Origin: Deltaproteobacteria bacterium
GTDB taxonomy: Bacteria > Desulfobacterota > Syntrophorhabdia > Syntrophorhabdales > JANXAF01
Assembly: GCA_026417175.1 (NCBI GenBank)
Contig: JAOADT010000007.1
Location: 1-64,000 of the forward strand
DNA length: 64,000 bases
Direction: 5' to 3'
Made by a program: the position numbers and the translations under genes. Positions 1-64,000 of this stretch are shown here, piece after piece (positions within the stretch are counted from its first letter, which is position 1; every line of letters begins with the position of its first letter). Below the pieces are notes generated by a model that was not told where the DNA came from, made no database searches, and worked only from the letters and a program-made list of their open reading frames with translations.

Positions 1-216
1 ACCCTGTAGGGGACAATAGGAGGTGCAAGATGGTAGAAAAGAAGACCTCAGATAAAAGGGATTGCGACTTTATGCTATGTGAAAAATATGCGACAAGAGA
101 AGCCACGTAGAAAAGAAGACCTCAGATAAAAGGGATTGCGACAGGAATAGGAACAATTAATTCTTGTTCAACGCCGCCAGGTAGAAAAGAAGACCTCAGA
201 TAAAAGGGATTGCGGC
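1..216 (+). CRISPR. CRISPR array, leader-distal end, truncated by window start
   Basis: Three 36-nt repeats GTAGAAAAGAAGACCTCAGATAAAAGGGATTGCGAC at 33-68, 107-142 and 181-216 (last one ends ATTGCGGC). Two complete 38-nt spacers at 69-106 and 143-180, plus a partial spacer at 1-32. Repeat 3' end ATTGCGAC resembles an 8-nt crRNA 5' tag. Confidence 0.97.
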
Positions 217-823
217 ATAGCCTTTACAAGTTAGATCAGAGGGACAGAAAGTGAATGAGTAAAGAACTGTAAGGGATAAATGAAAGCAAGTAATCGCATG
301 ATTGTGCGGTTATCGTAATGGGCTGGATAACCTTATGTACCGTACTCAAGTTATTTTTTGGAATGAAAGGATTTGACATAGCATGCTTTATTCTTCTTAT
401 CCATGTGTCCGGGGTTGAGATAATAGTAGTGACCATTCTTATGCTGATAAAACATTTACTTTCCAGCTTGTAGTGTGGCCATTTCGTCAATCTTTTCGAA
501 GTATTTAAAGATCTTAGTTTTTTAGCTGGTAGCCAGCCCAAATAAAAAGGTGACAGTAAAATTTAGAAATCAGCAGAACTCGTTGGGAAATACATGGGAC
601 AAAAATCAAAGAAATAAAGTAGGGATAGGATTTCCTTCGGACAGAGACAAAAGTAAGCGATTCTCGAAGTATGGCGAATAGTTTGGACAAAAGGTTTCAG
701 TTCTGACTCTCAGATACTTATCACATCAGAAAGGCAAGTCTTGTAAGATAGAGAGAGAAATGATATTTGTAAACTTGGTTTAGATTCTGAAAAAATGAAG
801 ATAATCACAAAGGGAGGGAACAA

Positions 824-1645
824 ATGAGCAAAGAATTCCACATTATAAGTAGCGGAGTGTCTCTTATCCTTAATGCCCAGAATAAAGGACTATTCTCAAA
901 TCTAAAAATCTCAGATGATTGTACATGGCAGAAAGTCTTAGAAGATCCAAAATCTGTGACGGAACTTACTGAATTTTTAAAATCTAATCCTATGAAAGAG
1001 TGTGCTGAACTTAACACTTTCCTACGGGCTGTAAAAGATAAAGACTTATCAAATATCGAAGTTTATTTATTTGGAACCAAAACGGCAGTGAATGAGTTGT
1101 GTAGGAGAGCTATTGAAAACGTTCTCAAACACTTGGGGTATAGAACTTACACTCCTTATGAAGTGAGTGGCTATTTTTGGGAAGCTAATTTTGATCCGTC
1201 GTATGCTACGGACGAATTTACAAATGGTATTTCCGAACTTTTGGATAGACTCATACACATAGCCAAAAGGAAAAAAGATGAAGGCTACACAGTGTATTTC
1301 AATGCAACAGGCGGTTTTAAAGCACATGTGATTGTGACCGCGCTTGCTGGCTTTCTCACGAATGGAAAGATTTACTACATGAACGAGGAATTCCAGGATA
1401 TTGTTTTTCTACCGCCCCTATTTTACCTTCCCAGGGGCAAGGAGATTGAGCTTTTACGCCAACTTTCCGACAAGAAACCACTTAGCGGGAAGGAATTCGA
1501 AGGCATAAGAGCCGCCTACGGAAGCGAACTCGAACGATTAGAGGTTTATGGCATTATCCAACTCGAGCATGATGATTTTGGACGTCCATTTCGAGTAAAA
1601 ATCACGAACAAAGGTGGATTGTTGGTGAAAGAGATTTTTTCATAG
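824..1645 (+). CDS. CARF-domain CRISPR-associated protein (Cas_APE2256 family) with C-terminal winged-helix-like region; Crn1-like ring nuclease or CARF regulator
   Basis: Motif YFNATGGFKAHVIVTALAGFL..GKIYYMNEEF typical of APE2256-type CARF domains; C-terminal ERLEVYGIIQ..DDFGRPFRVKITNKG winged-helix-like; ~600 bp from the array. Confidence 0.8.
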   Translation: MSKEFHIISSGVSLILNAQNKGLFSNLKISDDCTWQKVLEDPKSVTELTEFLKSNPMKECAELNTFLRAVKDKDLSNIEVYLFGTKTAVNELCRRAIENVLKHLGYRTYTPYEVSGYFWEANFDPSYATDEFTNGISELLDRLIHIAKRKKDEGYTVYFNATGGFKAHVIVTALAGFLTNGKIYYMNEEFQDIVFLPPLFYLPRGKEIELLRQLSDKKPLSGKEFEGIRAAYGSELERLEVYGIIQLEHDDFGRPFRVKITNKGGLLVKEIFS

Positions 1646-1729
1646 GTCTTCATTTTTTATTAAACTCCTTTAGTGAGATAGAAAAATTATGAAATGCATG
1701 CAATACATTATTAAACCAAGGGGGTAAAA

Positions 1730-2629
1730 ATGCTATACGTTCTCTTCGTTGGACTTATTTTAGTTTTTCTTTTATCCTCTCTTAGGATTGTCCAGGAATA
1801 TGAAAGAATAGTCATATTTAGGCTTGGAAGGGTTTTAGAGACTGCGAAAGGTCCAGGTATAATACTTCTTATACCCATAATCGATCGTCCGGTAAGAGTT
1901 GACTTGAGAGAGTATGTGATTGAGATTCCACAACAGACGTGTATAACAAAAGATAACGCTCCAATCTCTATTGATTTTTTGATTTATCTGCGAGTGATAA
2001 ATCCAGTAGACTCCATAGTTAGAGTTCAGAACTTTCAATACGCGACTCGTGGGCTTGCAACAACCACACTTCGTGCAGTTATTGGCGATATCTCTCTTGA
2101 TGATGTACTTTCGAAAAGGGAAGACATAAACAGACAGCTTCAGTTGAAGCTCGACGAAGTGACATCTCGTTGGGGAGTGAAGGTAACAACTGTTGAGATT
2201 CGAGAGATAACGCCCCCAAAAGAAGTCCAAGACGCAATGACAAAGCAGATGGCAGCTGAAAGAACAAGAAGGGCAATGGTAACAGAAGCAGAGGGTGTAA
2301 AACAATCGCAGGTCCTGAAGGCAGAAGGTGAAAAACAGGCAAAAATTCTCGAAGCTGAGGGAATAAAGCAAGCCCAAATTCTTAAAGCAGAGGGTGAAAA
2401 AAGAGCGAAGATACTTGAAGCGGAAGGATACTCTGAAGCACTCATGAAAATCTGGGAGGCGGCCAGATTAATTGATGAAAATACACTTAAAATTCAGTAT
2501 CTAGAAGCACTTAAGAACATCGGAAGTTCTCCATCTTCAAAGATTGTTTTTCCACTTGACATCCTCGACACAGTATCCCGCATTTTGAAAAAAAATGTGA
2601 AGAGTGGCGAGGAGGTTTCTCATGGCTAA
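1730..2629 (+). CDS. Slipin/stomatin-like SPFH (band 7) membrane protein
   Basis: N-terminal TM segment then VQEYERIVIFRLGRVLETAKGPGIILLIPIIDRPVRVDLREYVIEIPQQTCITKDNAPISID; C-terminal KAEGEKQAKILEAEG repeats. Confidence 0.93.
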   Translation: MLYVLFVGLILVFLLSSLRIVQEYERIVIFRLGRVLETAKGPGIILLIPIIDRPVRVDLREYVIEIPQQTCITKDNAPISIDFLIYLRVINPVDSIVRVQNFQYATRGLATTTLRAVIGDISLDDVLSKREDINRQLQLKLDEVTSRWGVKVTTVEIREITPPKEVQDAMTKQMAAERTRRAMVTEAEGVKQSQVLKAEGEKQAKILEAEGIKQAQILKAEGEKRAKILEAEGYSEALMKIWEAARLIDENTLKIQYLEALKNIGSSPSSKIVFPLDILDTVSRILKKNVKSGEEVSHG

Positions 2630-3896
2630 AGAAAGCGTGATCATTACGTGCCCTTACTGCAAGGCCGAAATAAGGCTGGATGAAGCGTTAACGGACCATC
2701 TTCGGAAAGAGTTCGAAAACGAGATGGCAGAAAGAGTCGAAAAAGTAAGGGGTGAGCTTTTGGAAAGGGAAGAGAAGATCAAAAAGCTTGAAAAAGCCTT
2801 GGAGGAAGAAAGAATAGCAAAATATGAAGAAATTGAAAAAGTAAAAAAATCCTTCAAAGAAGACTTTTATAAAAGACTAAAGGAAGAAAGAGAAAAAGTT
2901 GAATCAGAAGTGAAAAAAAAGATGGAAGAGAACTTCGCTATTGAACTTAAAGCGTTAAAAGAAGAACTTTCTGAGAAAACTAGAAAAATAAAAGAATTTA
3001 TGGAGATGGAGATAGCTTTGAGACAAGAAAAGGTTAGGCTTGAAGAGGAAAAAGAGCAGATAAAGTTGGAAGTCACCAGAAGGCTCGATGAAGAGAGAGC
3101 GAAGATTAAGGACGAACTTTCAAAAAAACTTGAAGAAGAATTTAAGCTAAATGTGGCAGAAAAAGAGAGGCAGATTGAAACACTGCGAAAAGAAATAGAG
3201 GAATTGCGCAAAAAGGCGGAAAGGACAGGACCAGATTCGGGTGAAACTTTAGAATGGGTATTGGAAGAAATCTTAAAGGAAAACTTCAAAGAAGATATAA
3301 TAGAGCCCGTGCCTCGCGGTATAAGGGGAGCCGACGTAATCCAGAAAGTTCGTAACATTAGGGGAGAAGTTGTCGGCACAATTCTATGGGAAGCAAAGAA
3401 GGTTACTAGATGGAATGAAGAATACGTAGACAAACTCAAAGAAGATCAAAGGGAAATAAAAGCTGAAATCGCAGCTATCGTATCTACTACTTTGCCCAAA
3501 GGGATAAACGGTATAGGATGCATAAAAGGTGTGTGGATCGCTGATTACAGGCTTACGGTTGGTTTAGCTTCAGCTTTACGGTTTGGATTGCTCGAAGTTT
3601 TCAACGCTAAAATAGCCTTGGAAGGCAAGAAAGAAAAGCTAGAGATGCTGTATGAGTATCTTTCTGGTCCAGAGTTTAAACAGCAAATAGAGGGTATTAT
3701 GGAAGCTTTTGTGGCTTTGAGGAATGATTTAGAAGCGGAAAAAAGAGCTATGGAAAAAATATGGGCAAAGCGGGAAAAACAGATTGACAAGGTCATCAAA
3801 AATACAACGCGCATGTACGGCAGCTTGCAGGGGATAATAGGTAGTTCAATGCCTGAACTTAAAAGTTTTGACCTGAAGGCCCTTCCTGAGGACTGA
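2622..3896 (+). CDS. DUF2130 protein: N-terminal CPYC motif, long coiled coil, C-terminal PD-(D/E)XK-like domain
   Basis: ITCPYCKAEIRLDEALTDHLRKEFE, Lys/Glu-rich coiled coil, then GADVIQKV..GTILWEAKKVTRWNEEYVDKLKEDQ. Start moved from 2604 to the ATG at 2622, which follows GGAGG and overlaps the slipin stop. Confidence 0.85.
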   Translation: MAKESVIITCPYCKAEIRLDEALTDHLRKEFENEMAERVEKVRGELLEREEKIKKLEKALEEERIAKYEEIEKVKKSFKEDFYKRLKEEREKVESEVKKKMEENFAIELKALKEELSEKTRKIKEFMEMEIALRQEKVRLEEEKEQIKLEVTRRLDEERAKIKDELSKKLEEEFKLNVAEKERQIETLRKEIEELRKKAERTGPDSGETLEWVLEEILKENFKEDIIEPVPRGIRGADVIQKVRNIRGEVVGTILWEAKKVTRWNEEYVDKLKEDQREIKAEIAAIVSTTLPKGINGIGCIKGVWIADYRLTVGLASALRFGLLEVFNAKIALEGKKEKLEMLYEYLSGPEFKQQIEGIMEAFVALRNDLEAEKRAMEKIWAKREKQIDKVIKNTTRMYGSLQGIIGSSMPELKSFDLKALPED

Positions 3897-3913
3897 ATAT
3901 TTACTTTTGCCCC

Positions 3914-4655
3914 TTGCCATCATATAATAAAATCATTCCATTCAGCGTTAAATTGTACCAAGAAGTAGACAAACTCTCGCCAGATCTCAAATCTGTAATG
4001 ATTGAGTTCATGGCAGAAATTGAAAGAAATAGGGAGGAGTCTGTAAAAAGAACAGACTTACAAGACATAAAGGAGATTGTGGCAGATTTGTCTATTAATG
4101 TGAAAGAGCTGGCATATCTCCAGAAATCCACTGAGACAACAATAGAAGAGCTTGCGAAAGCCCAAAGGAGGACTGAGAAAAGACTGGAAAACCTCTCAGG
4201 AGCACAAAAGAGAACAGAACTTGCGCTCAAAAAACTCACAGAAGATCACTCAGAGACAAAAAAACAACTCGGAGGTATTTCTTCAACGGATGGTTACCAT
4301 CTAGAAGACAGAGCTCAAAAATGACTACCCTCATTGCTTAAAACCAGATACGGCGTAGAATTAAAAAGTAAGCTTATTAGAAAATCTACTTGACAAGAAG
4401 GGCGAATACACAGAGGTCAACGTATTTGGGGAAGGGAGAAAAAATGGGAACGAGATTGTAATACTTGAAGAAAGTAAAGCCCGGTTATCCAGAACTGACG
4501 TGGATGAGTTCCTGAAAAAGAAGTTGAACCGTCTTTCATTTAACATCGAAGTATTTCCGATTATGGTAACCTACATGATTTCGCATCCCGATGTAGAAAA
4601 TTACGCTAAAAAGAAGGGTATAACCGTTTTTTATTCTTATGATTTTGAAATTTAA
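3914..4655 (+). pseudogene. Decayed coiled-coil/PD-(D/E)XK nuclease-like protein (DUF3782-like)
   Basis: ORF 3914-4324 stops at in-frame TGA (4322-4324); the same frame continues LPSLLKTRYGVELKSKL; after a frameshift near 4370, LLENLLDKKGEYTEVNVFGEGRKNGNEIVILEESKARLSRTDVDEFLKKKL...KKKGITVFYSYDFEI* runs to 4655. Confidence 0.75.
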
Positions 4656-4657
4656 AA

Positions 4658-5074
4658 TCACTCCCCAATAATTTTTATCAACACTCTTTTCGGTCTTTTG
4701 CCGTCAAACTCTCCGTAAAATATCTGTTCCCACGGTCCGAAGTCAAGTTTACCATTTGTAATTGCTACCACTACTTCCCTTCCCATTATTTGTCTTTTTA
4801 AATGCGCATGAGCATTATCCTCTCCAGTGAGATTGTGTTTATACCGATGAGGAGAAAACGGCGCAATTTCTTCAAGCCATTTTTCAAAATCATAGTGAAG
4901 CCCTTTTTCATCATCATTTATGAAGACACTTGCTGTAATGTGCATGGCGTTAACAAGGCACAGACCTTCTTTTATCCCGCTTTCTTTCACGGCCTCTTCA
5001 ACATGGGGAGTGATGTTTAAAAAGGCCACTTTAGTTGGCGTGTTAAAGACAAGCTCTTTTCTGTAAGATTTCAT
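4658..5074 (-). CDS. yjbQ: YjbQ family protein (UPF0047; secondary thiamine-phosphate synthase-like)
   Basis: [26 protein letters not shown]....[59 protein letters not shown]. Confidence 0.9.
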
Positions 5075-5195
5075 TTCTGAACCTCTTTCTTAGTGTGTTT
5101 TTAAAATTTATACGCTTTTTTTGCGTTTTTTTGCAATTTATGAACTTGGGCTCAGTGTTAAATAATGTTATGTGCGGAATAAAAACTCTGTTATA

Positions 5196-6149
5196 ATGGA
5201 AAAGATGAACATAAAATACGCAAAACTCGGTTTCTATATCAAGGCGGAAACAGAGCTTATCCTTCCACAGTATAAAGGCTCCACTTTAAGGGGGGGATTC
5301 GGCCAGGTTCTAAAAGACGTGGTATGCGCCATAAAAAAAGATTGCTCTGACTGCATCCTCAAATCAAGATGCGTATATAGCTATGTTTTTGAAACAGAAC
5401 CTTTAGGCTCAGCGGAGATCCTAAATATGTCCAAGTACGAAAGGATCCCTCATCCATTTATTTTGGAACCGCCTGAGGAAGAAAGGACTGTCTACCCAGA
5501 AGGAAGTAATTTGTCTTTCAACTTGATATTAATCGGGAACGCCGTCCAGTACTTTCCGTATTTCGTTTTTGCCTTTCTTGAGCTCGGAAGAAGGGGGATA
5601 GGGAGGAAAAAGGGCAAATACTCTATATTTCAAATCATGGATCTAAAAGACAGTAGAGTTGTTTTTACTGATGAACGGCAGACCCTAAGTGAGATTGAGC
5701 CCTCAGTGATTGAGATTCCAGATATCCCAATTAACGATAAGGAAATTAGAAGAGTGACTTTGAGCCTTAAAACACCGCTCAGACTAAAATTCAGCAGAGA
5801 TCTGGTAGTTAACTTAAAATTTCACATGCTTTTAAGAAACCTTCTACGAAGACTAACCCTGATATATTACTTTCACTGCGAACGGCAAAAACCTAAATGG
5901 GATACGAAAGCATTAATCCGTAAAGCAGAAAATGTGGTAACAATTACTTCTGATACTTCATGGTTTGACTGGGAGAGATATTCGTCCAGACAGAGCCTAA
6001 AATTGAAGATGGGCGGACTGATTGGAAACATCACCTTTGAAGGAGAGTTGAACTCATTTTTGCCGATCCTAAAGGCAGGCGAGATACTCCATGCAGGAAA
6101 AGGCACAAGTTTCGGCCTTGGAAGGTATGAGATAGTCGAAATCTCATAG
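5196..6149 (+). CDS. cas6: CRISPR pre-crRNA processing endoribonuclease, RAMP-type Cas6
   Basis: LPQYKGSTLRGGFGQVLKDVVC, Cys cluster CSDCILKSRC, C-terminal GLIGNITFEGELNSFLPILKAGEILHAGKGTSFGLGRYEI (Gly-rich RAMP loop). ATG choice 5172/5196/5205 uncertain. Confidence 0.9.
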   Translation: MEKMNIKYAKLGFYIKAETELILPQYKGSTLRGGFGQVLKDVVCAIKKDCSDCILKSRCVYSYVFETEPLGSAEILNMSKYERIPHPFILEPPEEERTVYPEGSNLSFNLILIGNAVQYFPYFVFAFLELGRRGIGRKKGKYSIFQIMDLKDSRVVFTDERQTLSEIEPSVIEIPDIPINDKEIRRVTLSLKTPLRLKFSRDLVVNLKFHMLLRNLLRRLTLIYYFHCERQKPKWDTKALIRKAENVVTITSDTSWFDWERYSSRQSLKLKMGGLIGNITFEGELNSFLPILKAGEILHAGKGTSFGLGRYEIVEIS

Positions 6150-6209
6150 AAACATTTCAGAAAACATTCTTTCCGTGCGTTCTTAAAGCCCATAAAGTAA
6201 AATACAAAT

Positions 6210-6491
6210 ATGGGAAGAAAACTTTATGTTATTGCCTACGATGTAAGAGATGAGCAGAGACTTAATAAGGTTAGAGAATACTTAAAAAATTACTCAACTG
6301 GTGGGCAAAAGTCAGTGTACGAATGTTTTCTAACAGACGGAGAATTGCAGGAAGTTTTGAAAGAGCTAGCTCGACTTATAAGAGAGGATGAAGACAGGGT
6401 TCACGTATTCAGACTTGAAGGTCGTAGCAAGGTGCACACACTCGGAATAGCGCATCCCCCTAAAGATCCATCATACTTTTTCATAGGCTAA
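6210..6491 (+). CDS. cas2: CRISPR-associated Cas2
   Basis: 93 aa; YVIAYDVRDEQRLNKVREYLKNYSTGGQKSVYECFL..ELQEVLKELARLIREDEDRVHVFRL. Confidence 0.95.
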   Translation: MGRKLYVIAYDVRDEQRLNKVREYLKNYSTGGQKSVYECFLTDGELQEVLKELARLIREDEDRVHVFRLEGRSKVHTLGIAHPPKDPSYFFIG

Positions 6492-6495
6492 AACC

Positions 6496-7452
6496 TTGGG
6501 TACTTTGTACATAGACAAAAAAGGTGTTCTCGTGAAACTTGACGGAGGGGCTCTTGCCTTTTATGATAAAGGTGAGAAAACTGGAATTGTCCCTATTTCG
6601 CCTCTAAAATCTGTGGTTATTTCTTCTAACGTCATAATTGAAAGCTCAGTCCTTAAAGCCCTTGCAGATCATAACATAATGGTTGTCTTTCTGTCCGGAA
6701 AAAGAATGAGGTTCTCGGGCATCTTAAGGGGGAGAATTCATAAAAACGGTCTTCTTCGATTGAAACAGTATGAAAAGTCTCTTTCGTCATTTGCAATGGA
6801 AGTTGCGAGGGACATAGTTAGAAGGAAACTATTGGCACAGAAAGAATTTCTCGAGTCTTTAAAAACTGAGAGGCCAGACAAGATTCTCTTTTTAGACTCT
6901 TCTCTTAACACTTTGTCAAAAAATCTCGAGACAATTTCATCAGCTGAATCTTTTGAGAACATAAGGGGATTGGAAGGTAGTTCCTCTTCCGCTTACTTTT
7001 CCGCTTATACCCAGCTTTTCCCGCCATCACTGGATTTTAAAAAGAGAGTTAAAAGGCCTCCAGGTGATCCGGTAAACGCGATGCTATCCTTTCTTTATAT
7101 GCGAATCCATTATGAGATTTTGAGAGAAGTGGAAATGATAGGGTTTGATCCGACAATAGGGTTTTATCATCAGTTCGATTACGGAAGAGATTCTCTGGCG
7201 TGCGATATAGTTGAACTTTTTAGAACTGAGGTAGATAGGTTCGTGTACAAGATATTCAAAGAAAAGCATCTTTCCCTTAGGGACTTCGCAAAAGACGACG
7301 AGAGGCCAGGTGTCTACCTAAAAAAGCATGGTAGAAAAAAATTATTTCCACTTTACGAAGACTGGGTAGGGAATCTTCGTCCCCTTTTTAGAGAAGAGGT
7401 TAGAGTCCTCGCAAGGAAGGTAATGGATGGAGCGGACTTTGTATCTGAATGA
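6496..7452 (+). CDS. cas1: CRISPR-associated integrase Cas1 (canonical active-site motifs)
   Basis: IRGLEGSSSSAYF (Glu), DPVNAMLSFLYMRIHYEILREVEMIGFDPTIGFYH (His), SLACDIVELFRTEVDR (Asp). TTG start at 6496. Confidence 0.95.
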   Translation: MGTLYIDKKGVLVKLDGGALAFYDKGEKTGIVPISPLKSVVISSNVIIESSVLKALADHNIMVVFLSGKRMRFSGILRGRIHKNGLLRLKQYEKSLSSFAMEVARDIVRRKLLAQKEFLESLKTERPDKILFLDSSLNTLSKNLETISSAESFENIRGLEGSSSSAYFSAYTQLFPPSLDFKKRVKRPPGDPVNAMLSFLYMRIHYEILREVEMIGFDPTIGFYHQFDYGRDSLACDIVELFRTEVDRFVYKIFKEKHLSLRDFAKDDERPGVYLKKHGRKKLFPLYEDWVGNLRPLFREEVRVLARKVMDGADFVSE

Positions 7453-8257
7453 TAGCGGATCTTCCATTTCAGTCATGAGAGATGGACCATCATTATGGAT
7501 TGAAGAAAAAGGCGGTGCTGGAAGAAGAATACCTGTAAGATTTATAGATCTTGTCATATTAGTACAGAATGTGAAAATAGATGCCCAATCCTTAGCAGTT
7601 TTATCGGAAAATCAAGTTCCTGTCATTATCATGGATAGAAGTGGACAACGAAAAGCCTACGTTTTACCTTATGAGGAAAAGATTCCATTTCGCTACAGGG
7701 ATCAAAAGTTTATTTTGAGAAATGAAAGAAGCGAAGAAAGATATAGAAAATGGGCTGAGACAAAAAGAATGATCATAGGGATTAGCGCCCTAAAAAGGAT
7801 AGGGAAAGATAAACTTACACGATGTGAAGAGATAGGAGAAGGAAACTATTCGATTATCATGAAAGAACTGATTAGCTCCATGGGGATTGAAGAGGAAAAG
7901 TATATGATTGTAAAAAACACAGTGTGTTCTTTGTTCCATGGCATAATAGCAAAGAAATTACTTAGAGCAGGTTTCGACATACATCTCGGAGTGATCAACA
8001 GAAGAAAAAACTTTGGTCTTATTCTTGACGTTTCATATATTATGGACGGAGAGATAGATCTCCAGACGCTTCAGTTTTTTAAAACAGATGCGAAAAGGGA
8101 AATCGCATTTCATCATGTCTTTGGAAGGTGCGAATTGAAGCCCAATGTTATGAGATTTATAGCACACAGATTCGAAAACCGAAAAAAGACAATTGGACAG
8201 ATGGTAGACAACATAATAGATGAACTTTGTACGCTTATGAGGGAGATTAAAATGTGA
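7427..8257 (+). CDS. Divergent Cas1 paralogue (Cas1'), predicted altered active site
   Basis: Cas1-like beta-domain (SLWIEEKGGAGRRIPVRFIDLVILVQNVKIDAQSLAVLSENQVPVIIMDRSGQRKAYVLPY) and helical domain KNTVCSLFHGIIAKKLLRAGFDIHLGVINRRKNFGLILDVSYIMDGEID. Overlaps cas1 by 26 nt. Confidence 0.85.
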   Translation: MERTLYLNDSGSSISVMRDGPSLWIEEKGGAGRRIPVRFIDLVILVQNVKIDAQSLAVLSENQVPVIIMDRSGQRKAYVLPYEEKIPFRYRDQKFILRNERSEERYRKWAETKRMIIGISALKRIGKDKLTRCEEIGEGNYSIIMKELISSMGIEEEKYMIVKNTVCSLFHGIIAKKLLRAGFDIHLGVINRRKNFGLILDVSYIMDGEIDLQTLQFFKTDAKREIAFHHVFGRCELKPNVMRFIAHRFENRKKTIGQMVDNIIDELCTLMREIKM

Positions 8258-8529
8258 AAACACCTTATCTTGTCTGCTACGACATATCGGATGAAAGAAG
8301 ATTGACACGATTGTTCAACTATATGAAGGATATGGGTATACACCTTCAATACTCGGTCTTTTACTGTGTTCTCGACTGGGACGAACTTGTAAACCTCAAG
8401 ATGGAAATTAGTAGGATTATAAAAGACGAAGAAGATGATGTAAGAATATACCCATTACAAAAGGACTCCCTTGTTGCCCGTCTCGGTTGTGGTGACAGAA
8501 TTCCAGATAACGTGCAAATTTTTTTGTAA
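8254..8529 (+). CDS. Second CRISPR-associated Cas2 (Cas2')
   Basis: YLVCYDISDERRLTRLFNYMKDMGIHLQYSVFYCVLDWDELVNLKMEISRIIKDEEDDVRIYPL. GTG start overlaps cas1' stop (GTGA). Confidence 0.92.
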   Translation: MKTPYLVCYDISDERRLTRLFNYMKDMGIHLQYSVFYCVLDWDELVNLKMEISRIIKDEEDDVRIYPLQKDSLVARLGCGDRIPDNVQIFL

Positions 8530-8662
8530 TTGCGCTTTAATAACGATAAAAACAAAGTTGCTTTGAGCAAGAAGAGATATTCAGTTTTTACAAAGGTCGT
8601 GGAAGATGGAAATTTTCGCGATAACAATCGGGATCTTTTTTCCGTTTCTTGGTGCTATGACT

Positions 8663-9508
8663 TCATAATTTATCTGATGTTAATTGGCTATCACTAAAGG
8701 TTAAATTATCGAGATTTCCAATTTTTTTCGATTCTGCCAATTCTTTTTTCAATTTTAGTTCGAGATGAGAGAGAATAGGAAGATAAGCGTTTCTGGGACG
8801 AGGAATCTCTATTGGATGGACTGATTTTATGACAGTTGGACGTGGAGTTAAAACATAAACAATGTCAGCCAAAAGTAAAGCTTCCCTCAAACTGTGGGTT
8901 ACCAGCACAATTGTCTTTTCGAACATTCGCCAGATATTGATTAGCTCTTCTTGAAGTTCCTCTCTTGCAATAGCGTCGAGTGAAGCGAAAGGTTCATCCA
9001 TCAAAAGCAAGACAGGATCTACCGCTAAAGCCCTGGCAAGGGCAACTTTTTGCTGCATTCCGCCAGAAAGTTGATGGGGATAAAAACTTTTAAAATCATT
9101 AAGACCTATTTTTTTGAGTAGATCTAATACCACTTTCTCAATTTTGATTTTGGGAATCCCTTTTAATCTCAAGCCGAATCCAACGTTTTCTTGGACTGTA
9201 GCCCACGGAAAAAGAAGAGGATTTTGAAAAACGAGAACTATGTTGTTACTATTAGCCTCTTCGCCTTGAAGAAGGACACTTCCATCATCAGGTTTTTCAA
9301 GTCCAGCTATGATTTTGAGCAAGGTTGTCTTTCCGCAACCAGATGGCCCAACTATGGCCACAAATTCACCCTTTTTTATATCTATCGAGATGTTTTTAAT
9401 AACCTGTACTATTCCTTTGTCGGTATTAAAACTTTTACTTAAGTTAACCAGTTTCAAAAAACTCATGAGCCGAAAGCCCTTTTCGCCATTTAATGGTCTT
9501 ACGCTCAA
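8663..9508 (-). CDS. ABC transporter ATP-binding protein (nitrate/sulfonate/taurine-type, SsuB/TauB-like)
   Basis: Walker A GPSGCGKTT, LSGGMQQKVALARAL, Walker B LLLMDEPFASLD. Confidence 0.93.
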   Translation of the reverse strand: MSVRPLNGEKGFRLMSFLKLVNLSKSFNTDKGIVQVIKNISIDIKKGEFVAIVGPSGCGKTTLLKIIAGLEKPDDGSVLLQGEEANSNNIVLVFQNPLLFPWATVQENVGFGLRLKGIPKIKIEKVVLDLLKKIGLNDFKSFYPHQLSGGMQQKVALARALAVDPVLLLMDEPFASLDAIAREELQEELINIWRMFEKTIVLVTHSLREALLLADIVYVLTPRPTVIKSVHPIEIPRPRNAYLPILSHLELKLKKELAESKKIGNLDNLTFSDSQLTSDKL

Positions 9509-10244
9509 CCATATTTAATAAACGATCCATTAGGAGGCCTATAAGACCTACTACAAGTATTCCCACAAAGATGTCCTCTGTTCTAAATAAATTTCTAGCT
9601 TCCATCATCATGAAACCAATACCCTTTTTAACAGCTACCATTTCTGCTGCCACAACGCACATCCATGAGAGGGAAAGAGTGAGTCTTAGTTGGGCAAAAA
9701 CACTGGGTAAAAGGGAAGGTATAACTACAAACCAAATGGTCTGTCTCAAATTTGCTCCAAATATGAAAGCCACATTGATTAAGTCTTTGTCCAGTCTTCT
9801 CACAGCCATGGTTATTCCGGTTAATGTTGAAAAAAAAGTTCCCACAAAAATTATGAAAATCGCAGGTTTGTCACCTATCCCGAACCAGAGTATCGCAACA
9901 GGTATCCAAGCTGGAGGAGCAAGTGGCCTAAAAAGTCCGAATAAAGGTTCTAAATATTTCTCGCTTTTTTTGAAAAGTCCAAGAAAAATCCCGAGGGGAA
10001 AGGCTACTGCGACTGATAGAAGGAAACCAGCAAATACCCGCCACAAGCTCTGATAGATATGTTGAAGCAAGTCCCCTTGGAGTAAAAGTACGAAAGCCCT
10101 TTTCATTACTTTACTGAGTGGAGGCAGAATAAGGGGATCGAGAAGGTTTAAACGAGGAAAAAGCTCCCAAGCCGCACAAAACAAAAAAACCAATACAAAT
10201 CGTTTGAAAGGTTCACTGACGCCAAACACGATCTTTAAGAGCAC
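9444..10244 (-). CDS. ABC transporter permease (SsuC/TauC-like)
   Basis: LRPLAPPAWIPVAILWFGIGDKPAIFIIFVGTFF..., multiple TM segments. Confidence 0.92.
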   Translation of the reverse strand: MLLKIVFGVSEPFKRFVLVFLFCAAWELFPRLNLLDPLILPPLSKVMKRAFVLLLQGDLLQHIYQSLWRVFAGFLLSVAVAFPLGIFLGLFKKSEKYLEPLFGLFRPLAPPAWIPVAILWFGIGDKPAIFIIFVGTFFSTLTGITMAVRRLDKDLINVAFIFGANLRQTIWFVVIPSLLPSVFAQLRLTLSLSWMCVVAAEMVAVKKGIGFMMMEARNLFRTEDIFVGILVVGLIGLLMDRLLNMVERKTIKWRKGLSAHEFFETG

Positions 10245-11190
10245 CTTTTAAGTAAGTTAGGTCTAACATTTCTTCAACACTCGGCAGCCGTTCTATCATC
10301 TTGTAGCGCTTCAGCAATTCCGCTATTCTTACAACTTCTTTGGAGTCTATCTCGTACGAGATCTTCATTTTTTCAGGAGAGAGTGACTGTTTTATTATTT
10401 TAATATCAGGACTACCAATGTATTCCGCAATTGTTTTCGAGGTAAAGTCTAAATCACTGTTAGCATATTTCACCGCATCAATGTGAACCTTAAGAACCTT
10501 CTTTACCAGGTAAGGCTTTAATCCAAGAAATTCTCTGTGGCCCGTAATTACGCAACAGGGATGATCAGGCCAGTATTTAGTGTAATAAGTCAAAATTTTT
10601 CCCCAGCCAGACATTTCTGCCTCAGTCATGAATGGTTCCGTATTTGAGGTTGCATCGACTTGTCCAATTTTCAATGCAGCTACCATATCACCCAATGTCA
10701 TAAAATAGCGTAATTCTACGTCTTTGTTCGGATCCAAACCTTCTTTCTCCAAAGCGAACATAAGAAGCAAATCCAGTATGGAAGCTCGTATAGTGGCAAT
10801 CTTTTTTCCCTTCAAGTCAGAAAAAGATTTAATTGGGTCTTCCTTGCGAACCAAAATGCCGTCACTTCCTTTGCCTGTCATCGCTATTATCTTAATTGGC
10901 ACTCCATTTGATATAGCCGTAATAGCAGTGCTTATGGGGAAAACCCCTATCTGGATCTCCTTTCTTTTCATAGCTTCGACTATTTCTGTGTTACTGGGAA
11001 AGAGTTTTACAACTGCAGATATACCTTCTTTTCGGTAGAGATCGAGCTTTTGTGCTATGTAAAATGGGACATGATCGTTAGCACTTCTAACCCCGATCGA
11101 AACCGGTTGTTCACATATGCCATTTGTCGCAAAAAAAGGTAAAAATATTACTACCATTAGAAGGATTGACTTCATCATAACTCCCTCCAA
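10213..11190 (-). CDS. ABC transporter substrate-binding protein, NMT1/SsuA-like
   Basis: Signal peptide, VSIGVRSANDHVPFYIAQKLDLYRKEGISAVVKLFPSNTEIVEAMKRKEIQIGVFPIS. Confidence 0.9.
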   Translation of the reverse strand: MEGVMMKSILLMVVIFLPFFATNGICEQPVSIGVRSANDHVPFYIAQKLDLYRKEGISAVVKLFPSNTEIVEAMKRKEIQIGVFPISTAITAISNGVPIKIIAMTGKGSDGILVRKEDPIKSFSDLKGKKIATIRASILDLLLMFALEKEGLDPNKDVELRYFMTLGDMVAALKIGQVDATSNTEPFMTEAEMSGWGKILTYYTKYWPDHPCCVITGHREFLGLKPYLVKKVLKVHIDAVKYANSDLDFTSKTIAEYIGSPDIKIIKQSLSPEKMKISYEIDSKEVVRIAELLKRYKMIERLPSVEEMLDLTYLKGALKDRVWRQ

Positions 11191-11250
11191 AAATCAAAAA
11201 GCGGAAGCATCCTGGCTGGGTGCCCCCGCTTGGGACTTACATGCCAGACA
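11190..11250 (-). promoter_or_regulatory. Terminator-like hairpin with possible antiterminator in ABC operon leader
   Basis: Minus strand GTCTGGCATGTAAGTCCCAAGCGGGGGCACCCAGCCAGGATGCTTCCGCTTTTT: stem AAGCGG..GCAccc/GGATGC..CCGCTT then T5, immediately 5' of GGAGG and the ATG. CTGGC/GCCAG could form a competing stem. Confidence 0.55.
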
Positions 11251-11345
11251 ACTAAATTTAACCCTGCGATTAATGGAAGTCAAGAAGACCTAATTTAATG
11301 AAAGCAACTGATTTTAAGTGGTACTGGCTAAATAAAATTGGCTAA

Positions 11346-12953
11346 TTACCCTATTAGATCCTTTATCTTTGATATGAGCACATTGAAGGAAAGTGGTTTC
11401 GAAATAACTTCGTAAATCGCGCCATCCGGAACAGCCTCTTTGACTTCTTCGGGGTAAGCGGTCAAAAATATGAACTTTGGCGCTAATGAAATTTTTCTAG
11501 ATTTTTTATACAGGTCTAAGCAATCTCGCTCTAAGAGTTGTACATCAACGATAATGAGGCTTATGTTACCGTTTTCCTCAAGTATGGCCATCGCATCTTT
11601 TAAATTGAAAGCTTCTTTCACTTCATAACCTGTCCAAGATAAAGCATCCATAACGAATTCTCTAACTTCCGAGGAATTAGCGAGAATTAAAATTTGCTGC
11701 CGAACCGGAGCAAAATCGAGTGGTTCTTTTACTTCATTTACTTTTTCTTCAGTATATGCCACCTTGGAGGGAAGATAGATCCTCACAGTGGCTACGTTTT
11801 CGCCGGATTCTTTGATAACCAGGTAGCCGTCGTGCTGTTTGATAGTTGTATATATTGAGATCAAGTCTACAGCTTTTTTTTCTATGATTCTTTCAATCTG
11901 TATTAAGGGGTTAAAAATTGGGAGCCACGATCCTTCTGTACTTTTTACCCTGCACACCAGTTCGATCACAGCATATGGCCCCTTTACACCAAATCCGTGT
12001 TTCTGAATAAATGCATCGTCTATTTTATCTTCAAAGACTCTAACTTCTAAATTTCCCTCAGATGGCATTAATGATTGAAGAGTCCTCATTATATTATAAA
12101 ACAAACGACTTAATTGCTGGGGGTCGCCTATGACTTTGAGTTTTTCCGTGGAATTGAAAATTTTCAGTTCAACTTTACCAGGGATAGATTTTTTTATGAA
12201 GGGTTCCATCTTTTTGAGTATATAGTGGGGTTCTAGCAATTCGAAATCTAATATGCCATTATCTTCCCGTGAAATTATGTCTTCTAGAATGTACTGAGCT
12301 TCTTCGCACCGAAGTAGCACTGAATCAATAATTTTCTTAGTATCCCCTTTTACATCCAGAGTGATTTGTGATACTGATCTACGAATATCGAAAATAACTG
12401 TAGCAAGATCCCTAAGTAACTTGTGAGAGAACTTTTTCGGAGAATCATTCTTGGATATTTCAATCTCCTTTATATGCAAAATTTCTTCGCACACACCATA
12501 AAATTTAATACTTTCTTCACCGAGACCTGTTAAGCTCCATATACTAAATTTGACCCATGTTTTTTCTCCATCCTTCTTTGATATTTCCGCTTCAAAATTC
12601 TCAAGCTCTTTTTCTGTTTCGAGAACATGTATAAGTCTGCTTTTATCTTCCGGCTGTGCCAAGAAATCAAAGATGGAATAAGACGATTTTATAATCAAAT
12701 CGGGCTTAGAGCTAAACCCCAAAATTTCTGCCATTTTTCTGTTGAGACTTAAGATCCTTCCAGAAGCTTCAAGCTCGAATATGCCATAAGGAAAATTTTC
12801 AAAAAGGTCAACATATTTCTCTATTTCTTTAACCAACTTTCTTTCTAAATCTGACTTCTCGGCGAGAATTTTGTATAGTTTTCTCAGCTCTCTTATTCGC
12901 CTAGTCCCCAGCTTTTGTACCAACTTAACATAGTAATCAGACTCTTTTCTCAT
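11346..12953 (-). CDS. PAS - degenerate histidine kinase - receiver hybrid protein
   Basis: PAS (FENFPYGIFELEASGRILSLNRKMAEILGF), HisKA-like FSHKLLRDL, ATPase region lacking recognisable G boxes (IFNPLIQIERIIEKKAVDLISIYTTIKQHDGYL), receiver LIIVDVQLLERDCLDLY..KFIFLTAYP..ISKPLSF. Confidence 0.8.
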   Translation of the reverse strand: MRKESDYYVKLVQKLGTRRIRELRKLYKILAEKSDLERKLVKEIEKYVDLFENFPYGIFELEASGRILSLNRKMAEILGFSSKPDLIIKSSYSIFDFLAQPEDKSRLIHVLETEKELENFEAEISKKDGEKTWVKFSIWSLTGLGEESIKFYGVCEEILHIKEIEISKNDSPKKFSHKLLRDLATVIFDIRRSVSQITLDVKGDTKKIIDSVLLRCEEAQYILEDIISREDNGILDFELLEPHYILKKMEPFIKKSIPGKVELKIFNSTEKLKVIGDPQQLSRLFYNIMRTLQSLMPSEGNLEVRVFEDKIDDAFIQKHGFGVKGPYAVIELVCRVKSTEGSWLPIFNPLIQIERIIEKKAVDLISIYTTIKQHDGYLVIKESGENVATVRIYLPSKVAYTEEKVNEVKEPLDFAPVRQQILILANSSEVREFVMDALSWTGYEVKEAFNLKDAMAILEENGNISLIIVDVQLLERDCLDLYKKSRKISLAPKFIFLTAYPEEVKEAVPDGAIYEVISKPLSFNVLISKIKDLIG

Positions 12954-14200
12954 AACGAACCGTTTTTCTCAGTAATGAGAGAAAATAACCCCAACCCAGA
13001 TGATACCAATGGTCTACCGGAAACCTCTGCAATTTGTACCGGGCAACAAAAGCCAATTAAAGGCACTTCGTTATTAATAGCTTTTTGGACTTCTCTAGCC
13101 TCTTCGAAAAATATGTCCCAGTATTCCCTAGAGTGAGGAAAAGACGTGATATACAGTGCTAGAACAGGTCTTTCTCCGATTGACTTTATGTCCCTAAGTA
13201 AAGATGGAATCTGGAACATTATGGATTCCAATGTTGTTTCTGGGTCCCTTACGAGAAACTGGATGAAATCTCCTTCCTTTATATCTGTATCTGACAAAAT
13301 TATCCCTTTTTCATCGGGCGTCAATCCTACCAGAGAGCGGCAAATGTACAGATTTTCATCTTGTCTGTCTTTTCCGTTTTGATTCACGCCGATCGTCAAA
13401 AGCTGAACAGGACTTTCATTTTGCCATTCCTCTTCTCCTAGGATCTGGTTAATTGTCTCGATAATCGGTTTACCATCAAGTTCGTAAATTACAGGACCCC
13501 TTATTCTAGTGACTTTTCTTTCGATACCGTCAAGTGGGGTAAAACCTGGAATTATTTTCTGGTAAAATTTTAGAGGTCCCCCAAGAATAATCCCCATCGC
13601 ATGATCCTGAGAGACATGGAATCCGCAGAACTGAAAACCGGGTCTAAAATTATGGTCTTTTGACAACCCGGCGCCCCATATAGTCAACTTAGAGCTCACC
13701 GCAGCATTTATTCCCTGAAGCAGATAGGAACCAGAATGAGGAAGATAATAGTCTTTTACTCCAGGATACTCTCTCAGTAGCTGGTAAAAAAATATGAAAA
13801 GCCCTTCGAGTGAAAGATCATTATATTGAAACCTTTTACCAAGACGTTTACCGGCTTTTTCTTCCTCTCTATGAATATTTCTCTCGCAGCTTACAAAAAC
13901 CTCTATAAGGTTAGTTTCTAGAAACATAAGTGAAGCTGAGTAGTCGCTATTAGATACAAAGGTGTTACACATTAGCCCTTTTGTGGAGCCTCCCACTATT
14001 GGCACAGAAAAACCGACAGCATTTCTTACTTCTTCGAAGAAATTGTAAGGATCAACCTTTGGTCCAGTAAAGGCGAAAACGACCTTAGGTTTCCCTACTA
14101 CAGAATCTGCTTCCATTTTTTCACTAATGAGATCTCTAAGTGAACTGATTTTCCTTATGTCCGCTATGTGTTGAGTTAGAATTTTAACAGGAGCCCACAT
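12950..14200 (-). CDS. FIST-domain sensor protein (FIST N and C)
   Basis: KPKVVFAFTGPKVDPYNFFEEVRNAVGFSVPIVGGSTKGLMCN; C-terminal IPLIGFCCPVQIAEVSGRPLVSSGLGLFSL. Confidence 0.85.
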   Translation of the reverse strand: MWAPVKILTQHIADIRKISSLRDLISEKMEADSVVGKPKVVFAFTGPKVDPYNFFEEVRNAVGFSVPIVGGSTKGLMCNTFVSNSDYSASLMFLETNLIEVFVSCERNIHREEEKAGKRLGKRFQYNDLSLEGLFIFFYQLLREYPGVKDYYLPHSGSYLLQGINAAVSSKLTIWGAGLSKDHNFRPGFQFCGFHVSQDHAMGIILGGPLKFYQKIIPGFTPLDGIERKVTRIRGPVIYELDGKPIIETINQILGEEEWQNESPVQLLTIGVNQNGKDRQDENLYICRSLVGLTPDEKGIILSDTDIKEGDFIQFLVRDPETTLESIMFQIPSLLRDIKSIGERPVLALYITSFPHSREYWDIFFEEAREVQKAINNEVPLIGFCCPVQIAEVSGRPLVSSGLGLFSLITEKNGSL

Positions 14201-14303
14201 TTTCTTCTAAGTTATATATCATCAAAAATTCAAAGGAACTTAAGCTCAAAAGATCTACCCCAGTACGTTAAACAATAATACATCAAGATTTGTAATTATA
14301 TGC

Positions 14304-14332
14304 TTGACATTCGACGGTTTCATCAGTATAAT
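14304..14332 (+). promoter_or_regulatory. Sigma70-type promoter upstream of abrB-like/arsM
   Basis: TTGACA (14304-14309), 17-bp spacer, TATAAT (14327-14332). Confidence 0.8.
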
Positions 14333-14358
14333 CAAAACCAACTGAATAATATGAAAAA

Positions 14359-14371
14359 CCGTAAAATACGG
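14359..14371. promoter_or_regulatory. Small perfect inverted repeat, candidate operator
   Basis: CCGTA-AAA-TACGG just downstream of the predicted transcription start. Confidence 0.35.
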
Positions 14372-14417
14372 AAAATCCCGACTTATAATAAAGGGCACAT
14401 CAAGACTAGGAGGAAAA

Positions 14418-14648
14418 TTGGCCTATTGTAGACTAGAATCATTGGTAACCATCGACGATAGGGGTCAGATGGTAATCCCAAAGGAGGTAAGGGAGAAAGC
14501 AAAGATTAGGCCGGGAGATAAACTCGCTGTAATGACTTGGGAGATTAATGGAGAGGTATGCTGTATTTTTTTGATAAAAGCTGAAAATCTGGCAGAGAGT
14601 GCAATAGAACTAATTGGACCCATATTCTCGGAACGAAAAATTAAATAA
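14418..14648 (+). CDS. AbrB/MazE/SpoVT-type DNA-binding protein
   Basis: VTIDDRGQMVIPKEVREKAKIRPGDKLAVMTW; TTG start. Confidence 0.88.
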   Translation: MAYCRLESLVTIDDRGQMVIPKEVREKAKIRPGDKLAVMTWEINGEVCCIFLIKAENLAESAIELIGPIFSERKIK

Positions 14649-14661
14649 GTTGGGAGGAAGA

Positions 14662-15495
14662 ATGATGAAAAGTTCAGATATTAAGAAAGTAGTGAAAGAG
14701 GCTTACGGAGAAATTGCAAAAGGATCTGGATCATGCTGCGGTTCATTAAATTTGTGTTGTGGAAGTAATGTATCTCCAGAGACAATAAGCATAAAGATAG
14801 GGTATTCCCGTGAGGATCTAAATACCGTGCCACAAGACGCAAACTTGGGATTAGGTTGCGGGAACCCACTGGCTTTCACTTCTTTAAAAGAGGGTGATGT
14901 GGTCCTCGATCTTGGTTCAGGGGCTGGGTTTGATTGCTTTATCGCAGCGAGAAAAGTGGGAAAAACAGGAAGGGTTATTGGAATAGATATGACCCGAGAG
15001 ATGATTGAAAGAGCACGTGAGAACGCTAAGAAAGGAGGTTTCGATAACGTAGAATTCCGGCTCGGAGAAATTGAGAACCTGCCTCTTCCGGATAACTATG
15101 TAGATGTGATTATTTCAAACTGTGTGATCAATCTTATTCCAGATAAAAGAAGTGCTTTCGGAGAAGCCTTCAGAGTCCTGAAACCTAAGGGTAGAATTAT
15201 TATATCTGACATAGTATTCCTTGGAGACCTTCCAGAGGTGATAAAACATTCAATTGATGCGTACGTTGGTTGTATCTCAGGAGCCATAAAGAAAAGTGAA
15301 TACATTAACCTTATGGAAGAAGTTGGCTTTCGGCAAATTGCCATACATGATGAGACCCGTTTTTTCACTGAATGTTTGATTAACGAGGTTTTTGTAAACC
15401 GTTTACAACATAACCTCGGAATGTCCATAAATAACCTTAATGAAATATTGGGTCTTGTTGTGAGCATAAAAGTTTCGGCAATAAAACCAATCTAA
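14662..15495 (+). CDS. arsM: Arsenite S-adenosylmethionine methyltransferase
   Basis: CCG-rich N-terminus, LGLGCGNPLAFTSLKEGDVVLDLGSGAGFDCFIAARKVGKTGRVIGIDMT..MIERARENAKK, ISNCVINLIPDK, IDAYVGCISGA. Start adjusted to 14662 after GGGAGG. Confidence 0.9.
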   Translation: MMKSSDIKKVVKEAYGEIAKGSGSCCGSLNLCCGSNVSPETISIKIGYSREDLNTVPQDANLGLGCGNPLAFTSLKEGDVVLDLGSGAGFDCFIAARKVGKTGRVIGIDMTREMIERARENAKKGGFDNVEFRLGEIENLPLPDNYVDVIISNCVINLIPDKRSAFGEAFRVLKPKGRIIISDIVFLGDLPEVIKHSIDAYVGCISGAIKKSEYINLMEEVGFRQIAIHDETRFFTECLINEVFVNRLQHNLGMSINNLNEILGLVVSIKVSAIKPI

Positions 15496-15538
15496 GACAC
15501 TAGTCTGGGTAAAAGTATTTTCTTGTCTTTGAAACTAA

Positions 15539-15568
15539 TTGAATCGTACAGTGTAATTTCATTATAAT
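15539..15568 (+). promoter_or_regulatory. Putative gltX promoter
   Basis: TTGAAT, 18-bp spacer, TATAAT at 15563-15568. Confidence 0.5.
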
Positions 15569-15590
15569 CAATAAAAACCAGGAGTGATAA

Positions 15591-16985
15591 ATGGTTAGAA
15601 CGAGATTTGCTCCCAGTCCTACCGGCTACCTTCACATAGGAGGAGCAAGGACTGCTCTATTTAATTACCTTTTTACCAGACATGAAAATGGAAGGATGAT
15701 TTTAAGAATTGAGGATACTGATCTTGAGAGATCAAAGGATGAGTATACCAAAGACATTATCGAGGGACTTAAATGGTTGGGGATAGATTGGGATGAGGGA
15801 CCGTATTTTCAAAAGGAAAGAATGGAAGAATACCGAAAATTTGCGAATATGCTTTTGGAAAAAGATCTGGCCTATAAATGTTATTGTCCGACAGAGGTCC
15901 TTGAAGAAAAACGAAAGAAAGCTTTAAAGGAAGGAAAGAAACCATCCTATGATCGAACTTGCAGGGACAAAAATTTTAATTACCCAGAAAGACCATTTGT
16001 AATAAGATTTAAGACCCCTCTTTCTGGCACTGTAAGCTTCAACGACATTATCAGAGGAACAATAACTTTCGATTATGAAGAGCTTGACGATCTCATAATC
16101 CTAAGGAGCGACAATACGCCAACCTACAATTTTACCGTTGTTGTTGACGATGCACTTATGAACATCACTCATGTGATTCGAGGGGATGATCACATTAACA
16201 ATACTCCGAGACAAATACTTATTTATCAAGCTTTGGGGTATAGAATCCCTGAATTTGCCCATGTACCTATGATTCTGGGAAAGGATAGAACAAAATTAAG
16301 TAAAAGACATGGGGCAGTCTCTATCCTTGAGTATAGAAGAGAAGGATTTCTTCCTGAAGCCTTAATTAACTATATAGCTAGACTTGGTTGGTCATACAAA
16401 GATCAGGAAATCTTTTCAAAGCAGGAACTTATAGAGAAATTCGAACTCAAAGATGTGGGTAAATCTCCCTCAATTTTTGACGTGGAAAAGCTTCTTTGGG
16501 TGAATAGTTACTACATAAAAACATTGCCCCTCGAAGTTGTATCTGAGCGATTAATACCGTACCTTTTGGAGCTGGGTATTTATGCTGAACCCAATAATTA
16601 TCTTTACAAAGCTGTAGACACACTCAGAACCAGGGCAAAAACGTTAAAGGAAATGGCCCAAATGGCTTATTTCTACTACAAAGAAGATTATGATTTTGAA
16701 AACAAAGCCAAAGAAAAATTTTTTACAAAAAAGGGCAAGGAAATTCTTATTGCTTTTCTCGACGGCTTTCAGAAGATTGAAAACTTGGATGAGAATAGTC
16801 TAAGAGATATATTTGACAGGGTTTGTAAAGAATTTGATGTAAAATTGGTGGATGCTGTTCAGGTAGTGAGACTCGCTATATCAGGCAGACTAGCGACACC
16901 CGGAATCTTCGAGGTTATAGAGATTATAGGAAAGGAAAGCACAAAAAGAAGAATAGAAAGAGCTATTGGAGAGATTCCATATTGA
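15591..16985 (+). CDS. gltX: Glutamyl-tRNA synthetase
   Basis: RFAPSPTGYLHIGGARTALFNYLFTRHENGRMILRIEDTDLERS; KLSKRHG. Confidence 0.98.
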   Translation: MVRTRFAPSPTGYLHIGGARTALFNYLFTRHENGRMILRIEDTDLERSKDEYTKDIIEGLKWLGIDWDEGPYFQKERMEEYRKFANMLLEKDLAYKCYCPTEVLEEKRKKALKEGKKPSYDRTCRDKNFNYPERPFVIRFKTPLSGTVSFNDIIRGTITFDYEELDDLIILRSDNTPTYNFTVVVDDALMNITHVIRGDDHINNTPRQILIYQALGYRIPEFAHVPMILGKDRTKLSKRHGAVSILEYRREGFLPEALINYIARLGWSYKDQEIFSKQELIEKFELKDVGKSPSIFDVEKLLWVNSYYIKTLPLEVVSERLIPYLLELGIYAEPNNYLYKAVDTLRTRAKTLKEMAQMAYFYYKEDYDFENKAKEKFFTKKGKEILIAFLDGFQKIENLDENSLRDIFDRVCKEFDVKLVDAVQVVRLAISGRLATPGIFEVIEIIGKESTKRRIERAIGEIPY

Positions 16986-19900
16986 GACTGGTAAAACTTG
17001 AGCTTTTAGGATTTAAGTCTTTCTGCGATAGGACTGTGTTTCACTTCAGTGAGGGAATAACATCCATAGTTGGGCCTAATGGATGCGGTAAAAGTAACAT
17101 AATAGATGCTATTGTTTGGGCACTGGGTGAGAGAGGAACAAAAGCCTTAAGAATAAAAGAGATGGAAGATGTCATATTCCACGGGAGTAACGGCAGAAAA
17201 GGCTTAAATATAGCGGAGGTTACCATATTTTTGGTAGATGACAAGAATGAATACTCAATTAGAAGAAGGCTTTTTAGAGATGGTACTAACGAATACTTTC
17301 TGAACGGAAAGTCTGTACGCCTGAAAGACATCCAGGATTTTTTTCTTGGTACAGGTATAGGACTTAATACATACGCCATAATAGAGCAGGGCCGTATAGA
17401 GAGCTTTGTCCAGATGAAACCCCAGGAGAGGAAGATTCTTATAGAAGAGGCCGGGGGAATTACTCGATTTAAAGAGAAAAAGGAAGATGCACTTATAAGA
17501 CTTGAGGAAGTAAGAACAAACCTCGAAAGGGTAGAAGATATTTACAAAGAGGTACAAGGTTCATACAAGAGAGCAGAAGTTGAGTGGGAAAGATGGAAAA
17601 AATATAAGGAACTCATGGAAAAAAAGCGTATTGTTGAAAGAAACATTCTTTTGGAAGGCTATTTAAGGATTAAAAAAAATTATCAGCGATTGAGCGAAAA
17701 AATGGAAAAAATAAAGGAGGAAATGGATAGAAAAAAAAGAGAAGAGCAGATGCTTGAGGAAAGATTGGCAATAAAAGGGGAAGAATTGTCTTTAAGCGAG
17801 AAGACGATAAATGATATGGAACTTGCACTTAGAACGAAAGAAAAAGACATGGAGGCCAATATCAGAGAGATTAACTATAGGAACAATGAAATCAATAAGT
17901 TATCAATTAGACTTAAGGAAGCAAATGATAAGTTGGAGAAAACAGTCGAAAAAATAAATTTATTGAAAAGTGAGCTACAAGAACTTTCGAGGGAACACTT
18001 GGAGCTTTCAGAAAGAGTTAAAAAAAGTTCAAGTGATCTTTATATTCTTAATGAAAAGGCAGTCACTTTAAGAAAAGAGTTAGATGAAATTGAAGTTCAA
18101 CTTGAAGATAGAAGGACTGAACTATTCGGAATTGTTAGTGAACTTACGGATGTGAATAACAAAATATCTGAGTATGAAAGAAAAAAGAAAGAAAGAGAGG
18201 AAAGGGAAAAAAGATTAAGGTTAGAGAAGGAACTGCAAGAGAAAAAGGTTTCATCGATCCGGGAAGAAATTTCGCGGTTTAAAGCTAGATTAGAGGACAC
18301 AAAAAAAGCCCTCTTGTCTCAAGAACAGAATTTAGAAAAAAAAGAAAAAGAACTATTGGAATTAAAAACCTTAATTGAGGATAAGGAAAAAAACATTTCC
18401 TTATTCCGTATGGAGATAAAGATCAAAGAAGACTATCTTAGGAGGCTTGGACACCTTCATGAGGTGAAAGATGAAGTTCATGGATTAAAGAGGTTGTTAG
18501 ATGTGATCCAAGTTAGTGAGGAAGATGGGAAGATATTGGAAAAATATTTTGCAAGAGAGTTAGAGTCCTTTGTTATAGATGAGGTTGATCCTCATCTAAT
18601 AGAGGAACATGCCAAGATGACAGGAAACTATATTTTCTTCACTGAAAATGGAATATTTAAGAAGATAAAAGAGGGTGTTACTGTCCAATTTAAAAGGGCC
18701 AAAAGTGTAAAAGAAGCGGTAGAAAAAGTGTTAGAAGGAGAGGAAGGTATATTCGTGGTGAATGATTTAATTATTGATTCAAGAGGTTTCGTATTCACAA
18801 AATCGTCGAAAGAGAATTTTGATCTGAAAGCAGAAAAGGAGAAGAGAAAAACAAAACAAGAATTGGAGGATTTGAGAGAGAAGTTGAGATTATTATCTAC
18901 TGAGAGGGAAAATCTTAATGCACTTTGGAAAAGGGTGGAAACAGAAAAAAAAGTTCTACAAGAGAAATCTGGGATTTTAAAACAGCAAGTGAAAGATACC
19001 GAAAGACTCATATTGGTTTCAGAAGCAAGGCTAAAAGAAGCGGAAGAAAGACTCAAAAAACTGAGTGAATTTCAAGACTTTCCAGATTTTTCTAATCTAG
19101 AGTCTCAAGTTTGCACTGAACTTTACGAAAAAAAGGAATCTCTTTTATCTAGAAAAAAAGAGTCGGAATCTGAAATAGAAAACCTTAAGTCTCTCATTTT
19201 TGAAAAAAGAAAATCTTTAGATGACATAATTGAATCGTTAAAAAACAAAGAGATAGAGAGGGAGAGGGAAAGAAGTGCCATATCAAAAATCGAGACAGAA
19301 AAACTAAATAAGATTAATTATTTAAAAGAACTCGAAGCTATAACGATTTCTCTTTCAAGCGAAATAAATGATTGTGAAAAGAGAATATTGGAAGAAACCG
19401 AGTCTCTTAAACAATTGGAGAAGGAGTACGAAAGTAAAAAGAAAGAAGTAGAACTTAAAGAAAAACAATTAGGGGAACTGAAACTCTATATGGGTACTCT
19501 CATAGAAGAGAAAGAAAAAATTTTGAATGAACTTAAGGAGAGGAGAAAAGAAGTTGAAAGGATAAAAGGGAAGTGGGACAGTTTAGAAAAAGAGTCTTTA
19601 CTTGTTTCAGAAAAATTAAATCAGATAGTGGAGGTACTTAATTCGACATACGAAATAGATCCGGAGAAATCCGAGGTGAAGGAACTCAAACAAGTATCTG
19701 AACTCGAGAACGAAAAGGCATCAATAGAAGAAGAAATTGCATCTTTGGGTGAGATAAATTTTAGAGCAGAGAAGGAATATCACGAATATAAGGAACGGTT
19801 AGAGTTTCTTGAGAGGCAAAAAGAAGACCTCAAGTCAGCGATGGAATCCTTAAAAAGAACTATACTAAAAATAGAAGCTGTGTCTAGAGATGTATTTTTT

Positions 19901-20332
19901 GAAACTTTAGATCGTGTGAACGACTACTACAAAAAGTTCATTAATAAACTGTTTCAAGGTGGTGAAGGCTATCTCAAGTATAACCCTGACACCGATGGAA
20001 TAGAAATGTTTGCCCAGCCCAGTGGGAAAAAAATTATAAGGATGGAGATGTTGTCAGGAGGGGAAAAGGCTCTTGCTTCTGTTGCTCTTCTTTTTGCTCT
20101 TATTGAGGCAAACCCACCCCCATTTTGCTTTATGGACGAAGTAGACGGTCCTCTGGATGATGCAAATCTTATGTATGTCCTCGAAACAATAAAAGATCTT
20201 AGTAAGAAAACGCAGGTTATCTTTATAACACACAATAGACTCACGATGGAGGTCTCAGGAACTATCTATGGAATAACCATGGAAGAAGATGGCGTTTCAA
20301 AAGTCGTCTCGGTACGGCTGGCAAGCTTTTAA
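16982..20332 (+). CDS. smc: Chromosome segregation protein SMC
   Basis: LLGFKSFCDRTVFHFSEGITSIVGPNGCGKSNIIDAIVWALGE; hinge flanked by coiled coils; LSGGEKALASVALLFALIEANPPPFCFMDEVDGPLDDAN. TTG start overlaps gltX stop. Confidence 0.98.
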   Translation: MRLVKLELLGFKSFCDRTVFHFSEGITSIVGPNGCGKSNIIDAIVWALGERGTKALRIKEMEDVIFHGSNGRKGLNIAEVTIFLVDDKNEYSIRRRLFRDGTNEYFLNGKSVRLKDIQDFFLGTGIGLNTYAIIEQGRIESFVQMKPQERKILIEEAGGITRFKEKKEDALIRLEEVRTNLERVEDIYKEVQGSYKRAEVEWERWKKYKELMEKKRIVERNILLEGYLRIKKNYQRLSEKMEKIKEEMDRKKREEQMLEERLAIKGEELSLSEKTINDMELALRTKEKDMEANIREINYRNNEINKLSIRLKEANDKLEKTVEKINLLKSELQELSREHLELSERVKKSSSDLYILNEKAVTLRKELDEIEVQLEDRRTELFGIVSELTDVNNKISEYERKKKEREEREKRLRLEKELQEKKVSSIREEISRFKARLEDTKKALLSQEQNLEKKEKELLELKTLIEDKEKNISLFRMEIKIKEDYLRRLGHLHEVKDEVHGLKRLLDVIQVSEEDGKILEKYFARELESFVIDEVDPHLIEEHAKMTGNYIFFTENGIFKKIKEGVTVQFKRAKSVKEAVEKVLEGEEGIFVVNDLIIDSRGFVFTKSSKENFDLKAEKEKRKTKQELEDLREKLRLLSTERENLNALWKRVETEKKVLQEKSGILKQQVKDTERLILVSEARLKEAEERLKKLSEFQDFPDFSNLESQVCTELYEKKESLLSRKKESESEIENLKSLIFEKRKSLDDIIESLKNKEIERERERSAISKIETEKLNKINYLKELEAITISLSSEINDCEKRILEETESLKQLEKEYESKKKEVELKEKQLGELKLYMGTLIEEKEKILNELKERRKEVERIKGKWDSLEKESLLVSEKLNQIVEVLNSTYEIDPEKSEVKELKQVSELENEKASIEEEIASLGEINFRAEKEYHEYKERLEFLERQKEDLKSAMESLKRTILKIEAVSRDVFFETLDRVNDYYKKFINKLFQGGEGYLKYNPDTDGIEMFAQPSGKKIIRMEMLSGGEKALASVALLFALIEANPPPFCFMDEVDGPLDDANLMYVLETIKDLSKKTQVIFITHNRLTMEVSGTIYGITMEEDGVSKVVSVRLASF

Positions 20333-20402
20333 TTAAATTAATGTGATTCTTTTTGAAAAAAAAATTTCCCTATGATATTAGATTGAAAAAAGGAGGGCTA
20401 TT

Positions 20403-21059
20403 ATGCTTGTCAAGGATGTAATGACAACGAACGTTATTACCGTACCGAGTTCAACTCCCCTTATTGATGCAGAAAGGATAATGCAGTTTCACAGAATAGA
20501 AAGGCTTCCCATTGTCGACAAGGGAAAACTTGTTGGAATAATTACTAAGAACGATGTACTTAAAGCTTCACCATCAGCCGCAACCTCTTTAAGCAGGTCT
20601 GAACTACTCTACCTCCTTGCTAAACTTACTGTTAAAGAGATAATGAAAAAAAATGTAGTTACTGTGACACCAGATATGCCTATAGAACAGGCAGTTGCAC
20701 TTGCACAAGCCAAAAGAGTTGGAGCGCTCGTTGTTGTGGAGAATGATAAGGTCGTAGGCATAGTTACTACAAATGACATATTCTACAAGGTAGTAAACCC
20801 TTTATTTGGGATAGGAGAGAAGGGGACAAGAATAATAATATTTGGCGGCGGAGAGCCTAAAAACATATGCCAGATTATGGATTTCGTTTGTAAGGAAAAT
20901 CTGCCTGTTAAAACCATATGGGCATTGAAATTACCGGATTCAGAAAGAACGGAGCTTGTCCTTCATTTAGACAGGGATGACGTAGCAGATATAGTCGAAA
21001 AAATAAAGAAATTGGGTTATGAGGTTGAAATCAGACCTCATGAACCAGAAATTGCTTGA
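20403..21059 (+). CDS. CBS-domain pair protein
   Basis: MLVKDVMTTNVITV...AERIMQFHRIERLPIVDKGKLVGIITKNDV and VKEIMKKNVVTVTPDMPIEQAVALAQAKRVGALVVVENDKVVGIVTTNDI. Confidence 0.92.
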   Translation: MLVKDVMTTNVITVPSSTPLIDAERIMQFHRIERLPIVDKGKLVGIITKNDVLKASPSAATSLSRSELLYLLAKLTVKEIMKKNVVTVTPDMPIEQAVALAQAKRVGALVVVENDKVVGIVTTNDIFYKVVNPLFGIGEKGTRIIIFGGGEPKNICQIMDFVCKENLPVKTIWALKLPDSERTELVLHLDRDDVADIVEKIKKLGYEVEIRPHEPEIA

Positions 21060-21133
21060 CAATTTGCTGGAAACTGAATTAAAGTAAAATATAGAATAGG
21101 ATTTAATTAAAAACGTAAAAAAAAGGGGGAGTT

Positions 21134-22324
21134 ATGAAAAAGATAGTAATTTTTCTCTGCATCACAATGTTTGCCGTAATATCTGTTTCTCATGCCCAGG
21201 TTAAGATTGGGGCCGTGATCAATCTTACGGGTCCTGCTTCTTCTTGGGGTATCTATCATGCAAAAGGCCACCAGGACTACATTAAATATGTAAATGAAGT
21301 AAAAGGCGGGATTAGCGGAAAAAAAGTCGAACTCACGGTAGTGGACCATGCGTACAAGATCCCTGAAGGACTAAAGCATGTAAAAAAGTTTTGTGAAGAA
21401 AAGGTAAGTATGTTGGCAACTTGGGACACCGGACTCGGGATTCAGGCAAAGCCCATAGTTCAAGAATATAAAATCCCAACCATCAATTACTCGACCGGTC
21501 AGGATATCTTAAAGCCGCCAATCGACTATATGTATTTGCCGTTTGGCACTTACATATTGGACTCGTACGCTGTTCTTGAGTACATAAAAGCTATCCATAA
21601 GGGAAAGGAGCCACCCAAAGTCGGACTTCTAACTTATAACAATCCTTATGGTAAAACTATCCATGAACCCAGTAAGGAATACGCGGCAAAGCATGGGATA
21701 AAAATTGTTGGTATTGAGGAATTTCCCCCAGCGACAGTTGATTTGTCAACTCAGCTTTTAAAACTAAAAGAGGCTGGGGCTGAATATATATTTATGCAGA
21801 TTTTGCCAGCTGGAATAATAACGGCTCTTAAGGCTGCAGATCAACTTAACTATAACGTTCCATTTTTTGGTACATGGACGTCTACGGATCCTGACTTTTT
21901 TAAGCTGGGGAAGGGTATCATAAGAGACAGATTATTTATGCAGTTCTGTGGAGCACTTCCCCAAGATGACACGCCAGGAATAAAATTGTACAATGAGCTT
22001 GTAAGAAGATACAAATCTGTTGCGGGATTTGACACATCATATTGGGAGGGAGTGATAATCGGGATGATCATGGAGCGTGCTTTGGAAAAGTCGCACAAAA
22101 TGTTCGGTAATTTTGATCCAATAAATGTTAACAAGGCTTTAGAAAGTTTCAAAAATGAAGACTTCGGAGGGCTTATACCGCCAGTAACTTATACTAAGGA
22201 CAACCATGAAGGATCATTCATGGCCCGTATAGTACAAATTCATGAAGACGCTACATATTCCCCCATGACAAACTTCTTTGTTCCCGGTAAAGGTCAGATC
22301 AAGGTATTGAGGGCCCCCAAATGA
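21134..22324 (+). CDS. Branched-chain amino acid-type ABC transporter substrate-binding protein
   Basis: Signal peptide; VKIGAVINLTGPASSWGIYHAKGHQDYIKYVNEVKGGISGKKVELTVVDHAY. Confidence 0.92.
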   Translation: MKKIVIFLCITMFAVISVSHAQVKIGAVINLTGPASSWGIYHAKGHQDYIKYVNEVKGGISGKKVELTVVDHAYKIPEGLKHVKKFCEEKVSMLATWDTGLGIQAKPIVQEYKIPTINYSTGQDILKPPIDYMYLPFGTYILDSYAVLEYIKAIHKGKEPPKVGLLTYNNPYGKTIHEPSKEYAAKHGIKIVGIEEFPPATVDLSTQLLKLKEAGAEYIFMQILPAGIITALKAADQLNYNVPFFGTWTSTDPDFFKLGKGIIRDRLFMQFCGALPQDDTPGIKLYNELVRRYKSVAGFDTSYWEGVIIGMIMERALEKSHKMFGNFDPINVNKALESFKNEDFGGLIPPVTYTKDNHEGSFMARIVQIHEDATYSPMTNFFVPGKGQIKVLRAPK

Positions 22325-23142
22325 GAGCCTTCAGGGGAGAGCCCTCAATATACAGTAACGCTCAGCCTGCCAAAAGACAGGCTGAGCTAAAAATAGAGAA
22401 CGTAACGCTAAGCTTCGGAGGGCTTATGGCCCTCCACGATGTAAATCTTGAAGTAAAAACGGGAGAATTTTTAAGCATTATAGGACCAAATGGAGCCGGT
22501 AAAACAAGCCTTTTAAATTGCATAACAGGTTTTTATCATCCCCAGAAAGGAAGAATTATCTTTAACGGTGAAGACATTACAGGACTTCCGCCTCATGAAG
22601 TAACTAAAAGAGGGATCGGGAGAACTTTCCAGAACATAGAACTTTTTCCGGGTATGACAGTTCTCGCAAATATTTTTCTAGCGCGTCATCTTTACTGTAA
22701 CTATAGTTTTGTAAAGGCCTCACTTTTTACTCGATCTGTTCAAGATGAAGAAGTGAATCACAGGAAGATAGTAGAAGAAATCATAGATTTTCTTGAAATG
22801 CAACCCATAAGAAAGAAACTTGTCGGTTCTTTGCCTTACGGACTTAGAAAAAGAGTGGAATTGGGGAGAGCTTTGGCGCTTGAACCTAAGTTGCTTATTC
22901 TAGATGAACCATTTGCTGGTATGACACTTGAGGAAAAAGAGGACATGGTCAGGTTCCTGCGGGAGATAAACACGAGGTGGAATCAAACGACAATTTTGGT
23001 AGAGCACGATATGGCTGTTGTCATGAGTATTTCAGAAAGGATAATAGTTCTTAATTTTGGTGAAAAGATAGCGGAAGGCCCTCCTAACGTAATAAAAAAT
23101 CATCCGGAAGTTATAAAGGCGTATCTCGGAGAAGAAGCCTAA
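22321..23142 (+). CDS. LivG-type ABC ATP-binding protein
   Basis: GPNGAGKTSLLNCITGFYHPQKGRIIFNGEDITGLPPHEVTKRGIGRTFQNIELFPGMTV. Confidence 0.94.
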   Translation: MRAFRGEPSIYSNAQPAKRQAELKIENVTLSFGGLMALHDVNLEVKTGEFLSIIGPNGAGKTSLLNCITGFYHPQKGRIIFNGEDITGLPPHEVTKRGIGRTFQNIELFPGMTVLANIFLARHLYCNYSFVKASLFTRSVQDEEVNHRKIVEEIIDFLEMQPIRKKLVGSLPYGLRKRVELGRALALEPKLLILDEPFAGMTLEEKEDMVRFLREINTRWNQTTILVEHDMAVVMSISERIIVLNFGEKIAEGPPNVIKNHPEVIKAYLGEEA

Positions 23143-23159
23143 AAAGGGGTGATAAAATT

Positions 23160-25091
23160 ATGAAGATGGATCGAGAGTATCTATCAGAGTTAAAAATGTA
23201 TACAATTCCACAGATACTATACAAACAAGCTGAACGTTTGAAAAATAAGGTCGCTTTAAGGAAAAAGTCTCTTGGTATTTGGGAGACTGTTACTTGGGGA
23301 GACTACTTAAAGTTCGTAAGAAATGTGGCCTTAGGGCTTATATCTCTTGGGATAAAGAGGGGAGATCATGTGGCTATTATAATGGACAACCAGCCGGAAT
23401 GGCTCTTTTGTGAACTTGGCGCCCAATCAATTGGTGCCATCACACTTAATCTATTTACGTCTTCCATTGCCAAAGAGTTTTCAGTTTTACTTAACAGGTT
23501 TGAGGCTAAAATTGTGGTTGCCCAGGATCAAGAGCAGGTGGATAAATTGCTAGAAATAAGGGATGAAATAAATAATGTGACAAAAGTCATATATGTGGAT
23601 CCTACAGGGATGAGTTTCTATAAGGATGACTGGTTAATCAGCTTTAAAGAGCTCCTTGAACTGGGTAAAAAATTGGATGAAAGGGAGCCTGATCTTTTTG
23701 AAAGAGAACTTTGGAAGGGGAAGAAAGAAGACATAAATCTTATGATGATGACATCGGGAACAACCGGGATTCCAAAGCTTGCCATGTTAAAACATGAAAA
23801 TTTTATTGATATGGCGCTTAAGTGGATAGAAACTGCTCCAATTGAAGTCGGAGATAACTGGATTTCAATCACACCTCCTGCATGGATAGTGGATCAGATG
23901 TGGGGTATTGGGGTGGCCATAATGTCTGGAATGGTTATGAATTTCCCGGAAACCCAGGAGACTCTAGCCGAAGACTACAGAGAAATTGGACCTTCTATCA
24001 CGATAACTTCTTCTAGGTTTTGGGAAGATCTTGCATCAAAAATAAGAGTTAAAATAGATGATAGCGGTTTTATAAAAAGAAAATTTTATGATTGGGGATT
24101 GAAAATCGGTGGGTTAGTAACTGATCTAGAGGCGAGAAAAAAACCCGTTCCTGTTCATCTTAAAATCCTAAAGGGGATTTTTAAATATCTTGTATACAGA
24201 CCGTTACTTGACAGGGTAGGCTGTTTACAGATTAAAGCTGCAATAACTGGCGGTCATCCGATAAGCCCTGACGTTATAAGATTTTTCAGGTCAGTAGGTT
24301 TAAATCTAAAGCATGCTTACGGACTAACAGAAGGTTGTGGAGTTTTTCAGGTCCAGCCAGATGATGAAGTAAAGCCGGAAACTGTTGGGAAACCATTGCC
24401 AAGAACAGAGATTAGGATTTCAGAAGAAAACGAGATTCTCGTAAAGTCACCTTCGCTTTTTGTGGGTTATTACAAAGATGAAGCAGAAACGAAGAAGGCA
24501 CTTGAAGATGGATATCTGCATACAGGTGATGCGGGCTACATAGATGAGGACGGACACTTAATCGTTATAGGTCGTAAAGAAGAAATAATGAGACTGAAAG
24601 GAGGGGAGGCTTTTTCCCCTGACTTTATAGAAACAAGGCTGAAATTTAGTCCTTACATAAAAGAAGCTGTGGTTTTTGGAGAGGGGAGAGAGTACGTTAC
24701 AGGTTTTATTTGTATAGATTTCGGAAACGTAGGTAGCTGGGCAGAAGCAAGAATGATTCCGTACACTACTTACACAGATCTATCTCAGCAGAAACCAGTT
24801 GAGGAGCTTATTCTTTCCGAAGTGAGAAGGATAAATCATGAACTTCCAAGACCCATGAGATTAAAAAGAATTCTCTTGCTTTATAAGATGCTCGATCCAG
24901 ACGACGAGGAACTCACTAGAACTGGAAAAGTGAGGAGAAAATTTGTTTACCAGCGTTATATAGATCTTGTAGAAGCTATGTACAGTGGGAAGGAGGAGAT
25001 TGAAGTTACCGGGAAGGTCCAATATAGAGATGGACACGTAGGAACGATAACCACAAAGGTAAGAATACTTAATGTGGAAAGTATACAATAG
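23160..25091 (+). CDS. AMP-dependent acyl-CoA synthetase (long-chain fatty acid-CoA ligase-like)
   Basis: LMMMTSGTTGIPKLAMLKHEN; GYLHTGDAGYIDEDGHLIVIGRKEEIMRLKGGEAFSPDFIE. Confidence 0.93.
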   Translation: MKMDREYLSELKMYTIPQILYKQAERLKNKVALRKKSLGIWETVTWGDYLKFVRNVALGLISLGIKRGDHVAIIMDNQPEWLFCELGAQSIGAITLNLFTSSIAKEFSVLLNRFEAKIVVAQDQEQVDKLLEIRDEINNVTKVIYVDPTGMSFYKDDWLISFKELLELGKKLDEREPDLFERELWKGKKEDINLMMMTSGTTGIPKLAMLKHENFIDMALKWIETAPIEVGDNWISITPPAWIVDQMWGIGVAIMSGMVMNFPETQETLAEDYREIGPSITITSSRFWEDLASKIRVKIDDSGFIKRKFYDWGLKIGGLVTDLEARKKPVPVHLKILKGIFKYLVYRPLLDRVGCLQIKAAITGGHPISPDVIRFFRSVGLNLKHAYGLTEGCGVFQVQPDDEVKPETVGKPLPRTEIRISEENEILVKSPSLFVGYYKDEAETKKALEDGYLHTGDAGYIDEDGHLIVIGRKEEIMRLKGGEAFSPDFIETRLKFSPYIKEAVVFGEGREYVTGFICIDFGNVGSWAEARMIPYTTYTDLSQQKPVEELILSEVRRINHELPRPMRLKRILLLYKMLDPDDEELTRTGKVRRKFVYQRYIDLVEAMYSGKEEIEVTGKVQYRDGHVGTITTKVRILNVESIQ

Positions 25092-25104
25092 TTGGGAGGG
25101 ATAA

Positions 25105-25983
25105 ATGGATTTCTTTTTAACCCTTTTAGTTCAAGGTTTATCTATTGGGTGCCTTTACGCAATAGCTGCACTTGGATTTGTGATGATTTTCAAGTCTTCA
25201 AGTGTCTTGAACTTCGCACACGGTGAACTCCTGGCAATTGGAGCGTATATATTTCTTGTGATATCCGTATGGCTCAAACTACCCATATATCTTGCTTTTA
25301 TAATAACCTTCGTTGGCAGTTTTTTGCTAGGTTTTGTCATAGAGAGACTTTTTCTAAGACCCATGATAGGTGAAGCATTAATTGAGGTAATAATGTTAAC
25401 AGTCGGACTAGCAGCCATGTTTAAGGGGCTGCTTCTTTTTATATTTTCAGGAAATACCTACGTTTATCCTAATTTTCTTCCAGCTGGTTTGGCGGTGAAG
25501 ATTGGGAGCGTCTCAATATCCCCGGTATATACAGCCACATTTTTAATAACAGTGCTATTTTTGATCATTTTTGGTCTTTTCTTCAAATATTCTTCTCAGG
25601 GCATATACATGAGGTCTGTTGCGGATAGCCAGACAGCGGCCCTTTCACTAGGAGTGAACGTTAGAAGGGTTTTTGCACTATCTTGGGCTATTGCCTCTCT
25701 TGTGTGCGCTATGAGCGGTATAGTTCTAGGAATTCTAAACGGCATAAATGTACACGATCTATCTAAAATGGGCTTAAAAGTTTTTCCTGTTGTGATTCTC
25801 GGAGGCTTGGAGAGCATTGGAGGGGCAATAATTGGTGGGCTCATAATAGGCGTGATAGAAACCCTTGTAAGTGGCTATTTTTCCACTTCCCTTCGTGATG
25901 TTGTGGCTTATGTGATTCTTGTTATTATACTCATGATCAAACCTTATGGTCTTTTCGGATTAGTTGAAATTGAGAGGGTTTAG
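25105..25983 (+). CDS. LivH-type ABC permease
   Basis: GLSIGCLYAIAALGFVMIFKSSSVLNFAHGELLAIGAY; VILGGLESIGGAIIGGLIIGVIE. Confidence 0.94.
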   Translation: MDFFLTLLVQGLSIGCLYAIAALGFVMIFKSSSVLNFAHGELLAIGAYIFLVISVWLKLPIYLAFIITFVGSFLLGFVIERLFLRPMIGEALIEVIMLTVGLAAMFKGLLLFIFSGNTYVYPNFLPAGLAVKIGSVSISPVYTATFLITVLFLIIFGLFFKYSSQGIYMRSVADSQTAALSLGVNVRRVFALSWAIASLVCAMSGIVLGILNGINVHDLSKMGLKVFPVVILGGLESIGGAIIGGLIIGVIETLVSGYFSTSLRDVVAYVILVIILMIKPYGLFGLVEIERV

Positions 25984-25985
25984 TT

Positions 25986-27053
25986 ATGAAGTTAAGACTT
26001 AGACCATGTGGTAACTTTAAAGAAAGATACATAGAAGAGCTGGCCATATTTGAAACTGACTTTGGTCGGCTTTGGACCCTAATAGGAATTGTGATACTCT
26101 TTTTTGTAATCCCCTTTTTGTTTGGCTCGTACGGGCTTTACGTTCTTAACCATATTGGCATTTATGCAATAGCGGCTGTTGGACTGAATATTCTTATAGG
26201 ATTTACGGGACAGATTTCCTTAGGACACGGAGCATTTTTCGGCGTAGGAGCCTACACCGCGGCAATATTAATGGCTAAATTGGGTGTACCCTTTATCCCA
26301 GCGGTCATATTGGGCGGAATAATGACCTCAATTATAGGACTGATATTTGGGATCCCTTCTTCAAGATTGAAGCATCTTTATTTAACAATTTCGACACTTG
26401 CAGGACAGTTTATTCTTGAATACATTTTCGTCCATTGGAAGTCACTCACAGGTGGTACAGAAGGTATAATCCTCCCTAAATCCACAATATTGGGTTACAC
26501 TTTAAAAGGAGACCGGACATTTTTTTACGTAATATTTATGTGCTTTGTGCTTTTTCTTTGGATAGCGAAAAATATAGTTAGGACGAGATTTGGGCGTGCC
26601 TTCATTGCTATAAGGGATAATGACCAGGCAGCTGAAGGGATGGGTATACCTGTATTTAGATACAAGCTTTTGTCTTTTGGAATAAGCTCATTTTACGCAG
26701 GATTTGCAGGAGCATTATGGGCGGCGTATACGGGAAGTATAACTCCCGAGCCTTTTACTTTTACCCTATCAATCGAGTTCATAGCCATGATAATAATTGG
26801 GGGACTTGGAAGCATAACTGGAAGTGTATTTGGAGCCACCTTCATAACTCTCATTAACGAGCTACTATCTCAGCTTGCTGCCTATCTTATGAATTTAAAG
26901 GGACTTGCTGGAGTTGCCATGACAATTGCTCCACTTAGAGAATTCTTTTTCGGGCTGATAATCGTTCTTTTTCTTATTTTTGAACCAAAAGGGATAGCTG
27001 AAGTCTGGAGAATTGTAAAAAGTAGTTTTAGACTTTGGCCATTTTCATATTAG
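25986..27053 (+). CDS. LivM-type ABC permease
   Basis: AIAAVGLNILIGFTGQISLGHGAFFGVGAYTAAIL; GGLGSITGSVFGATFITLINE. Confidence 0.94.
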   Translation: MKLRLRPCGNFKERYIEELAIFETDFGRLWTLIGIVILFFVIPFLFGSYGLYVLNHIGIYAIAAVGLNILIGFTGQISLGHGAFFGVGAYTAAILMAKLGVPFIPAVILGGIMTSIIGLIFGIPSSRLKHLYLTISTLAGQFILEYIFVHWKSLTGGTEGIILPKSTILGYTLKGDRTFFYVIFMCFVLFLWIAKNIVRTRFGRAFIAIRDNDQAAEGMGIPVFRYKLLSFGISSFYAGFAGALWAAYTGSITPEPFTFTLSIEFIAMIIIGGLGSITGSVFGATFITLINELLSQLAAYLMNLKGLAGVAMTIAPLREFFFGLIIVLFLIFEPKGIAEVWRIVKSSFRLWPFSY

Positions 27054-27063
27054 GGGGTTATGG

Positions 27064-27867
27064 ATGGAAAACAATATTGCACTTTTGATCAACAATATAA
27101 GTGTGGTCTATCATGATGTTATACAGGTATTAAAAGGCGTTTCACTAGAAGTGAAAAAGGGTGAGATTGTTTCACTTCTTGGAAGTAACGGAGCAGGGAA
27201 AACTACAACCTTAAGGGCCGTCTCAGGTCTTCTAAAACCTGAAAATGGAAGAGTTACAGAAGGGTCGATAATATTTGAGGGAAAACCAATACACAATCAG
27301 CCTCCGGAAGTTATAACTAGATTGGGAATAATTCAAGTTTTAGAAGGAAGAGTGCCTTTTAAATATTTAACTGTTGAGGAAAATCTGAGAGTTGGTACAG
27401 CCACAAGATGGGGGAAACCGTACAAAGAGGATCTGGAGCTTGTTTATTACTATTTTCCTAGACTTAAAGAGTTGCGAAATAGACTTGCGGGATACTGTAG
27501 TGGAGGAGAGCTTCAGATGCTCGTAATTGGAAGAGCGCTTATGGCACACCCCAAACTTTTGTTGTTAGATGAACCCTCTCTCGGACTGGCTCCATTTTTG
27601 GTAAAGGAAATTTTTGACATAGTGAAAAGGATAAATAAAGAGCAAGGGACTACAATCGTTCTTGTTGAGCAAAATGCCAATATGGCATTGAATATAGCCA
27701 CGTACGGATACGTTATGGAAAATGGAAAGATTGTGATGGAAGGTAAGGCCCAGGACTTAAAGGAAAATCCTGATGTCAAAGAATTTTACTTGGGAACAAC
27801 GGCAAAAGGACTGGTAAAGAGTTACAAGGACGTAAAGGCTTATAAAAGAAGGAAAAGATGGCTCTGA
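27064..27867 (+). CDS. LivF-type ABC ATP-binding protein
   Basis: LLGSNGAGKTTTLRAVSGLL; YCSGGELQMLVIGRALMAHPKLLLLDEPSLGLAP. Confidence 0.94.
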   Translation: MENNIALLINNISVVYHDVIQVLKGVSLEVKKGEIVSLLGSNGAGKTTTLRAVSGLLKPENGRVTEGSIIFEGKPIHNQPPEVITRLGIIQVLEGRVPFKYLTVEENLRVGTATRWGKPYKEDLELVYYYFPRLKELRNRLAGYCSGGELQMLVIGRALMAHPKLLLLDEPSLGLAPFLVKEIFDIVKRINKEQGTTIVLVEQNANMALNIATYGYVMENGKIVMEGKAQDLKENPDVKEFYLGTTAKGLVKSYKDVKAYKRRKRWL

Positions 27868-29153
27868 ATAAGGAGGGCCCTATGGAGCGAAAGAGATTTT
27901 TTGATGAATTAGAGAGTATGGATAGAAAAGATAGAGATTTGTATCAACTCGAGAAACTGAAAGAGCAGATAAAAAGAGCTTATGAAAATGCTGTAGCTAT
28001 AAAAGAACTATTTGATAGAGCAAACATAAAGCCAGATATGATCAAAACTTTCTATGACTTAGAAAAAGTACCCATAATCAGAAAAACGGATGTTATAGAA
28101 TTTCAAAAAAGATATCCACCATACGGTGGTTTTCTAACCGTTCCCGAAAATGAAATCCAAAGAGTCTTTATAACACCAGGTCCCATATATCTTCCTCATC
28201 AAATAGAAGAAATCTCATGGTTCGGCAAAAGCTTTTTCGCTGCCGGATTCACAAAGGGTGATGTTGTGATAAACACTCCAACTTACCACATGTCACCGGC
28301 TGGTATTCTTTTTCACGAAGGACTGAGGGTTACTGGAGCAACGGTTATTCCGACAGGCGTAGGAAACACCGATAGTCAAATAAAAACCATGTTAGATCTT
28401 AAAGTTACTGGATTTGCCGGGATGCCAAGCTTTTTAATGACCATAATTAAAAGGGCAGAAGAGCTCGGATATAACTTCAGAAAAGATTTTAAACTTAAAA
28501 AAGCGTGGTTTACTGGAGAGATGCTACCAGCGTCTATGAGAAAAGTTTTTGAGGAAGAATACGGAATCGACACATATCAGTGCTACTCAGTGACTGAATT
28601 GGGAGGATGTGTTGCTTATGAATGCGCAGAAAAGAAAGGTATGCATTTCATGGACGAATATTTGATTGAAATAGTTGATCCGGAAACGGGTAAATCATTA
28701 AGAGAGGGTGAAGTGGGAGAGCTTGTAGCGACTCCAATAAATAATCCATATTGGGGACTTGTTCGTTTTGGAACAGGCGATATGACATCTTACATTACCG
28801 AACCATGCTCCTGCGGTAGAACCTCGTACCGTATTACTGGCATAGTTGGCCGTAGCACAGATGCGGTGAAAGTTAGAGGGATGTTTATAGTAAAAAAACA
28901 GATGGAAGCATTTTTCGCCAATATAGATGAAATATCCAGATACCAGGTTATAGTCGAAAGAAAGGAGCAAAGAGACGAACTTTCTCTTAAGGTTGAGCTC
29001 AAGGATGAAAGTATTGATAGAAGCGAGCTAAAAAAACGCATAGAGGAAGAATTTCCAAAAAGTCTGAGGGTCCGGTTGGACAGAATCGAGTTTTGTGAAA
29101 AAGGCAATATTAAGGAGGAAGAAACCTTAATAGACAAAAGAAAATGGGACTAA
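27858..29153 (+). CDS. Phenylacetate-CoA ligase (PaaK)-like adenylate-forming enzyme
   Basis: MERKRFFDELESMDRKDRDLYQLEKLKEQIKRAYENA..FDRANIKPDMIKTFYDLEKVPIIRKTDV; QCYSVTELGGCVAYECAEKKGMHFMDEYLIEIVDPETGK. Confidence 0.9.
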   Translation: MALNKEGPMERKRFFDELESMDRKDRDLYQLEKLKEQIKRAYENAVAIKELFDRANIKPDMIKTFYDLEKVPIIRKTDVIEFQKRYPPYGGFLTVPENEIQRVFITPGPIYLPHQIEEISWFGKSFFAAGFTKGDVVINTPTYHMSPAGILFHEGLRVTGATVIPTGVGNTDSQIKTMLDLKVTGFAGMPSFLMTIIKRAEELGYNFRKDFKLKKAWFTGEMLPASMRKVFEEEYGIDTYQCYSVTELGGCVAYECAEKKGMHFMDEYLIEIVDPETGKSLREGEVGELVATPINNPYWGLVRFGTGDMTSYITEPCSCGRTSYRITGIVGRSTDAVKVRGMFIVKKQMEAFFANIDEISRYQVIVERKEQRDELSLKVELKDESIDRSELKKRIEEEFPKSLRVRLDRIEFCEKGNIKEEETLIDKRKWD

Positions 29154-29437
29154 TATCCTTTGGGTTTTATATAACCTGAAATACCCGCGTAGACGAAAAT
29201 CACTGAGGCCGCAAGGAAAAATCTGTAAGGTATGACAAACCGGTAGTCTAAAATTGTAAAAGACACACTGACTGAGAGTAAATTTGTCAAAATACCAGAA
29301 GCTGTTTCCCAACCACAAATAAAAAACACCGGAAATAGGGCAAGAAATACTGCAAGGCTAAAAAATAGAATTACTCTGCCCAATGACTTACGGAAAGGTT
29401 CAACCTTTAAGTAGGAGAGGATTGAATTTTGTTTCAT
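29150..29437 (-). CDS. Small membrane protein, unknown function
   Basis: Hydrophobic 95-aa ORF overlapping the 3' end of the queuosine transporter gene. Confidence 0.55.
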   Translation of the reverse strand: MKQNSILSYLKVEPFRKSLGRVILFFSLAVFLALFPVFFICGWETASGILTNLLSVSVSFTILDYRFVIPYRFFLAASVIFVYAGISGYIKPKGY

Positions 29438-30089
29438 AGTCGAAAACGTCTAGCCCCTCTCTTTTTTTAAGAAAATTGACTACCCCGTATGTTAAAGGTG
29501 TAAAAAGGATCTCGTATAAAACCTTCGCCACCCATTGGTTTATAACGGTGAAAATTAACGCCCCTATCGGTATGTTTCCGTAAAAGGCAAGTGTTATAAA
29601 AACAGCAGAATCGAACCATTGGCCCACAAAAGTAGAAGTTATGGTCCTTAGCCAAAGAAACTTTCCCCTTGTTTTTACTTTAAGCTTAGCCAATACAAAT
29701 GAATTGGAGAATTCACCAAAGAGATAGGCAATAAAAGACGCAAAGAGAAGTCTTGGTGCGTACCCCAGGATCTTTTCGTAAGCGCTTTGACCATCCCAAA
29801 AGTGTGCTGGGGGCAAAAGTTTTGCTATAAATGAGATCAGGACAAAAATCAAGTTACACACAAAACCAAGCCAAATAACCCTTCTTGCCGCGCTATAACC
29901 ATAAACCTCGGTAAGAATATCGCCAAATATATAACTAATAGGAAAAACCACTATGGCCGCCGGTAAAATTATCCCTGAAATTTCAATAAGTTTAACTGCA
30001 ATAATGTTTGAGCTTATAAGGCAAGTTATAAAAATAGCAGAGGACAGAAGAAACCAAGAGGAATATGTAATTCTTTCTAAGTGCTGCAC
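29400..30089 (-). CDS. Queuosine precursor transporter (YhhQ/VUT family)
   Basis: SSNIIAVKLIEISGIILPAAIVVFPISYIFGDILTEVYGYSAARRVIWLGF; STFVGQWFDSAVFITLAF. Confidence 0.93.
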   Translation of the reverse strand: MQHLERITYSSWFLLSSAIFITCLISSNIIAVKLIEISGIILPAAIVVFPISYIFGDILTEVYGYSAARRVIWLGFVCNLIFVLISFIAKLLPPAHFWDGQSAYEKILGYAPRLLFASFIAYLFGEFSNSFVLAKLKVKTRGKFLWLRTITSTFVGQWFDSAVFITLAFYGNIPIGALIFTVINQWVAKVLYEILFTPLTYGVVNFLKKREGLDVFDYETKFNPLLLKG

Positions 30090-30124
30090 GGTCTATTTTT
30101 AATAGCAGATGTGATATATGGAAT

Positions 30125-31333
30125 TCAAGTGGGTTTTTCTTCTTTTACGCGACTTAAAAAAATTATACTTACAAAAAAAAGAAAAGATACAAAGACCACC
30201 GATATTCTTTGGCTTTTCGTCATGTACGAGATTATACCGAACATAAGTGGACCAATTATTGCTGACGATTTTCCCACAAAGCCGTAAACGCCAAAATACT
30301 TTGATTCCTCTCCATTTGGTATAAATGTAGCAAAAAGAGCTCTAGATGACGCCTGTAAAACTCCGAGAAATAATGCGCCACAGAGACAAAGTACTGTGAA
30401 ATCCAATTTTTTAGTGACGAATGCAGCAATAAATGTAATAATCGCCCATGCCCAAAGAGAAAGAGTTGTGGTCCTTTTATATCCCATCCTTTCCACGTAT
30501 GCTGAAATTATAAACGCCCCAACCATCGCCGCAGCTTGAATTGAAATATACAGGTAGACCAACTCTTCTGCTGAGAAGGATAGCGTGCTTGCTGCATAGA
30601 GACTGGAAAAAACTATTACAGTATTTATTCCGTCTTCGTAAAAAATGTAACCTATTATAAAGTATCTTAAGTCCTTATTCCTTATTAGCCTCTTTGTTAG
30701 GCTGAGGACGTCTTTTAAGCCTTGCGTTATGGAAATACCTCGCCTGGTACTCGTTTCTGAAGGAAGGAACAAAAAGGATGGTAATGAAAATATGAAGAAG
30801 AATAGAGCACACATTAGCCAAATGAGTTCAATGTATCCCTCATTTAAAAGAAAAAGTGAAAGTACTAGTGAAATTATCGAACCCAAATAGCCAGTCGCAA
30901 ATCCGATCGCCGAGGTCCTACCTTTTCCCACGTTACTCTCGACTGCTGTCAAAAAGGAGTTGTAAAAAACAAAAGCTATCTCCATAGAAAAATTTGCAAG
31001 AACAGTAAGCATGAATCCCTCTATAGCCATGCCTTTTTTGAGAAAAGAAAGTGAAGCTACAGAAACTACACATAGTGAAGTAAAAAAAAGAAGCATCTTT
31101 TTTCTTATCTGTAAACGATCAGCGAGACTGCCAAGGTAAGGAGCAAAAATGGCGCAAAGGGCCATACTTAGAGAGATAGCCTTACCCCATAAGGCATCGC
31201 CTAGATGATTTTCATTTCCTACTATCTCTTTTGCGTAGTAAACAGGAAAAATCGTTGCGGCAATCACCGCCGAGTAACTAGAATTGGCGAAGTCGTAAAA
31301 ATACCACGCAATTCGGATCAGTCTACCTTTCAC
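30125..31333 (-). CDS. MFS transporter, UMF1/Atg22-like
   Basis: AWYFYDFANSSYSAVIAATIFPVYYAKEIV; ALFLGVLQASSRALFATFIPNGEESKYFGVYGFVGKSSAIIGP. Confidence 0.88.
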   Translation of the reverse strand: MKGRLIRIAWYFYDFANSSYSAVIAATIFPVYYAKEIVGNENHLGDALWGKAISLSMALCAIFAPYLGSLADRLQIRKKMLLFFTSLCVVSVASLSFLKKGMAIEGFMLTVLANFSMEIAFVFYNSFLTAVESNVGKGRTSAIGFATGYLGSIISLVLSLFLLNEGYIELIWLMCALFFFIFSLPSFLFLPSETSTRRGISITQGLKDVLSLTKRLIRNKDLRYFIIGYIFYEDGINTVIVFSSLYAASTLSFSAEELVYLYISIQAAAMVGAFIISAYVERMGYKRTTTLSLWAWAIITFIAAFVTKKLDFTVLCLCGALFLGVLQASSRALFATFIPNGEESKYFGVYGFVGKSSAIIGPLMFGIISYMTKSQRISVVFVSFLFFVSIIFLSRVKEEKPT

Positions 31334-31444
31334 GTAAATTTCTCCAACGAAGCCCTCTTTTTAAGGATTAAAAGATATATGCGTACCCAATAGAGTGTCA
31401 AGTTTTAGTAACTTTTTAGGTTTGTAAACTGGTATAATGTTTCG

Positions 31445-32584
31445 ATGGTAGATAAAAAAGAACTCCGAGAAGGAATTTTTATTTCTAGAGTGAACCGTTT
31501 TGTTTGTGAATGTGTTATAGACGGGAAACGTGTCTTTGCCCATCTTCCTAATTCGGGAAGACTTTTGGAAATTCTTTTTAAGGGAGTAAAAATCTACGCA
31601 CTAAGAATTAGTGGAAAAAGCATTCTTCAGTACAGGTTGATTTTTGCTGAAAAAGAGGGGATGCCAATACTCATAGATACAAACCTTACGAACATTATAG
31701 CTAAGCATCTCATTGAAAAAAACATGATACCATCACTTAAAGGGTATAGTGTCTCAAAGAAAGAGGTAAGTTTAGAAGGAAATAGATTTGATCTTCTTCT
31801 TGAACGGGCACAAGAAAAGTTGATTATAGAAGTTAAAAATTCAACGTTATTTTGGAAGAGTCTTTCCATGTTTCCTGATTGCGAAACAAAAAGAGGAAAA
31901 AAACATATTGAGGGACTGGTTAAAGCAAAAGATGACAAAACGGATTGTGGAATTCTATTCATAGTGAGCTCACCTAAAGTGACTCATTTTCTTCCAGACT
32001 TTCACAATGATTACGCCTTTAGTAAAGAGCTTCTAAAAGCTAAGGACGTTATAAGGGTCTATGCCATATGTGTAGGTTTTGATAGCGACTTTTCCATTTC
32101 TGAAGTGAAAGAAATAAAAATTCCTTGGGAAGTACTGGCAGAAGTGGGTGAAGACTCAGGTGCATATCTTCTGATAATGAATGTGTCCGAGAACAGAAAT
32201 CTTTTAATCGGGGCCATTGGTGAAAAATTTTTGAGAAAAGGATATTACGTATACGTGGGTTCAGCAAGGAAAAACCTTAAAAATAGGATTTCGAGACATT
32301 TTAAAAGGCAAAAGAAACTTCACTGGCATATAGATTTCCTCACAATCAATTTCCGCCCCTTTTTTGTTTTTCCAGTGAGAGCTCAAGAGTCTTATGAGTG
32401 TGAAATAGCTTACGAGCTTTCCAAAATTAGCGACTGGTCTATTCTTGCATTTGGTTCGTCAGATTGTAGTTGTGAAACACACCTATTTGGTTTTGAAAAT
32501 AATCCGATGGATAGTTTAGAGTTCATAAATCTGCTACTTTATTTCAGAATGGGGATATTAGAGAAACAATTGCAAAATAATTGA
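31445..32584 (+). CDS. sfsA: SfsA nuclease-like protein fused to C-terminal DUF123 (GIY-YIG-like) domain
   Basis: RVNRFVCECVIDGKRVFAHLPNSGRLLEIL...SLFPDCETKRGKKHIEGL-type SfsA core; C-terminal GAYLLIMNVSENRNLLIGAIGEKFLRKGYYVYVGSARKNLKNRISRHFKRQKKLHWHIDFLT. Confidence 0.9.
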   Translation: MVDKKELREGIFISRVNRFVCECVIDGKRVFAHLPNSGRLLEILFKGVKIYALRISGKSILQYRLIFAEKEGMPILIDTNLTNIIAKHLIEKNMIPSLKGYSVSKKEVSLEGNRFDLLLERAQEKLIIEVKNSTLFWKSLSMFPDCETKRGKKHIEGLVKAKDDKTDCGILFIVSSPKVTHFLPDFHNDYAFSKELLKAKDVIRVYAICVGFDSDFSISEVKEIKIPWEVLAEVGEDSGAYLLIMNVSENRNLLIGAIGEKFLRKGYYVYVGSARKNLKNRISRHFKRQKKLHWHIDFLTINFRPFFVFPVRAQESYECEIAYELSKISDWSILAFGSSDCSCETHLFGFENNPMDSLEFINLLLYFRMGILEKQLQNN

Positions 32585-32627
32585 GATCTAAAAAGTTTGT
32601 GTGTTAAAAAAAGAAAGGAGGACTTTT

Positions 32628-33182
32628 ATGGATTTGCTTAAAGTCATACACGAGAGGCAAAGCATAAGAAAATACAGAGAAGATGAGATCCCGGAAGAAA
32701 TATTGATAGAGATATTAGAGGCTGCAAGGAGATCTCCATCCTGGGCCAACACTCAGACATGGCGTTTCATTATAGTAAAAGATACTAGGGTAAAGGAAGA
32801 ACTGTCTAAAACGCTAACCGAACATAATCCTGCTAAGGAAGCATTGAGAAAGGCTCCGGTGGTTATATGTCTTGTTTCCCAAAAAGGTGTTGCCGGTTTT
32901 AGCAAGGGGGTCCCTCGTACCTCAAAAGGAGATTACTATATGTTCGATGCCGGTATTGCAATGGAGCACATAGTACTCGCGGCGTGGAATTTTGGGCTTG
33001 GGACTTGTCACGTAGGAGCCTTCGACCATGAAGAGGCTGAAAGGGTACTAGGCGTCCCAGAGGGTTTTACTATAGTTGCCATGACACCCCTCGGATACTT
33101 TGATGAGAAACCGATTGTTACGCCAAGAAAGTCTTTAAAAGAGATCTTGTTTCTCGATAGATTCGGGAAACCTTACCTTTAG
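32628..33182 (+). CDS. Nitroreductase family protein
   Basis: IHERQSIRKYREDEIPEEILIEILEAARRSPSWANTQTWRFIIVKD. Start at ATG 32628 after AGGAGG. Confidence 0.93.
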   Translation: MDLLKVIHERQSIRKYREDEIPEEILIEILEAARRSPSWANTQTWRFIIVKDTRVKEELSKTLTEHNPAKEALRKAPVVICLVSQKGVAGFSKGVPRTSKGDYYMFDAGIAMEHIVLAAWNFGLGTCHVGAFDHEEAERVLGVPEGFTIVAMTPLGYFDEKPIVTPRKSLKEILFLDRFGKPYL

Positions 33183-33187
33183 AGGTC

Positions 33188-34294
33188 ATGAACATACCCC
33201 TTGTCAATCTTAAGCTTCAATACAAGAAGGTCGAAAAAGAGATTTTAAAAGGTATAAAGGAGATTCTCAAAGAACAAAGGCTTATACTCGGAAAGTACTG
33301 TGCACTTCTTGAGGAAACCATAGGAAAATTCACAGGTGTCAAACACGCGATTTCGTGTGCGAATGGGACTGATGCGCTTATTTTATCCCTCATGTCCCTT
33401 GGGATCGGAGATGGAGATGAAGTTATAACAACCCCTTACACATTTTTCTCTACGGCGAGTTCGATTGCTCTTGTAGGCGCAAAACCTGTTTTTGTGGACA
33501 TTGAGCCAAAGTTTATGAACATTGATCCAGTGAAAATAGAAATGGCGGTAACTGAGAGGACCAAAGCCGTTATTGTTGTTCACCTTTTTGGAAAACTTTG
33601 CCAAATGGAAAAGATAATGCACCTTGCAAGGAAACATGGAATTTACATCGTTGAAGATATGGCCCAGTCGATAGGTGCGCGGAAAAATGGTAAAATGGCC
33701 GGATCTTTTGGACATGTTGCAGCGTTGAGTTTCTATCCCACAAAGAACCTTGGAGGAATAGGAGAGGGTGGAATGGTGTTAACTAAAAGCGGAGAGCTAG
33801 CTAGAAAGTTAAAAATGCTGAGAGTCCACGGGATGGACGAAAAGCCGTACACCCACGAGATTATAGGTATAAATAGTAGACTTGATGAAATTAAGGCCTT
33901 TGCTCTCTATGTGAAATTTTCTTATCTTCAGGAATGGAACAAAAAAAGAATTGAGAATGCAAAGTTTTATAATGAAAAACTTAAAGATCTACCAATTGTC
34001 CTTCCCGATTTAGAGGATGAGGAATCCCATGTGTTTCATCAGTACGTAATAAGGAGTGAAAAAAGGGATGAACTTATGGAATTTCTAAGAAAAAGGGGAA
34101 TACAAACGGGGATATACTATCCCCTTCCACTTCATCTTCAAGAATGTTTCAGTTATCTTGGATATAAAAAAGGAGATTTCCCCTGTGCTGAAGAGGCCTC
34201 AGCAAAAAGCTTGGCAATTCCTGTTTATCCTGAACTAAAAGAGAAGGAAAGGGAGTATATTGTAAAAAGTATACGGAAATTTTTTAGGGCATAG
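33188..34294 (+). CDS. DegT/DnrJ/EryC1/StrS aminotransferase
   Basis: CANGTDALILSLMSLGIGDGDEVITTPYTFFSTASSIALVGAKPVFVDIEP; SFYPTKNLGGIGEGGMVLT. Confidence 0.95.
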   Translation: MNIPLVNLKLQYKKVEKEILKGIKEILKEQRLILGKYCALLEETIGKFTGVKHAISCANGTDALILSLMSLGIGDGDEVITTPYTFFSTASSIALVGAKPVFVDIEPKFMNIDPVKIEMAVTERTKAVIVVHLFGKLCQMEKIMHLARKHGIYIVEDMAQSIGARKNGKMAGSFGHVAALSFYPTKNLGGIGEGGMVLTKSGELARKLKMLRVHGMDEKPYTHEIIGINSRLDEIKAFALYVKFSYLQEWNKKRIENAKFYNEKLKDLPIVLPDLEDEESHVFHQYVIRSEKRDELMEFLRKRGIQTGIYYPLPLHLQECFSYLGYKKGDFPCAEEASAKSLAIPVYPELKEKEREYIVKSIRKFFRA

Positions 34295-35288
34295 TGCAGT
34301 ACGGTTCGCCTTCCATAAAATCGCCGTACTCTTCGTATGATCTTGCCCTGCAGCCTCCGCATATGTCGAGGTACCTACATCTTCCACATTTTCCCTTGTA
34401 TTGAGAGTAATCCCTTAGTCTCAGAAACACTTCTGAGTTTTTCCAAACGTGTTCTACCCCTTCAGTTTTGACATCTCCACAGGGGATCTCCAGATACCCA
34501 CAGGGTTGGGTTACACCAGTGTGAGATATAAACATAAAACTTTTTCCTGCAAGACATCCAGAACTTCTTAAGGTTTCTCCGTTTTCCTTTAGTATTCTAT
34601 AGTATTGGGGACCGCATGTCACCTTTATTTCCAGCTCTCTTTTTCTTTCGAGAGTGTATATTAGCCTTAAGGTTTCCTCATATTCTTCTGCCTTAAGAAC
34701 TTTTTCTTTTATGTTTTTCCCCCGGCCTACCGGAAGAAGCATGAAAACATGCCAAGCGGAAGCTCCCAGTGAGATTGCAAGTGCGTAAATATTCTCCAAA
34801 TCATTAATATTCATGTAAGTGACAGTGGTGTTTATCTGGAAAGGAAGATTTTCCTCTTTCATTATTTTTGCGGCATTGACGATATATTCGAATGAGCCAT
34901 TTACTCCCCTGAAGTGGTCATGAGACTGACTGTCTTTTCCGTCTATGCTCAAACTTACCCTTCTTATATTCAGTTTTTTTAAAGTTCTCGCTATTTCTTT
35001 TGAAATAAAAGTCCCGTTCGTTGCAAGTACAGTATAAAGACCCCTTTCATTTGCATAGCTTATAATCTCAAAGATATCATTTCTGAGCAAGGGCTCTCCA
35101 CCTGTTAAAATGATCACAGGTGAAGAAAAAGACGAAATAGAATCAATTACCATCTTACATTCATCTGTGGTGAGTTCCTGTTCATCTCTTTCCTTGATAG
35201 CAGAGGCTCTGCAGTGAAGACACGATAGATTACAGGACCGAGTGAGTTCCCATGCTACCATTCTTAGAGGAAACTCTCTTTTAGCCAT
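34284..35288 (-). CDS. ahbD: Radical SAM/SPASM protein, AhbD-like haem synthase (alternative haem pathway)
   Basis: [54 protein letters not shown]; adjacent to hemB and AhbC-like gene. Confidence 0.8.
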
Positions 35289-36250
35289 CTTGCTACGTCC
35301 TTAGCAAAGTAAGTTATTATAATGTCGGCTCCTGCCCTTCTGATTGAAATAAGTAGCTCTGTTACACTTCTTTTATAGTCTATAAATCCTGCTTTTGAGG
35401 CCTCTTTTACCATGAGGTATTCCCCACTTACTGAGTAAGCAGCAATAGGCACGTTAAATGCTTGTCTTGCCATACTTATAACATCTAGATAAAAAAGGGC
35501 GGGCTTTACCATGACTATATCAGCTCCCTCATGTATGTCTAACTCTATCTCTTTTAGCGCCTCCCTTTTGTTTGGAAAGTCCATCTGGTAAGATTTTCTG
35601 TCTCCAAATTGAGGTTGAGACTCAGCTGCGACACGAAAAGGACCATAGAGGGAAGAAGCATACTTTGCCGAGTAGCTCATAATGGGAATGTCATGATACC
35701 CATTTTTGTCGAGTGTCTCTCTTATAACTTTCACTCTACCGTCCATCATATCTGACGGTGCAATTATGTCAGATCCAGCCTCGGCGTGGGAAAGGGCTAC
35801 CTTTGAAAGAATTCTTAATGTCTCGTCGTTATCAACAGAGGTGTCTTTTATAATTCCGCAGTGTCCGTGACTTGTATATTCGCAGAGACATACATCCGTT
35901 ATGACCAAAAGATTTTTACCAACAATTGCTTTTATTTTCCGTACGGTTTTCTGTATTATGCCATTTTCATCATAAGCTGAAGATCCTTTTTCATCCTTCT
36001 TGTCTGGTATGCCAAAAAGGATTATTGCAGGTATAGAAAGACTCATCACTTCTTCTATTTCCTCTAAAATCCCTTCAGGAGAAAACTGATATATGCCAGG
36101 CATAGAAGGAATCTCAACCTTTTTTTCAGGCATCTCTTTGACAAAAAGAGGATAAACTAAATGATTTATAGTAAGATCTGTCTCCCTCACAAGGTTTCTT
36201 ATGATCTCAGTTTTTCTTAATCTCCTTGGTCTCGTAAAAGGGTACTCCAT
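35264..36250 (-). CDS. hemB: Porphobilinogen synthase (delta-aminolevulinic acid dehydratase)
   Basis: [65 protein letters not shown]. Confidence 0.97.
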
Positions 36251-36253
36251 CTT

Positions 36254-37402
36254 TTAAAGAATCTCCTCATCAGTTAGGTAACACTGGGGATCCGGTGCCC
36301 AAAAGTCTTTCGTTTTTTGATAAGCTCTTGCTCTGAAATTCCCCCCACATATGTGAAGAAACTTACATTTAGAGCACCTTCCTTTAATGTAAAGCTTTTT
36401 ATTTCTCAATTGTACCAGCATTTCATTACTTTCATCCGACCATATGGCGCTAAAAGGTCTTTCCCTTATGTTTCCGAGTTTAAGATCCCTAAAGAACTGG
36501 TCCGGATAGACGTTTCCGCTTTCATCGATACAAGCGATCCCTATACCTGATAGATTTCCCTCATTCTTAGACAAAAGTTCGTATACTTCATTTGCTCTTT
36601 TAGGGTCTTCTTTTAGGAGTTTTAGATAGACATAAGGTCCGTCTGCATGGTTATCTACAGTCAAAACCTCAATTTTACCATTTTTTGTAAAGATTTCTTT
36701 GGCTCTTACCAGTATGTAATCCATTATCTGTCTTCGTTCTTCGTGGGTGAGATCTAAGGTCATGAGGTTTTTGCCTCTTCCTGAGTACACCAGATGGTAA
36801 AAGCAGATCCTGTCAACCCCTTCTTTTTCAAAAAAGTCTAGTATAGCTGGTATTTGGCCAAAATTTTCTCGGTTAATGGTGAACCTTATGCCTACTTTTA
36901 TATTTGACTTTTTACAGTTAATTATCCCCTGTTTTGCCATTTCGAAGGCACCGTTTTTTCCCCTGAATATGTCATTTACTTCGCCGATACCGTCTAAACT
37001 TATCCCAACGTACGAAACACCAACTTTTTTCAATTTTTTTGCAACCTCTTCAGTTATCAATGTTCCGTTTGTGGAAAGAACAGTTCTGATCCCTTTTTTT
37101 TGAGCATAGTCAAAAAGTTCAAAAATGTCCTCTCTCAAAAGAGGTTCTCCTCCTGAAAATAAAAGAACCGGTATTCCAAAAGAAGAAAGATCATCTATTG
37201 TCAATTTTGCCTCTTCTTTCGAAATCTCTTCCCGGTCGTTTTTTTCAGCGTTTGAAGCCGCATAACAGTGTTTACAGAAGAGGTTGCACCTTCTCGTTAA
37301 GTTCCAAACTACGACCGGTTTTCTTTCTCGAGCATTAGTCCGATAGCGCAACTGATCAAATGTTTCTTCGGCTCCGCAGTAAAGTTTTGTAATGCTAACC
37401 AA
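36254..37402 (-). CDS. ahbC: Radical SAM/SPASM protein, AhbC-like (12,18-didecarboxysiroheme deacetylase)
   Basis: MVSITKLYCGAEETFDQLRY...VVVWNLTRRCNLFCKHCYAAS; SPASM CSKCKFLHICGGNFRARAY. Confidence 0.85.
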   Translation of the reverse strand: MVSITKLYCGAEETFDQLRYRTNARERKPVVVWNLTRRCNLFCKHCYAASNAEKNDREEISKEEAKLTIDDLSSFGIPVLLFSGGEPLLREDIFELFDYAQKKGIRTVLSTNGTLITEEVAKKLKKVGVSYVGISLDGIGEVNDIFRGKNGAFEMAKQGIINCKKSNIKVGIRFTINRENFGQIPAILDFFEKEGVDRICFYHLVYSGRGKNLMTLDLTHEERRQIMDYILVRAKEIFTKNGKIEVLTVDNHADGPYVYLKLLKEDPKRANEVYELLSKNEGNLSGIGIACIDESGNVYPDQFFRDLKLGNIRERPFSAIWSDESNEMLVQLRNKKLYIKGRCSKCKFLHICGGNFRARAYQKTKDFWAPDPQCYLTDEEIL

Positions 37403-37410
37403 GATACCAC

Positions 37411-37719
37411 CTACTTCTTAACAATGGTCTTTGCAAAGAGATCGTGAGTTCTCTCGTATGTTATCGTTACCCTGTCTCCTATTTTTAGGTCTTTGAGGTC
37501 GGCCTTTTTTTTCCCTATCTTTACCACTGTCTCAGGAGTAACTATAACACCTACAACCATTTCAGATTTTCCGATCATTTCTGACACAACAATTGCAGTT
37601 CCCTTGGGGTCGATTGCTTTAACCCTTCCCGTAAATGTCTTTATGTTGTCAGAAGAATGGACTAAGTGTACATAGCAAAACATGACTAAGCAACATATAA
37701 AAGTTGCGAGTTTTTTCAT
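37411..37719 (-). CDS. Small secreted/periplasmic protein of unknown function
   Basis: N-terminal signal peptide; IKTFTGRVKAIDPKGTAIVVSE...KADLKDLKIGDRVTITYE (OB-like beta protein). Confidence 0.75.
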   Translation of the reverse strand: MKKLATFICCLVMFCYVHLVHSSDNIKTFTGRVKAIDPKGTAIVVSEMIGKSEMVVGVIVTPETVVKIGKKKADLKDLKIGDRVTITYERTHDLFAKTIVKK

Positions 37720-37807
37720 AGTTTTTTCCTCCCTTTAAAAATTTCTTTAATTATACAACATGGCGTTATAATTATAAAAGAAAAAGGATATCCTTTGCGC
37801 GAGAGAT

Positions 37808-38656
37808 ATGTTAAATCCTGAGGAAAGGTTAAGAATTGAAGAGCTCGCATACATTCCCGAGCACACAGTTTCCCTTATGACAATCATATCTGATGGAGAA
37901 GCTTTTTTTGAGGAAGGTTTTTTGTATTTTAAGGGAGACCACTGGCTCATATTTGTAGGGTATCCGATCCAGAAGGAGTATTCTGAAGAGGCTGTGATAA
38001 AATTTGTTTTTCGTCTCAGAGATTTGTTTCAATTTGATTATTTGTGGCTGATTTGTCCTAAAGTACCCGGGATATTAAAAAAGGAAGCTTCTATTTACGT
38101 TAAAGACAATTATTACACTTTAGATTTAGGGTCTTTTAACCCCCCTAATAGGCTAGTCAAAAGACTGGAAAAAGTCTCTCAAAAAATCTACGTAACCAGA
38201 TCTACCGTGTATACGGATGAACACGAAGCGGTTTTGGTTAACTTCGTAAAAGAAAAAAAACCCGAACCCTTCGTTAAAGCTTTATACTGCTCTATGCGTA
38301 AATATGTCTCTCATTCTGATTCGGCAATACTTTTAAATGCCTACGATGCTAATAGAAATCTTATAGCATTCTACGTTATAGATAATGGAGCCAAAGAGTT
38401 TATAACCTATGTTGTTGGATGCAGAAAAACGAATTCACTGTTTTTTGGAGTATCCGATCTAATATTTTTAAAAATGGTGGAATTAGCTTTGGAGATGAGA
38501 AAGAAATATATTCACTTAGGGCTTGGAGTAAATGAAGGAATAAAACGGTTCAAAGAAAAATGGGGAGGTGTGCCTTCCATCCCTTACGAGTTTGTAGAGT
38601 TGAGGCGAAAAAAGGGTATTTTCAATTTGCTAAAAGGCATAGAAGGTATTATATAA
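37808..38656 (+). CDS. GNAT/FemAB-like acyltransferase-fold protein, unknown function (paralogue A)
   Basis: IHLGLGVNEGIKRFKEKWGGVPSIPYEFVEL; shares AYIPEH and C-terminal motif with 39495-40331. Confidence 0.7.
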   Translation: MLNPEERLRIEELAYIPEHTVSLMTIISDGEAFFEEGFLYFKGDHWLIFVGYPIQKEYSEEAVIKFVFRLRDLFQFDYLWLICPKVPGILKKEASIYVKDNYYTLDLGSFNPPNRLVKRLEKVSQKIYVTRSTVYTDEHEAVLVNFVKEKKPEPFVKALYCSMRKYVSHSDSAILLNAYDANRNLIAFYVIDNGAKEFITYVVGCRKTNSLFFGVSDLIFLKMVELALEMRKKYIHLGLGVNEGIKRFKEKWGGVPSIPYEFVELRRKKGIFNLLKGIEGII

Positions 38657-38670
38657 GGGGTTTAAAAGAT

Positions 38671-39501
38671 ATGGTTCCATTTTTAAGACAAAAACGTTTC
38701 AGAATGATATTTAGGATTACCAAAGGAGATAAAGTCAATTATCTCTCTGGCACTGCTCATTTCTTTCCTTACAGCTTTAAAAAATCCCTCAGTAGACTAA
38801 TCTCAAAGGTGGATGTGGTTCTTTTCGAGGGACCTCTAAACGAAAGTGACATGATAAAAATAGCTAGTTACGGATGTACAAGTTCTTCCACTGATTCTTT
38901 ACTGGATATGCTGACTGAAGAAGCGCGCGGCATGTTAGTTAAAGAGTTTGAGACATTCGATCTTGGGAAACATTCAGAAATTCTTCGATACATGTACGTT
39001 AAAATGGACAAAAGTTTCTTAGAAATGGAGATTCGGGGACTTAAACCATGGATGGCCTTCTTCAAAATCTGGTCCTTCTATCTCAGGAAAAGAGGCTGGG
39101 TCTACTCAGTGGATATGGAGGCACACTTTTTGGCAAAAAAGTTAGGGAAAAATATCCATTATCTTGAGACAATTGAAGAACAGATTAAAGCCCTGGAAGG
39201 GATGCCGGTTGAGCGGATAATCGATTTCTTAAATCTCTGCTCCAAATGGCGCGATTATGCTGAAACACATGCGGATTTTTATTTGAAAGGAGAGCTTGAT
39301 GCTCTTCTAGGAGCAACTACATCTTTTCCCACCAGGTGTGAATCAATAATAGACAAAAGAGATCCTATTCTATTTGAAAGGATGATTCCATTTTTAGAAA
39401 AAGGTAATGTTGCTATTTTCGTGGGTGTAACACATGTAAAGGGGATCTCGAACAGACTTGAAACTGAAGGATACTCGGTTTCTCAGCTGGTTCAATGTTA
39501 A
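38671..39501 (+). CDS. TraB/GumN (Tiki-like) family protein
   Basis: NYLSGTAHFFPYSFKKSLSRLISKVDVVLFEGPL; VERIIDFLNLC; VAIFVGVTHVKGISNRLETEGYSVSQL. Start adjusted to 38671. Confidence 0.78.
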   Translation: MVPFLRQKRFRMIFRITKGDKVNYLSGTAHFFPYSFKKSLSRLISKVDVVLFEGPLNESDMIKIASYGCTSSSTDSLLDMLTEEARGMLVKEFETFDLGKHSEILRYMYVKMDKSFLEMEIRGLKPWMAFFKIWSFYLRKRGWVYSVDMEAHFLAKKLGKNIHYLETIEEQIKALEGMPVERIIDFLNLCSKWRDYAETHADFYLKGELDALLGATTSFPTRCESIIDKRDPILFERMIPFLEKGNVAIFVGVTHVKGISNRLETEGYSVSQLVQC

Positions 39502-40331
39502 CGCGAGAACAGGAATGCTTTATTAAGAAAAAGGCTTATGTTCCTGAACATATTTATCCTTATGTGGTATCGGTTTCCGGTGCTGAGCCTTACTTTTACG
39601 AACCTTTCATCGTTTACGAAAAGAAAGAATCTCTGATAATAGTTGGATATCCCATAGATTGTGACTTCCGAGAAGAAATATTCTGCGAGACTCTGAACCA
39701 ATTAAAAAATAAAAAAAAGAAAAAGAGAATCCTTGGAATCTTACCAAAGCCACTCAAGGGTCTAAAACCTAAGTCTTCGGACCATTATTACATATTACAA
39801 CTAGAAAATTTAGTCATAGATCAAAAAACAAAGAATATGATCAAAAGGGCAAAAAAGGAGCTAGTGATAGAAACTAAAAATGAGCTTACCTTTGATCATA
39901 TTGATCTTATAGAGCGTTTTATCTCTTGGAAAAGATTTGACGAGGAAACATCATTAATTTTTAGAAACCTATCTACCTATGTTAATAATAAAAACCATGT
40001 TAAAGTGATAACTGCTCGTAACGCTAAAGGAAACCTTATAGCATTCGATGTAGTTGACACCTGCGGTTTGGATTACGCTTTTTATATGTTCAATGTACGC
40101 TCGCAGAGCGAATATGTTCCGGGCACATCTGATTTGCTTTTTGAGCAGATCATACGAATAGCAGCAGAAGAGGGTAAAAAGTTCGTAAATCTTGGACTAG
40201 GTATAAACGATGGCATCAGGTTTTTCAAGAAAAAATGGGGAGGAAGACCATATCTGGAGTATCATCTCTATGAGTGGTGGTCTCAAGAGACGCTATTTTA
40301 TATCTTGATGAATAGGTTCTTAGGTGAGTAA
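39495..40331 (+). CDS. GNAT/FemAB-like acyltransferase-fold protein, unknown function (paralogue B)
   Basis: KAYVPEHIYPYVVSVSGAEPYFYEPFIVYEKKESLIIVGYPI; VNLGLGINDGIRFFKKKWGGRPYLEYHLYEW. Confidence 0.7.
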   Translation: MLTREQECFIKKKAYVPEHIYPYVVSVSGAEPYFYEPFIVYEKKESLIIVGYPIDCDFREEIFCETLNQLKNKKKKKRILGILPKPLKGLKPKSSDHYYILQLENLVIDQKTKNMIKRAKKELVIETKNELTFDHIDLIERFISWKRFDEETSLIFRNLSTYVNNKNHVKVITARNAKGNLIAFDVVDTCGLDYAFYMFNVRSQSEYVPGTSDLLFEQIIRIAAEEGKKFVNLGLGINDGIRFFKKKWGGRPYLEYHLYEWWSQETLFYILMNRFLGE

Positions 40332-41408
40332 ATGGGATGTTTAGAAATTTTTCGCACTAAAAAATTTTACGCTTGGCAAATAGAGATAACTACTAAGTGT
40401 GCTTTTTTTTGCAAGATGTGTATTAAGGCCGAATGCATAGACTACGAAAAAAAAGATATGAAAATTGAAGATTTCAAAAAGCTTGTTTCATATTTCCCCT
40501 ATGTGAGAAGTGTTGTACTTGAAGGATGGGGAGAATCGGTGCTTCATCCCCATTTTTTGGATTTTGTGTCTATTGTAAAAAATGAGGGACCCAGGGTCGG
40601 TTTTGTCACTAGTGGATATGGACTGGACGAAAGTTACATAAAAGAACTTTTGAAATTGGGCATCGATTTTTTAGGATTTTCCTTTTCAGGAGCAAAAGCG
40701 TCCACGCACGAAAATATAAGGGTGAATTCTCATTTTGACGAGCTTATAGGATCTATAAGGTCTTTCCAAGAGCACGCCAAAACTCTTAAATTAAAGTCTC
40801 CTAAGATGCACATAGTTTATCTTCTTCTTAAAAATAACATTGAAGATTCGCCGTTTATAGTTGATCTTGCAAAGGATTTAGGAATAAAAGAAATTGTTTT
40901 TTTAAATATTATCCAGATTTCTAGCCAGGCTCAAAACGAGATGAAAGTGTTTTCGTATGATGAAAATACTGCATACGACATTATAATTCGTGAAGTCCAA
41001 AGAAAAGCCTCCTCTTACGGGATAAAAGTTCATTTACCTTCCTTTACGGCGAACCAAGAATTGACCACGTGTCCAGAAAGGCCCCTGGAGTCACTTTACG
41101 TTTCGGTGGAAGGAGATGTTTCGCCATGTGTATACCTCAACCCGCCAGTAAAATCACCCTTTGTAAGAATTTTCAAAGACAAAATATATCATATAGAAAG
41201 AGTAAAGTTTGGAAACCTTTTCTCTGAATCCCTTGATACTATATGGGAAAGAGATGAGTATATAGCCTTTAGAGATAGTTATTTAAAAAGAGAATTAGCG
41301 GCTAAACAGATGTTTGAAAGTTTATTCAATTTTAGGTTTTTTAATGCCTTTAATCTTCCACATGTGCCAGAACCTTGCAGGACTTGTCATAAGATCTACG
41401 GCCTTTGA
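40332..41408 (+). CDS. Radical SAM protein with SPASM-like C-terminus
   Basis: WQIEITTKCAFFCKMCIKAEC (CxxxCxxC); C-terminal TCPERPLESLYVSVEGDVSPCVYLNPP..EPCRTCHKIYGL. Confidence 0.88.
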   Translation: MGCLEIFRTKKFYAWQIEITTKCAFFCKMCIKAECIDYEKKDMKIEDFKKLVSYFPYVRSVVLEGWGESVLHPHFLDFVSIVKNEGPRVGFVTSGYGLDESYIKELLKLGIDFLGFSFSGAKASTHENIRVNSHFDELIGSIRSFQEHAKTLKLKSPKMHIVYLLLKNNIEDSPFIVDLAKDLGIKEIVFLNIIQISSQAQNEMKVFSYDENTAYDIIIREVQRKASSYGIKVHLPSFTANQELTTCPERPLESLYVSVEGDVSPCVYLNPPVKSPFVRIFKDKIYHIERVKFGNLFSESLDTIWERDEYIAFRDSYLKRELAAKQMFESLFNFRFFNAFNLPHVPEPCRTCHKIYGL

Positions 41409-41413
41409 AAATA

Positions 41414-41443
41414 AAAAGGGTGGCTGTGTAGCCACTCCTTTTG
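41414..41443. terminator. Bidirectional Rho-independent terminator
   Basis: AAAAGGGTGGCTGTGTAGCCACTCCTTTT hairpin between convergent genes. Confidence 0.85.
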
Positions 41444-41448
41444 TCTAA

Positions 41449-41670
41449 CTATTCCTCCTTAATTATTATTATTTTGTATCCTACTCCTTCTGGCTCTATA
41501 GATTTTATGGTCCAACCGTGGGATATCACAGCGCGTGACACATTTTCCTTAGATGTGTCTGTATCCACAAGGATACAGATCTCACCTTGTTTCAATTTCT
41601 TTATTTCTTCTATAGTTAAAATAACGGGTTGCGGGCAAGAAAGCCCTCTTAGATCTAAAACTGTGCTCAT
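41449..41670 (-). CDS. TusA family sulfur carrier protein
   Basis: MSTVLDLRGLSCPQPVILTIEEIKKLKQGEICILVDTDTSKENVSRAVISHGW. Confidence 0.92.
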   Translation of the reverse strand: MSTVLDLRGLSCPQPVILTIEEIKKLKQGEICILVDTDTSKENVSRAVISHGWTIKSIEPEGVGYKIIIIKEE

Positions 41671-41687
41671 AAGAACCTCCTCGTTTA

Positions 41688-42782
41688 CTAACTCTTTTTT
41701 CTCATAGTAAATCCTACAAATAGGCATACCATAAGTCCTATTATAACCGCATGGGCTCCGTACTGACCAATCCCATCAGGAGAACTTGCTAAAGAGAAAT
41801 TATGAGAGATAGCAGCTCCAACTATCATGCCAAGAACGAACACTCCGGCATCAGCATCACCCTCACCTGCTAAGAAAAGCTGCCTGCCGGGACATCCGCC
41901 AGCTAATGTAAAGGCTAACCCCGCCAAAACCATGCCCCCAAAATTCCACAATTGCATGCTATGCGCGATAGGTTGTTTTTCAAACCCTGGATTGAACTGA
42001 CCCAAAATAAGATTTGTGATGAAAGAAAAAATAGCTAAGGCCAAGACACCTGAAAGAAGATGTGTTTGTTTGAATAGAAGAAAGTCTCTAATGGCCCCCA
42101 TGGTGCAAAATCTGCTTCTTTGAGCTAAAAATCCTATAAAGATGCTGAAAGAAAGAGATACCAGAAGCGGTGCGTGCATTGAGCCAGGGCCTTTCATACT
42201 GTAAAAAAGAATACCACTTTTGTCTTGACCCGGGGTTTGGGGGAAAACAATGACAAGACAGAGAAGACCAAGCATTATAAGTGGTATTATCCAGCCAACA
42301 GATGCGTATGTGGGCTGTGATCTTCCAAGGTTATACCCTGCTCTTAAAAACAAGGTGCCGATCCATATGCCAAAAATCAATCCTGCTATTCCGAATAAAG
42401 CGTTTCCATCTCCTCCCGTAAGACGTAAGAAAGCTCGCCAGGGACAGCCTAAAAATACAAGTGCACCTATCATCGCAAATACACCAAGTATGAACCTAAC
42501 GATTGGCGCAGATCCGGTTCTAGGTCTAAACTCTTTGTAGGAATAGGCTGCAATGAGTGAGCCGAAAACGAAACCGATAATCTCCGGCCTAATATACTGT
42601 GCGAGCTGAAAGCGGTGAAGTCCAATTGCTCCTGCTATGTCCCTCTGAAAACAGGCGACGCATACTCCCATATTAGGTGGGTTACCCAGTTTCTGTAAAA
42701 GAGGAGCAAGAACCCCTATGATTGCCCCCACTGTTACGATTCCTAATCTGGTTGCAAAGAAAGTAAAGAGTTTTTTTTGCAT
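41688..42782 (-). CDS. yedE: YedE family putative selenium transporter
   Basis: GVCVACFQRDIAGAIGLHR; FLGCPWRAFLRLTGGDGNA; AQRSRFCTMGAIRDFLLF; LAGGCPGRQLFLAGEGDADAGVF. Confidence 0.88.
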   Translation of the reverse strand: MQKKLFTFFATRLGIVTVGAIIGVLAPLLQKLGNPPNMGVCVACFQRDIAGAIGLHRFQLAQYIRPEIIGFVFGSLIAAYSYKEFRPRTGSAPIVRFILGVFAMIGALVFLGCPWRAFLRLTGGDGNALFGIAGLIFGIWIGTLFLRAGYNLGRSQPTYASVGWIIPLIMLGLLCLVIVFPQTPGQDKSGILFYSMKGPGSMHAPLLVSLSFSIFIGFLAQRSRFCTMGAIRDFLLFKQTHLLSGVLALAIFSFITNLILGQFNPGFEKQPIAHSMQLWNFGGMVLAGLAFTLAGGCPGRQLFLAGEGDADAGVFVLGMIVGAAISHNFSLASSPDGIGQYGAHAVIIGLMVCLFVGFTMRKKS

Positions 42783-42830
42783 ACCTTCCTCCTTTTGATT
42801 AGATTCTCAGTTGTGGGAGAAGAGGAAGAA

Positions 42831-42988
42831 GGTAGGTTTACGAAAGACGACATCTATAAGAGGTAAAAAGATGAAAAGCCTCCCTCTTCACCCTTCTCCC
42901 TCCGCACCTCTCAGAACCCGACCCGGGTCCAAAAAAATCTCAGATAATGGATAAAGGGTGATGAGGCTTACCCATCTTCTCACCTACC
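42831..42988 (-). promoter_or_regulatory. Structured 5' leader upstream of yedE, possible cis-regulatory RNA
   Basis: Nested complementary pairs: GGTAGGT(42831-42837)/ACCTACC(42982-42988); AAGCCTC(42876-42882)/GAGGCTT(42963-42969); TCACCCTT(42888-42895)/AAGGGTGA(42954-42961); palindrome GACCCGGGTC at 42920-42929. Confidence 0.55.
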
Positions 42989-43703
42989 TTTCGATGTGTT
43001 TTTAACAATTTTTGTATTTTGAATCAATAAAAAGTAAACACATTTTAATTTAGTTCTGATATAAAGTTGTTCCACCAATCTAAGGTCCCTGTAATTTATT
43101 TGACATCACTTCATTACTCCAGGTTTGCTTATGGTATTTTTAGTAACGTGCCTTTAATGAATGATACTCTATATATTTACACAGGACTTAAATCTTTTTG
43201 CGATTTTTTCTTTATCCATAAAGTGTATCATCTTTTCCCCAATGAAAAGATGATAGTTGCTTTTTTGGTTATCGAGCATTACCAATTCATCTTTTAGTTT
43301 TTCCGTTTAGATTTTTTCGTCTTTGTTTGAGCCAGGTTTTACAGGTTGTTCAACTAGTCAATTAATCTATATTATTGACTTAGCTTTCTTGTGGAAAAAA
43401 TTGCGCGTAATTGAAATAGATAAAGGATTTTGGCAACAAAGAATTTAGAACTGGTATGAATAAGAATATGAAAGACTGTCAAAATGGTTTATTAACAAAT
43501 GTACGGTCTGATAGGCAAAACTTTATAATTAATTAAATTTAGACATTACAAGTGTACGAATTTTTTTTTGAACTGAAGAGCAAAATAGAAAACATGTAAG
43601 ATTTCCCAAAATTGGTTAACCTGGAGAAATTGTCTTTGCATTCCGTTTTGAAAGTGGTATATATAAAATAACTAGGTTCAAGGGAAAGGAGGTGAAATGA
43701 GAT

Positions 43704-43883
43704 ATGAAGAAGCTTCTGGCCCTAGTAATAGCTCTTTCGTTATTCGTGACATTCACAATGGTGGGCTGCAAGCCTAAAGAGGAGCCGAAACCCACACCTA
43801 AGGAAGAAGCAAAACCGGCGCCCGCTCCTGAAAAGGCACCAGAAAAACCGGAAGCACAACCACCAGCACCTGAGAAAAAGTAG
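43704..43883 (+). CDS. Small Pro/Lys/Glu-rich lipoprotein (59 aa)
   Basis: GGAGGTG RBS; MKKLLALVIALSLFVTFTMVGC lipobox then KPKEEPKPTPKEEAKPAPAPEKAPEKPEAQPPAPEKK; not in supplied ORF track. Confidence 0.8.
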   Translation: MKKLLALVIALSLFVTFTMVGCKPKEEPKPTPKEEAKPAPAPEKAPEKPEAQPPAPEKK

Positions 43884-43942
43884 TTCAAATGCGGCCATAT
43901 GCTACATAGCATATGGCCAAATTCACTAAAAGGGGTGAAAAA

Positions 43943-44527
43943 ATGAATGTAAGAATTTTAGGAGTACTGGTAATTTTAATCATAGGTACGTCGCTTACGG
44001 GATGTGGATGCTTCCAGCAGGCGATAAAAGGAGAAAAAGCACCGCCTTCACCTCCACCTGAAGCAAGAATACTGAAACCAGAAGAAAAACCGGCGATTCC
44101 TATTACGCCTCCCCAAGAGACACCAAAAGTAGTGACTCCTTCACCGGTTCCTAGTCCAGTGACTGCGCCTACACCAAAGGTGGCAGAGCCTCAGTATGTT
44201 CTTAAGGATATAAATTTTGATTTTGACAAGTACAACATTAGACCCCAAGATGCGGAAATACTTAAAGAAAATCTTAATTGGTTTAAAGCTAATCCCGGAA
44301 AAAGAGTAAGAATTGAGGGACACTGTGACGAAAGGGGTACATCTGAATATAATCTTATACTTGGCCAGAAAAGGGCAGACGCAACTAAAAACTATCTTGT
44401 GAATCTGGGAGTAGACGAAAAACTGCTGGAGACTGTAAGTTACGGAAAAGAAAGACCGCTTGATCCAGGACATAATGAGGAGGCATGGGCAAAGAACAGG
44501 AGAGCTCATTTCTTAATACTTCCTTAA
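43943..44527 (+). CDS. pal: Peptidoglycan-associated lipoprotein Pal (OmpA-like)
   Basis: Lipobox SLTGC; INFDFDKYNIRPQDAEILKENLNWFKANPGKRVRIEGHCDERGTSEYNLILGQKRADATKNYL. Confidence 0.95.
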   Translation: MNVRILGVLVILIIGTSLTGCGCFQQAIKGEKAPPSPPPEARILKPEEKPAIPITPPQETPKVVTPSPVPSPVTAPTPKVAEPQYVLKDINFDFDKYNIRPQDAEILKENLNWFKANPGKRVRIEGHCDERGTSEYNLILGQKRADATKNYLVNLGVDEKLLETVSYGKERPLDPGHNEEAWAKNRRAHFLILP

Positions 44528-45630
44528 CCCAAAAAAATGGGAAGGGGGCTGAAATTGCCCCCAGGTTTTTTTACGGGGTAGACGCTTTAGCGAAATTATT
44601 TGCGCTATCAGGGGCGCAACTAAAAATTTTTAAAGAAGTAGACAGATACTTTCCGGTAAGAATTCCAGGATTTTATCTTTCTCTTATGAGCTCAGATGAC
44701 CCTTTCTGTCCAATTAAGAGACAGGCCTTACCGAGTCTAGAAGAACTATCAGGAAGTGGGCATGAGGATCCTTTAGCGGAGAATGATAATTCATTAACCC
44801 CCAGTTTTATAAAAAAATACCCCGGAAGAGGGGTTTTTCTAATAAGTTCAGAGTGTGCCATGTTTTGTCGTTTTTGTAACAGAAAAAGAGTATTAGGCCG
44901 GAACGTGGACTTTGAGAGTTCTTGGGATGAGACTTTCGAGTGCATGGAAAAAATGGAAGACTTGCGAGAGGTCATAATTTCTGGTGGAGATCCTTTAATG
45001 CAGAGTATTGATAAACTTTATTACGTCTTAGAGAGGATTCGAAGAATAAGACGGGTAAGAACGTTAAGGATAAGCACGCGGGTCCCTGTTGTTTTTCCTC
45101 AGGGGATTAGTGAAGAATTTCTTAAAATACTGACTAAATTTAATCCATTATGGATCGTTATTCACATAAATCATCCCAGAGAAATCACTGAAAGCTTTAA
45201 AAGAATCATAAGAGAAATTCAAAAAAAAGGGTCTCCCGTGATAAGCCAGACTGTTCTTTTAAGAGGGGTAAATGATTGTGCGAGAACTCTTATTGAACTG
45301 TTTGATGGTTTGGTAAGTTTAGGAATAAAGCCTTATTATCTTTTCCAGCTTGACGAAGTAATAGGGGCTCAACACTTCAAGGTTAGACTCTCCGATGGCA
45401 TAAGAATTTATAAAACCATCAGGAAGCATTCCTCAGGCCTTGCCGTTCCAAACTATGTAGTAGACCTAAGTGGTGGGCTTGGAAAAGTTTCAGTAACCGA
45501 AAGTTTAATAAGAAAAAACGGGGGAGTCGGGTATTTTCGAACTGATGATGGGAAGATTGGTAAATACGGAGATGATGGATATGAAAGTGAATGCAAACGG
45601 TGTGGACTTTGCGTTCACACAGAAGAATAA
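44485..45630 (+). CDS. KamA family radical SAM protein (lysine 2,3-aminomutase-like)
   Basis: LISSECAMFCRFCNRKRVLG; VIISGGDPLMQSIDKLYYVLERIRRIRRVRTLRISTRVPVVFPQ; PYYLFQLDEVIGAQHFKV. Start codon uncertain. Confidence 0.88.
   Translation: MGKEQESSFLNTSLTQKNGKGAEIAPRFFYGVDALAKLFALSGAQLKIFKEVDRYFPVRIPGFYLSLMSSDDPFCPIKRQALPSLEELSGSGHEDPLAENDNSLTPSFIKKYPGRGVFLISSECAMFCRFCNRKRVLGRNVDFESSWDETFECMEKMEDLREVIISGGDPLMQSIDKLYYVLERIRRIRRVRTLRISTRVPVVFPQGISEEFLKILTKFNPLWIVIHINHPREITESFKRIIREIQKKGSPVISQTVLLRGVNDCARTLIELFDGLVSLGIKPYYLFQLDEVIGAQHFKVRLSDGIRIYKTIRKHSSGLAVPNYVVDLSGGLGKVSVTESLIRKNGGVGYFRTDDGKIGKYGDDGYESECKRCGLCVHTEE
44541..44570 (+). terminator. Rho-independent terminator-like hairpin after pal, inside the predicted kamA 5' coding region
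   Basis: GGGGGCTGAAATTGCCCCCAGGTTTTTTT. Confidence 0.75.
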
Positions 45631-45649
45631 CTTAGAAGGAGGTTTTTTT

Positions 45650-46297
45650 ATGAGAATAGTGTTACTTGGTGCTCCAGGTGCTGGAAAAGGAACGGTGGCA
45701 AAAATGCTAATGGAATATGACGGTTCTGTTCAAATTTCTACGGGTGATATCCTCAGAAATGCTGTGAAGCATGGAACTGAGCTTGGATTAAAGGCAAAGA
45801 CCTACATGGACAGAGGAGAGCTTGTTCCAGATGACTTGATAATAGAGATAATAGAGGAAAAGATTAAAGCTCCGGACTGCGAAAAGGGGTTCATCCTTGA
45901 TGGATTTCCAAGGACCATAAACCAGGCAGAACGATTAAAAGACCTGCTTAAACGGATCAATTTAAAACTTGATGCAGTAATAAACTTGGATGTACCAAAA
46001 GAAGTTGTTCTTGAGAGATTGACTACAAGAAGAACTTGTTCCAATCCGGAATGTCAAGAGATTTACAACGTGAAAAGCAAACCACCTTCACCCGATGGGA
46101 AATGCCTGAAATGTGGATGGCCTGTAGTGCAAAGAGATGATGAAACAGAGGAAGCGATCAACAAGAGACTTGAGGTTTATAATGAAAAAACTGCCCCTCT
46201 CATAGAATATTACAAAAAAGAAGGACTTCTTCATAACGTCAGCTCTTTAAGCAGCGAAGAGATAGTAAAAGAGATAATAAAGATAGTGAAAAGCTAG
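45650..46297 (+). CDS. adk: Adenylate kinase
   Basis: MRIVLLGAPGAGKGTVAKML; ISTGDILRNAVK; GFILDGFPRTINQAERL; Cys4 zinc LID CSNPECQE..CLKCG. Confidence 0.97.
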   Translation: MRIVLLGAPGAGKGTVAKMLMEYDGSVQISTGDILRNAVKHGTELGLKAKTYMDRGELVPDDLIIEIIEEKIKAPDCEKGFILDGFPRTINQAERLKDLLKRINLKLDAVINLDVPKEVVLERLTTRRTCSNPECQEIYNVKSKPPSPDGKCLKCGWPVVQRDDETEEAINKRLEVYNEKTAPLIEYYKKEGLLHNVSSLSSEEIVKEIIKIVKS

Positions 46298-46469
46298 ATG
46301 CATGGGTAACATGACAAGACATAACGTGTCCGAGTTTTCAAAGGTTTATATTACGCTTTGTACTCTAGCAGATATTACAAATAGGAAATACCGACATATA
46401 AATAAAGGACAAACCTGGAGATTTGCTGTGGACATTTTGGAGTTTGGCGGATAAGGAAAAAGGTAAACG

Positions 46470-47297
46470 ATGAAAATCGCAAATATTCTTTGGCAATGTG
46501 AGCGTAAATTAGTTGTATTTGAAGAAGACAAGTTTTACCCTATAGATGCACAAAGAGAGGAAGATGTCTTTGGCAGTATCCAAAATATAAAAAAAGGTAG
46601 AAATCCTTTGCCTGTCACAAAAGATGATATAAAGTGGCTTCCAGTAGTAAATGCTCCCTCTAAAATCATAGGCATTGGTCTAAATTACTTAGATCACATA
46701 GTGGAAAGTCACGGTAGGCTACCTAAAAGTCCTATCATATTTGCCAAATATCCCAATGCACTTATTGGGCATAAGGATTTCATTGTTTGGAGTCGCAGGG
46801 TGACAGAAAAGGTGGATTATGAAGCAGAGCTTGCAGTTATAATTGGAAAGAGAGCGAAATCAGTAACTTCGGATGAGGCTTATGAGGTTATAGCGGGTTA
46901 TACGTGCGCAAACGACGTGAGCGCAAGAGATCTTCAATTTGGAGATGGTCAATGGACGAGAGGAAAGTCACTCGATACTTTTTGTCCTTTAGGTCCATAT
47001 ATGGTTACCCGCGATGAAATAAAGGATCCTCAGAATCTATCAATTAGGACTATTCTTAATGGAAGAATTGTTCAGGAGAGTAATACCTCTAAAATGATAT
47101 TCGGTATAAAAGACCTTATAGCATTCATAAGTAGACACATGACGCTCTTTCCTGGTGACGTTATACTCACAGGGACACCTGCTGGAGTAGGGGCTTTTAG
47201 AAAACCACCCAGATTTCTTGTTGATGGTGATGAGATAATCATTAGTATTGAGTCAATAGGTGATCTTATAAATTACTGTAAAATGAATGAAAACTAG
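46470..47297 (+). CDS. Fumarylacetoacetate hydrolase family protein
   Basis: IIGIGLNYLDHIVESHGRLPKSPIIFAKYPNALIGH; GYTCANDVSARDLQ; GDVILTGTPAGVG. Confidence 0.94.
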   Translation: MKIANILWQCERKLVVFEEDKFYPIDAQREEDVFGSIQNIKKGRNPLPVTKDDIKWLPVVNAPSKIIGIGLNYLDHIVESHGRLPKSPIIFAKYPNALIGHKDFIVWSRRVTEKVDYEAELAVIIGKRAKSVTSDEAYEVIAGYTCANDVSARDLQFGDGQWTRGKSLDTFCPLGPYMVTRDEIKDPQNLSIRTILNGRIVQESNTSKMIFGIKDLIAFISRHMTLFPGDVILTGTPAGVGAFRKPPRFLVDGDEIIISIESIGDLINYCKMNEN

Positions 47298-47348
47298 TTG
47301 AGTGCAAATAGTCGACAAAAAATTAAGTCATTTTGTATTTACACCTAA

Positions 47349-47435
47349 TGCCGGAGGCGGGGGTCGAACCCGCACGGGGTTTAAACCCCACCGGATTTTG
47401 AGTCCGGCGCGTCTTCCAGTTCCACCACTCCGGCA
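47349..47435 (-). tRNA. tRNA-Leu (anticodon CAA)
   Basis: Minus strand TGCCGGAGTGGTGGAACTGGAAGACGCGCCGGACTCAAAATCCGGTGGGG...GGTTCGACCCCCGCCTCCGGCA; 87 nt, long variable arm, anticodon loop CTCAAAA. Confidence 0.95.
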
Positions 47436-47536
47436 GCTTTTTTATCATACAATACACATAAAGGATGTTGCAACAGTCTGATTCTTTCAACAAAAAATTT
47501 ATATGGAACATTTGTAACCGCTAGTACCAAATATTT

Positions 47537-47767
47537 TTATCCGGTATCTATCCTGAAATCTTCAATCCTTTCACTCAGTAAGGATTCAACAGTCTGTCTG
47601 TCCTCTCTGCAAAATCTTATACATATTCCACAATCGGAACTAAGAGTTCTTGGCACCGGTATTAGTTTATATGGAATACCTCTGTTTTTTAGAATCTTTT
47701 CTGCCGCTAGAACGTGGCTTGTAGAGTTGAAAAGGGCAAAGAGGTAACCCTCATTACATTCCTTCAT
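47537..47767 (-). CDS. DUF3343 domain protein
   Basis: YLFALFNSTSHVLAAEKILKNRGIPYKLIPVPRTLSSDCGICIRF. Confidence 0.88.
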   Translation of the reverse strand: MKECNEGYLFALFNSTSHVLAAEKILKNRGIPYKLIPVPRTLSSDCGICIRFCREDRQTVESLLSERIEDFRIDTG

Positions 47768-48360
47768 GGATAGATTAGCCTTTCTGCTAATGTAAGGATT
47801 TGAGCTATAACATACATATTAGAGATCTCACCCACTGAAATCTCGTCCTTTATTCCAAGATGGGTAACGCAGGTTCCACATAATAGTATTCTAACTCCTA
47901 TGTTCTCAAGCATCTTTAAGTCTGTAAGACACTCAGAATCTTTTTTTGCCAGCAAAACACCAGTGTTGTACATTATTATTGTATCAGGTTTTTTCTCAAG
48001 TTCAGTAAGTGTATGGATGAAAATCCGTAGAAGTAGCCTTCCCAACTCTACGTCTCCTCTACCCATTGTGTCAGAAGAAATGACAATAACTGTTTTTCCT
48101 TTCGGAATCGTCTCTACTTTATTGTCCCTTAAAAGTTTTTCTTCTCGCTTCAATAAAATTCTGTAAACTCCATCTTCTTCTATTCCTTCAAATGTGTAAC
48201 CTTTGTCCGCAGCTAGCCTTTTTATATTTTCAAAGGCTACTACATTATCGACATGTATCTCGACTTCCTCATGTTCGTCTAGGGCCTTCTTTGCTAAAAT
48301 CAAGGGTTCTGGGCAGCTTAGACCTTTTGCGTTAACGATAAATGCCATATTAGCCTCCAA
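47764..48360 (-). CDS. yedF: YedF, sulfurtransferase-like selenium metabolism protein
   Basis: N-terminal TusA-like NAKGLSCPEPLILAKKAL; C-terminal DsrE-like TVIVISSDTMGRGDVELGRLLLRIFIHTLTE. Confidence 0.9.
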   Translation of the reverse strand: MEANMAFIVNAKGLSCPEPLILAKKALDEHEEVEIHVDNVVAFENIKRLAADKGYTFEGIEEDGVYRILLKREEKLLRDNKVETIPKGKTVIVISSDTMGRGDVELGRLLLRIFIHTLTELEKKPDTIIMYNTGVLLAKKDSECLTDLKMLENIGVRILLCGTCVTHLGIKDEISVGEISNMYVIAQILTLAERLIYP

Positions 48361-48498
48361 TTGGAAAGATTTCCAGTCTTTAAAGCCGAACCGGCTTTAC
48401 GCTAGATACACACTAGGCGGGATATAAGACAGATAGCTAGTATGAATCACAAATAAAATATTACACAAATGGATATTCCACAGTCAATCTAATTTGAT

Positions 48499-49176
48499 TC
48501 ACACGATTTCTGAATAGACACGTTCTATTGCTTCAAAAATGTCTGGCCATTCTGTGATAGGTCGTCCCATGACTATGTAATCAGCTTCTGCCCTAACAGC
48601 TTCTTTTATAGATGAGACTGCTATCTGATCCTTTCTGTGAGGAAACCAGTGAGGTCTTATTCCCGTGCAAATCTTTTTTAAGGGATAATCTTTTATTACG
48701 CTTAAACCTTTTGCTGAAAGAACAACGTATGCATAACCATTCATGAGTGCTATGTCTGCAAAGTTTCGAATCATTTCTTCGGTGTTTCTTTCGTAAATCC
48801 ATTTTACTTGGAGATCGGTAAAGGAGGTAAGAACAGTAAAACCTGCAATATGCTCAAGCAATTGTTCCTTTCTGGGTCTAAAGTTGGCCGAACAGTGTAC
48901 TGAGACAATATCTGCACCTGCTTCTACCAATCTGTTTAGGCAATTTTCTATGGTATTGGGTATATCGTGAAGCTTAGTGTCAGCAAAAACGGAAAGACTG
49001 TATATTTCTTTAAGGGTTTTGATGATATAGGGGGTAGAAGCGGAAAAAAGCATGTCATTTATCTTTATACCCCAGATCATACCTTTTTCTTTGGCCGCTT
49101 TCAGTTTATCGAATATCCCTTTCTCTTTTGCCTCTTCGAAAGAAAAACCATCTACAGCTACAATCAACTGGGTCAT
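48499..49176 (-). CDS. pyrF: Orotidine 5'-phosphate decarboxylase
   Basis: LIVAVDGFSFEEAKE; FADTKLHDIPNTIENCLNRLVEAGADIVSVHCSA; YIVMGRPITEWPD. Confidence 0.92.
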   Translation of the reverse strand: MTQLIVAVDGFSFEEAKEKGIFDKLKAAKEKGMIWGIKINDMLFSASTPYIIKTLKEIYSLSVFADTKLHDIPNTIENCLNRLVEAGADIVSVHCSANFRPRKEQLLEHIAGFTVLTSFTDLQVKWIYERNTEEMIRNFADIALMNGYAYVVLSAKGLSVIKDYPLKKICTGIRPHWFPHRKDQIAVSSIKEAVRAEADYIVMGRPITEWPDIFEAIERVYSEIV

Positions 49177-49261
49177 CCTTCCTCTCTTGCCTAATATTTT
49201 ATCGGTTATTTGCGGATTTTCTTAAACCTGTTACGTCAGTCTTGACCTTAGTGTTCTTCCC

Positions 49262-51217
49262 ATGTTATTTAAAGCCATGCTAGAGGTATATCCGTCTCTC
49301 TTTTCACCAGGTAAAATAGGGAACATTATCACAAAAAACAGAATTAAATACGCTGCAACAGAGACAAACTTTCCCTTTGCCGACGGCTATGTGAGCGAAA
49401 AGGAAATAGCTTACATGGAGGCTCAGGCAAAGGGAGGCGCAGCTATAGTGACAACCCAGGGTGCTTACCCAGACGAAAAGGGAGAAGGAAAGGGTTTCAA
49501 AGGTATGCTGGCCATTTGGGATGATAAGTTTATCCCAGGACTTGCTAGACTTGCCGAGGTTATAAAGAAAAACGGAGCACTTGCCTGCCTTCAGATAATG
49601 CACTGTGGTAGAGAAGGTGGGGTAGACCTCGACTACTGCTTAATGCCTTCTTACGTGCCACAGAGGCTTTCGTACTTTAAAGAGCCAAGGGTTATGACAA
49701 AGGAGGATATAAAAAAGACAATACAAGATCATATAAAGGCCGCAAAGCGAGCTTACACTGCAGGATTCGATATGATAGAGATATCCGGAATAGTCGGATA
49801 CCTGATTTCCACTTTTATATCGAGGTACACAAATAAGAGGGAAGACGAATACGGGGGTGACATCAGACAAAGATGTAGATTAATGGTAGAGATATTACAA
49901 GGAATAAAAGCTGAATTAGGGGATAGTATACCTGTCGGAATCAGGCTATGTGGACTTGAACTCCTGGATGATCGAGGAGGAAATACTTTTGAAGAAAGTA
50001 TAGAAACTTTTAAGGTTGCGGAAGAAGCAGGGGCTAATTACGTGAGCGTAACTATCGGCTGGCATGAGTCTTCAGTTCCGGTCATAACTAGAGATGTACC
50101 AATGGGTAAGTGGCTCTATGTGGCAAAAGAAGTAAAGAAGCACGTCAACATACCTGTAATGATGGCCTTCCGCCAGTTTCTCCCTCACATACCAGAGAAA
50201 GCCATAAAAGAAGGCATAATTGATTTTTGGGAAGTATGTAGGCCGATGATAGCCGATCCAAATTTGCCTAATAAAGCAAAAAATGGGAAAGAAAAAGAAA
50301 TAATCCCTTGTATCGCATGCAACCTGTGTTTTTTGAGGCTTTATTACCATGAGCCAATAATGTGCACAGTTAGGCCCACATTGGGACATGAGGCGGAAAA
50401 AGAGTGGGGATACTATGGCTTCGAAAAAACTCAAAGAAAAAAAAGAATAATCGTTATAGGTGGGGGACCGTCAGGACTTCAATTTGCTCGTGTCGCTTCA
50501 GAAAGAGGACACCACGTGACTGTTTATGAGAGAAGGGAAAAGTTAGGCGGTAGCTTACTTCTTGCTTCAAAAATCTCCCCTGGAGATGAAGAATTCTTAA
50601 GGGTTGCTGACTATCTTGAACATGAGTGTAAAAAATCAAAGGTAGAGATATTAAAAGGTGTAAGTTTTGCAATCCAACAAGAAATAAGTGACATTGATGT
50701 TATAGTGTATGCAGGTGGGGCTTTACCCAAAAAGTTTGAGTGGGAACATACTCATAAAATACTTACTCCTGAGGATATAATTGAAAAAGGTCTTTTTCCT
50801 TCTGGTAAAGTCGTAGTTCTAGGGGGAAGAGGGGTTGGGCTTTCCGTTGCTACATACCTTTTGAATGTTAATCATTATGAAATTACCATCATCAGTGAGG
50901 ACAAAAGATTAGGAAAGGATGTTAACCCGTTTTATCTTTGGAAAATGGTAAAAATCTTAAAGGAAAAGGGTGTCAAAATATTTTTAGGTGCAAAAATTAT
51001 AAAGGTCGAGGGTGAGAGTCTCATTGTTTCTAGTGAAAAAGGTGTAGATGAGATCGAGTTCGAAAATATTGTAAATACCTTGAGAGAGGAAGCTAAAGAT
51101 GTGTGGGTTTCATTTAACAAACGGGTTAAAGAATTTTACGTAATTGGAGATGCAAGAAGACCAAGAAGGCTACACAACGCTATACATGACGGATATAGAC
51201 TGGGAATGAAAATATAA
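49262..51217 (+). CDS. Old yellow enzyme-type NADH:flavin oxidoreductase fused to FAD/NAD(P)-binding domain (2,4-dienoyl-CoA reductase-like)
   Basis: LFSPGKIGNIITKNRIKYAATETNF; MHCGREGG; CIACNLCFLRLYYHEPIMCTVRPTLGHE; IIVIGGGPSGLQFARVASERGHHVTVYERREKLGG. Confidence 0.9.
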   Translation: MLFKAMLEVYPSLFSPGKIGNIITKNRIKYAATETNFPFADGYVSEKEIAYMEAQAKGGAAIVTTQGAYPDEKGEGKGFKGMLAIWDDKFIPGLARLAEVIKKNGALACLQIMHCGREGGVDLDYCLMPSYVPQRLSYFKEPRVMTKEDIKKTIQDHIKAAKRAYTAGFDMIEISGIVGYLISTFISRYTNKREDEYGGDIRQRCRLMVEILQGIKAELGDSIPVGIRLCGLELLDDRGGNTFEESIETFKVAEEAGANYVSVTIGWHESSVPVITRDVPMGKWLYVAKEVKKHVNIPVMMAFRQFLPHIPEKAIKEGIIDFWEVCRPMIADPNLPNKAKNGKEKEIIPCIACNLCFLRLYYHEPIMCTVRPTLGHEAEKEWGYYGFEKTQRKKRIIVIGGGPSGLQFARVASERGHHVTVYERREKLGGSLLLASKISPGDEEFLRVADYLEHECKKSKVEILKGVSFAIQQEISDIDVIVYAGGALPKKFEWEHTHKILTPEDIIEKGLFPSGKVVVLGGRGVGLSVATYLLNVNHYEITIISEDKRLGKDVNPFYLWKMVKILKEKGVKIFLGAKIIKVEGESLIVSSEKGVDEIEFENIVNTLREEAKDVWVSFNKRVKEFYVIGDARRPRRLHNAIHDGYRLGMKI

Positions 51218-51411
51218 TGATACCGGACATCAAGATAGGATTATGTGTAATGTGTGGAAAATGTGAAGAAGTGTGTCCCACGGACGCCATTCATTTGTCT
51301 TCTGGATTTGTCTACATAGAGACCGACTTTTGTGAGGAATGTGGAATATGTGCTGCCAATTGTCCAACCGGAGCAATTGCAATAAAATTTCCAGTCTTTG
51401 AAAGGGCCTGA
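51217..51411 (+). CDS. 2[4Fe-4S] ferredoxin-like protein
   Basis: CVMCGKCEEVCPTDAIHL and CEECGICAANCPTGAIAIKF. Confidence 0.93.
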   Translation: MIPDIKIGLCVMCGKCEEVCPTDAIHLSSGFVYIETDFCEECGICAANCPTGAIAIKFPVFERA

Positions 51412-51508
51412 AAGGGTCTTTCAAAAAAGAATCACCAAAATCAACGGTAATCAAGTAGCCCTGTATGGTATAGATCTTGCTTATACCCTACAAAGAGGGA
51501 GGTATGTT

Positions 51509-52759
51509 ATGAAAAAATTTCCTGTTCTCGCTTTTGTTTTAATCATGATTTTTGCTATTACTTTCTCCATAGAAGCTTCTGATAAGGGTTCAGATGAACC
51601 TATAAAAATTGGTGTATTTTTTGTAGCTTCAGGTCCGATGGGTGGATACGGAAAGCACGGATTTCAGGCTGTAAAGATGGCCTTAGAGGAGATAAATGCG
51701 CAAGGGGGGATACTGGGAAAAAGAGTAGAAGCCATATATGAGGATACAAGACTTAACTTGGAAAGGGCAACAGAGATAGTGAAGAAATTCATTGATGTGG
51801 ATAAAGTGGATTTTATAATAGGCCCTACATCGAGCGGGATAGCCGCTCCGATATCAAAAATGACTAATGAAAGAAAAAAAATTCTAGTTTTAACCCAGGC
51901 TGCGGCAAATTCTCTTACAGATGAAAATTTCGGAAGGTATCAATTCAGTGTTCTAAGTAACGCACTAATGCATTCAAGATCAGGGGCTTACTATATGGCA
52001 TCGAAACCATTCAAAAGGTGGATGGTTATAGGTCCTAACTACAATTACGGTCACGAATCATGGGCCGCATTTAAAGAAAAAATAAAAGAACTTAGAAACG
52101 ATGTGGAGTTTGTAGGAGAGCTTTGGCCAAAGTTGATGGAGACGGACTATACCCCTTATATCGAAAAGATACTAGATGTAAAGCCGGATGCAGTTTGGTC
52201 GCCACTTTGGGGAATGGATGCAGTAAATTTCATAAGACAAGGTTTAAAGTATAAACTTTTTGAAAAGATCGCTTTTGCCTTCCCTGACGGTGCTGCTCTT
52301 GAGACCTTAATCCCTCTAGGAAAAGATATGCCTGAGGGTATATATGTTGCGGCCAGATATTTTTTTCTTACTCCTGATTCTGAGAGAAACAGGGCCTTCG
52401 TTAAAGGCTATATGGAAAGATACAATGAATATCCCGATTATATGGCAGAGGAAACTTATGCGGGTGTGTATTTCATAAAAGCAGCTGTGGAGAGAGCTCA
52501 AAGTTTGGATCCTGACAAAATAGTGGAAGCGGTAGAAAGAGAACCACTGGCATGGGAGACTCCCGAAGGATGGAAAATTATGAGGAAAGAAGATCACTCA
52601 GTTGTGGAAGATGTTGTGTGGGGTGAGACAAAGTTTAACGAAAAATACGGATTTGCTACTCTAAAAAATGTGCAGTCTATTCAGGCGGAGGAAATCTGTA
52701 GAACGAAGGACGAGCTTACGCATGTGCGGGAAAATTTCGAAAAAAGACTCAAAAAATAA
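51509..52759 (+). CDS. ABC transporter substrate-binding protein (branched-chain amino acid type)
   Basis: Signal peptide; IKIGVFFVASGPMGGYGKHGFQAVKMALEEINAQGGILGKRVEAIYEDTR. Start adjusted to 51509 after GAGGG. Confidence 0.92.
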   Translation: MKKFPVLAFVLIMIFAITFSIEASDKGSDEPIKIGVFFVASGPMGGYGKHGFQAVKMALEEINAQGGILGKRVEAIYEDTRLNLERATEIVKKFIDVDKVDFIIGPTSSGIAAPISKMTNERKKILVLTQAAANSLTDENFGRYQFSVLSNALMHSRSGAYYMASKPFKRWMVIGPNYNYGHESWAAFKEKIKELRNDVEFVGELWPKLMETDYTPYIEKILDVKPDAVWSPLWGMDAVNFIRQGLKYKLFEKIAFAFPDGAALETLIPLGKDMPEGIYVAARYFFLTPDSERNRAFVKGYMERYNEYPDYMAEETYAGVYFIKAAVERAQSLDPDKIVEAVEREPLAWETPEGWKIMRKEDHSVVEDVVWGETKFNEKYGFATLKNVQSIQAEEICRTKDELTHVRENFEKRLKK

Positions 52760-52928
52760 AAAATTTTAAAAAGGTTCTCTGGGGTGGTTTATAGATAAGT
52801 CTATTAGATTATCCACATAAATCTCATCGATGCAAACTACCGTATCAGCTCCATCCCAGTAGAATCTTAAAATGAAGTATAGCCTACAGCAAAGGAATAC
52901 ATTGTGAACGTATTTTAATCTTTCAGAA

Positions 52929-53015
52929 GATTCGCTAGTTTAAAGAATTCAATTATCTCCGCCTGTAACTTCTTAAGGTCTTTGAGGTCATGAACTGCTA
53001 TAACAAGTCTGTACA
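52929..53015 (-). pseudogene. Possible C-terminal remnant of a decayed protein
   Basis: Minus-strand open stretch YRLVIAVHDLKDLKKLQAEIIEFFKLANLLKD* without start; family not recognised. Confidence 0.3.
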
Positions 53016-53219
53016 TATTTCCATTGATTGTTTGAAAAAAACGTGAAAACTATTTACCTTTTATTTCGCAGTCTTTATTGGATTAGCCGGAGACCGATCT
53101 TGAGCTTATCCCAGTCGTATCGAGCGGTCATAGTAACTACTCTGGATTACCCTCAAACACGATCTCAAAAGGGAGACTCAAGAAGATGGTTTTATCTGGA
53201 CCATTTTATCAACTCTTTT

Positions 53220-54572
53220 TTAAACCCTGCCATAATCATCTTCAATTCTTTCTATATCATCTTCTCCAAAGTATTGCCCAGTCTGTATTTCAATAAAAAC
53301 CAGAGGTTCTTTACCCTCGTTTTTGATTCTGTGCCAAGCTCCACACGGTATGTCAATATGGTCGCCATTGCTTAAAAAATAATCGTGCCCATCCTTTGTG
53401 ACTCTCGCAAGTCCATGTAAAATAAACCAATGTTCACTCCTTTTTTTATGTCTCTGGTAACTTAATCGTTGCTCTGGATACACAGTTATTCTCTTCACTT
53501 TGTGCTGATCACTGTCGACCAAAATTTCATAGAATCCCCACGGTCTTTTGTCTTCTGTTTTTCTCTCATCGATAATTTTTTTGTAAACTTGGATGTATTC
53601 CTCTACCATCCTTTCTACTGTGAACTTTTCTTCTACCCATTGGCGGCATCTGTGCCTGTCAAGCTTCCTTACATCCTTAATCTTTTCTAGAAGCTCTTGA
53701 ATATTACTTGCGAGAAAACCAGTCTCACCATGTCTTACGAGCTCTGGCATACTCCCTCTTTTTATTGCTAGCACTGGGGTCCCACAAGCCATAGCTTCTA
53801 TAACCGAAAGCCCAAAGGGCTCATCAAAGTTTATAGGGTGTATAAGCGCGTATGCTTCACCCAAAATCTCCGACTTTTTTTCGGGTCCCACACTTCCTAT
53901 GTAGATTATCTTTTGCCCGTCAATATAAGGGGCACACATAGTGTCAAAGTATTTCTGGTCCTGGATTATTCCTGCTATAACGAGTCTCATGCCAGCTTCT
54001 TTTGCAATTTGGATAGCTTCATATGTGCCTTTGTCGTGATGTATTCTCCCGAAAAAGAGTAAGTAATTACCGTGGTGAGAATAAAATCTGAATTTTTTCA
54101 CATCTATCCCGTGATATATGGTTGCAATGTAGTCCAGCTCAGGGTTTTTGTCTGCCTCACTTATGGCTACGTAATATACGGTCTTGTTATATTTTTTATA
54201 CACTGGTAAAATTCCGGGAGAAGAAAAACCGTGGATAGTTGTAAGGACAGGAGTTTTTGTCATTTTTGCGTAGGTTAGTGGGAGAAAATCAAAATGATTA
54301 TGAATCAGCTCAAACTCTTCTGCCCTTTCGAAAACTTCTGAGATATGAAGAGATTCGTAAACCTTTGGTATTATACCTTTGTCTTCCTCATAGCCCATTT
54401 TCGCAACACTCACAAGTTTAGCATTTGTTATCGAATCCCCTGTTGCAAAAAGGGTTACATCAAATCCTCTTTTCACGAGTTCTTCAGTGAGATTAGATAC
54501 AACATATTCCCAAGGTCCATAATGACGAGGAGGTGTTCTCCATGCAATCGGAGAAAGCATCGCTATCTTCAT
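53220..54572 (-). CDS. GT4 glycosyltransferase fused to C-terminal mannose-6-phosphate isomerase-type cupin
   Basis: MKIAMLSPIAWRTPPRHYGPWEYVVSNLTEELVKRGFDVTLFATGDS; EPFGLSVIEAMACGTPVLAIKRGSMPE; RPWGFYEILVDSDQHKVKRITVYPEQRLSYQRHKKRSEHWFILHGLARVT. Confidence 0.9.
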   Translation of the reverse strand: MKIAMLSPIAWRTPPRHYGPWEYVVSNLTEELVKRGFDVTLFATGDSITNAKLVSVAKMGYEEDKGIIPKVYESLHISEVFERAEEFELIHNHFDFLPLTYAKMTKTPVLTTIHGFSSPGILPVYKKYNKTVYYVAISEADKNPELDYIATIYHGIDVKKFRFYSHHGNYLLFFGRIHHDKGTYEAIQIAKEAGMRLVIAGIIQDQKYFDTMCAPYIDGQKIIYIGSVGPEKKSEILGEAYALIHPINFDEPFGLSVIEAMACGTPVLAIKRGSMPELVRHGETGFLASNIQELLEKIKDVRKLDRHRCRQWVEEKFTVERMVEEYIQVYKKIIDERKTEDKRPWGFYEILVDSDQHKVKRITVYPEQRLSYQRHKKRSEHWFILHGLARVTKDGHDYFLSNGDHIDIPCGAWHRIKNEGKEPLVFIEIQTGQYFGEDDIERIEDDYGRV

Positions 54573-54573
54573 T

Positions 54574-55179
54574 CTAGTTTCTCCTTCTTTGTTTTTCGTT
54601 CCATTCAAGTGCATTATTTACATTTGGTGAAAGGCCTATTTTCCCAGAATCCGAAAAAGAACTATCTATTGATTCTACAAAAACTTTTTTTCTCCGATGC
54701 TTGAGGTCATGACCAAATGAAATCCGTTTGTGAGTTTTGAGCATTTTATCAGATGGGTTGGATCTATGGATCAAAGCCCATTCAACCTGAAATCTCCGTA
54801 GGAATAAAGCTGAATGTCCGTTTTTCAGTGGAATGATCGATCCTTTCTTCTCAAATGACCTAAAATTTTCTTTCAATGTTAAAGAAGAAATAAAGGGACC
54901 ATATGTCAAATGAGCTGTATAGACTGTAGCATGCTTTTTAAGTTCTTGGACATAGGTTATTCTTGGAATTTCTATTCCATTCTCTTCTTCCGGGTGAGAA
55001 TTGGCTTCAGGAAAAAGTGTGGACTTTTCATCTATAATCCTATTTTTTATCCTGTCTTTACTTTTACCAGGCAAAATAAATATAGTGACGGCGGCGTCAA
55101 GTACCCGATTCACAGGGCAAGGGAGATATGACATATTAATTATTCCGTTTCTCTGATAACCTTTGAACAAATCCGGCAT
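54574..55179 (-). pseudogene. Truncated, degenerate GH130-type (beta-mannoside phosphorylase/mannosidase) gene
   Basis: GIEIPRITYVQELKKHATVYTAHLTYGPFISSLTLKENFRSFEKKGSIIPLKNGHSALFLRRFQVEWALIHR; DSGKIGLSP. Expected GxEDPRIT shows Asp replaced by Ile; only 201 aa. Confidence 0.65.
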
Positions 55180-55183
55180 AAGG

Positions 55184-56410
55184 CTAAAACTCCAGATCTA
55201 GAACTACAGGTCTTTTTGTCTGACAAGATTCTATAGCTAGTTTATACGCCTCATTATACTGTCTTGCAACAATTTCCCAGGATACCACATTTTCTAAATA
55301 CCTTTTAAGATTTTCTCCCAGTTCCAGCCTCAGTTTTTCGTCACAAGCTAATCTTATCACCTTTCTTTTGAGCATCTCTTTCGTAGTAAAAAGGAGTCCA
55401 CCTTCACTTTCTAAAGTTTGGGCCGTTAGTCCCTCCATCGGTGCGGTCGTGATATAAGGTTTATTTAAAGCTATAACACGCGCTAACGTCCCAGACTGTG
55501 TTTCATCTACGGTAGGTATAACTATGAAGTCACAAACAGCCATTACCTTGTAATATATTTCACCACGAGGCACAAACTCGTAAAAGTGCGCCATTCCCTT
55601 GTCCGATAGTATTTCTAATTCCGACTTCCACGTTTCATAATCCTTTTTATGATGAGGATCTCTCATGGTTCCTGCAGCTAGAAGATCCCACTCCTCATTT
55701 GTCATTCTTTTTATTTCTTTATGTATCTCTTCCCACATTGAAAGGAGAATGTCCCATCTTTTGTTAGACTGGATCCATCCCACCATGCCTACTACATGGG
55801 TTGAAAGTCCGACATCATCAAGACCGAGTTCTTTTCTCAAAATGGGTATTTCATGTATGCCCCATCTCCTATCAGGTCTTGCTCCATGGGGTACAACCAT
55901 AATGTTTCTAGGCGTCATCCAATTCCTGTTTTTAAAAATCCAGTCTAACCTCCATTTTTGATAATGACATTTAAAAAGTACAACATGACTCTTCTGGCAC
56001 AAGCGATAAATAAAATCAGCTTCAAAATCGGTAAGTCTTCCATGAACCGTATGGGGCTCAACAACAATCGGAAAGTCTCCTATAGCTTCAAGAAGATTTA
56101 GAAACCCTTCATTTCCATCACCTATACCACGTTCGTCATGATATTCGTAGAGTCCATATTCGTGCTGAATGTGAACTACATACGGATCTAGCCTCTCTAT
56201 AAATTTTGCGACCGGTTTCCACCAATCGGCCCTGTTAATTTCTATTACTGGATATACACCTTCTCCTTGACCATCTGTGTGGCATACAACTAACACATCT
56301 CTTTCTGGATTTGCTTTTTTTATAAACTCTCGCGCCTCTTCTGCAAATGTTGCTATTCCACAAAGCCTTGGAGGATAAGAACTTACCATTACAATTGGCT
56401 TATGAGACAT
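55184..56410 (-). CDS. GT4 family glycosyltransferase
   Basis: IVMVSSYPPRLCGIATFAEEAREFI; VVHIQHEYGLYEY; VIPTVDETQSGTLARVIALNKPYITTAPMEGL. Confidence 0.88.
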   Translation of the reverse strand: MSHKPIVMVSSYPPRLCGIATFAEEAREFIKKANPERDVLVVCHTDGQGEGVYPVIEINRADWWKPVAKFIERLDPYVVHIQHEYGLYEYHDERGIGDGNEGFLNLLEAIGDFPIVVEPHTVHGRLTDFEADFIYRLCQKSHVVLFKCHYQKWRLDWIFKNRNWMTPRNIMVVPHGARPDRRWGIHEIPILRKELGLDDVGLSTHVVGMVGWIQSNKRWDILLSMWEEIHKEIKRMTNEEWDLLAAGTMRDPHHKKDYETWKSELEILSDKGMAHFYEFVPRGEIYYKVMAVCDFIVIPTVDETQSGTLARVIALNKPYITTAPMEGLTAQTLESEGGLLFTTKEMLKRKVIRLACDEKLRLELGENLKRYLENVVSWEIVARQYNEAYKLAIESCQTKRPVVLDLEF

Positions 56411-58739
56411 GCCTTTCTCCCTCTTTTTCTAAAATACCCATTCCGTTTCCTTCTTGAGTTACAGAAACCTGAAACTTTCTTAACTCGTATATTCGAAAAA
56501 GAGAAAGAAGCCACGCAAGCGTCGATTCTGCTCCCTGGTTTTTGTTTGGACCTGTGGATTGGAGTCCGTCGTAGCACCCCCCGCTTTTATAATCGTAAAG
56601 GGGAACATCGAGATCATTCCTCCCTAAAAACCACTCAAGACATCTTTCAGCGTACTCTATCCATCTTTCGTCTGCAGTAACAAGGTAGGCACTTTTAAGT
56701 GCCTCAATCAATTCTTGGGCTTCTAATGGTTGTTGGTCGAACCTTGCTTTTTCTTTACCTTTTTTATACCAACCATTACTTCCTATTGGAACAAAATGTC
56801 CTTTTTTATCTATCTGAATAGATACGAGCCATCCCAGCGACTCAAGCCCAGCATATATAAGATCAGTCTTTTTCATGTCATGTCCGGAAAATATAAGAGC
56901 CTGAGAGATCCTTCCATTTGCATAGGTTACTGTTTCTTCTATCCATGGCCAATCCGGGGTTGCATTCACGGTATAAAGGTTGTATAACTTCAAAGCTAAA
57001 AAATCTCTTATCCTTTTAACTTCCGTATCTCCCACGAATACATTAAGATAATAATGTATTCCTGTTAAAGCGTATGCCCATGCTCGCGGAGAAGTGAATT
57101 CCTGAACAGGAGGCAGTGAGAGCCTAAAAAGCTCTATGATAGCCTCTCGTAACTCTAAATTTTTACAAAGATAAATTGCCTCACCTAAACTCCATACCGC
57201 CCTTCCATGGCTATCTTCTGATCCTATCTCTTCGAGCCACTTTCTATCGTAGCCCATGAAGTTTCTGAACCTCCCGTTTTCTTTGTTAAATGCATAGTGG
57301 AGAAAACTTATGTAAGTGCAAGCAAGATTTGTTAAAAGTTCAGGATCTTCTTTAATGTCAAAATCGATTGCAAGTAAAGCTGCAATTAGAGCTCTCGCAT
57401 TGTCATCCGTACAGTAACCATGAAACCTATCGGGAACGATATACTTGGCATGCTGGATTATCCCCACATTATCTGTAAGCCTTATAAGATGGGTAAGTTT
57501 AGGTGTAGGAAGCTCATCAGGTTTTTCCTTCATCATTTTTGCGACAAAAATGTTTCTTGGCTTATTTTCTCTTTCTAACTTTACCTCTGAAAAAAGCTTT
57601 AAATATCGTCTAGCCACTTCTTTCCAAACCATTTCTCTTGAAAACGTATAGGCCTTTTTCCTCATTATATGTCTTTCCACTTCGTTTGAGAGTAAATACA
57701 CGATCTCTCTGGCCAATGCTTGGGGGTCTCTGAATGGAACAAGTTTACCCCTTCCGTCCTGTAACATTTCCTCGGCATACCAGTAGGGGGTTGAGACGAC
57801 GGCCTTTCCTGATCCGAGTGCGTAAGCAAGAGTTCCAGACACAATCTGTTCCTGGTTCAAATACGGAGTAACATAGATGTCTGCGGCTCCTAAGAACTCG
57901 CATAGTTCCGTGAGAGTCACATATCTGTTAAAAAATATTATCTTGTCGTCCACCCCTAGCTCTCTGGCTCTTCTTTGTAGACTTAATCTGTACGATTCCC
58001 CATATTCTCTTTTTACGTGCGGATGCGTTGCGCCAAGAATTATATAAACAACATCGGGATGTTCTTTAACAATCAAAGGCAGTGCTTCAATCATGTTTTC
58101 TATTCCCTTACCCGGCGAAAGTAATCCAAACGTGAGTATTACTTTTTTACCTTCCACACCAAATTGATCCTTGTAATAATTTGGATCAACAAAAGGTACG
58201 TCTGGTATCCCATGAGGAATTAAAACTATTTTTTCTTTAGGAACCCCATAGACACTGATGAGTATGTCTGTCGCTTTATTACTCATCACAACTATTCTGT
58301 CGGACATGTGTGCGATTCTTTTGAGGGTGGAATACTGAGTGGGAGAAGGGTTCATAAGAACAGTATGAAAAGTGCTTACTACTGGCATCCTGAGTTGAGT
58401 AAGCAATTCTAGGATGTAAGAACCGTCGAGTCCCCCAAATATTCCGTATTCGTGCTGGAGACAAACAAGCTCAATCCTGTTGACATTCAAGAAATCAGCA
58501 GCAAGTCTGTAATCGGAAAGCATGTTTTGATTTATTTCGAAGTGTACCTCTTCAGGGTATATGTATCCTCCAGAAAGATCGTTCATCGCTATAGCCCAAC
58601 ATTCTGTGGAAGGATCTTCGTTTTTGACCGCGGTGAGAAGATCGTTGGTGAAAGTTGCTATTCCACATTGGCGTGGAACATAGGTGCTTATAAAAGCGAT
58701 CTTTTTTGGACCAAAATGATAAGGTCCACATTCTACCAT
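56400..58739 (-). CDS. Bifunctional protein: GT4 glycosyltransferase plus C-terminal alpha/alpha-toroid-like domain
   Basis: KIAFISTYVPRQCGIATFTNDLLTAV; HEYGIFGGLDGSYILELL; LTFGLLSPGKGIENMIEALP; C-terminal GYCTDDNARALIAALLA..EDSHGRAVWSLGEAIYL..QQPLEAQELIEALKSAY. Confidence 0.88.
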   Translation of the reverse strand: MVECGPYHFGPKKIAFISTYVPRQCGIATFTNDLLTAVKNEDPSTECWAIAMNDLSGGYIYPEEVHFEINQNMLSDYRLAADFLNVNRIELVCLQHEYGIFGGLDGSYILELLTQLRMPVVSTFHTVLMNPSPTQYSTLKRIAHMSDRIVVMSNKATDILISVYGVPKEKIVLIPHGIPDVPFVDPNYYKDQFGVEGKKVILTFGLLSPGKGIENMIEALPLIVKEHPDVVYIILGATHPHVKREYGESYRLSLQRRARELGVDDKIIFFNRYVTLTELCEFLGAADIYVTPYLNQEQIVSGTLAYALGSGKAVVSTPYWYAEEMLQDGRGKLVPFRDPQALAREIVYLLSNEVERHIMRKKAYTFSREMVWKEVARRYLKLFSEVKLERENKPRNIFVAKMMKEKPDELPTPKLTHLIRLTDNVGIIQHAKYIVPDRFHGYCTDDNARALIAALLAIDFDIKEDPELLTNLACTYISFLHYAFNKENGRFRNFMGYDRKWLEEIGSEDSHGRAVWSLGEAIYLCKNLELREAIIELFRLSLPPVQEFTSPRAWAYALTGIHYYLNVFVGDTEVKRIRDFLALKLYNLYTVNATPDWPWIEETVTYANGRISQALIFSGHDMKKTDLIYAGLESLGWLVSIQIDKKGHFVPIGSNGWYKKGKEKARFDQQPLEAQELIEALKSAYLVTADERWIEYAERCLEWFLGRNDLDVPLYDYKSGGCYDGLQSTGPNKNQGAESTLAWLLSLFRIYELRKFQVSVTQEGNGMGILEKEGERHVS

Positions 58740-59240
58740 ACCACCCTCCAATGGTATTCGCAACTTTATACTTTAAATTTAATTCTGAAAACATTGATTT
58801 TCTATATAGCTTAATTATAAAGATCTTAATTTGGATAAATAATTCAAACTCTTAATTTAGTGGCCATGCAATTGTAAAAGAAGGAAAATGTTGGTTTCAA
58901 TAGTTTGGTTGATTACAGGCGGTTACATGCAGTTTTTAGATCAATTATAAACTTTTTTCTAATGGAACAAATTTCAGGTTCTTTTAAGCCAATTTAAAGT
59001 CATTGAAATATATTCTCACTTTTACGAAATTACTCTTAATTATTTATTCAAAGATACTTTGTGTATCTGAAGGAAACATATTGTATCCAAACGGATCAAA
59101 AGTAACAACTCCAAAAGTGAGTTAAATAGGTATTTTGGCTTCTTTTATTATTTAAACACCGGTTTTCGATACAAAAACGATGGCATCGTATTTGCTTCAA
59201 TAAAAAAAAATTAAAAATTAAAAAAATTATAGGGGGTCCC

Positions 59241-60266
59241 ATGAAAAGGTCAGATTTAACGTTAATCCAATTGTGCTTTTTATTTCTCTTGCTTTTCGTA
59301 GCCAGAGCTTCGGTTTATGGGGACGAAAAGATACAGATTAGAATCTCAAACTGGTTTCCGGTGGGTGTTGGTCAGGACAAGTTGCTCAGAGAGTGGGGTG
59401 AGGATCTAGAAAGAAGAACAAATGGGAAAGTTAAAGTTACTTATCATCCGGCAGGTACTTTAATACCTGCACCTCAGTCTTATGATGGAATTGTCAAAGG
59501 TATTGCTGACGTTACACAACATGTGGCAGGTTACACCGTTGGAAGATTTCCCATGATGGAACTTATAGATCTGCCTTTAGGATACCCAAGTGGAGCAGTT
59601 GCCACATATCTTGCCAATGACTACTATAAAAAATTTCAGCCTAAGGAAATGGATGCTGTAAAGGTGCTTTGGTTTCATGCCCAAGCGCCAGGTATCCTTC
59701 ACACGAAGTCAAAGCCAGTAACTAAGCTAGAGGACTTGAAAGGTTTAAAAATAAGAACATTTGGATCTAACGCCAAGCTTATGTCATATCTCGGTGGAAC
59801 ACCCGTAGCGATGCCCATGAGTGACGTTTATGACGCTCTTTCAAAAGGCGTCGCGGATGGGCTTCTTGCTTCTTACGAAACAATGGAGAACTGGAAGTTT
59901 GCAGATTTTATTAGGTATTCCACCGAGTGTTTTGATGTCGCATATACGGCGGTCTTCATGGTCATTATGAATAAAACAAAATGGAACTCCCTTCCACATG
60001 ACATAAAAGAAATCATAGATAAGATGAGCTTGGAATACATAGCGAAATCTGCAAAAATGTGGGATGAAATAGCAGAGAGTGGAAAAAAAGTGCTCCTAAG
60101 TAAAGGAGGAAAGATCATCGATCTTTCGAAAGAAGAGGAAGCGCGATGGGTGGAGAAGGCCAAGCCTCTTTTTGAAGAGTACGCAAGTAATGTAGAAAAG
60201 AAGGGTTTACCAGGAAGGGAGGCTGTAAAATACATCCAGGACTATGTGAAAAGATATAAAAGATAA
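59241..60266 (+). CDS. dctP: TRAP transporter substrate-binding protein DctP
   Basis: IRISNWFPVGVGQDKLLREWGEDLERRTNGKVKVTYHPAGTLIPAPQSYDGIVKGIADVTQHVAGY. Confidence 0.93.
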   Translation: MKRSDLTLIQLCFLFLLLFVARASVYGDEKIQIRISNWFPVGVGQDKLLREWGEDLERRTNGKVKVTYHPAGTLIPAPQSYDGIVKGIADVTQHVAGYTVGRFPMMELIDLPLGYPSGAVATYLANDYYKKFQPKEMDAVKVLWFHAQAPGILHTKSKPVTKLEDLKGLKIRTFGSNAKLMSYLGGTPVAMPMSDVYDALSKGVADGLLASYETMENWKFADFIRYSTECFDVAYTAVFMVIMNKTKWNSLPHDIKEIIDKMSLEYIAKSAKMWDEIAESGKKVLLSKGGKIIDLSKEEEARWVEKAKPLFEEYASNVEKKGLPGREAVKYIQDYVKRYKR

Positions 60267-60409
60267 TTGCGAATTTTTTGTGGGGGCTCTAGGACCCCCG
60301 ATAAAATGTTTGTTTCCAAAAATGATTAGTGATTTTAATGCGAAAAGAAATGTTAATACAATTAATTAACTTATAGCTATAGAGTTCCTCTTTAAGTATT
60401 TAAAAGGTA

Positions 60410-60690
60410 GTGTTGGGGGGTTGGAAAAAGCGATTCTTAAAATGTAGTAAATCGGATAACGGTTGGCTAAGATATGTAAAATGGAGCGATGAGAACAAGC
60501 CAGTTAACATTTTGGATTTACACAAAAGCATATGAGGAAATGATAAACAGGCGCCAAGGATATTATGAGAAAGAAGTTCCATGGTTGTGGCATTTAAAAT
60601 GCGCACTGGTTGCGTTTTTGCTACACAACTCGCTCTAGTTTTTGAAAGCGTTTTCGAGGACGATCAATTTTTTGTAAGTAAAAGTCTTTA
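60410..60690 (+). pseudogene. Possible decayed coding remnant between dctP and dctQ
   Basis: One frame reads LKCSKSDNGWLRYVKWSDENKPVNILDLHKSI*GNDKQAPRIL*ERSSMVVAFKMRTGCVFATQLALVFESVFEDDQFFVSK with two stops; family not recognised. Confidence 0.3.
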
Positions 60691-60704
60691 TCCCGGGGGA
60701 GACT

Positions 60705-61202
60705 ATGGAGGGCTACTATAAATTCATAACTGGATTAGGTAGGTTTATATTTTGGATTGCTGGAATTATCCTTTTATTTATGATGTTTATTACCGTCATT
60801 GATGTATTGCTTAGATATTTTTCTAAGAGTATCGCAGGTACATATGAACTTGTTTCTTTTGCAGGTGCTCTTTTGGTCGGCTTTGCCATCGCAAAGACTA
60901 CAATGGATGAAGCGCATGTAACTGTAGATCTATTGATAGAGAAAATTCCACCTGCCGGAAAGAAGATATTTAGGGTATTAACGAGGATTGCAGGAGGTCT
61001 ATTATTCTTGCTGATCAGCTGGTCATTTTTCGAAAAAGGGAAGGAACTATTTGTCTCGAAGGAGGTATCCATGACTCTTCATATACCTTTTTCCCCTGTT
61101 GCGTTCGGTCTTGGATTTTGTGCGTTAATAGAAGCCGTCCTACTTTTCTCAGATTCTCTAAGGATAATGAAATCGAATATAAAGACAGATAGGGAGAAGT
61201 AG
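60705..61202 (+). CDS. dctQ: TRAP transporter small permease DctQ
   Basis: IDVLLRYFSKSIAGTYELVSFAGALLVGFAIAKTTMDEAHVTVDLLIEKIP. Confidence 0.92.
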   Translation: MEGYYKFITGLGRFIFWIAGIILLFMMFITVIDVLLRYFSKSIAGTYELVSFAGALLVGFAIAKTTMDEAHVTVDLLIEKIPPAGKKIFRVLTRIAGGLLFLLISWSFFEKGKELFVSKEVSMTLHIPFSPVAFGLGFCALIEAVLLFSDSLRIMKSNIKTDREK

Positions 61203-61203
61203 G

Positions 61204-62505
61204 ATGAGCGAAGTAACAGTAGGTATAATTGGGTTATTATCGCTTTTAGTTCTTTTTTTGACCGGCATGGAAATGGCCTTTCTTATGGCAGGCGTCGGGT
61301 TTATAGGCATATGGATCTTAGCTGGCTTTAAAACTGCAGTGGGTATGTTAGCCAACGATTTTATGGATGCGCTAGCCTCCTATGGCTTAACAGCCATACC
61401 ATTGTTTATTTTCATGGGACAGATTGCTTTCAATGCCGGTATTGCCAAGAACCTCTACAATACTGCGCATAAGTTTTTAGGCCATATTCCCGGGGGTTTG
61501 GCCGTAGCTACGGTGGCAGGCGCAACAGTTTTTAAAGCCATATGCGGATCTGTCGCTGCCACGTCGGCAACATTCGCGAGTGTTGCCATTCCTGAGATGG
61601 ATAGATTTGGGTACAGCAAGAAACTCTCTACAGGAATCGTAGCAACTGTCGGAACACTCGGGGTCCTCCTTCCGCCGAGCACAATACTCATTATCTTTGG
61701 GATCATAACCAATCAGTCAATTGGAAAATTATTCCTTGCTGGAATCTTTCCTGGACTCTTAATGGCTGTATTTTTTATGGTTATTATCTTTGGCTGGTCA
61801 AGGATAAATCCGAGTATAGGACCTAAGAGCGAGAGATATTCCATGAAGGAGAAAATTAAAACGATACCAAGTATCATTGGTCCTGTAGTCGTATTCATTC
61901 TTATAATCGGTGGATTAATGAAAGGCATTTTTACACCCACTGAAGCCGGTGCAGTTGGCGCATTTACGGTGCTTCTTCTTTGTATGTTCAGAAAGGAGTT
62001 CGGACTTACGGGACTAAAAAGATCAGTCCAAGAATCCGTTAGAACTACATGTATGGTTCTCATGCTTGTTGCTTCTTCGAACATTTTAGGACATTTTATA
62101 GCCCTATCAAATATCTCGCATTTAATTGCACAATGGGTTGCAGAGCTGCAGGTTAACAAAGTTCTGATAATCGTTGTTATCTTTTTAATATATCTTATTG
62201 GTGGATCTTTTATGGATGATCTTGCGTTTATGATTCTTGCTACACCTATATTTTTCCCAATAATAACCCACTTAGGTTACGATCCCATTTGGGCTGGTGT
62301 AATGATAGGTCTAACTGTGTGCATAGGCTCCGTAATACCCCCTGTAGCCATATGTGTTTTTATTGTTAAAAACATAACAAAGACTCCCGTGGGCGTGATT
62401 TATAGCGGTGTCTATCCTTTCCTGATTTCCATGGTTTTGGTTGTAGTACTCCTTTTTATTTTTCCGGAGTTGGCTACTTATCTTCCCAGTGTGCTTATGA
62501 AATGA
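61204..62505 (+). CDS. dctM: TRAP transporter large permease DctM
   Basis: TAIPLFIFMGQIAFNAGIAKNLYNTAHKFLGHIPGGLAVATVAGATVFKAICGSVAATSATFASVAIPEM; LGVLLPPSTILIIFGIIT. Confidence 0.95.
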   Translation: MSEVTVGIIGLLSLLVLFLTGMEMAFLMAGVGFIGIWILAGFKTAVGMLANDFMDALASYGLTAIPLFIFMGQIAFNAGIAKNLYNTAHKFLGHIPGGLAVATVAGATVFKAICGSVAATSATFASVAIPEMDRFGYSKKLSTGIVATVGTLGVLLPPSTILIIFGIITNQSIGKLFLAGIFPGLLMAVFFMVIIFGWSRINPSIGPKSERYSMKEKIKTIPSIIGPVVVFILIIGGLMKGIFTPTEAGAVGAFTVLLLCMFRKEFGLTGLKRSVQESVRTTCMVLMLVASSNILGHFIALSNISHLIAQWVAELQVNKVLIIVVIFLIYLIGGSFMDDLAFMILATPIFFPIITHLGYDPIWAGVMIGLTVCIGSVIPPVAICVFIVKNITKTPVGVIYSGVYPFLISMVLVVVLLFIFPELATYLPSVLMK

Positions 62506-62665
62506 TTTTTGCCAGTGTGGGTTACCCATTGTGAAGGATTTAAAAATTTAAATAAGGATATTTTTGGGGATCAGTGAAATAGCAAGCTTGTTTTCCCAAA
62601 ATTGTTGCTAGCTAATGTTCAGATGATCCCAAGTAAACACAGAAATTTTTACTTCGGAGGTAAAG

Positions 62666-64000
62666 ATGGTGGTAGGTGAAATTTTAGCAAGAAATGCAAG
62701 GAAGTTTCCTAAAAAAGAGGCCCTTGTGTTTGAGAAAAAGAGGGCTACATTTTCCGAAGTCAACGAGAGAGTAAACAGGCTAGCTACAACTCTCTTAGAA
62801 ATGGGTGTGAAAAAAGGTGACAGAATTGGCGTTTTACTACATAACTGCCATCAGTTTGTGGAAATTTATTTTGCTTCTGCAAAAATAGGGGCGATTTTCT
62901 GTCCATACAATAATCATTTCAGGCAAAAGGAGCTAACATACATAATAAACTATTCAGAACCGAAGGTTCTTTTTATAGATTCTGAATTCTCAGGATTGGT
63001 TTACGAAATCAAAAAAGACTTAGGAAGCGTAGAGCATTACGTGTGTCTTTCCAGTCCAGAACAAGACGAGATGATGGATTATGAGGAATTGATCTTACGC
63101 GGTAAAAATGAAGAACCGGATGTTCAAGTAAATGATGATGATATATGTAGCATGATATTTACTGCTGGAACGACGGGTAGGCCAAAAGGAGCACTCCGTA
63201 GTCACAGACATGTCATAATGAATGCTATTTCTGGAGTGATAGAGCTGAAAGTAGATTACGACGAAAAAGTTTTAGTTGCGTTTCCATTGTATCACGTGGC
63301 TGGAGAAGACAATATTGTGAGACATTTTTTTATGCCAAATACCATCTTCTTAAGACGGGAAGGAAAATTTAACGCAAAAGATATCCTAAGTTATATTGAA
63401 AGGGAAAAGATAACCCGTTGCCAGCTGGTGCCAACAATGATCCATACTCTTATTCAAGATCCTGATATAGATAAATATGATCTAAGTAGCCTAAGGCTTA
63501 TTCTTTACGCCGGTGCACCCATGCCTGTTGAGCTTTTGCGTAAAGCACTTACGATTTTCAAGTGTGGATTTGCTCAGCTTTATGGACAAACAGAGTCAGG
63601 TCCTTTGACGACCATACTGAAACCTGAAGACCATGTTTTAGAGAACAAAAAGAGTTCGACAAAACTTGCCTCTTCCGGAAAGCCGGTAATCAGCTGTGAA
63701 CTTAGAATTGTGGATGAGAATGATAATGACGTGCCAGTAGGTAGTATTGGAGAAATCGTTGTTAGGGGAGAATGTATAATGAAAGGATATTGGAGAATGG
63801 AAGAGGAGACAAAGAAAAAGCTCAAAAACGGATGGCTCCATACAGGTGACTTGGGAAAGATGGACGAAGACGGTTACGTTTATATAGTTGAAAGAAAGGA
63901 TGATCTTATCATATCTGGTGGGGTAAACATATATCCTAGAGAAATTGAAGAAGTCCTTTACACCCATCCAAAAGTTTCAGAAGCCTCGGTAGTGGGGGTA
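62666..64000 (+). CDS. AMP-dependent acyl-CoA synthetase, truncated by window end
   Basis: ATG 62666 after GGAGG; MVVGEILARNARKFPKKEALVFEKKRATFSEVNERVNRLA; SMIFTAGTTGRPKGALRSH; GWLHTGDLGKMDEDGYVYIVERKDDLIISGGVNIYPREIEEVL. Absent from ORF track because it runs off the edge. Confidence 0.93.
   Translation, partial: MVVGEILARNARKFPKKEALVFEKKRATFSEVNERVNRLATTLLEMGVKKGDRIGVLLHNCHQFVEIYFASAKIGAIFCPYNNHFRQKELTYIINYSEPKVLFIDSEFSGLVYEIKKDLGSVEHYVCLSSPEQDEMMDYEELILRGKNEEPDVQVNDDDICSMIFTAGTTGRPKGALRSHRHVIMNAISGVIELKVDYDEKVLVAFPLYHVAGEDNIVRHFFMPNTIFLRREGKFNAKDILSYIEREKITRCQLVPTMIHTLIQDPDIDKYDLSSLRLILYAGAPMPVELLRKALTIFKCGFAQLYGQTESGPLTTILKPEDHVLENKKSSTKLASSGKPVISCELRIVDENDNDVPVGSIGEIVVRGECIMKGYWRMEEETKKKLKNGWLHTGDLGKMDEDGYVYIVERKDDLIISGGVNIYPREIEEVLYTHPKVSEASVVGV

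Follow-up and report, generated by a model that had tools for sequence, protein, structure and literature searches.

Our analysis of the 64,000-nucleotide stretch at the start of contig JAOADT010000007.1 (the window) revealed an adaptation module that encodes, side by side, two dissimilar versions each of Cas1 and Cas2 (cas2-cas1-cas1'-cas2'), and this quartet probably forms a single integrase in which a catalytic Cas1 is joined by a mostly non-catalytic Cas1' in a putative heteromer. We assign this reading a probability of roughly 0.6. The module would serve spacer acquisition in a type III-A system. The joining of prespacer 3' ends to the repeat would take place in the active sites of Cas1, and Cas1', which appears to combine a Cas1 fold with an active site that is incomplete here and in many relatives, would in its simplest role fill the non-catalytic, Cas2-contacting place (Cas1b). 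Cas2 and Cas2' may bind the two kinds of Cas1 by means of their different conserved tails.

The four genes form an overlapping run on the + strand (6210-8529), which begins 60 nt past cas6 (5172-6149, + strand; Pfam 7.3e-17, PADLOC 4.7e-103), the gene for a predicted crRNA-processing endoribonuclease. The first cas2 (6210-6491; Pfam 3.5e-18) belongs, according to the alignment, to a highly conserved branch with the motif YSTGGQKSVYEC and the tail DPxYFYIG. It is followed by cas1, the predicted catalytic gene with a TTG start (6496-7452; Pfam 3.4e-75), by cas1', coding for the diverged second Cas1 of 276 aa (7427-8257), and by cas2' (8254-8529; Pfam 5.8e-21), which starts with GTG and whose aligned product carries the motif HLQYSVFxCxLTW and the tail GCGDRxPxGVxIFL. 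Cas2 and Cas2' exceeded both the Pfam cut-off (CRISPR_Cas2, PF09827: 66.0 and 74.9 versus 23.8 bits) and that of NCBIfam (TIGR01573: 45.8 and 49.1 versus 24.5 bits). The open reading frames were found exactly where the original prediction had placed this run, with the start of cas1' 26 nt within cas1 (overlap 7427-7452, + strand, +1 frame) and the start of cas2' on the GTGA at the cas1' stop, and its count of two Cas1-type and two Cas2 proteins is borne out by all four products scoring over the Pfam cut-offs for Cas1 or Cas2. The description of the module as mirror-ordered holds for the order of the genes but not for their orientation, every gene lying on the + strand. A CARF-domain protein (Cas_APE2256 in Pfam, 7e-25; PADLOC CARF7, 1.1e-39), a predicted type III accessory, is encoded at 824-1645 of the same strand.

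Cas1' was matched by Cas1 profiles of Pfam, NCBIfam and PADLOC, as its proposed identity would lead one to expect. The match to Pfam Cas_Cas1 (PF01867; 36.0 bits against a cut-off of 22.3, E 5.5e-9) covers residues 6-110 only, and the score against the full-length NCBIfam Cas1 equivalog TIGR00287 stayed below its cut-off (38.7 versus 71.7 bits). The Pfam match can be regarded as better than chance, since full-length homologues occur in the same gene order in dozens of genomes. Single-sequence searches of genome contigs, viral contigs, plasmids and PDB sequences returned no match to Cas1', and the family was recovered only by whole-genome search and alignment-based search. The AlphaFold2 model of Cas1', built with 35 homologues, reached a mean pLDDT of 91.6 and a pTM of 0.89. 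Its best PDB matches in Foldseek were the casposase 6opm and the Cas1 proteins of Thermotoga maritima, Archaeoglobus, Aquifex and Pyrococcus, with E-values down to 3.5e-12 and TM scores of ~0.7-0.8 for the better chains. The model preserves the Cas1 fold in its entirety, N-terminal domain included, and Cas1' is a very diverged Cas1, no near copy of the cas1 product.

The catalytic triad is complete in Cas1 of the window (E160, codon 6973-6975; H225, 7168-7170; D237, 7204-7206). Cas1' keeps E138 (7838-7840) and D201 (8027-8029) and carries N191 (7997-7999) in place of the triad histidine. Among aligned residues, the E/H/D triad was found in 36 of 36 partner Cas1 proteins and in 15 of 38 Cas1', with at least seven changes in Cas1' on the tree. 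The glutamate is absent from Cas1' of one Nitrospira-containing clade, and all three catalytic residues are gone from Cas1' of the loci L085-L088; in L085 and L086, G, D and E stand at the aligned triad positions. The motif PPx(2-4)[VIA]N was likewise present in every partner Cas1 (36/36), in 13 of 16 background Cas1 and in none of the 38 Cas1'. All 36 partner Cas1 have it in the form R..PPxDPxN, and DPxN alone is not general to Cas1 (3 of 16 background Cas1). The RRPPxDPVN loop is absent from the window Cas1', and the AlphaFold models agree on its loss, with ~19 residues between the helices in Cas1 (172 to 192) and 4 in Cas1' (151 to 156).

The register of the catalytic glutamate in Cas1' may be off by as many as 4 residues, HMMER placing it 4 residues before E138. 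The assignment to E138 is favoured by hhalign (one residue off) and by the helix ends in the AlphaFold models (helix 153-172 with E160 in Cas1, helix 138-151 in Cas1'), and an assignment to residue 134, which the E-G...Y spacing had suggested and by which the glutamate would be lost family-wide, was dropped on these grounds. The triad counts for Cas1' use the E138 register, which gives the more cautious count, and the choice of register has no bearing on the replacement of histidine by asparagine or on the missing loop in the window protein. The window Cas1' can be taken as a Cas1 homologue and, its triad being incomplete, as at most a putative active integrase. Some other Cas1' proteins may be active, since E, H and D are kept in 15 of 38.

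The pairing of cas1 with cas1' proved to be conserved across phyla. Whole-genome search located full-length Cas1' homologues of 35-40% identity in five other genomes of the order, and the alignment search of GTDB genomes yielded 33 Cas1' loci with the host labels Nitrospirae/Nitrospira, Thermodesulfovibrionia, Deltaproteobacteria, Syntrophorhabdaceae and Deferribacteres. Contig ends permitting, cas1 lies directly upstream and cas2' directly downstream of cas1' in all 33 of these loci, and cas6 often adjoins the quartet. Profile searches detected Cas1' in 51 of 399 Nitrospirota genomes and in ~12 of 398 from the phylum of the window; the weakest hit among the latter (G278, locus L092) is a very diverged Cas1' beside cas1. 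All 49 Nitrospirota genomes in which a close partner Cas1 was matched at E < 1e-119 also have Cas1', adjacent to it and on the same strand, and Cas1' without partner Cas1 was seen in two Nitrospirota genomes, once at a contig edge and once in a decayed locus. Of 32 other loci, 19 show an overlap of cas1 and cas1' of precisely 26 nt, and cas1' is always in the +1 frame, as translational coupling would predict. The cas1-cas1' pair is no local accident.

Both proteins have evolved under constraint. In close pairs, dN/dS was 0.04-0.14 for Cas1' versus 0.08-0.19 for Cas1, and the low Cas1' values include Nitrospira pairs without the glutamate and L047/L049 without glutamate and histidine. Cas1' is under strong purifying selection and shows no decay. 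The Cas1 tree is a quick one with long branches, and L092 is not firmly placed in it. Cas1' and partner Cas1 each group in a clade of their own (SH-aLRT 98 and 95, respectively), and the other Cas1 proteins of the phylum branch outside both, so that Cas1', and likewise partner Cas1, appears to be of single origin. Tree distances of Cas1 and Cas1' are correlated (r = 0.91, 0 of 2000 permutations), a correlation that reflects co-inheritance in one locus and says nothing on contact, and Cas1' changes 2.2 times faster than Cas1.

The window starts at a contig end, toward which runs a CRISPR array fragment (28-217, strand unassigned) with three repeats GTAGAAAAGAAGACCTCAGATAAAAGGGATTGCGAC at a period of 74. 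Contig C17 of this genome opens with the same repeat and encodes Cas10/Csm1 (1.1e-195), Csm2 (2.7e-14), Csm3 (5.8e-59), Csm4 (1.5e-70) and Csm5 (1.1e-21), together with Csx1 and a ring nuclease of the Csm6 type. Through this shared repeat, the sole link between the two contigs, the quartet can most probably be assigned to a type III-A locus that is divided between them. In the relative L011, a single contig holds Csm1, Csm2, Csm3, the quartet and cas6, along with an array whose repeat is related. The arrays found adjacent to quartets share one repeat type, and the comparison suggests that array repeat and quartet integrase travel together. Beside the quartet, across phyla, the repeats have in common a core that ends in AAGGGATTGCGAC and has an AGACCT block upstream; it was seen in the window (28-217) and in L013, L020, L021 and L022, and the same core also stands by the quartet in L024, L028, L032, L033 and L036. 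Furthermore, contig C27 of the window's genome (L015, G000:C27, 8016-11045) encodes a 922-aa Cas6-RT-Cas1 fusion followed by cas2, downstream of a RAMP-like gene run, and the array repeat there is another one, CTTGAAATGGCTTCCAGATCTGGAAGGGTTACGACT. The genome harbours two dissimilar adaptation machineries.

The quartet resists rearrangement. The first cas2 of two Nitrospira genomes (G065 and G062) lies ~13.7 kb from the remaining genes, yet it is retained. These loci had been read as having lost the first cas2, and the argument that Cas1 works with Cas2' alone was dropped once a whole-genome search had located a cas2 of that type at this distance. In L073 (G065:C3:243000-262000) and L045, a giant ORF of >2000 aa lies between the cas2, ~13.7 kb away, and cas1-cas1'-cas2'-cas6, and the displaced cas2 has a CARF-like-looking gene and an array-like repeat region as neighbours. 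In the more distant relatives L085 and L086, intervening genes part cas2-cas1 from cas1'-cas2', and all four genes are kept; L085 (4001-7296) contains two intervening genes, the second of them CARF-like as judged by eye from its sequence. The patterns of displacement and separation, with all genes kept, point to cas2-cas1 and cas1'-cas2' as the modular units.

Reduced forms of the module were found as well. Among four weaker Cas1 relatives in Nitrospirota, L136 and L138 occur with a very diverged Cas1' and L139 is a plain cas1-cas2. In G619 (L137, G619:C1, 2946-4690), cas2-cas1-cas2' lies on a 2.9-Mb contig with ~40 nt in place of a detectable cas1'. Cas1' is therefore not indispensable everywhere, and its natural absence in the presence of both Cas2 proteins makes this locus a useful comparison. 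A decayed locus (L140, G518:C1, 3203-3936) holds a truncated cas1' and cas2' by cas6 and csm-like genes, cas1 and the first cas2 not being found in that stretch, and in a few genomes profile searches returned fragments of Cas1' that contain stops.

Three other explanations of the second pair were weighed against a shared integrase. Cas1' and Cas2' might form a sub-complex of their own, with a DNA-binding or regulatory task, that is accessory to a normal Cas1-Cas2 integrase and contributes no protomer to it; leader or repeat recognition, prespacer capture, or control of length or orientation would be its jobs. The separate standing of cas1'-cas2' in L085 and L086, the 2.2-fold faster evolution of Cas1' and the persistence of cas2-cas1-cas2' without cas1' in G619 would all suit such a sub-complex. 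Cas1', however, keeps the whole Cas1 fold with its N-terminal domain, has no extra DNA-binding domain and is joined to cas1 by an overlap of conserved length, and we consider an accessory sub-complex unlikely. The presence of its own cas2 beside each cas1, together with the retention of E, H and D in 15 of the 38 Cas1', could also be understood if the locus encoded two separate homomeric integrases, Cas1-Cas2 and Cas1'-Cas2', devoted to different prespacers or arrays. Such an arrangement is improbable given that the triad is broken in the other 23 Cas1' proteins and the PPxDPVN loop missing from all, that the sole cases of Cas1' without partner Cas1 were a contig edge and a decayed locus, and that the arrays found by the module have a single repeat type.

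That Cas1' is merely a functionless duplicate on its way to decay is far less plausible still. The loss of catalytic residues, the one genome without Cas1' (G619) and the stop-containing pieces in a few genomes could be cited in its favour, but it is contradicted by purifying selection on Cas1' at dN/dS values as low as those of Cas1, by intact reading frames in dozens of genomes and by the maintenance of the gene over the divergence of several phyla.

The reading that we prefer, a single integrase with two kinds of Cas1, can be related to known complexes. In the Cas1-Cas2 integrase of E. coli, the 3' overhangs of the prespacer enter Cas1a and Cas2 lies against Cas1b (PMC6395717), and in the Cas6-RT-Cas1-Cas2 complex Cas1a is catalytic and the non-catalytic Cas1b is touched by the C-terminus of Cas2 (PMC8102632). 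A Cas1 that always has the triad beside a Cas1' that often does not is what would be expected if the two protomer places had been given to two genes, and the case for a heteromer is strengthened by the retention of triad and PPxDPVN in Cas1 and their erosion or absence in Cas1'. The different tails of Cas2 (DPxYFYIG) and Cas2' (GCGDRxPxGVxIFL) would fit two different Cas1 surfaces. The heteromer itself, its stoichiometry, the protomer position of Cas1' and any gain in polarity or end-specific processing are putative. A stricter version, which we consider less likely than not, is an obligate four-gene heteromer in which asymmetric dimers of Cas1 and the pseudo-enzyme Cas1' would be bridged by a Cas2-Cas2' heterodimer, with different subunits distinguishing the two prespacer ends or the leader and spacer sides of the repeat.

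The type I-E Cas1-Cas2 of E. coli consists of the same folds, with Cas1a/Cas1b dimers bridged by a Cas2 dimer, but it fills all positions from one Cas1 gene and one Cas2 gene, whereas the quartet has two of each; unlike the quartet, Cas6-RT-Cas1-Cas2 has a single, fused Cas1 and no second one. Thermus thermophilus HB27 likewise has more than one cas1 in its genome, the extra cas1 being found with a type III array, and the passage on it gives no sign of an overlapping paired gene (PMC7515739). The PADLOC-DB profile PDLC01185 is named 'Cas1, diverged variant, second in the loci', after a diverged second Cas1 of a cas locus, and its name conveys no mechanism. It matches 33 of 35 Cas1' and ranks first for L092, the most diverged relative (7.7e-17; quartet cas2-cas1-cas1'-cas2'); the window Cas1' is matched at only 1.9e-4, behind 13 general Cas1 profiles. 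The existence of this profile indicates that its builder had already noticed such second Cas1 genes. The openly readable literature that was searched contained no paper on the PDLC01185 variant, and neither the module nor its distribution or catalytic asymmetry was described there.

Present in ~13% of the Nitrospirota genomes sampled, Cas1' is no one-organism curiosity. In the cited Cas1-Cas2 integrases one Cas1 gene serves both places, so that their roles are not separately mutable; in the quartet the roles are apparently split over two genes, which would allow the catalytic and the non-catalytic place to be mutated separately. The quartet would give CRISPR adaptation a clear example of a pseudo-enzyme subunit, and it would aid the study of how prespacer ends and orientation are dealt with in type III systems.

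Follow-up and report, generated by a model that had tools for sequence, protein, structure and literature searches.

A stretch of 64,000 nucleotides from a Deltaproteobacteria bacterium of the Syntrophorhabdales (hereafter the window) encodes a diverged second Cas1, here called Cas1', which probably serves, largely without catalysis of its own, as a dedicated subunit of a heteromeric spacer integrase (Cas1/Cas1'/Cas2) in a type III-A CRISPR system. That Cas1' is conserved although its site has decayed in many species suggests an integrase in which one type of Cas1 subunit works and the other is structural. To our knowledge, all known Cas1-Cas2 integrases use identical Cas1 subunits in two roles, which makes these roles hard to separate by mutation. 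If the proposal is true, having a separate gene for each role would allow one role of Cas1 to be altered while the other is left intact, and would reveal whether asymmetry between the subunits determines how spacers are oriented, a question of special weight in type III systems, which must target transcripts. A decayed active site, moreover, need not imply a decayed gene.

Gene layout, fold and proposed role of Cas1'

In the window, cas1' directly follows a canonical cas1, and cas2a, cas2b, cas6 and a CRISPR array all lie nearby (Table 1). The start of cas1' falls within the final 26 nt of cas1, an overlap of the two genes that recurs in 26/27 loci, and its end overlaps cas2b by 4 nt. The two Cas2 proteins were told apart by HMM score.

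Table 1. Coordinates of the CRISPR-associated features and of selected Cas1' codons in the window.
Feature	Position	Strand	Remarks
CRISPR array end at contig edge	33-216	+	three 36-nt repeats: 33-68, 107-142, 181-216
CARF (Cas_APE2256-type) type III CRISPR ancillary protein	824-1645	+	Pfam 7e-25; PADLOC CARF7 1.1e-39
cas6 (crRNA-processing endoribonuclease)	5172-6149	+	PADLOC Cas6 4.7e-103
cas2a (Cas2 upstream of cas1)	6210-6491	+	Pfam 3.5e-18
cas1 (canonical partner)	6496-7452	+	318 aa; Pfam 3.4e-75; E160/H225/D237 intact
cas1' (diverged second Cas1)	7427-8257	+	276 aa, ATG start
H186 codon, DPHxG motif of Cas1'	7982-7984		
N191 codon, metal His column of Cas1'	7997-7999	+	
D201 codon, metal Asp column of Cas1'	8027-8029	+	
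cas2b (second Cas2)	8254-8529	+	Pfam 5.8e-21

An earlier note, made from the letters of the window, had described Cas1' as a full-length Cas1 fold encoded without stop codons, and both parts of this description held. The reading frame is intact, with zero internal stops, and the predicted structure has the Cas1 fold over its full length: AF2, run on 27 orthologues, gave a model with a mean pLDDT of 90.5 and a pTM of 0.89, and VIA-align superposed this model on P. horikoshii Cas1 (4wj0) with a Z of 25.4 and an rmsd of 2.7 over 269 residues; 2yzs and 4xtk gave comparable values. At the sequence level its scores are modest. Cas1' scores 36.0 bits against Pfam Cas_Cas1 (PF01867; cut-off 22.3), mainly from its N-terminal domain, and 38.7 bits against NCBIfam TIGR00287 (cas1), under the cut-off of 71.7. 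A search of solved structures with the single Cas1' sequence gave zero matches at E<=10, unlike a search with the alignment profile, which reached them (TM1797 Cas1).

Compared with the canonical Cas1 integrase (PF01867; 4wj0, 4xtk, 2yzs), Cas1' shares the fold, the N-terminal beta domain, the metal Asp, the Cas2 neighbours and the array, but differs in its replaced metal His, its variable Glu column, the absence of the RPPxDPVN loop and its score under the TIGR00287 threshold. A diverged second Cas1 is a kind already catalogued in PADLOC, where model PDLC01185 is described as 'Cas1, diverged variant, second in the loci', and 25/27 Cas1' match this model at E<=0.01. Across 297 genomes of the phylum, the model scores best with the Cas1' of genome G265 (2.7e-16), which stands in a cas2-cas1-cas1'-cas2 module beside a 62-repeat array, whereas the Cas1' of the window matches weakly (E 1.9e-4), over the N-terminal half only, and scores higher with generic Cas1 models. 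Among open-licence papers, we found none that assigns the diverged second Cas1 a function, and none of relevance to loci with paired cas1 genes or with an inactive Cas1.

Known Cas1-Cas2 integrases carry four copies of one and the same Cas1 on a Cas2 dimer, and two of these copies perform the transesterification. In solved complexes, two Cas1 protomers are active and the other two wall the repeat channel (PMC12259127); for a type II system, a ruler function has been connected with the contact that a non-catalytic Cas1 makes with the repeat (PMC6895254). We propose that these catalytic and wall roles are divided between the paralogues Cas1 and Cas1'. Cas1 would keep the metal site and join the spacer ends to the repeat, while Cas1', as a specialised wall protomer, would dimerise with Cas1, hold the prespacer and the repeat DNA, and dock on Cas2b; the Cas2 of the complex would be Cas2b, usually together with Cas2a. 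The drift of the His and Glu columns and the loss of the RPPxDPVN loop would then be expected, because such a subunit would need no metal site. The Cas1-Cas1' heterodimer, its stoichiometry, the lack of catalysis by Cas1' and its role on DNA are what we infer here. Inactive protomers occur likewise in the Cas1-Cas2 hexamers of P. aeruginosa Cas1-2/3 (PMC12259127), the likeness lying in a Cas1 fold that serves as the proposed channel wall; there, however, active and inactive protomers come from one gene, whereas here the proposed inactive protomer has a gene of its own. A stronger version, in which the integrase is obligately heteromeric, catalysis and DNA scaffolding being distributed over two Cas1 and two Cas2 paralogues, with an asymmetry that could fix spacer orientation without Cas4, may also apply, although this extension is tentative and the balance of probability leans somewhat against it.

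Metal-site columns of Cas1' and their variation

The metal site was located by three alignments: a profile HMM against the TM1797 Cas1, hhalign against the partner Cas1 (E 2.3e-13), and a joint MAFFT alignment of 65 Cas1. The triad E160/H225/D237 is kept in 18/18 partner Cas1 orthologues. In all three alignments, N191 of the window's Cas1' corresponds to H225 of the partner, the metal His, and D201 to D237, the metal Asp, and in the AF2 models D201 and D237 are each residue five of the equivalent helix; the replacement of His by Asn and the retention of Asp, both read by eye in the earlier note, were thus confirmed. The complete Glu-His-Asp site of Cas1 was not found in Cas1' of the window, as the His is N191, the Asp is kept and the Glu column is variable.

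The tentative suggestion that the Glu is retained as E138 was not confirmed, because the alignments disagree on the equivalent of E160 and the candidate columns vary. Three glutamates lie near the proposed position (E134, E135, E138). The profile HMM and most rows of the joint MAFFT alignment place the E160 equivalent on the residue preceding the invariant Gly, hhalign places it on the R of 'FRE', three residues shifted, and the helix ends of the AF2 models favour E138, with E160 of Cas1 inside helix 153-172 and E138 of Cas1' opening helix 138-151; the placements by profile HMM, hhalign, joint MAFFT and helix positions differ within about one helical turn. Of the canonical Glu motif, RG.EG.....YF, Cas1' keeps the invariant Gly and a near-invariant Tyr, and with these two as anchors the position of the Glu falls on a variable residue. 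In 34 Cas1', the E138 column holds E 19, T 6, G 5, P 2, R 1 and N 1, and no candidate column carries a conserved Glu across the family. The shorter spacing to the His/Asn position, remarked on earlier, is real and is due to the missing loop that carries RPPxDPVNA, RPPxD being found in 0/27 Cas1' versus 18/18 partner Cas1 in the joint MAFFT alignment.

The His column is mixed. In the 33 reliably aligned Cas1' (G265, whose helical domain aligns poorly, is excluded from these counts), it holds H 20, D 4, N 3, Y 3, K 1, Q 1 and R 1, and the Asp column holds D 29 and E 4. A Cas1' tree built without the His column calls for a minimum of 8 switches between His and some other residue, and a distant clade combines His to Asp with Asp to Glu. 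The change can be recent, as L020, with Tyr, and L021, with His, share 87% identity in Cas1'. Asn was considered as the conserved state of Cas1' and rejected: the earlier note had looked to its conservation across orthologues, naming beforehand His in orthologues as evidence to the contrary, and His is what most members carry. With so many changes in a mixed column, the Asn of the window is one of several losses and not a trait of the family.

These columns bear directly on the alternative that Cas1' is still a catalytic integrase, acting in a different step (e.g., a second-site reaction) with its own Cas2b through a rewired metal site of Asp201, Asn191 or the His found there, a shifted Glu (e.g., E138) and perhaps the family-specific His186. 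The His of the DPHxG motif (H186 in the window) occurs in 30/34 aligned Cas1' and varies less than the column of the metal His. The near-invariant Asp201 and the His in 20/33, as read from the alignments, are the main facts that speak against a simple loss of catalysis, and the Glu in 19/34 at the E138 column, the constancy of H186, the position of Cas2b beside Cas1' and the separate cas1'-cas2b half in two genomes (G066, G261) all agree with a catalytic Cas1'. Under the E138 assignment, moreover, a complete triad would remain in roughly a third of members, which also speaks against the non-catalytic reading. However, the E138 column, the His column and the Asp do not vary jointly as a triad would: the Nitrospira proteins have the His but lack a Glu at the E138 column, the window shows the opposite, and the distant clade has neither. 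The RPPxDPVN loop, furthermore, is missing from all Cas1', and their catalytic region is poorly conserved. We therefore regard a catalytic Cas1' as rather unlikely. The reading of Cas1' as a largely non-catalytic subunit survives on the recurrent loss of His, the variable Glu column, the loss of the loop and the relaxed catalytic region.

CRISPR context and spacer acquisition

Another contig of the same genome, C17, carries a complete csm operon (cas10, csm2-5 and a CARF-HEPN protein), and the repeats at its edge are the same as those at the edge of the window; the two contigs are separate in the assembly. With Cas10/Csm1 and csm2-csm5 present beside matching repeats, the locus is of type III-A, and the adaptation module of the window most likely serves this system, which the assembly has split at the array. 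From locus to locus the repeats measure 36-37 nt and have in common a 3' part similar to AAGGGATTGCGAC. Beside modules whose Cas1' lacks the His, the spacers are about 34-37 nt long and all unique, at 41/41 (N), 75/75 (Y), and 45/45 and 43/43 (D). Spacers have therefore been acquired in those lineages, while the arrays are silent on which protein inserted them and when.

The window's own genome yielded no Cas4 above the curated cut-off, which accords with the view that Cas1' is an accessory factor that selects, trims or orients prespacers in the manner of Cas4, or restrains Cas1. An orientation factor would presumably be useful here, since type III crRNAs need one transcript sense, and Cas1' is a basic protein, with a mean net charge of +9.3 compared with +4.7 for Cas1. 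Nevertheless, it is folded as an integrase subunit along its whole length, and Cas2b is co-inherited with it in the loci examined, so that a purely accessory role appears distinctly improbable.

The genome also contains a second adaptation module (G000:C27; L058:4017-6782), consisting of a 922-aa protein that joins a reverse transcriptase to Cas1, with a cas2 of its own. The N-terminal part of this protein is probably Cas6-like, and a III-D-like Cas7 and a CARF protein adjoin it. A 136-aa frame elsewhere in the genome (G000:C57:3196-3468) holds an N-terminal fragment of Cas1.

Orthologues, selection and module order

Cas1' was found in 5/60 genomes of the search among relatives, the window's own genome not counted, and in 13/395 genomes of the phylum, own genome included, a few of these being weak matches. 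Within genome contigs it occurs at 26 loci, in Nitrospirota, Syntrophorhabdales and a few metagenome-assembled genomes with other labels, and plasmid searches with three Cas1' proteins as queries gave zero matches. The order cas2a-cas1-cas1'-cas2b is general across several phyla, often with cas6 alongside. An origin of Cas1' in place from its partner Cas1 was considered: in a joint tree, Cas1' stands on a long branch outside all sampled Cas1, a placement in which long-branch artefacts are likely.

Over ten orthologue pairs, dN/dS is 0.04-0.32 for Cas1' and 0.08-0.15 for the partner Cas1, values that are rough in several pairs owing to high dS and that describe pairs outside the window's own branch, its nearest orthologue being about 40% identical. 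Low values are found also where one member lacks the His (L020/L021), and where both lack it (L020/L022, L033/L034) Cas1' gives 0.08-0.17. Conservation within the protein is uneven: mean pairwise identity in the N-terminal domain is 0.51 for Cas1' versus 0.61 for Cas1, and in the catalytic region 0.33 versus 0.69, the pattern expected if a structural role stays and catalysis goes. Cas1 and Cas1' are each a single clade in the trees, the main groups of the two correspond, and the distances of the two proteins are correlated (r 0.91, Mantel p 1e-4). This match shows co-inheritance; like the gene overlap, it is expected of any operon partners, which limits the support that these observations lend to a joint complex.

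Two aberrant copies were observed. At L025 (2381-3243), the reading frames of Cas1' and Cas2b are shortened, and at G209:C101 (L065) there is an in-frame TAG close to the Cas1' start; gene loss or assembly errors are possible causes. That Cas1' is a functionless, degenerating copy of a duplicated cas1-cas2 pair would fit these two copies, the drifting metal ligands and the faster evolution of Cas1' (mean distance 0.63 versus 0.44 for Cas1), but is very improbable, as dN/dS is similar to that of Cas1 and below the value near 1 that the earlier note had associated with decay, the reading frame is intact in nearly all genomes of several phyla, and the motif RDGPS is invariant in the main clade. 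The earlier suggestion of a non-catalytic partner under selection is thus upheld in its altered site, its selection and its canonical neighbour, but not in Asn itself as the selected state.

The composition of the module varies. Five Nitrospira loci (L028, L029, L030, L031, L035), in which Cas1' retains the His, have the order cas1-cas1'-cas2b-cas6, with cas2a, an array and recognised effectors absent from the fetched flank, and apparently represent a stand-alone adaptation module; one Cas2 with two types of Cas1 therefore seems to be a workable set. In G066 and G261, other genes separate cas2a-cas1 from cas1'-cas2b. At L059 and L062 the two halves lie apart, with what look like two CARF genes between them at L059, and these split modules suggest that the arrangement originated through duplication of a cas1-cas2 pair.
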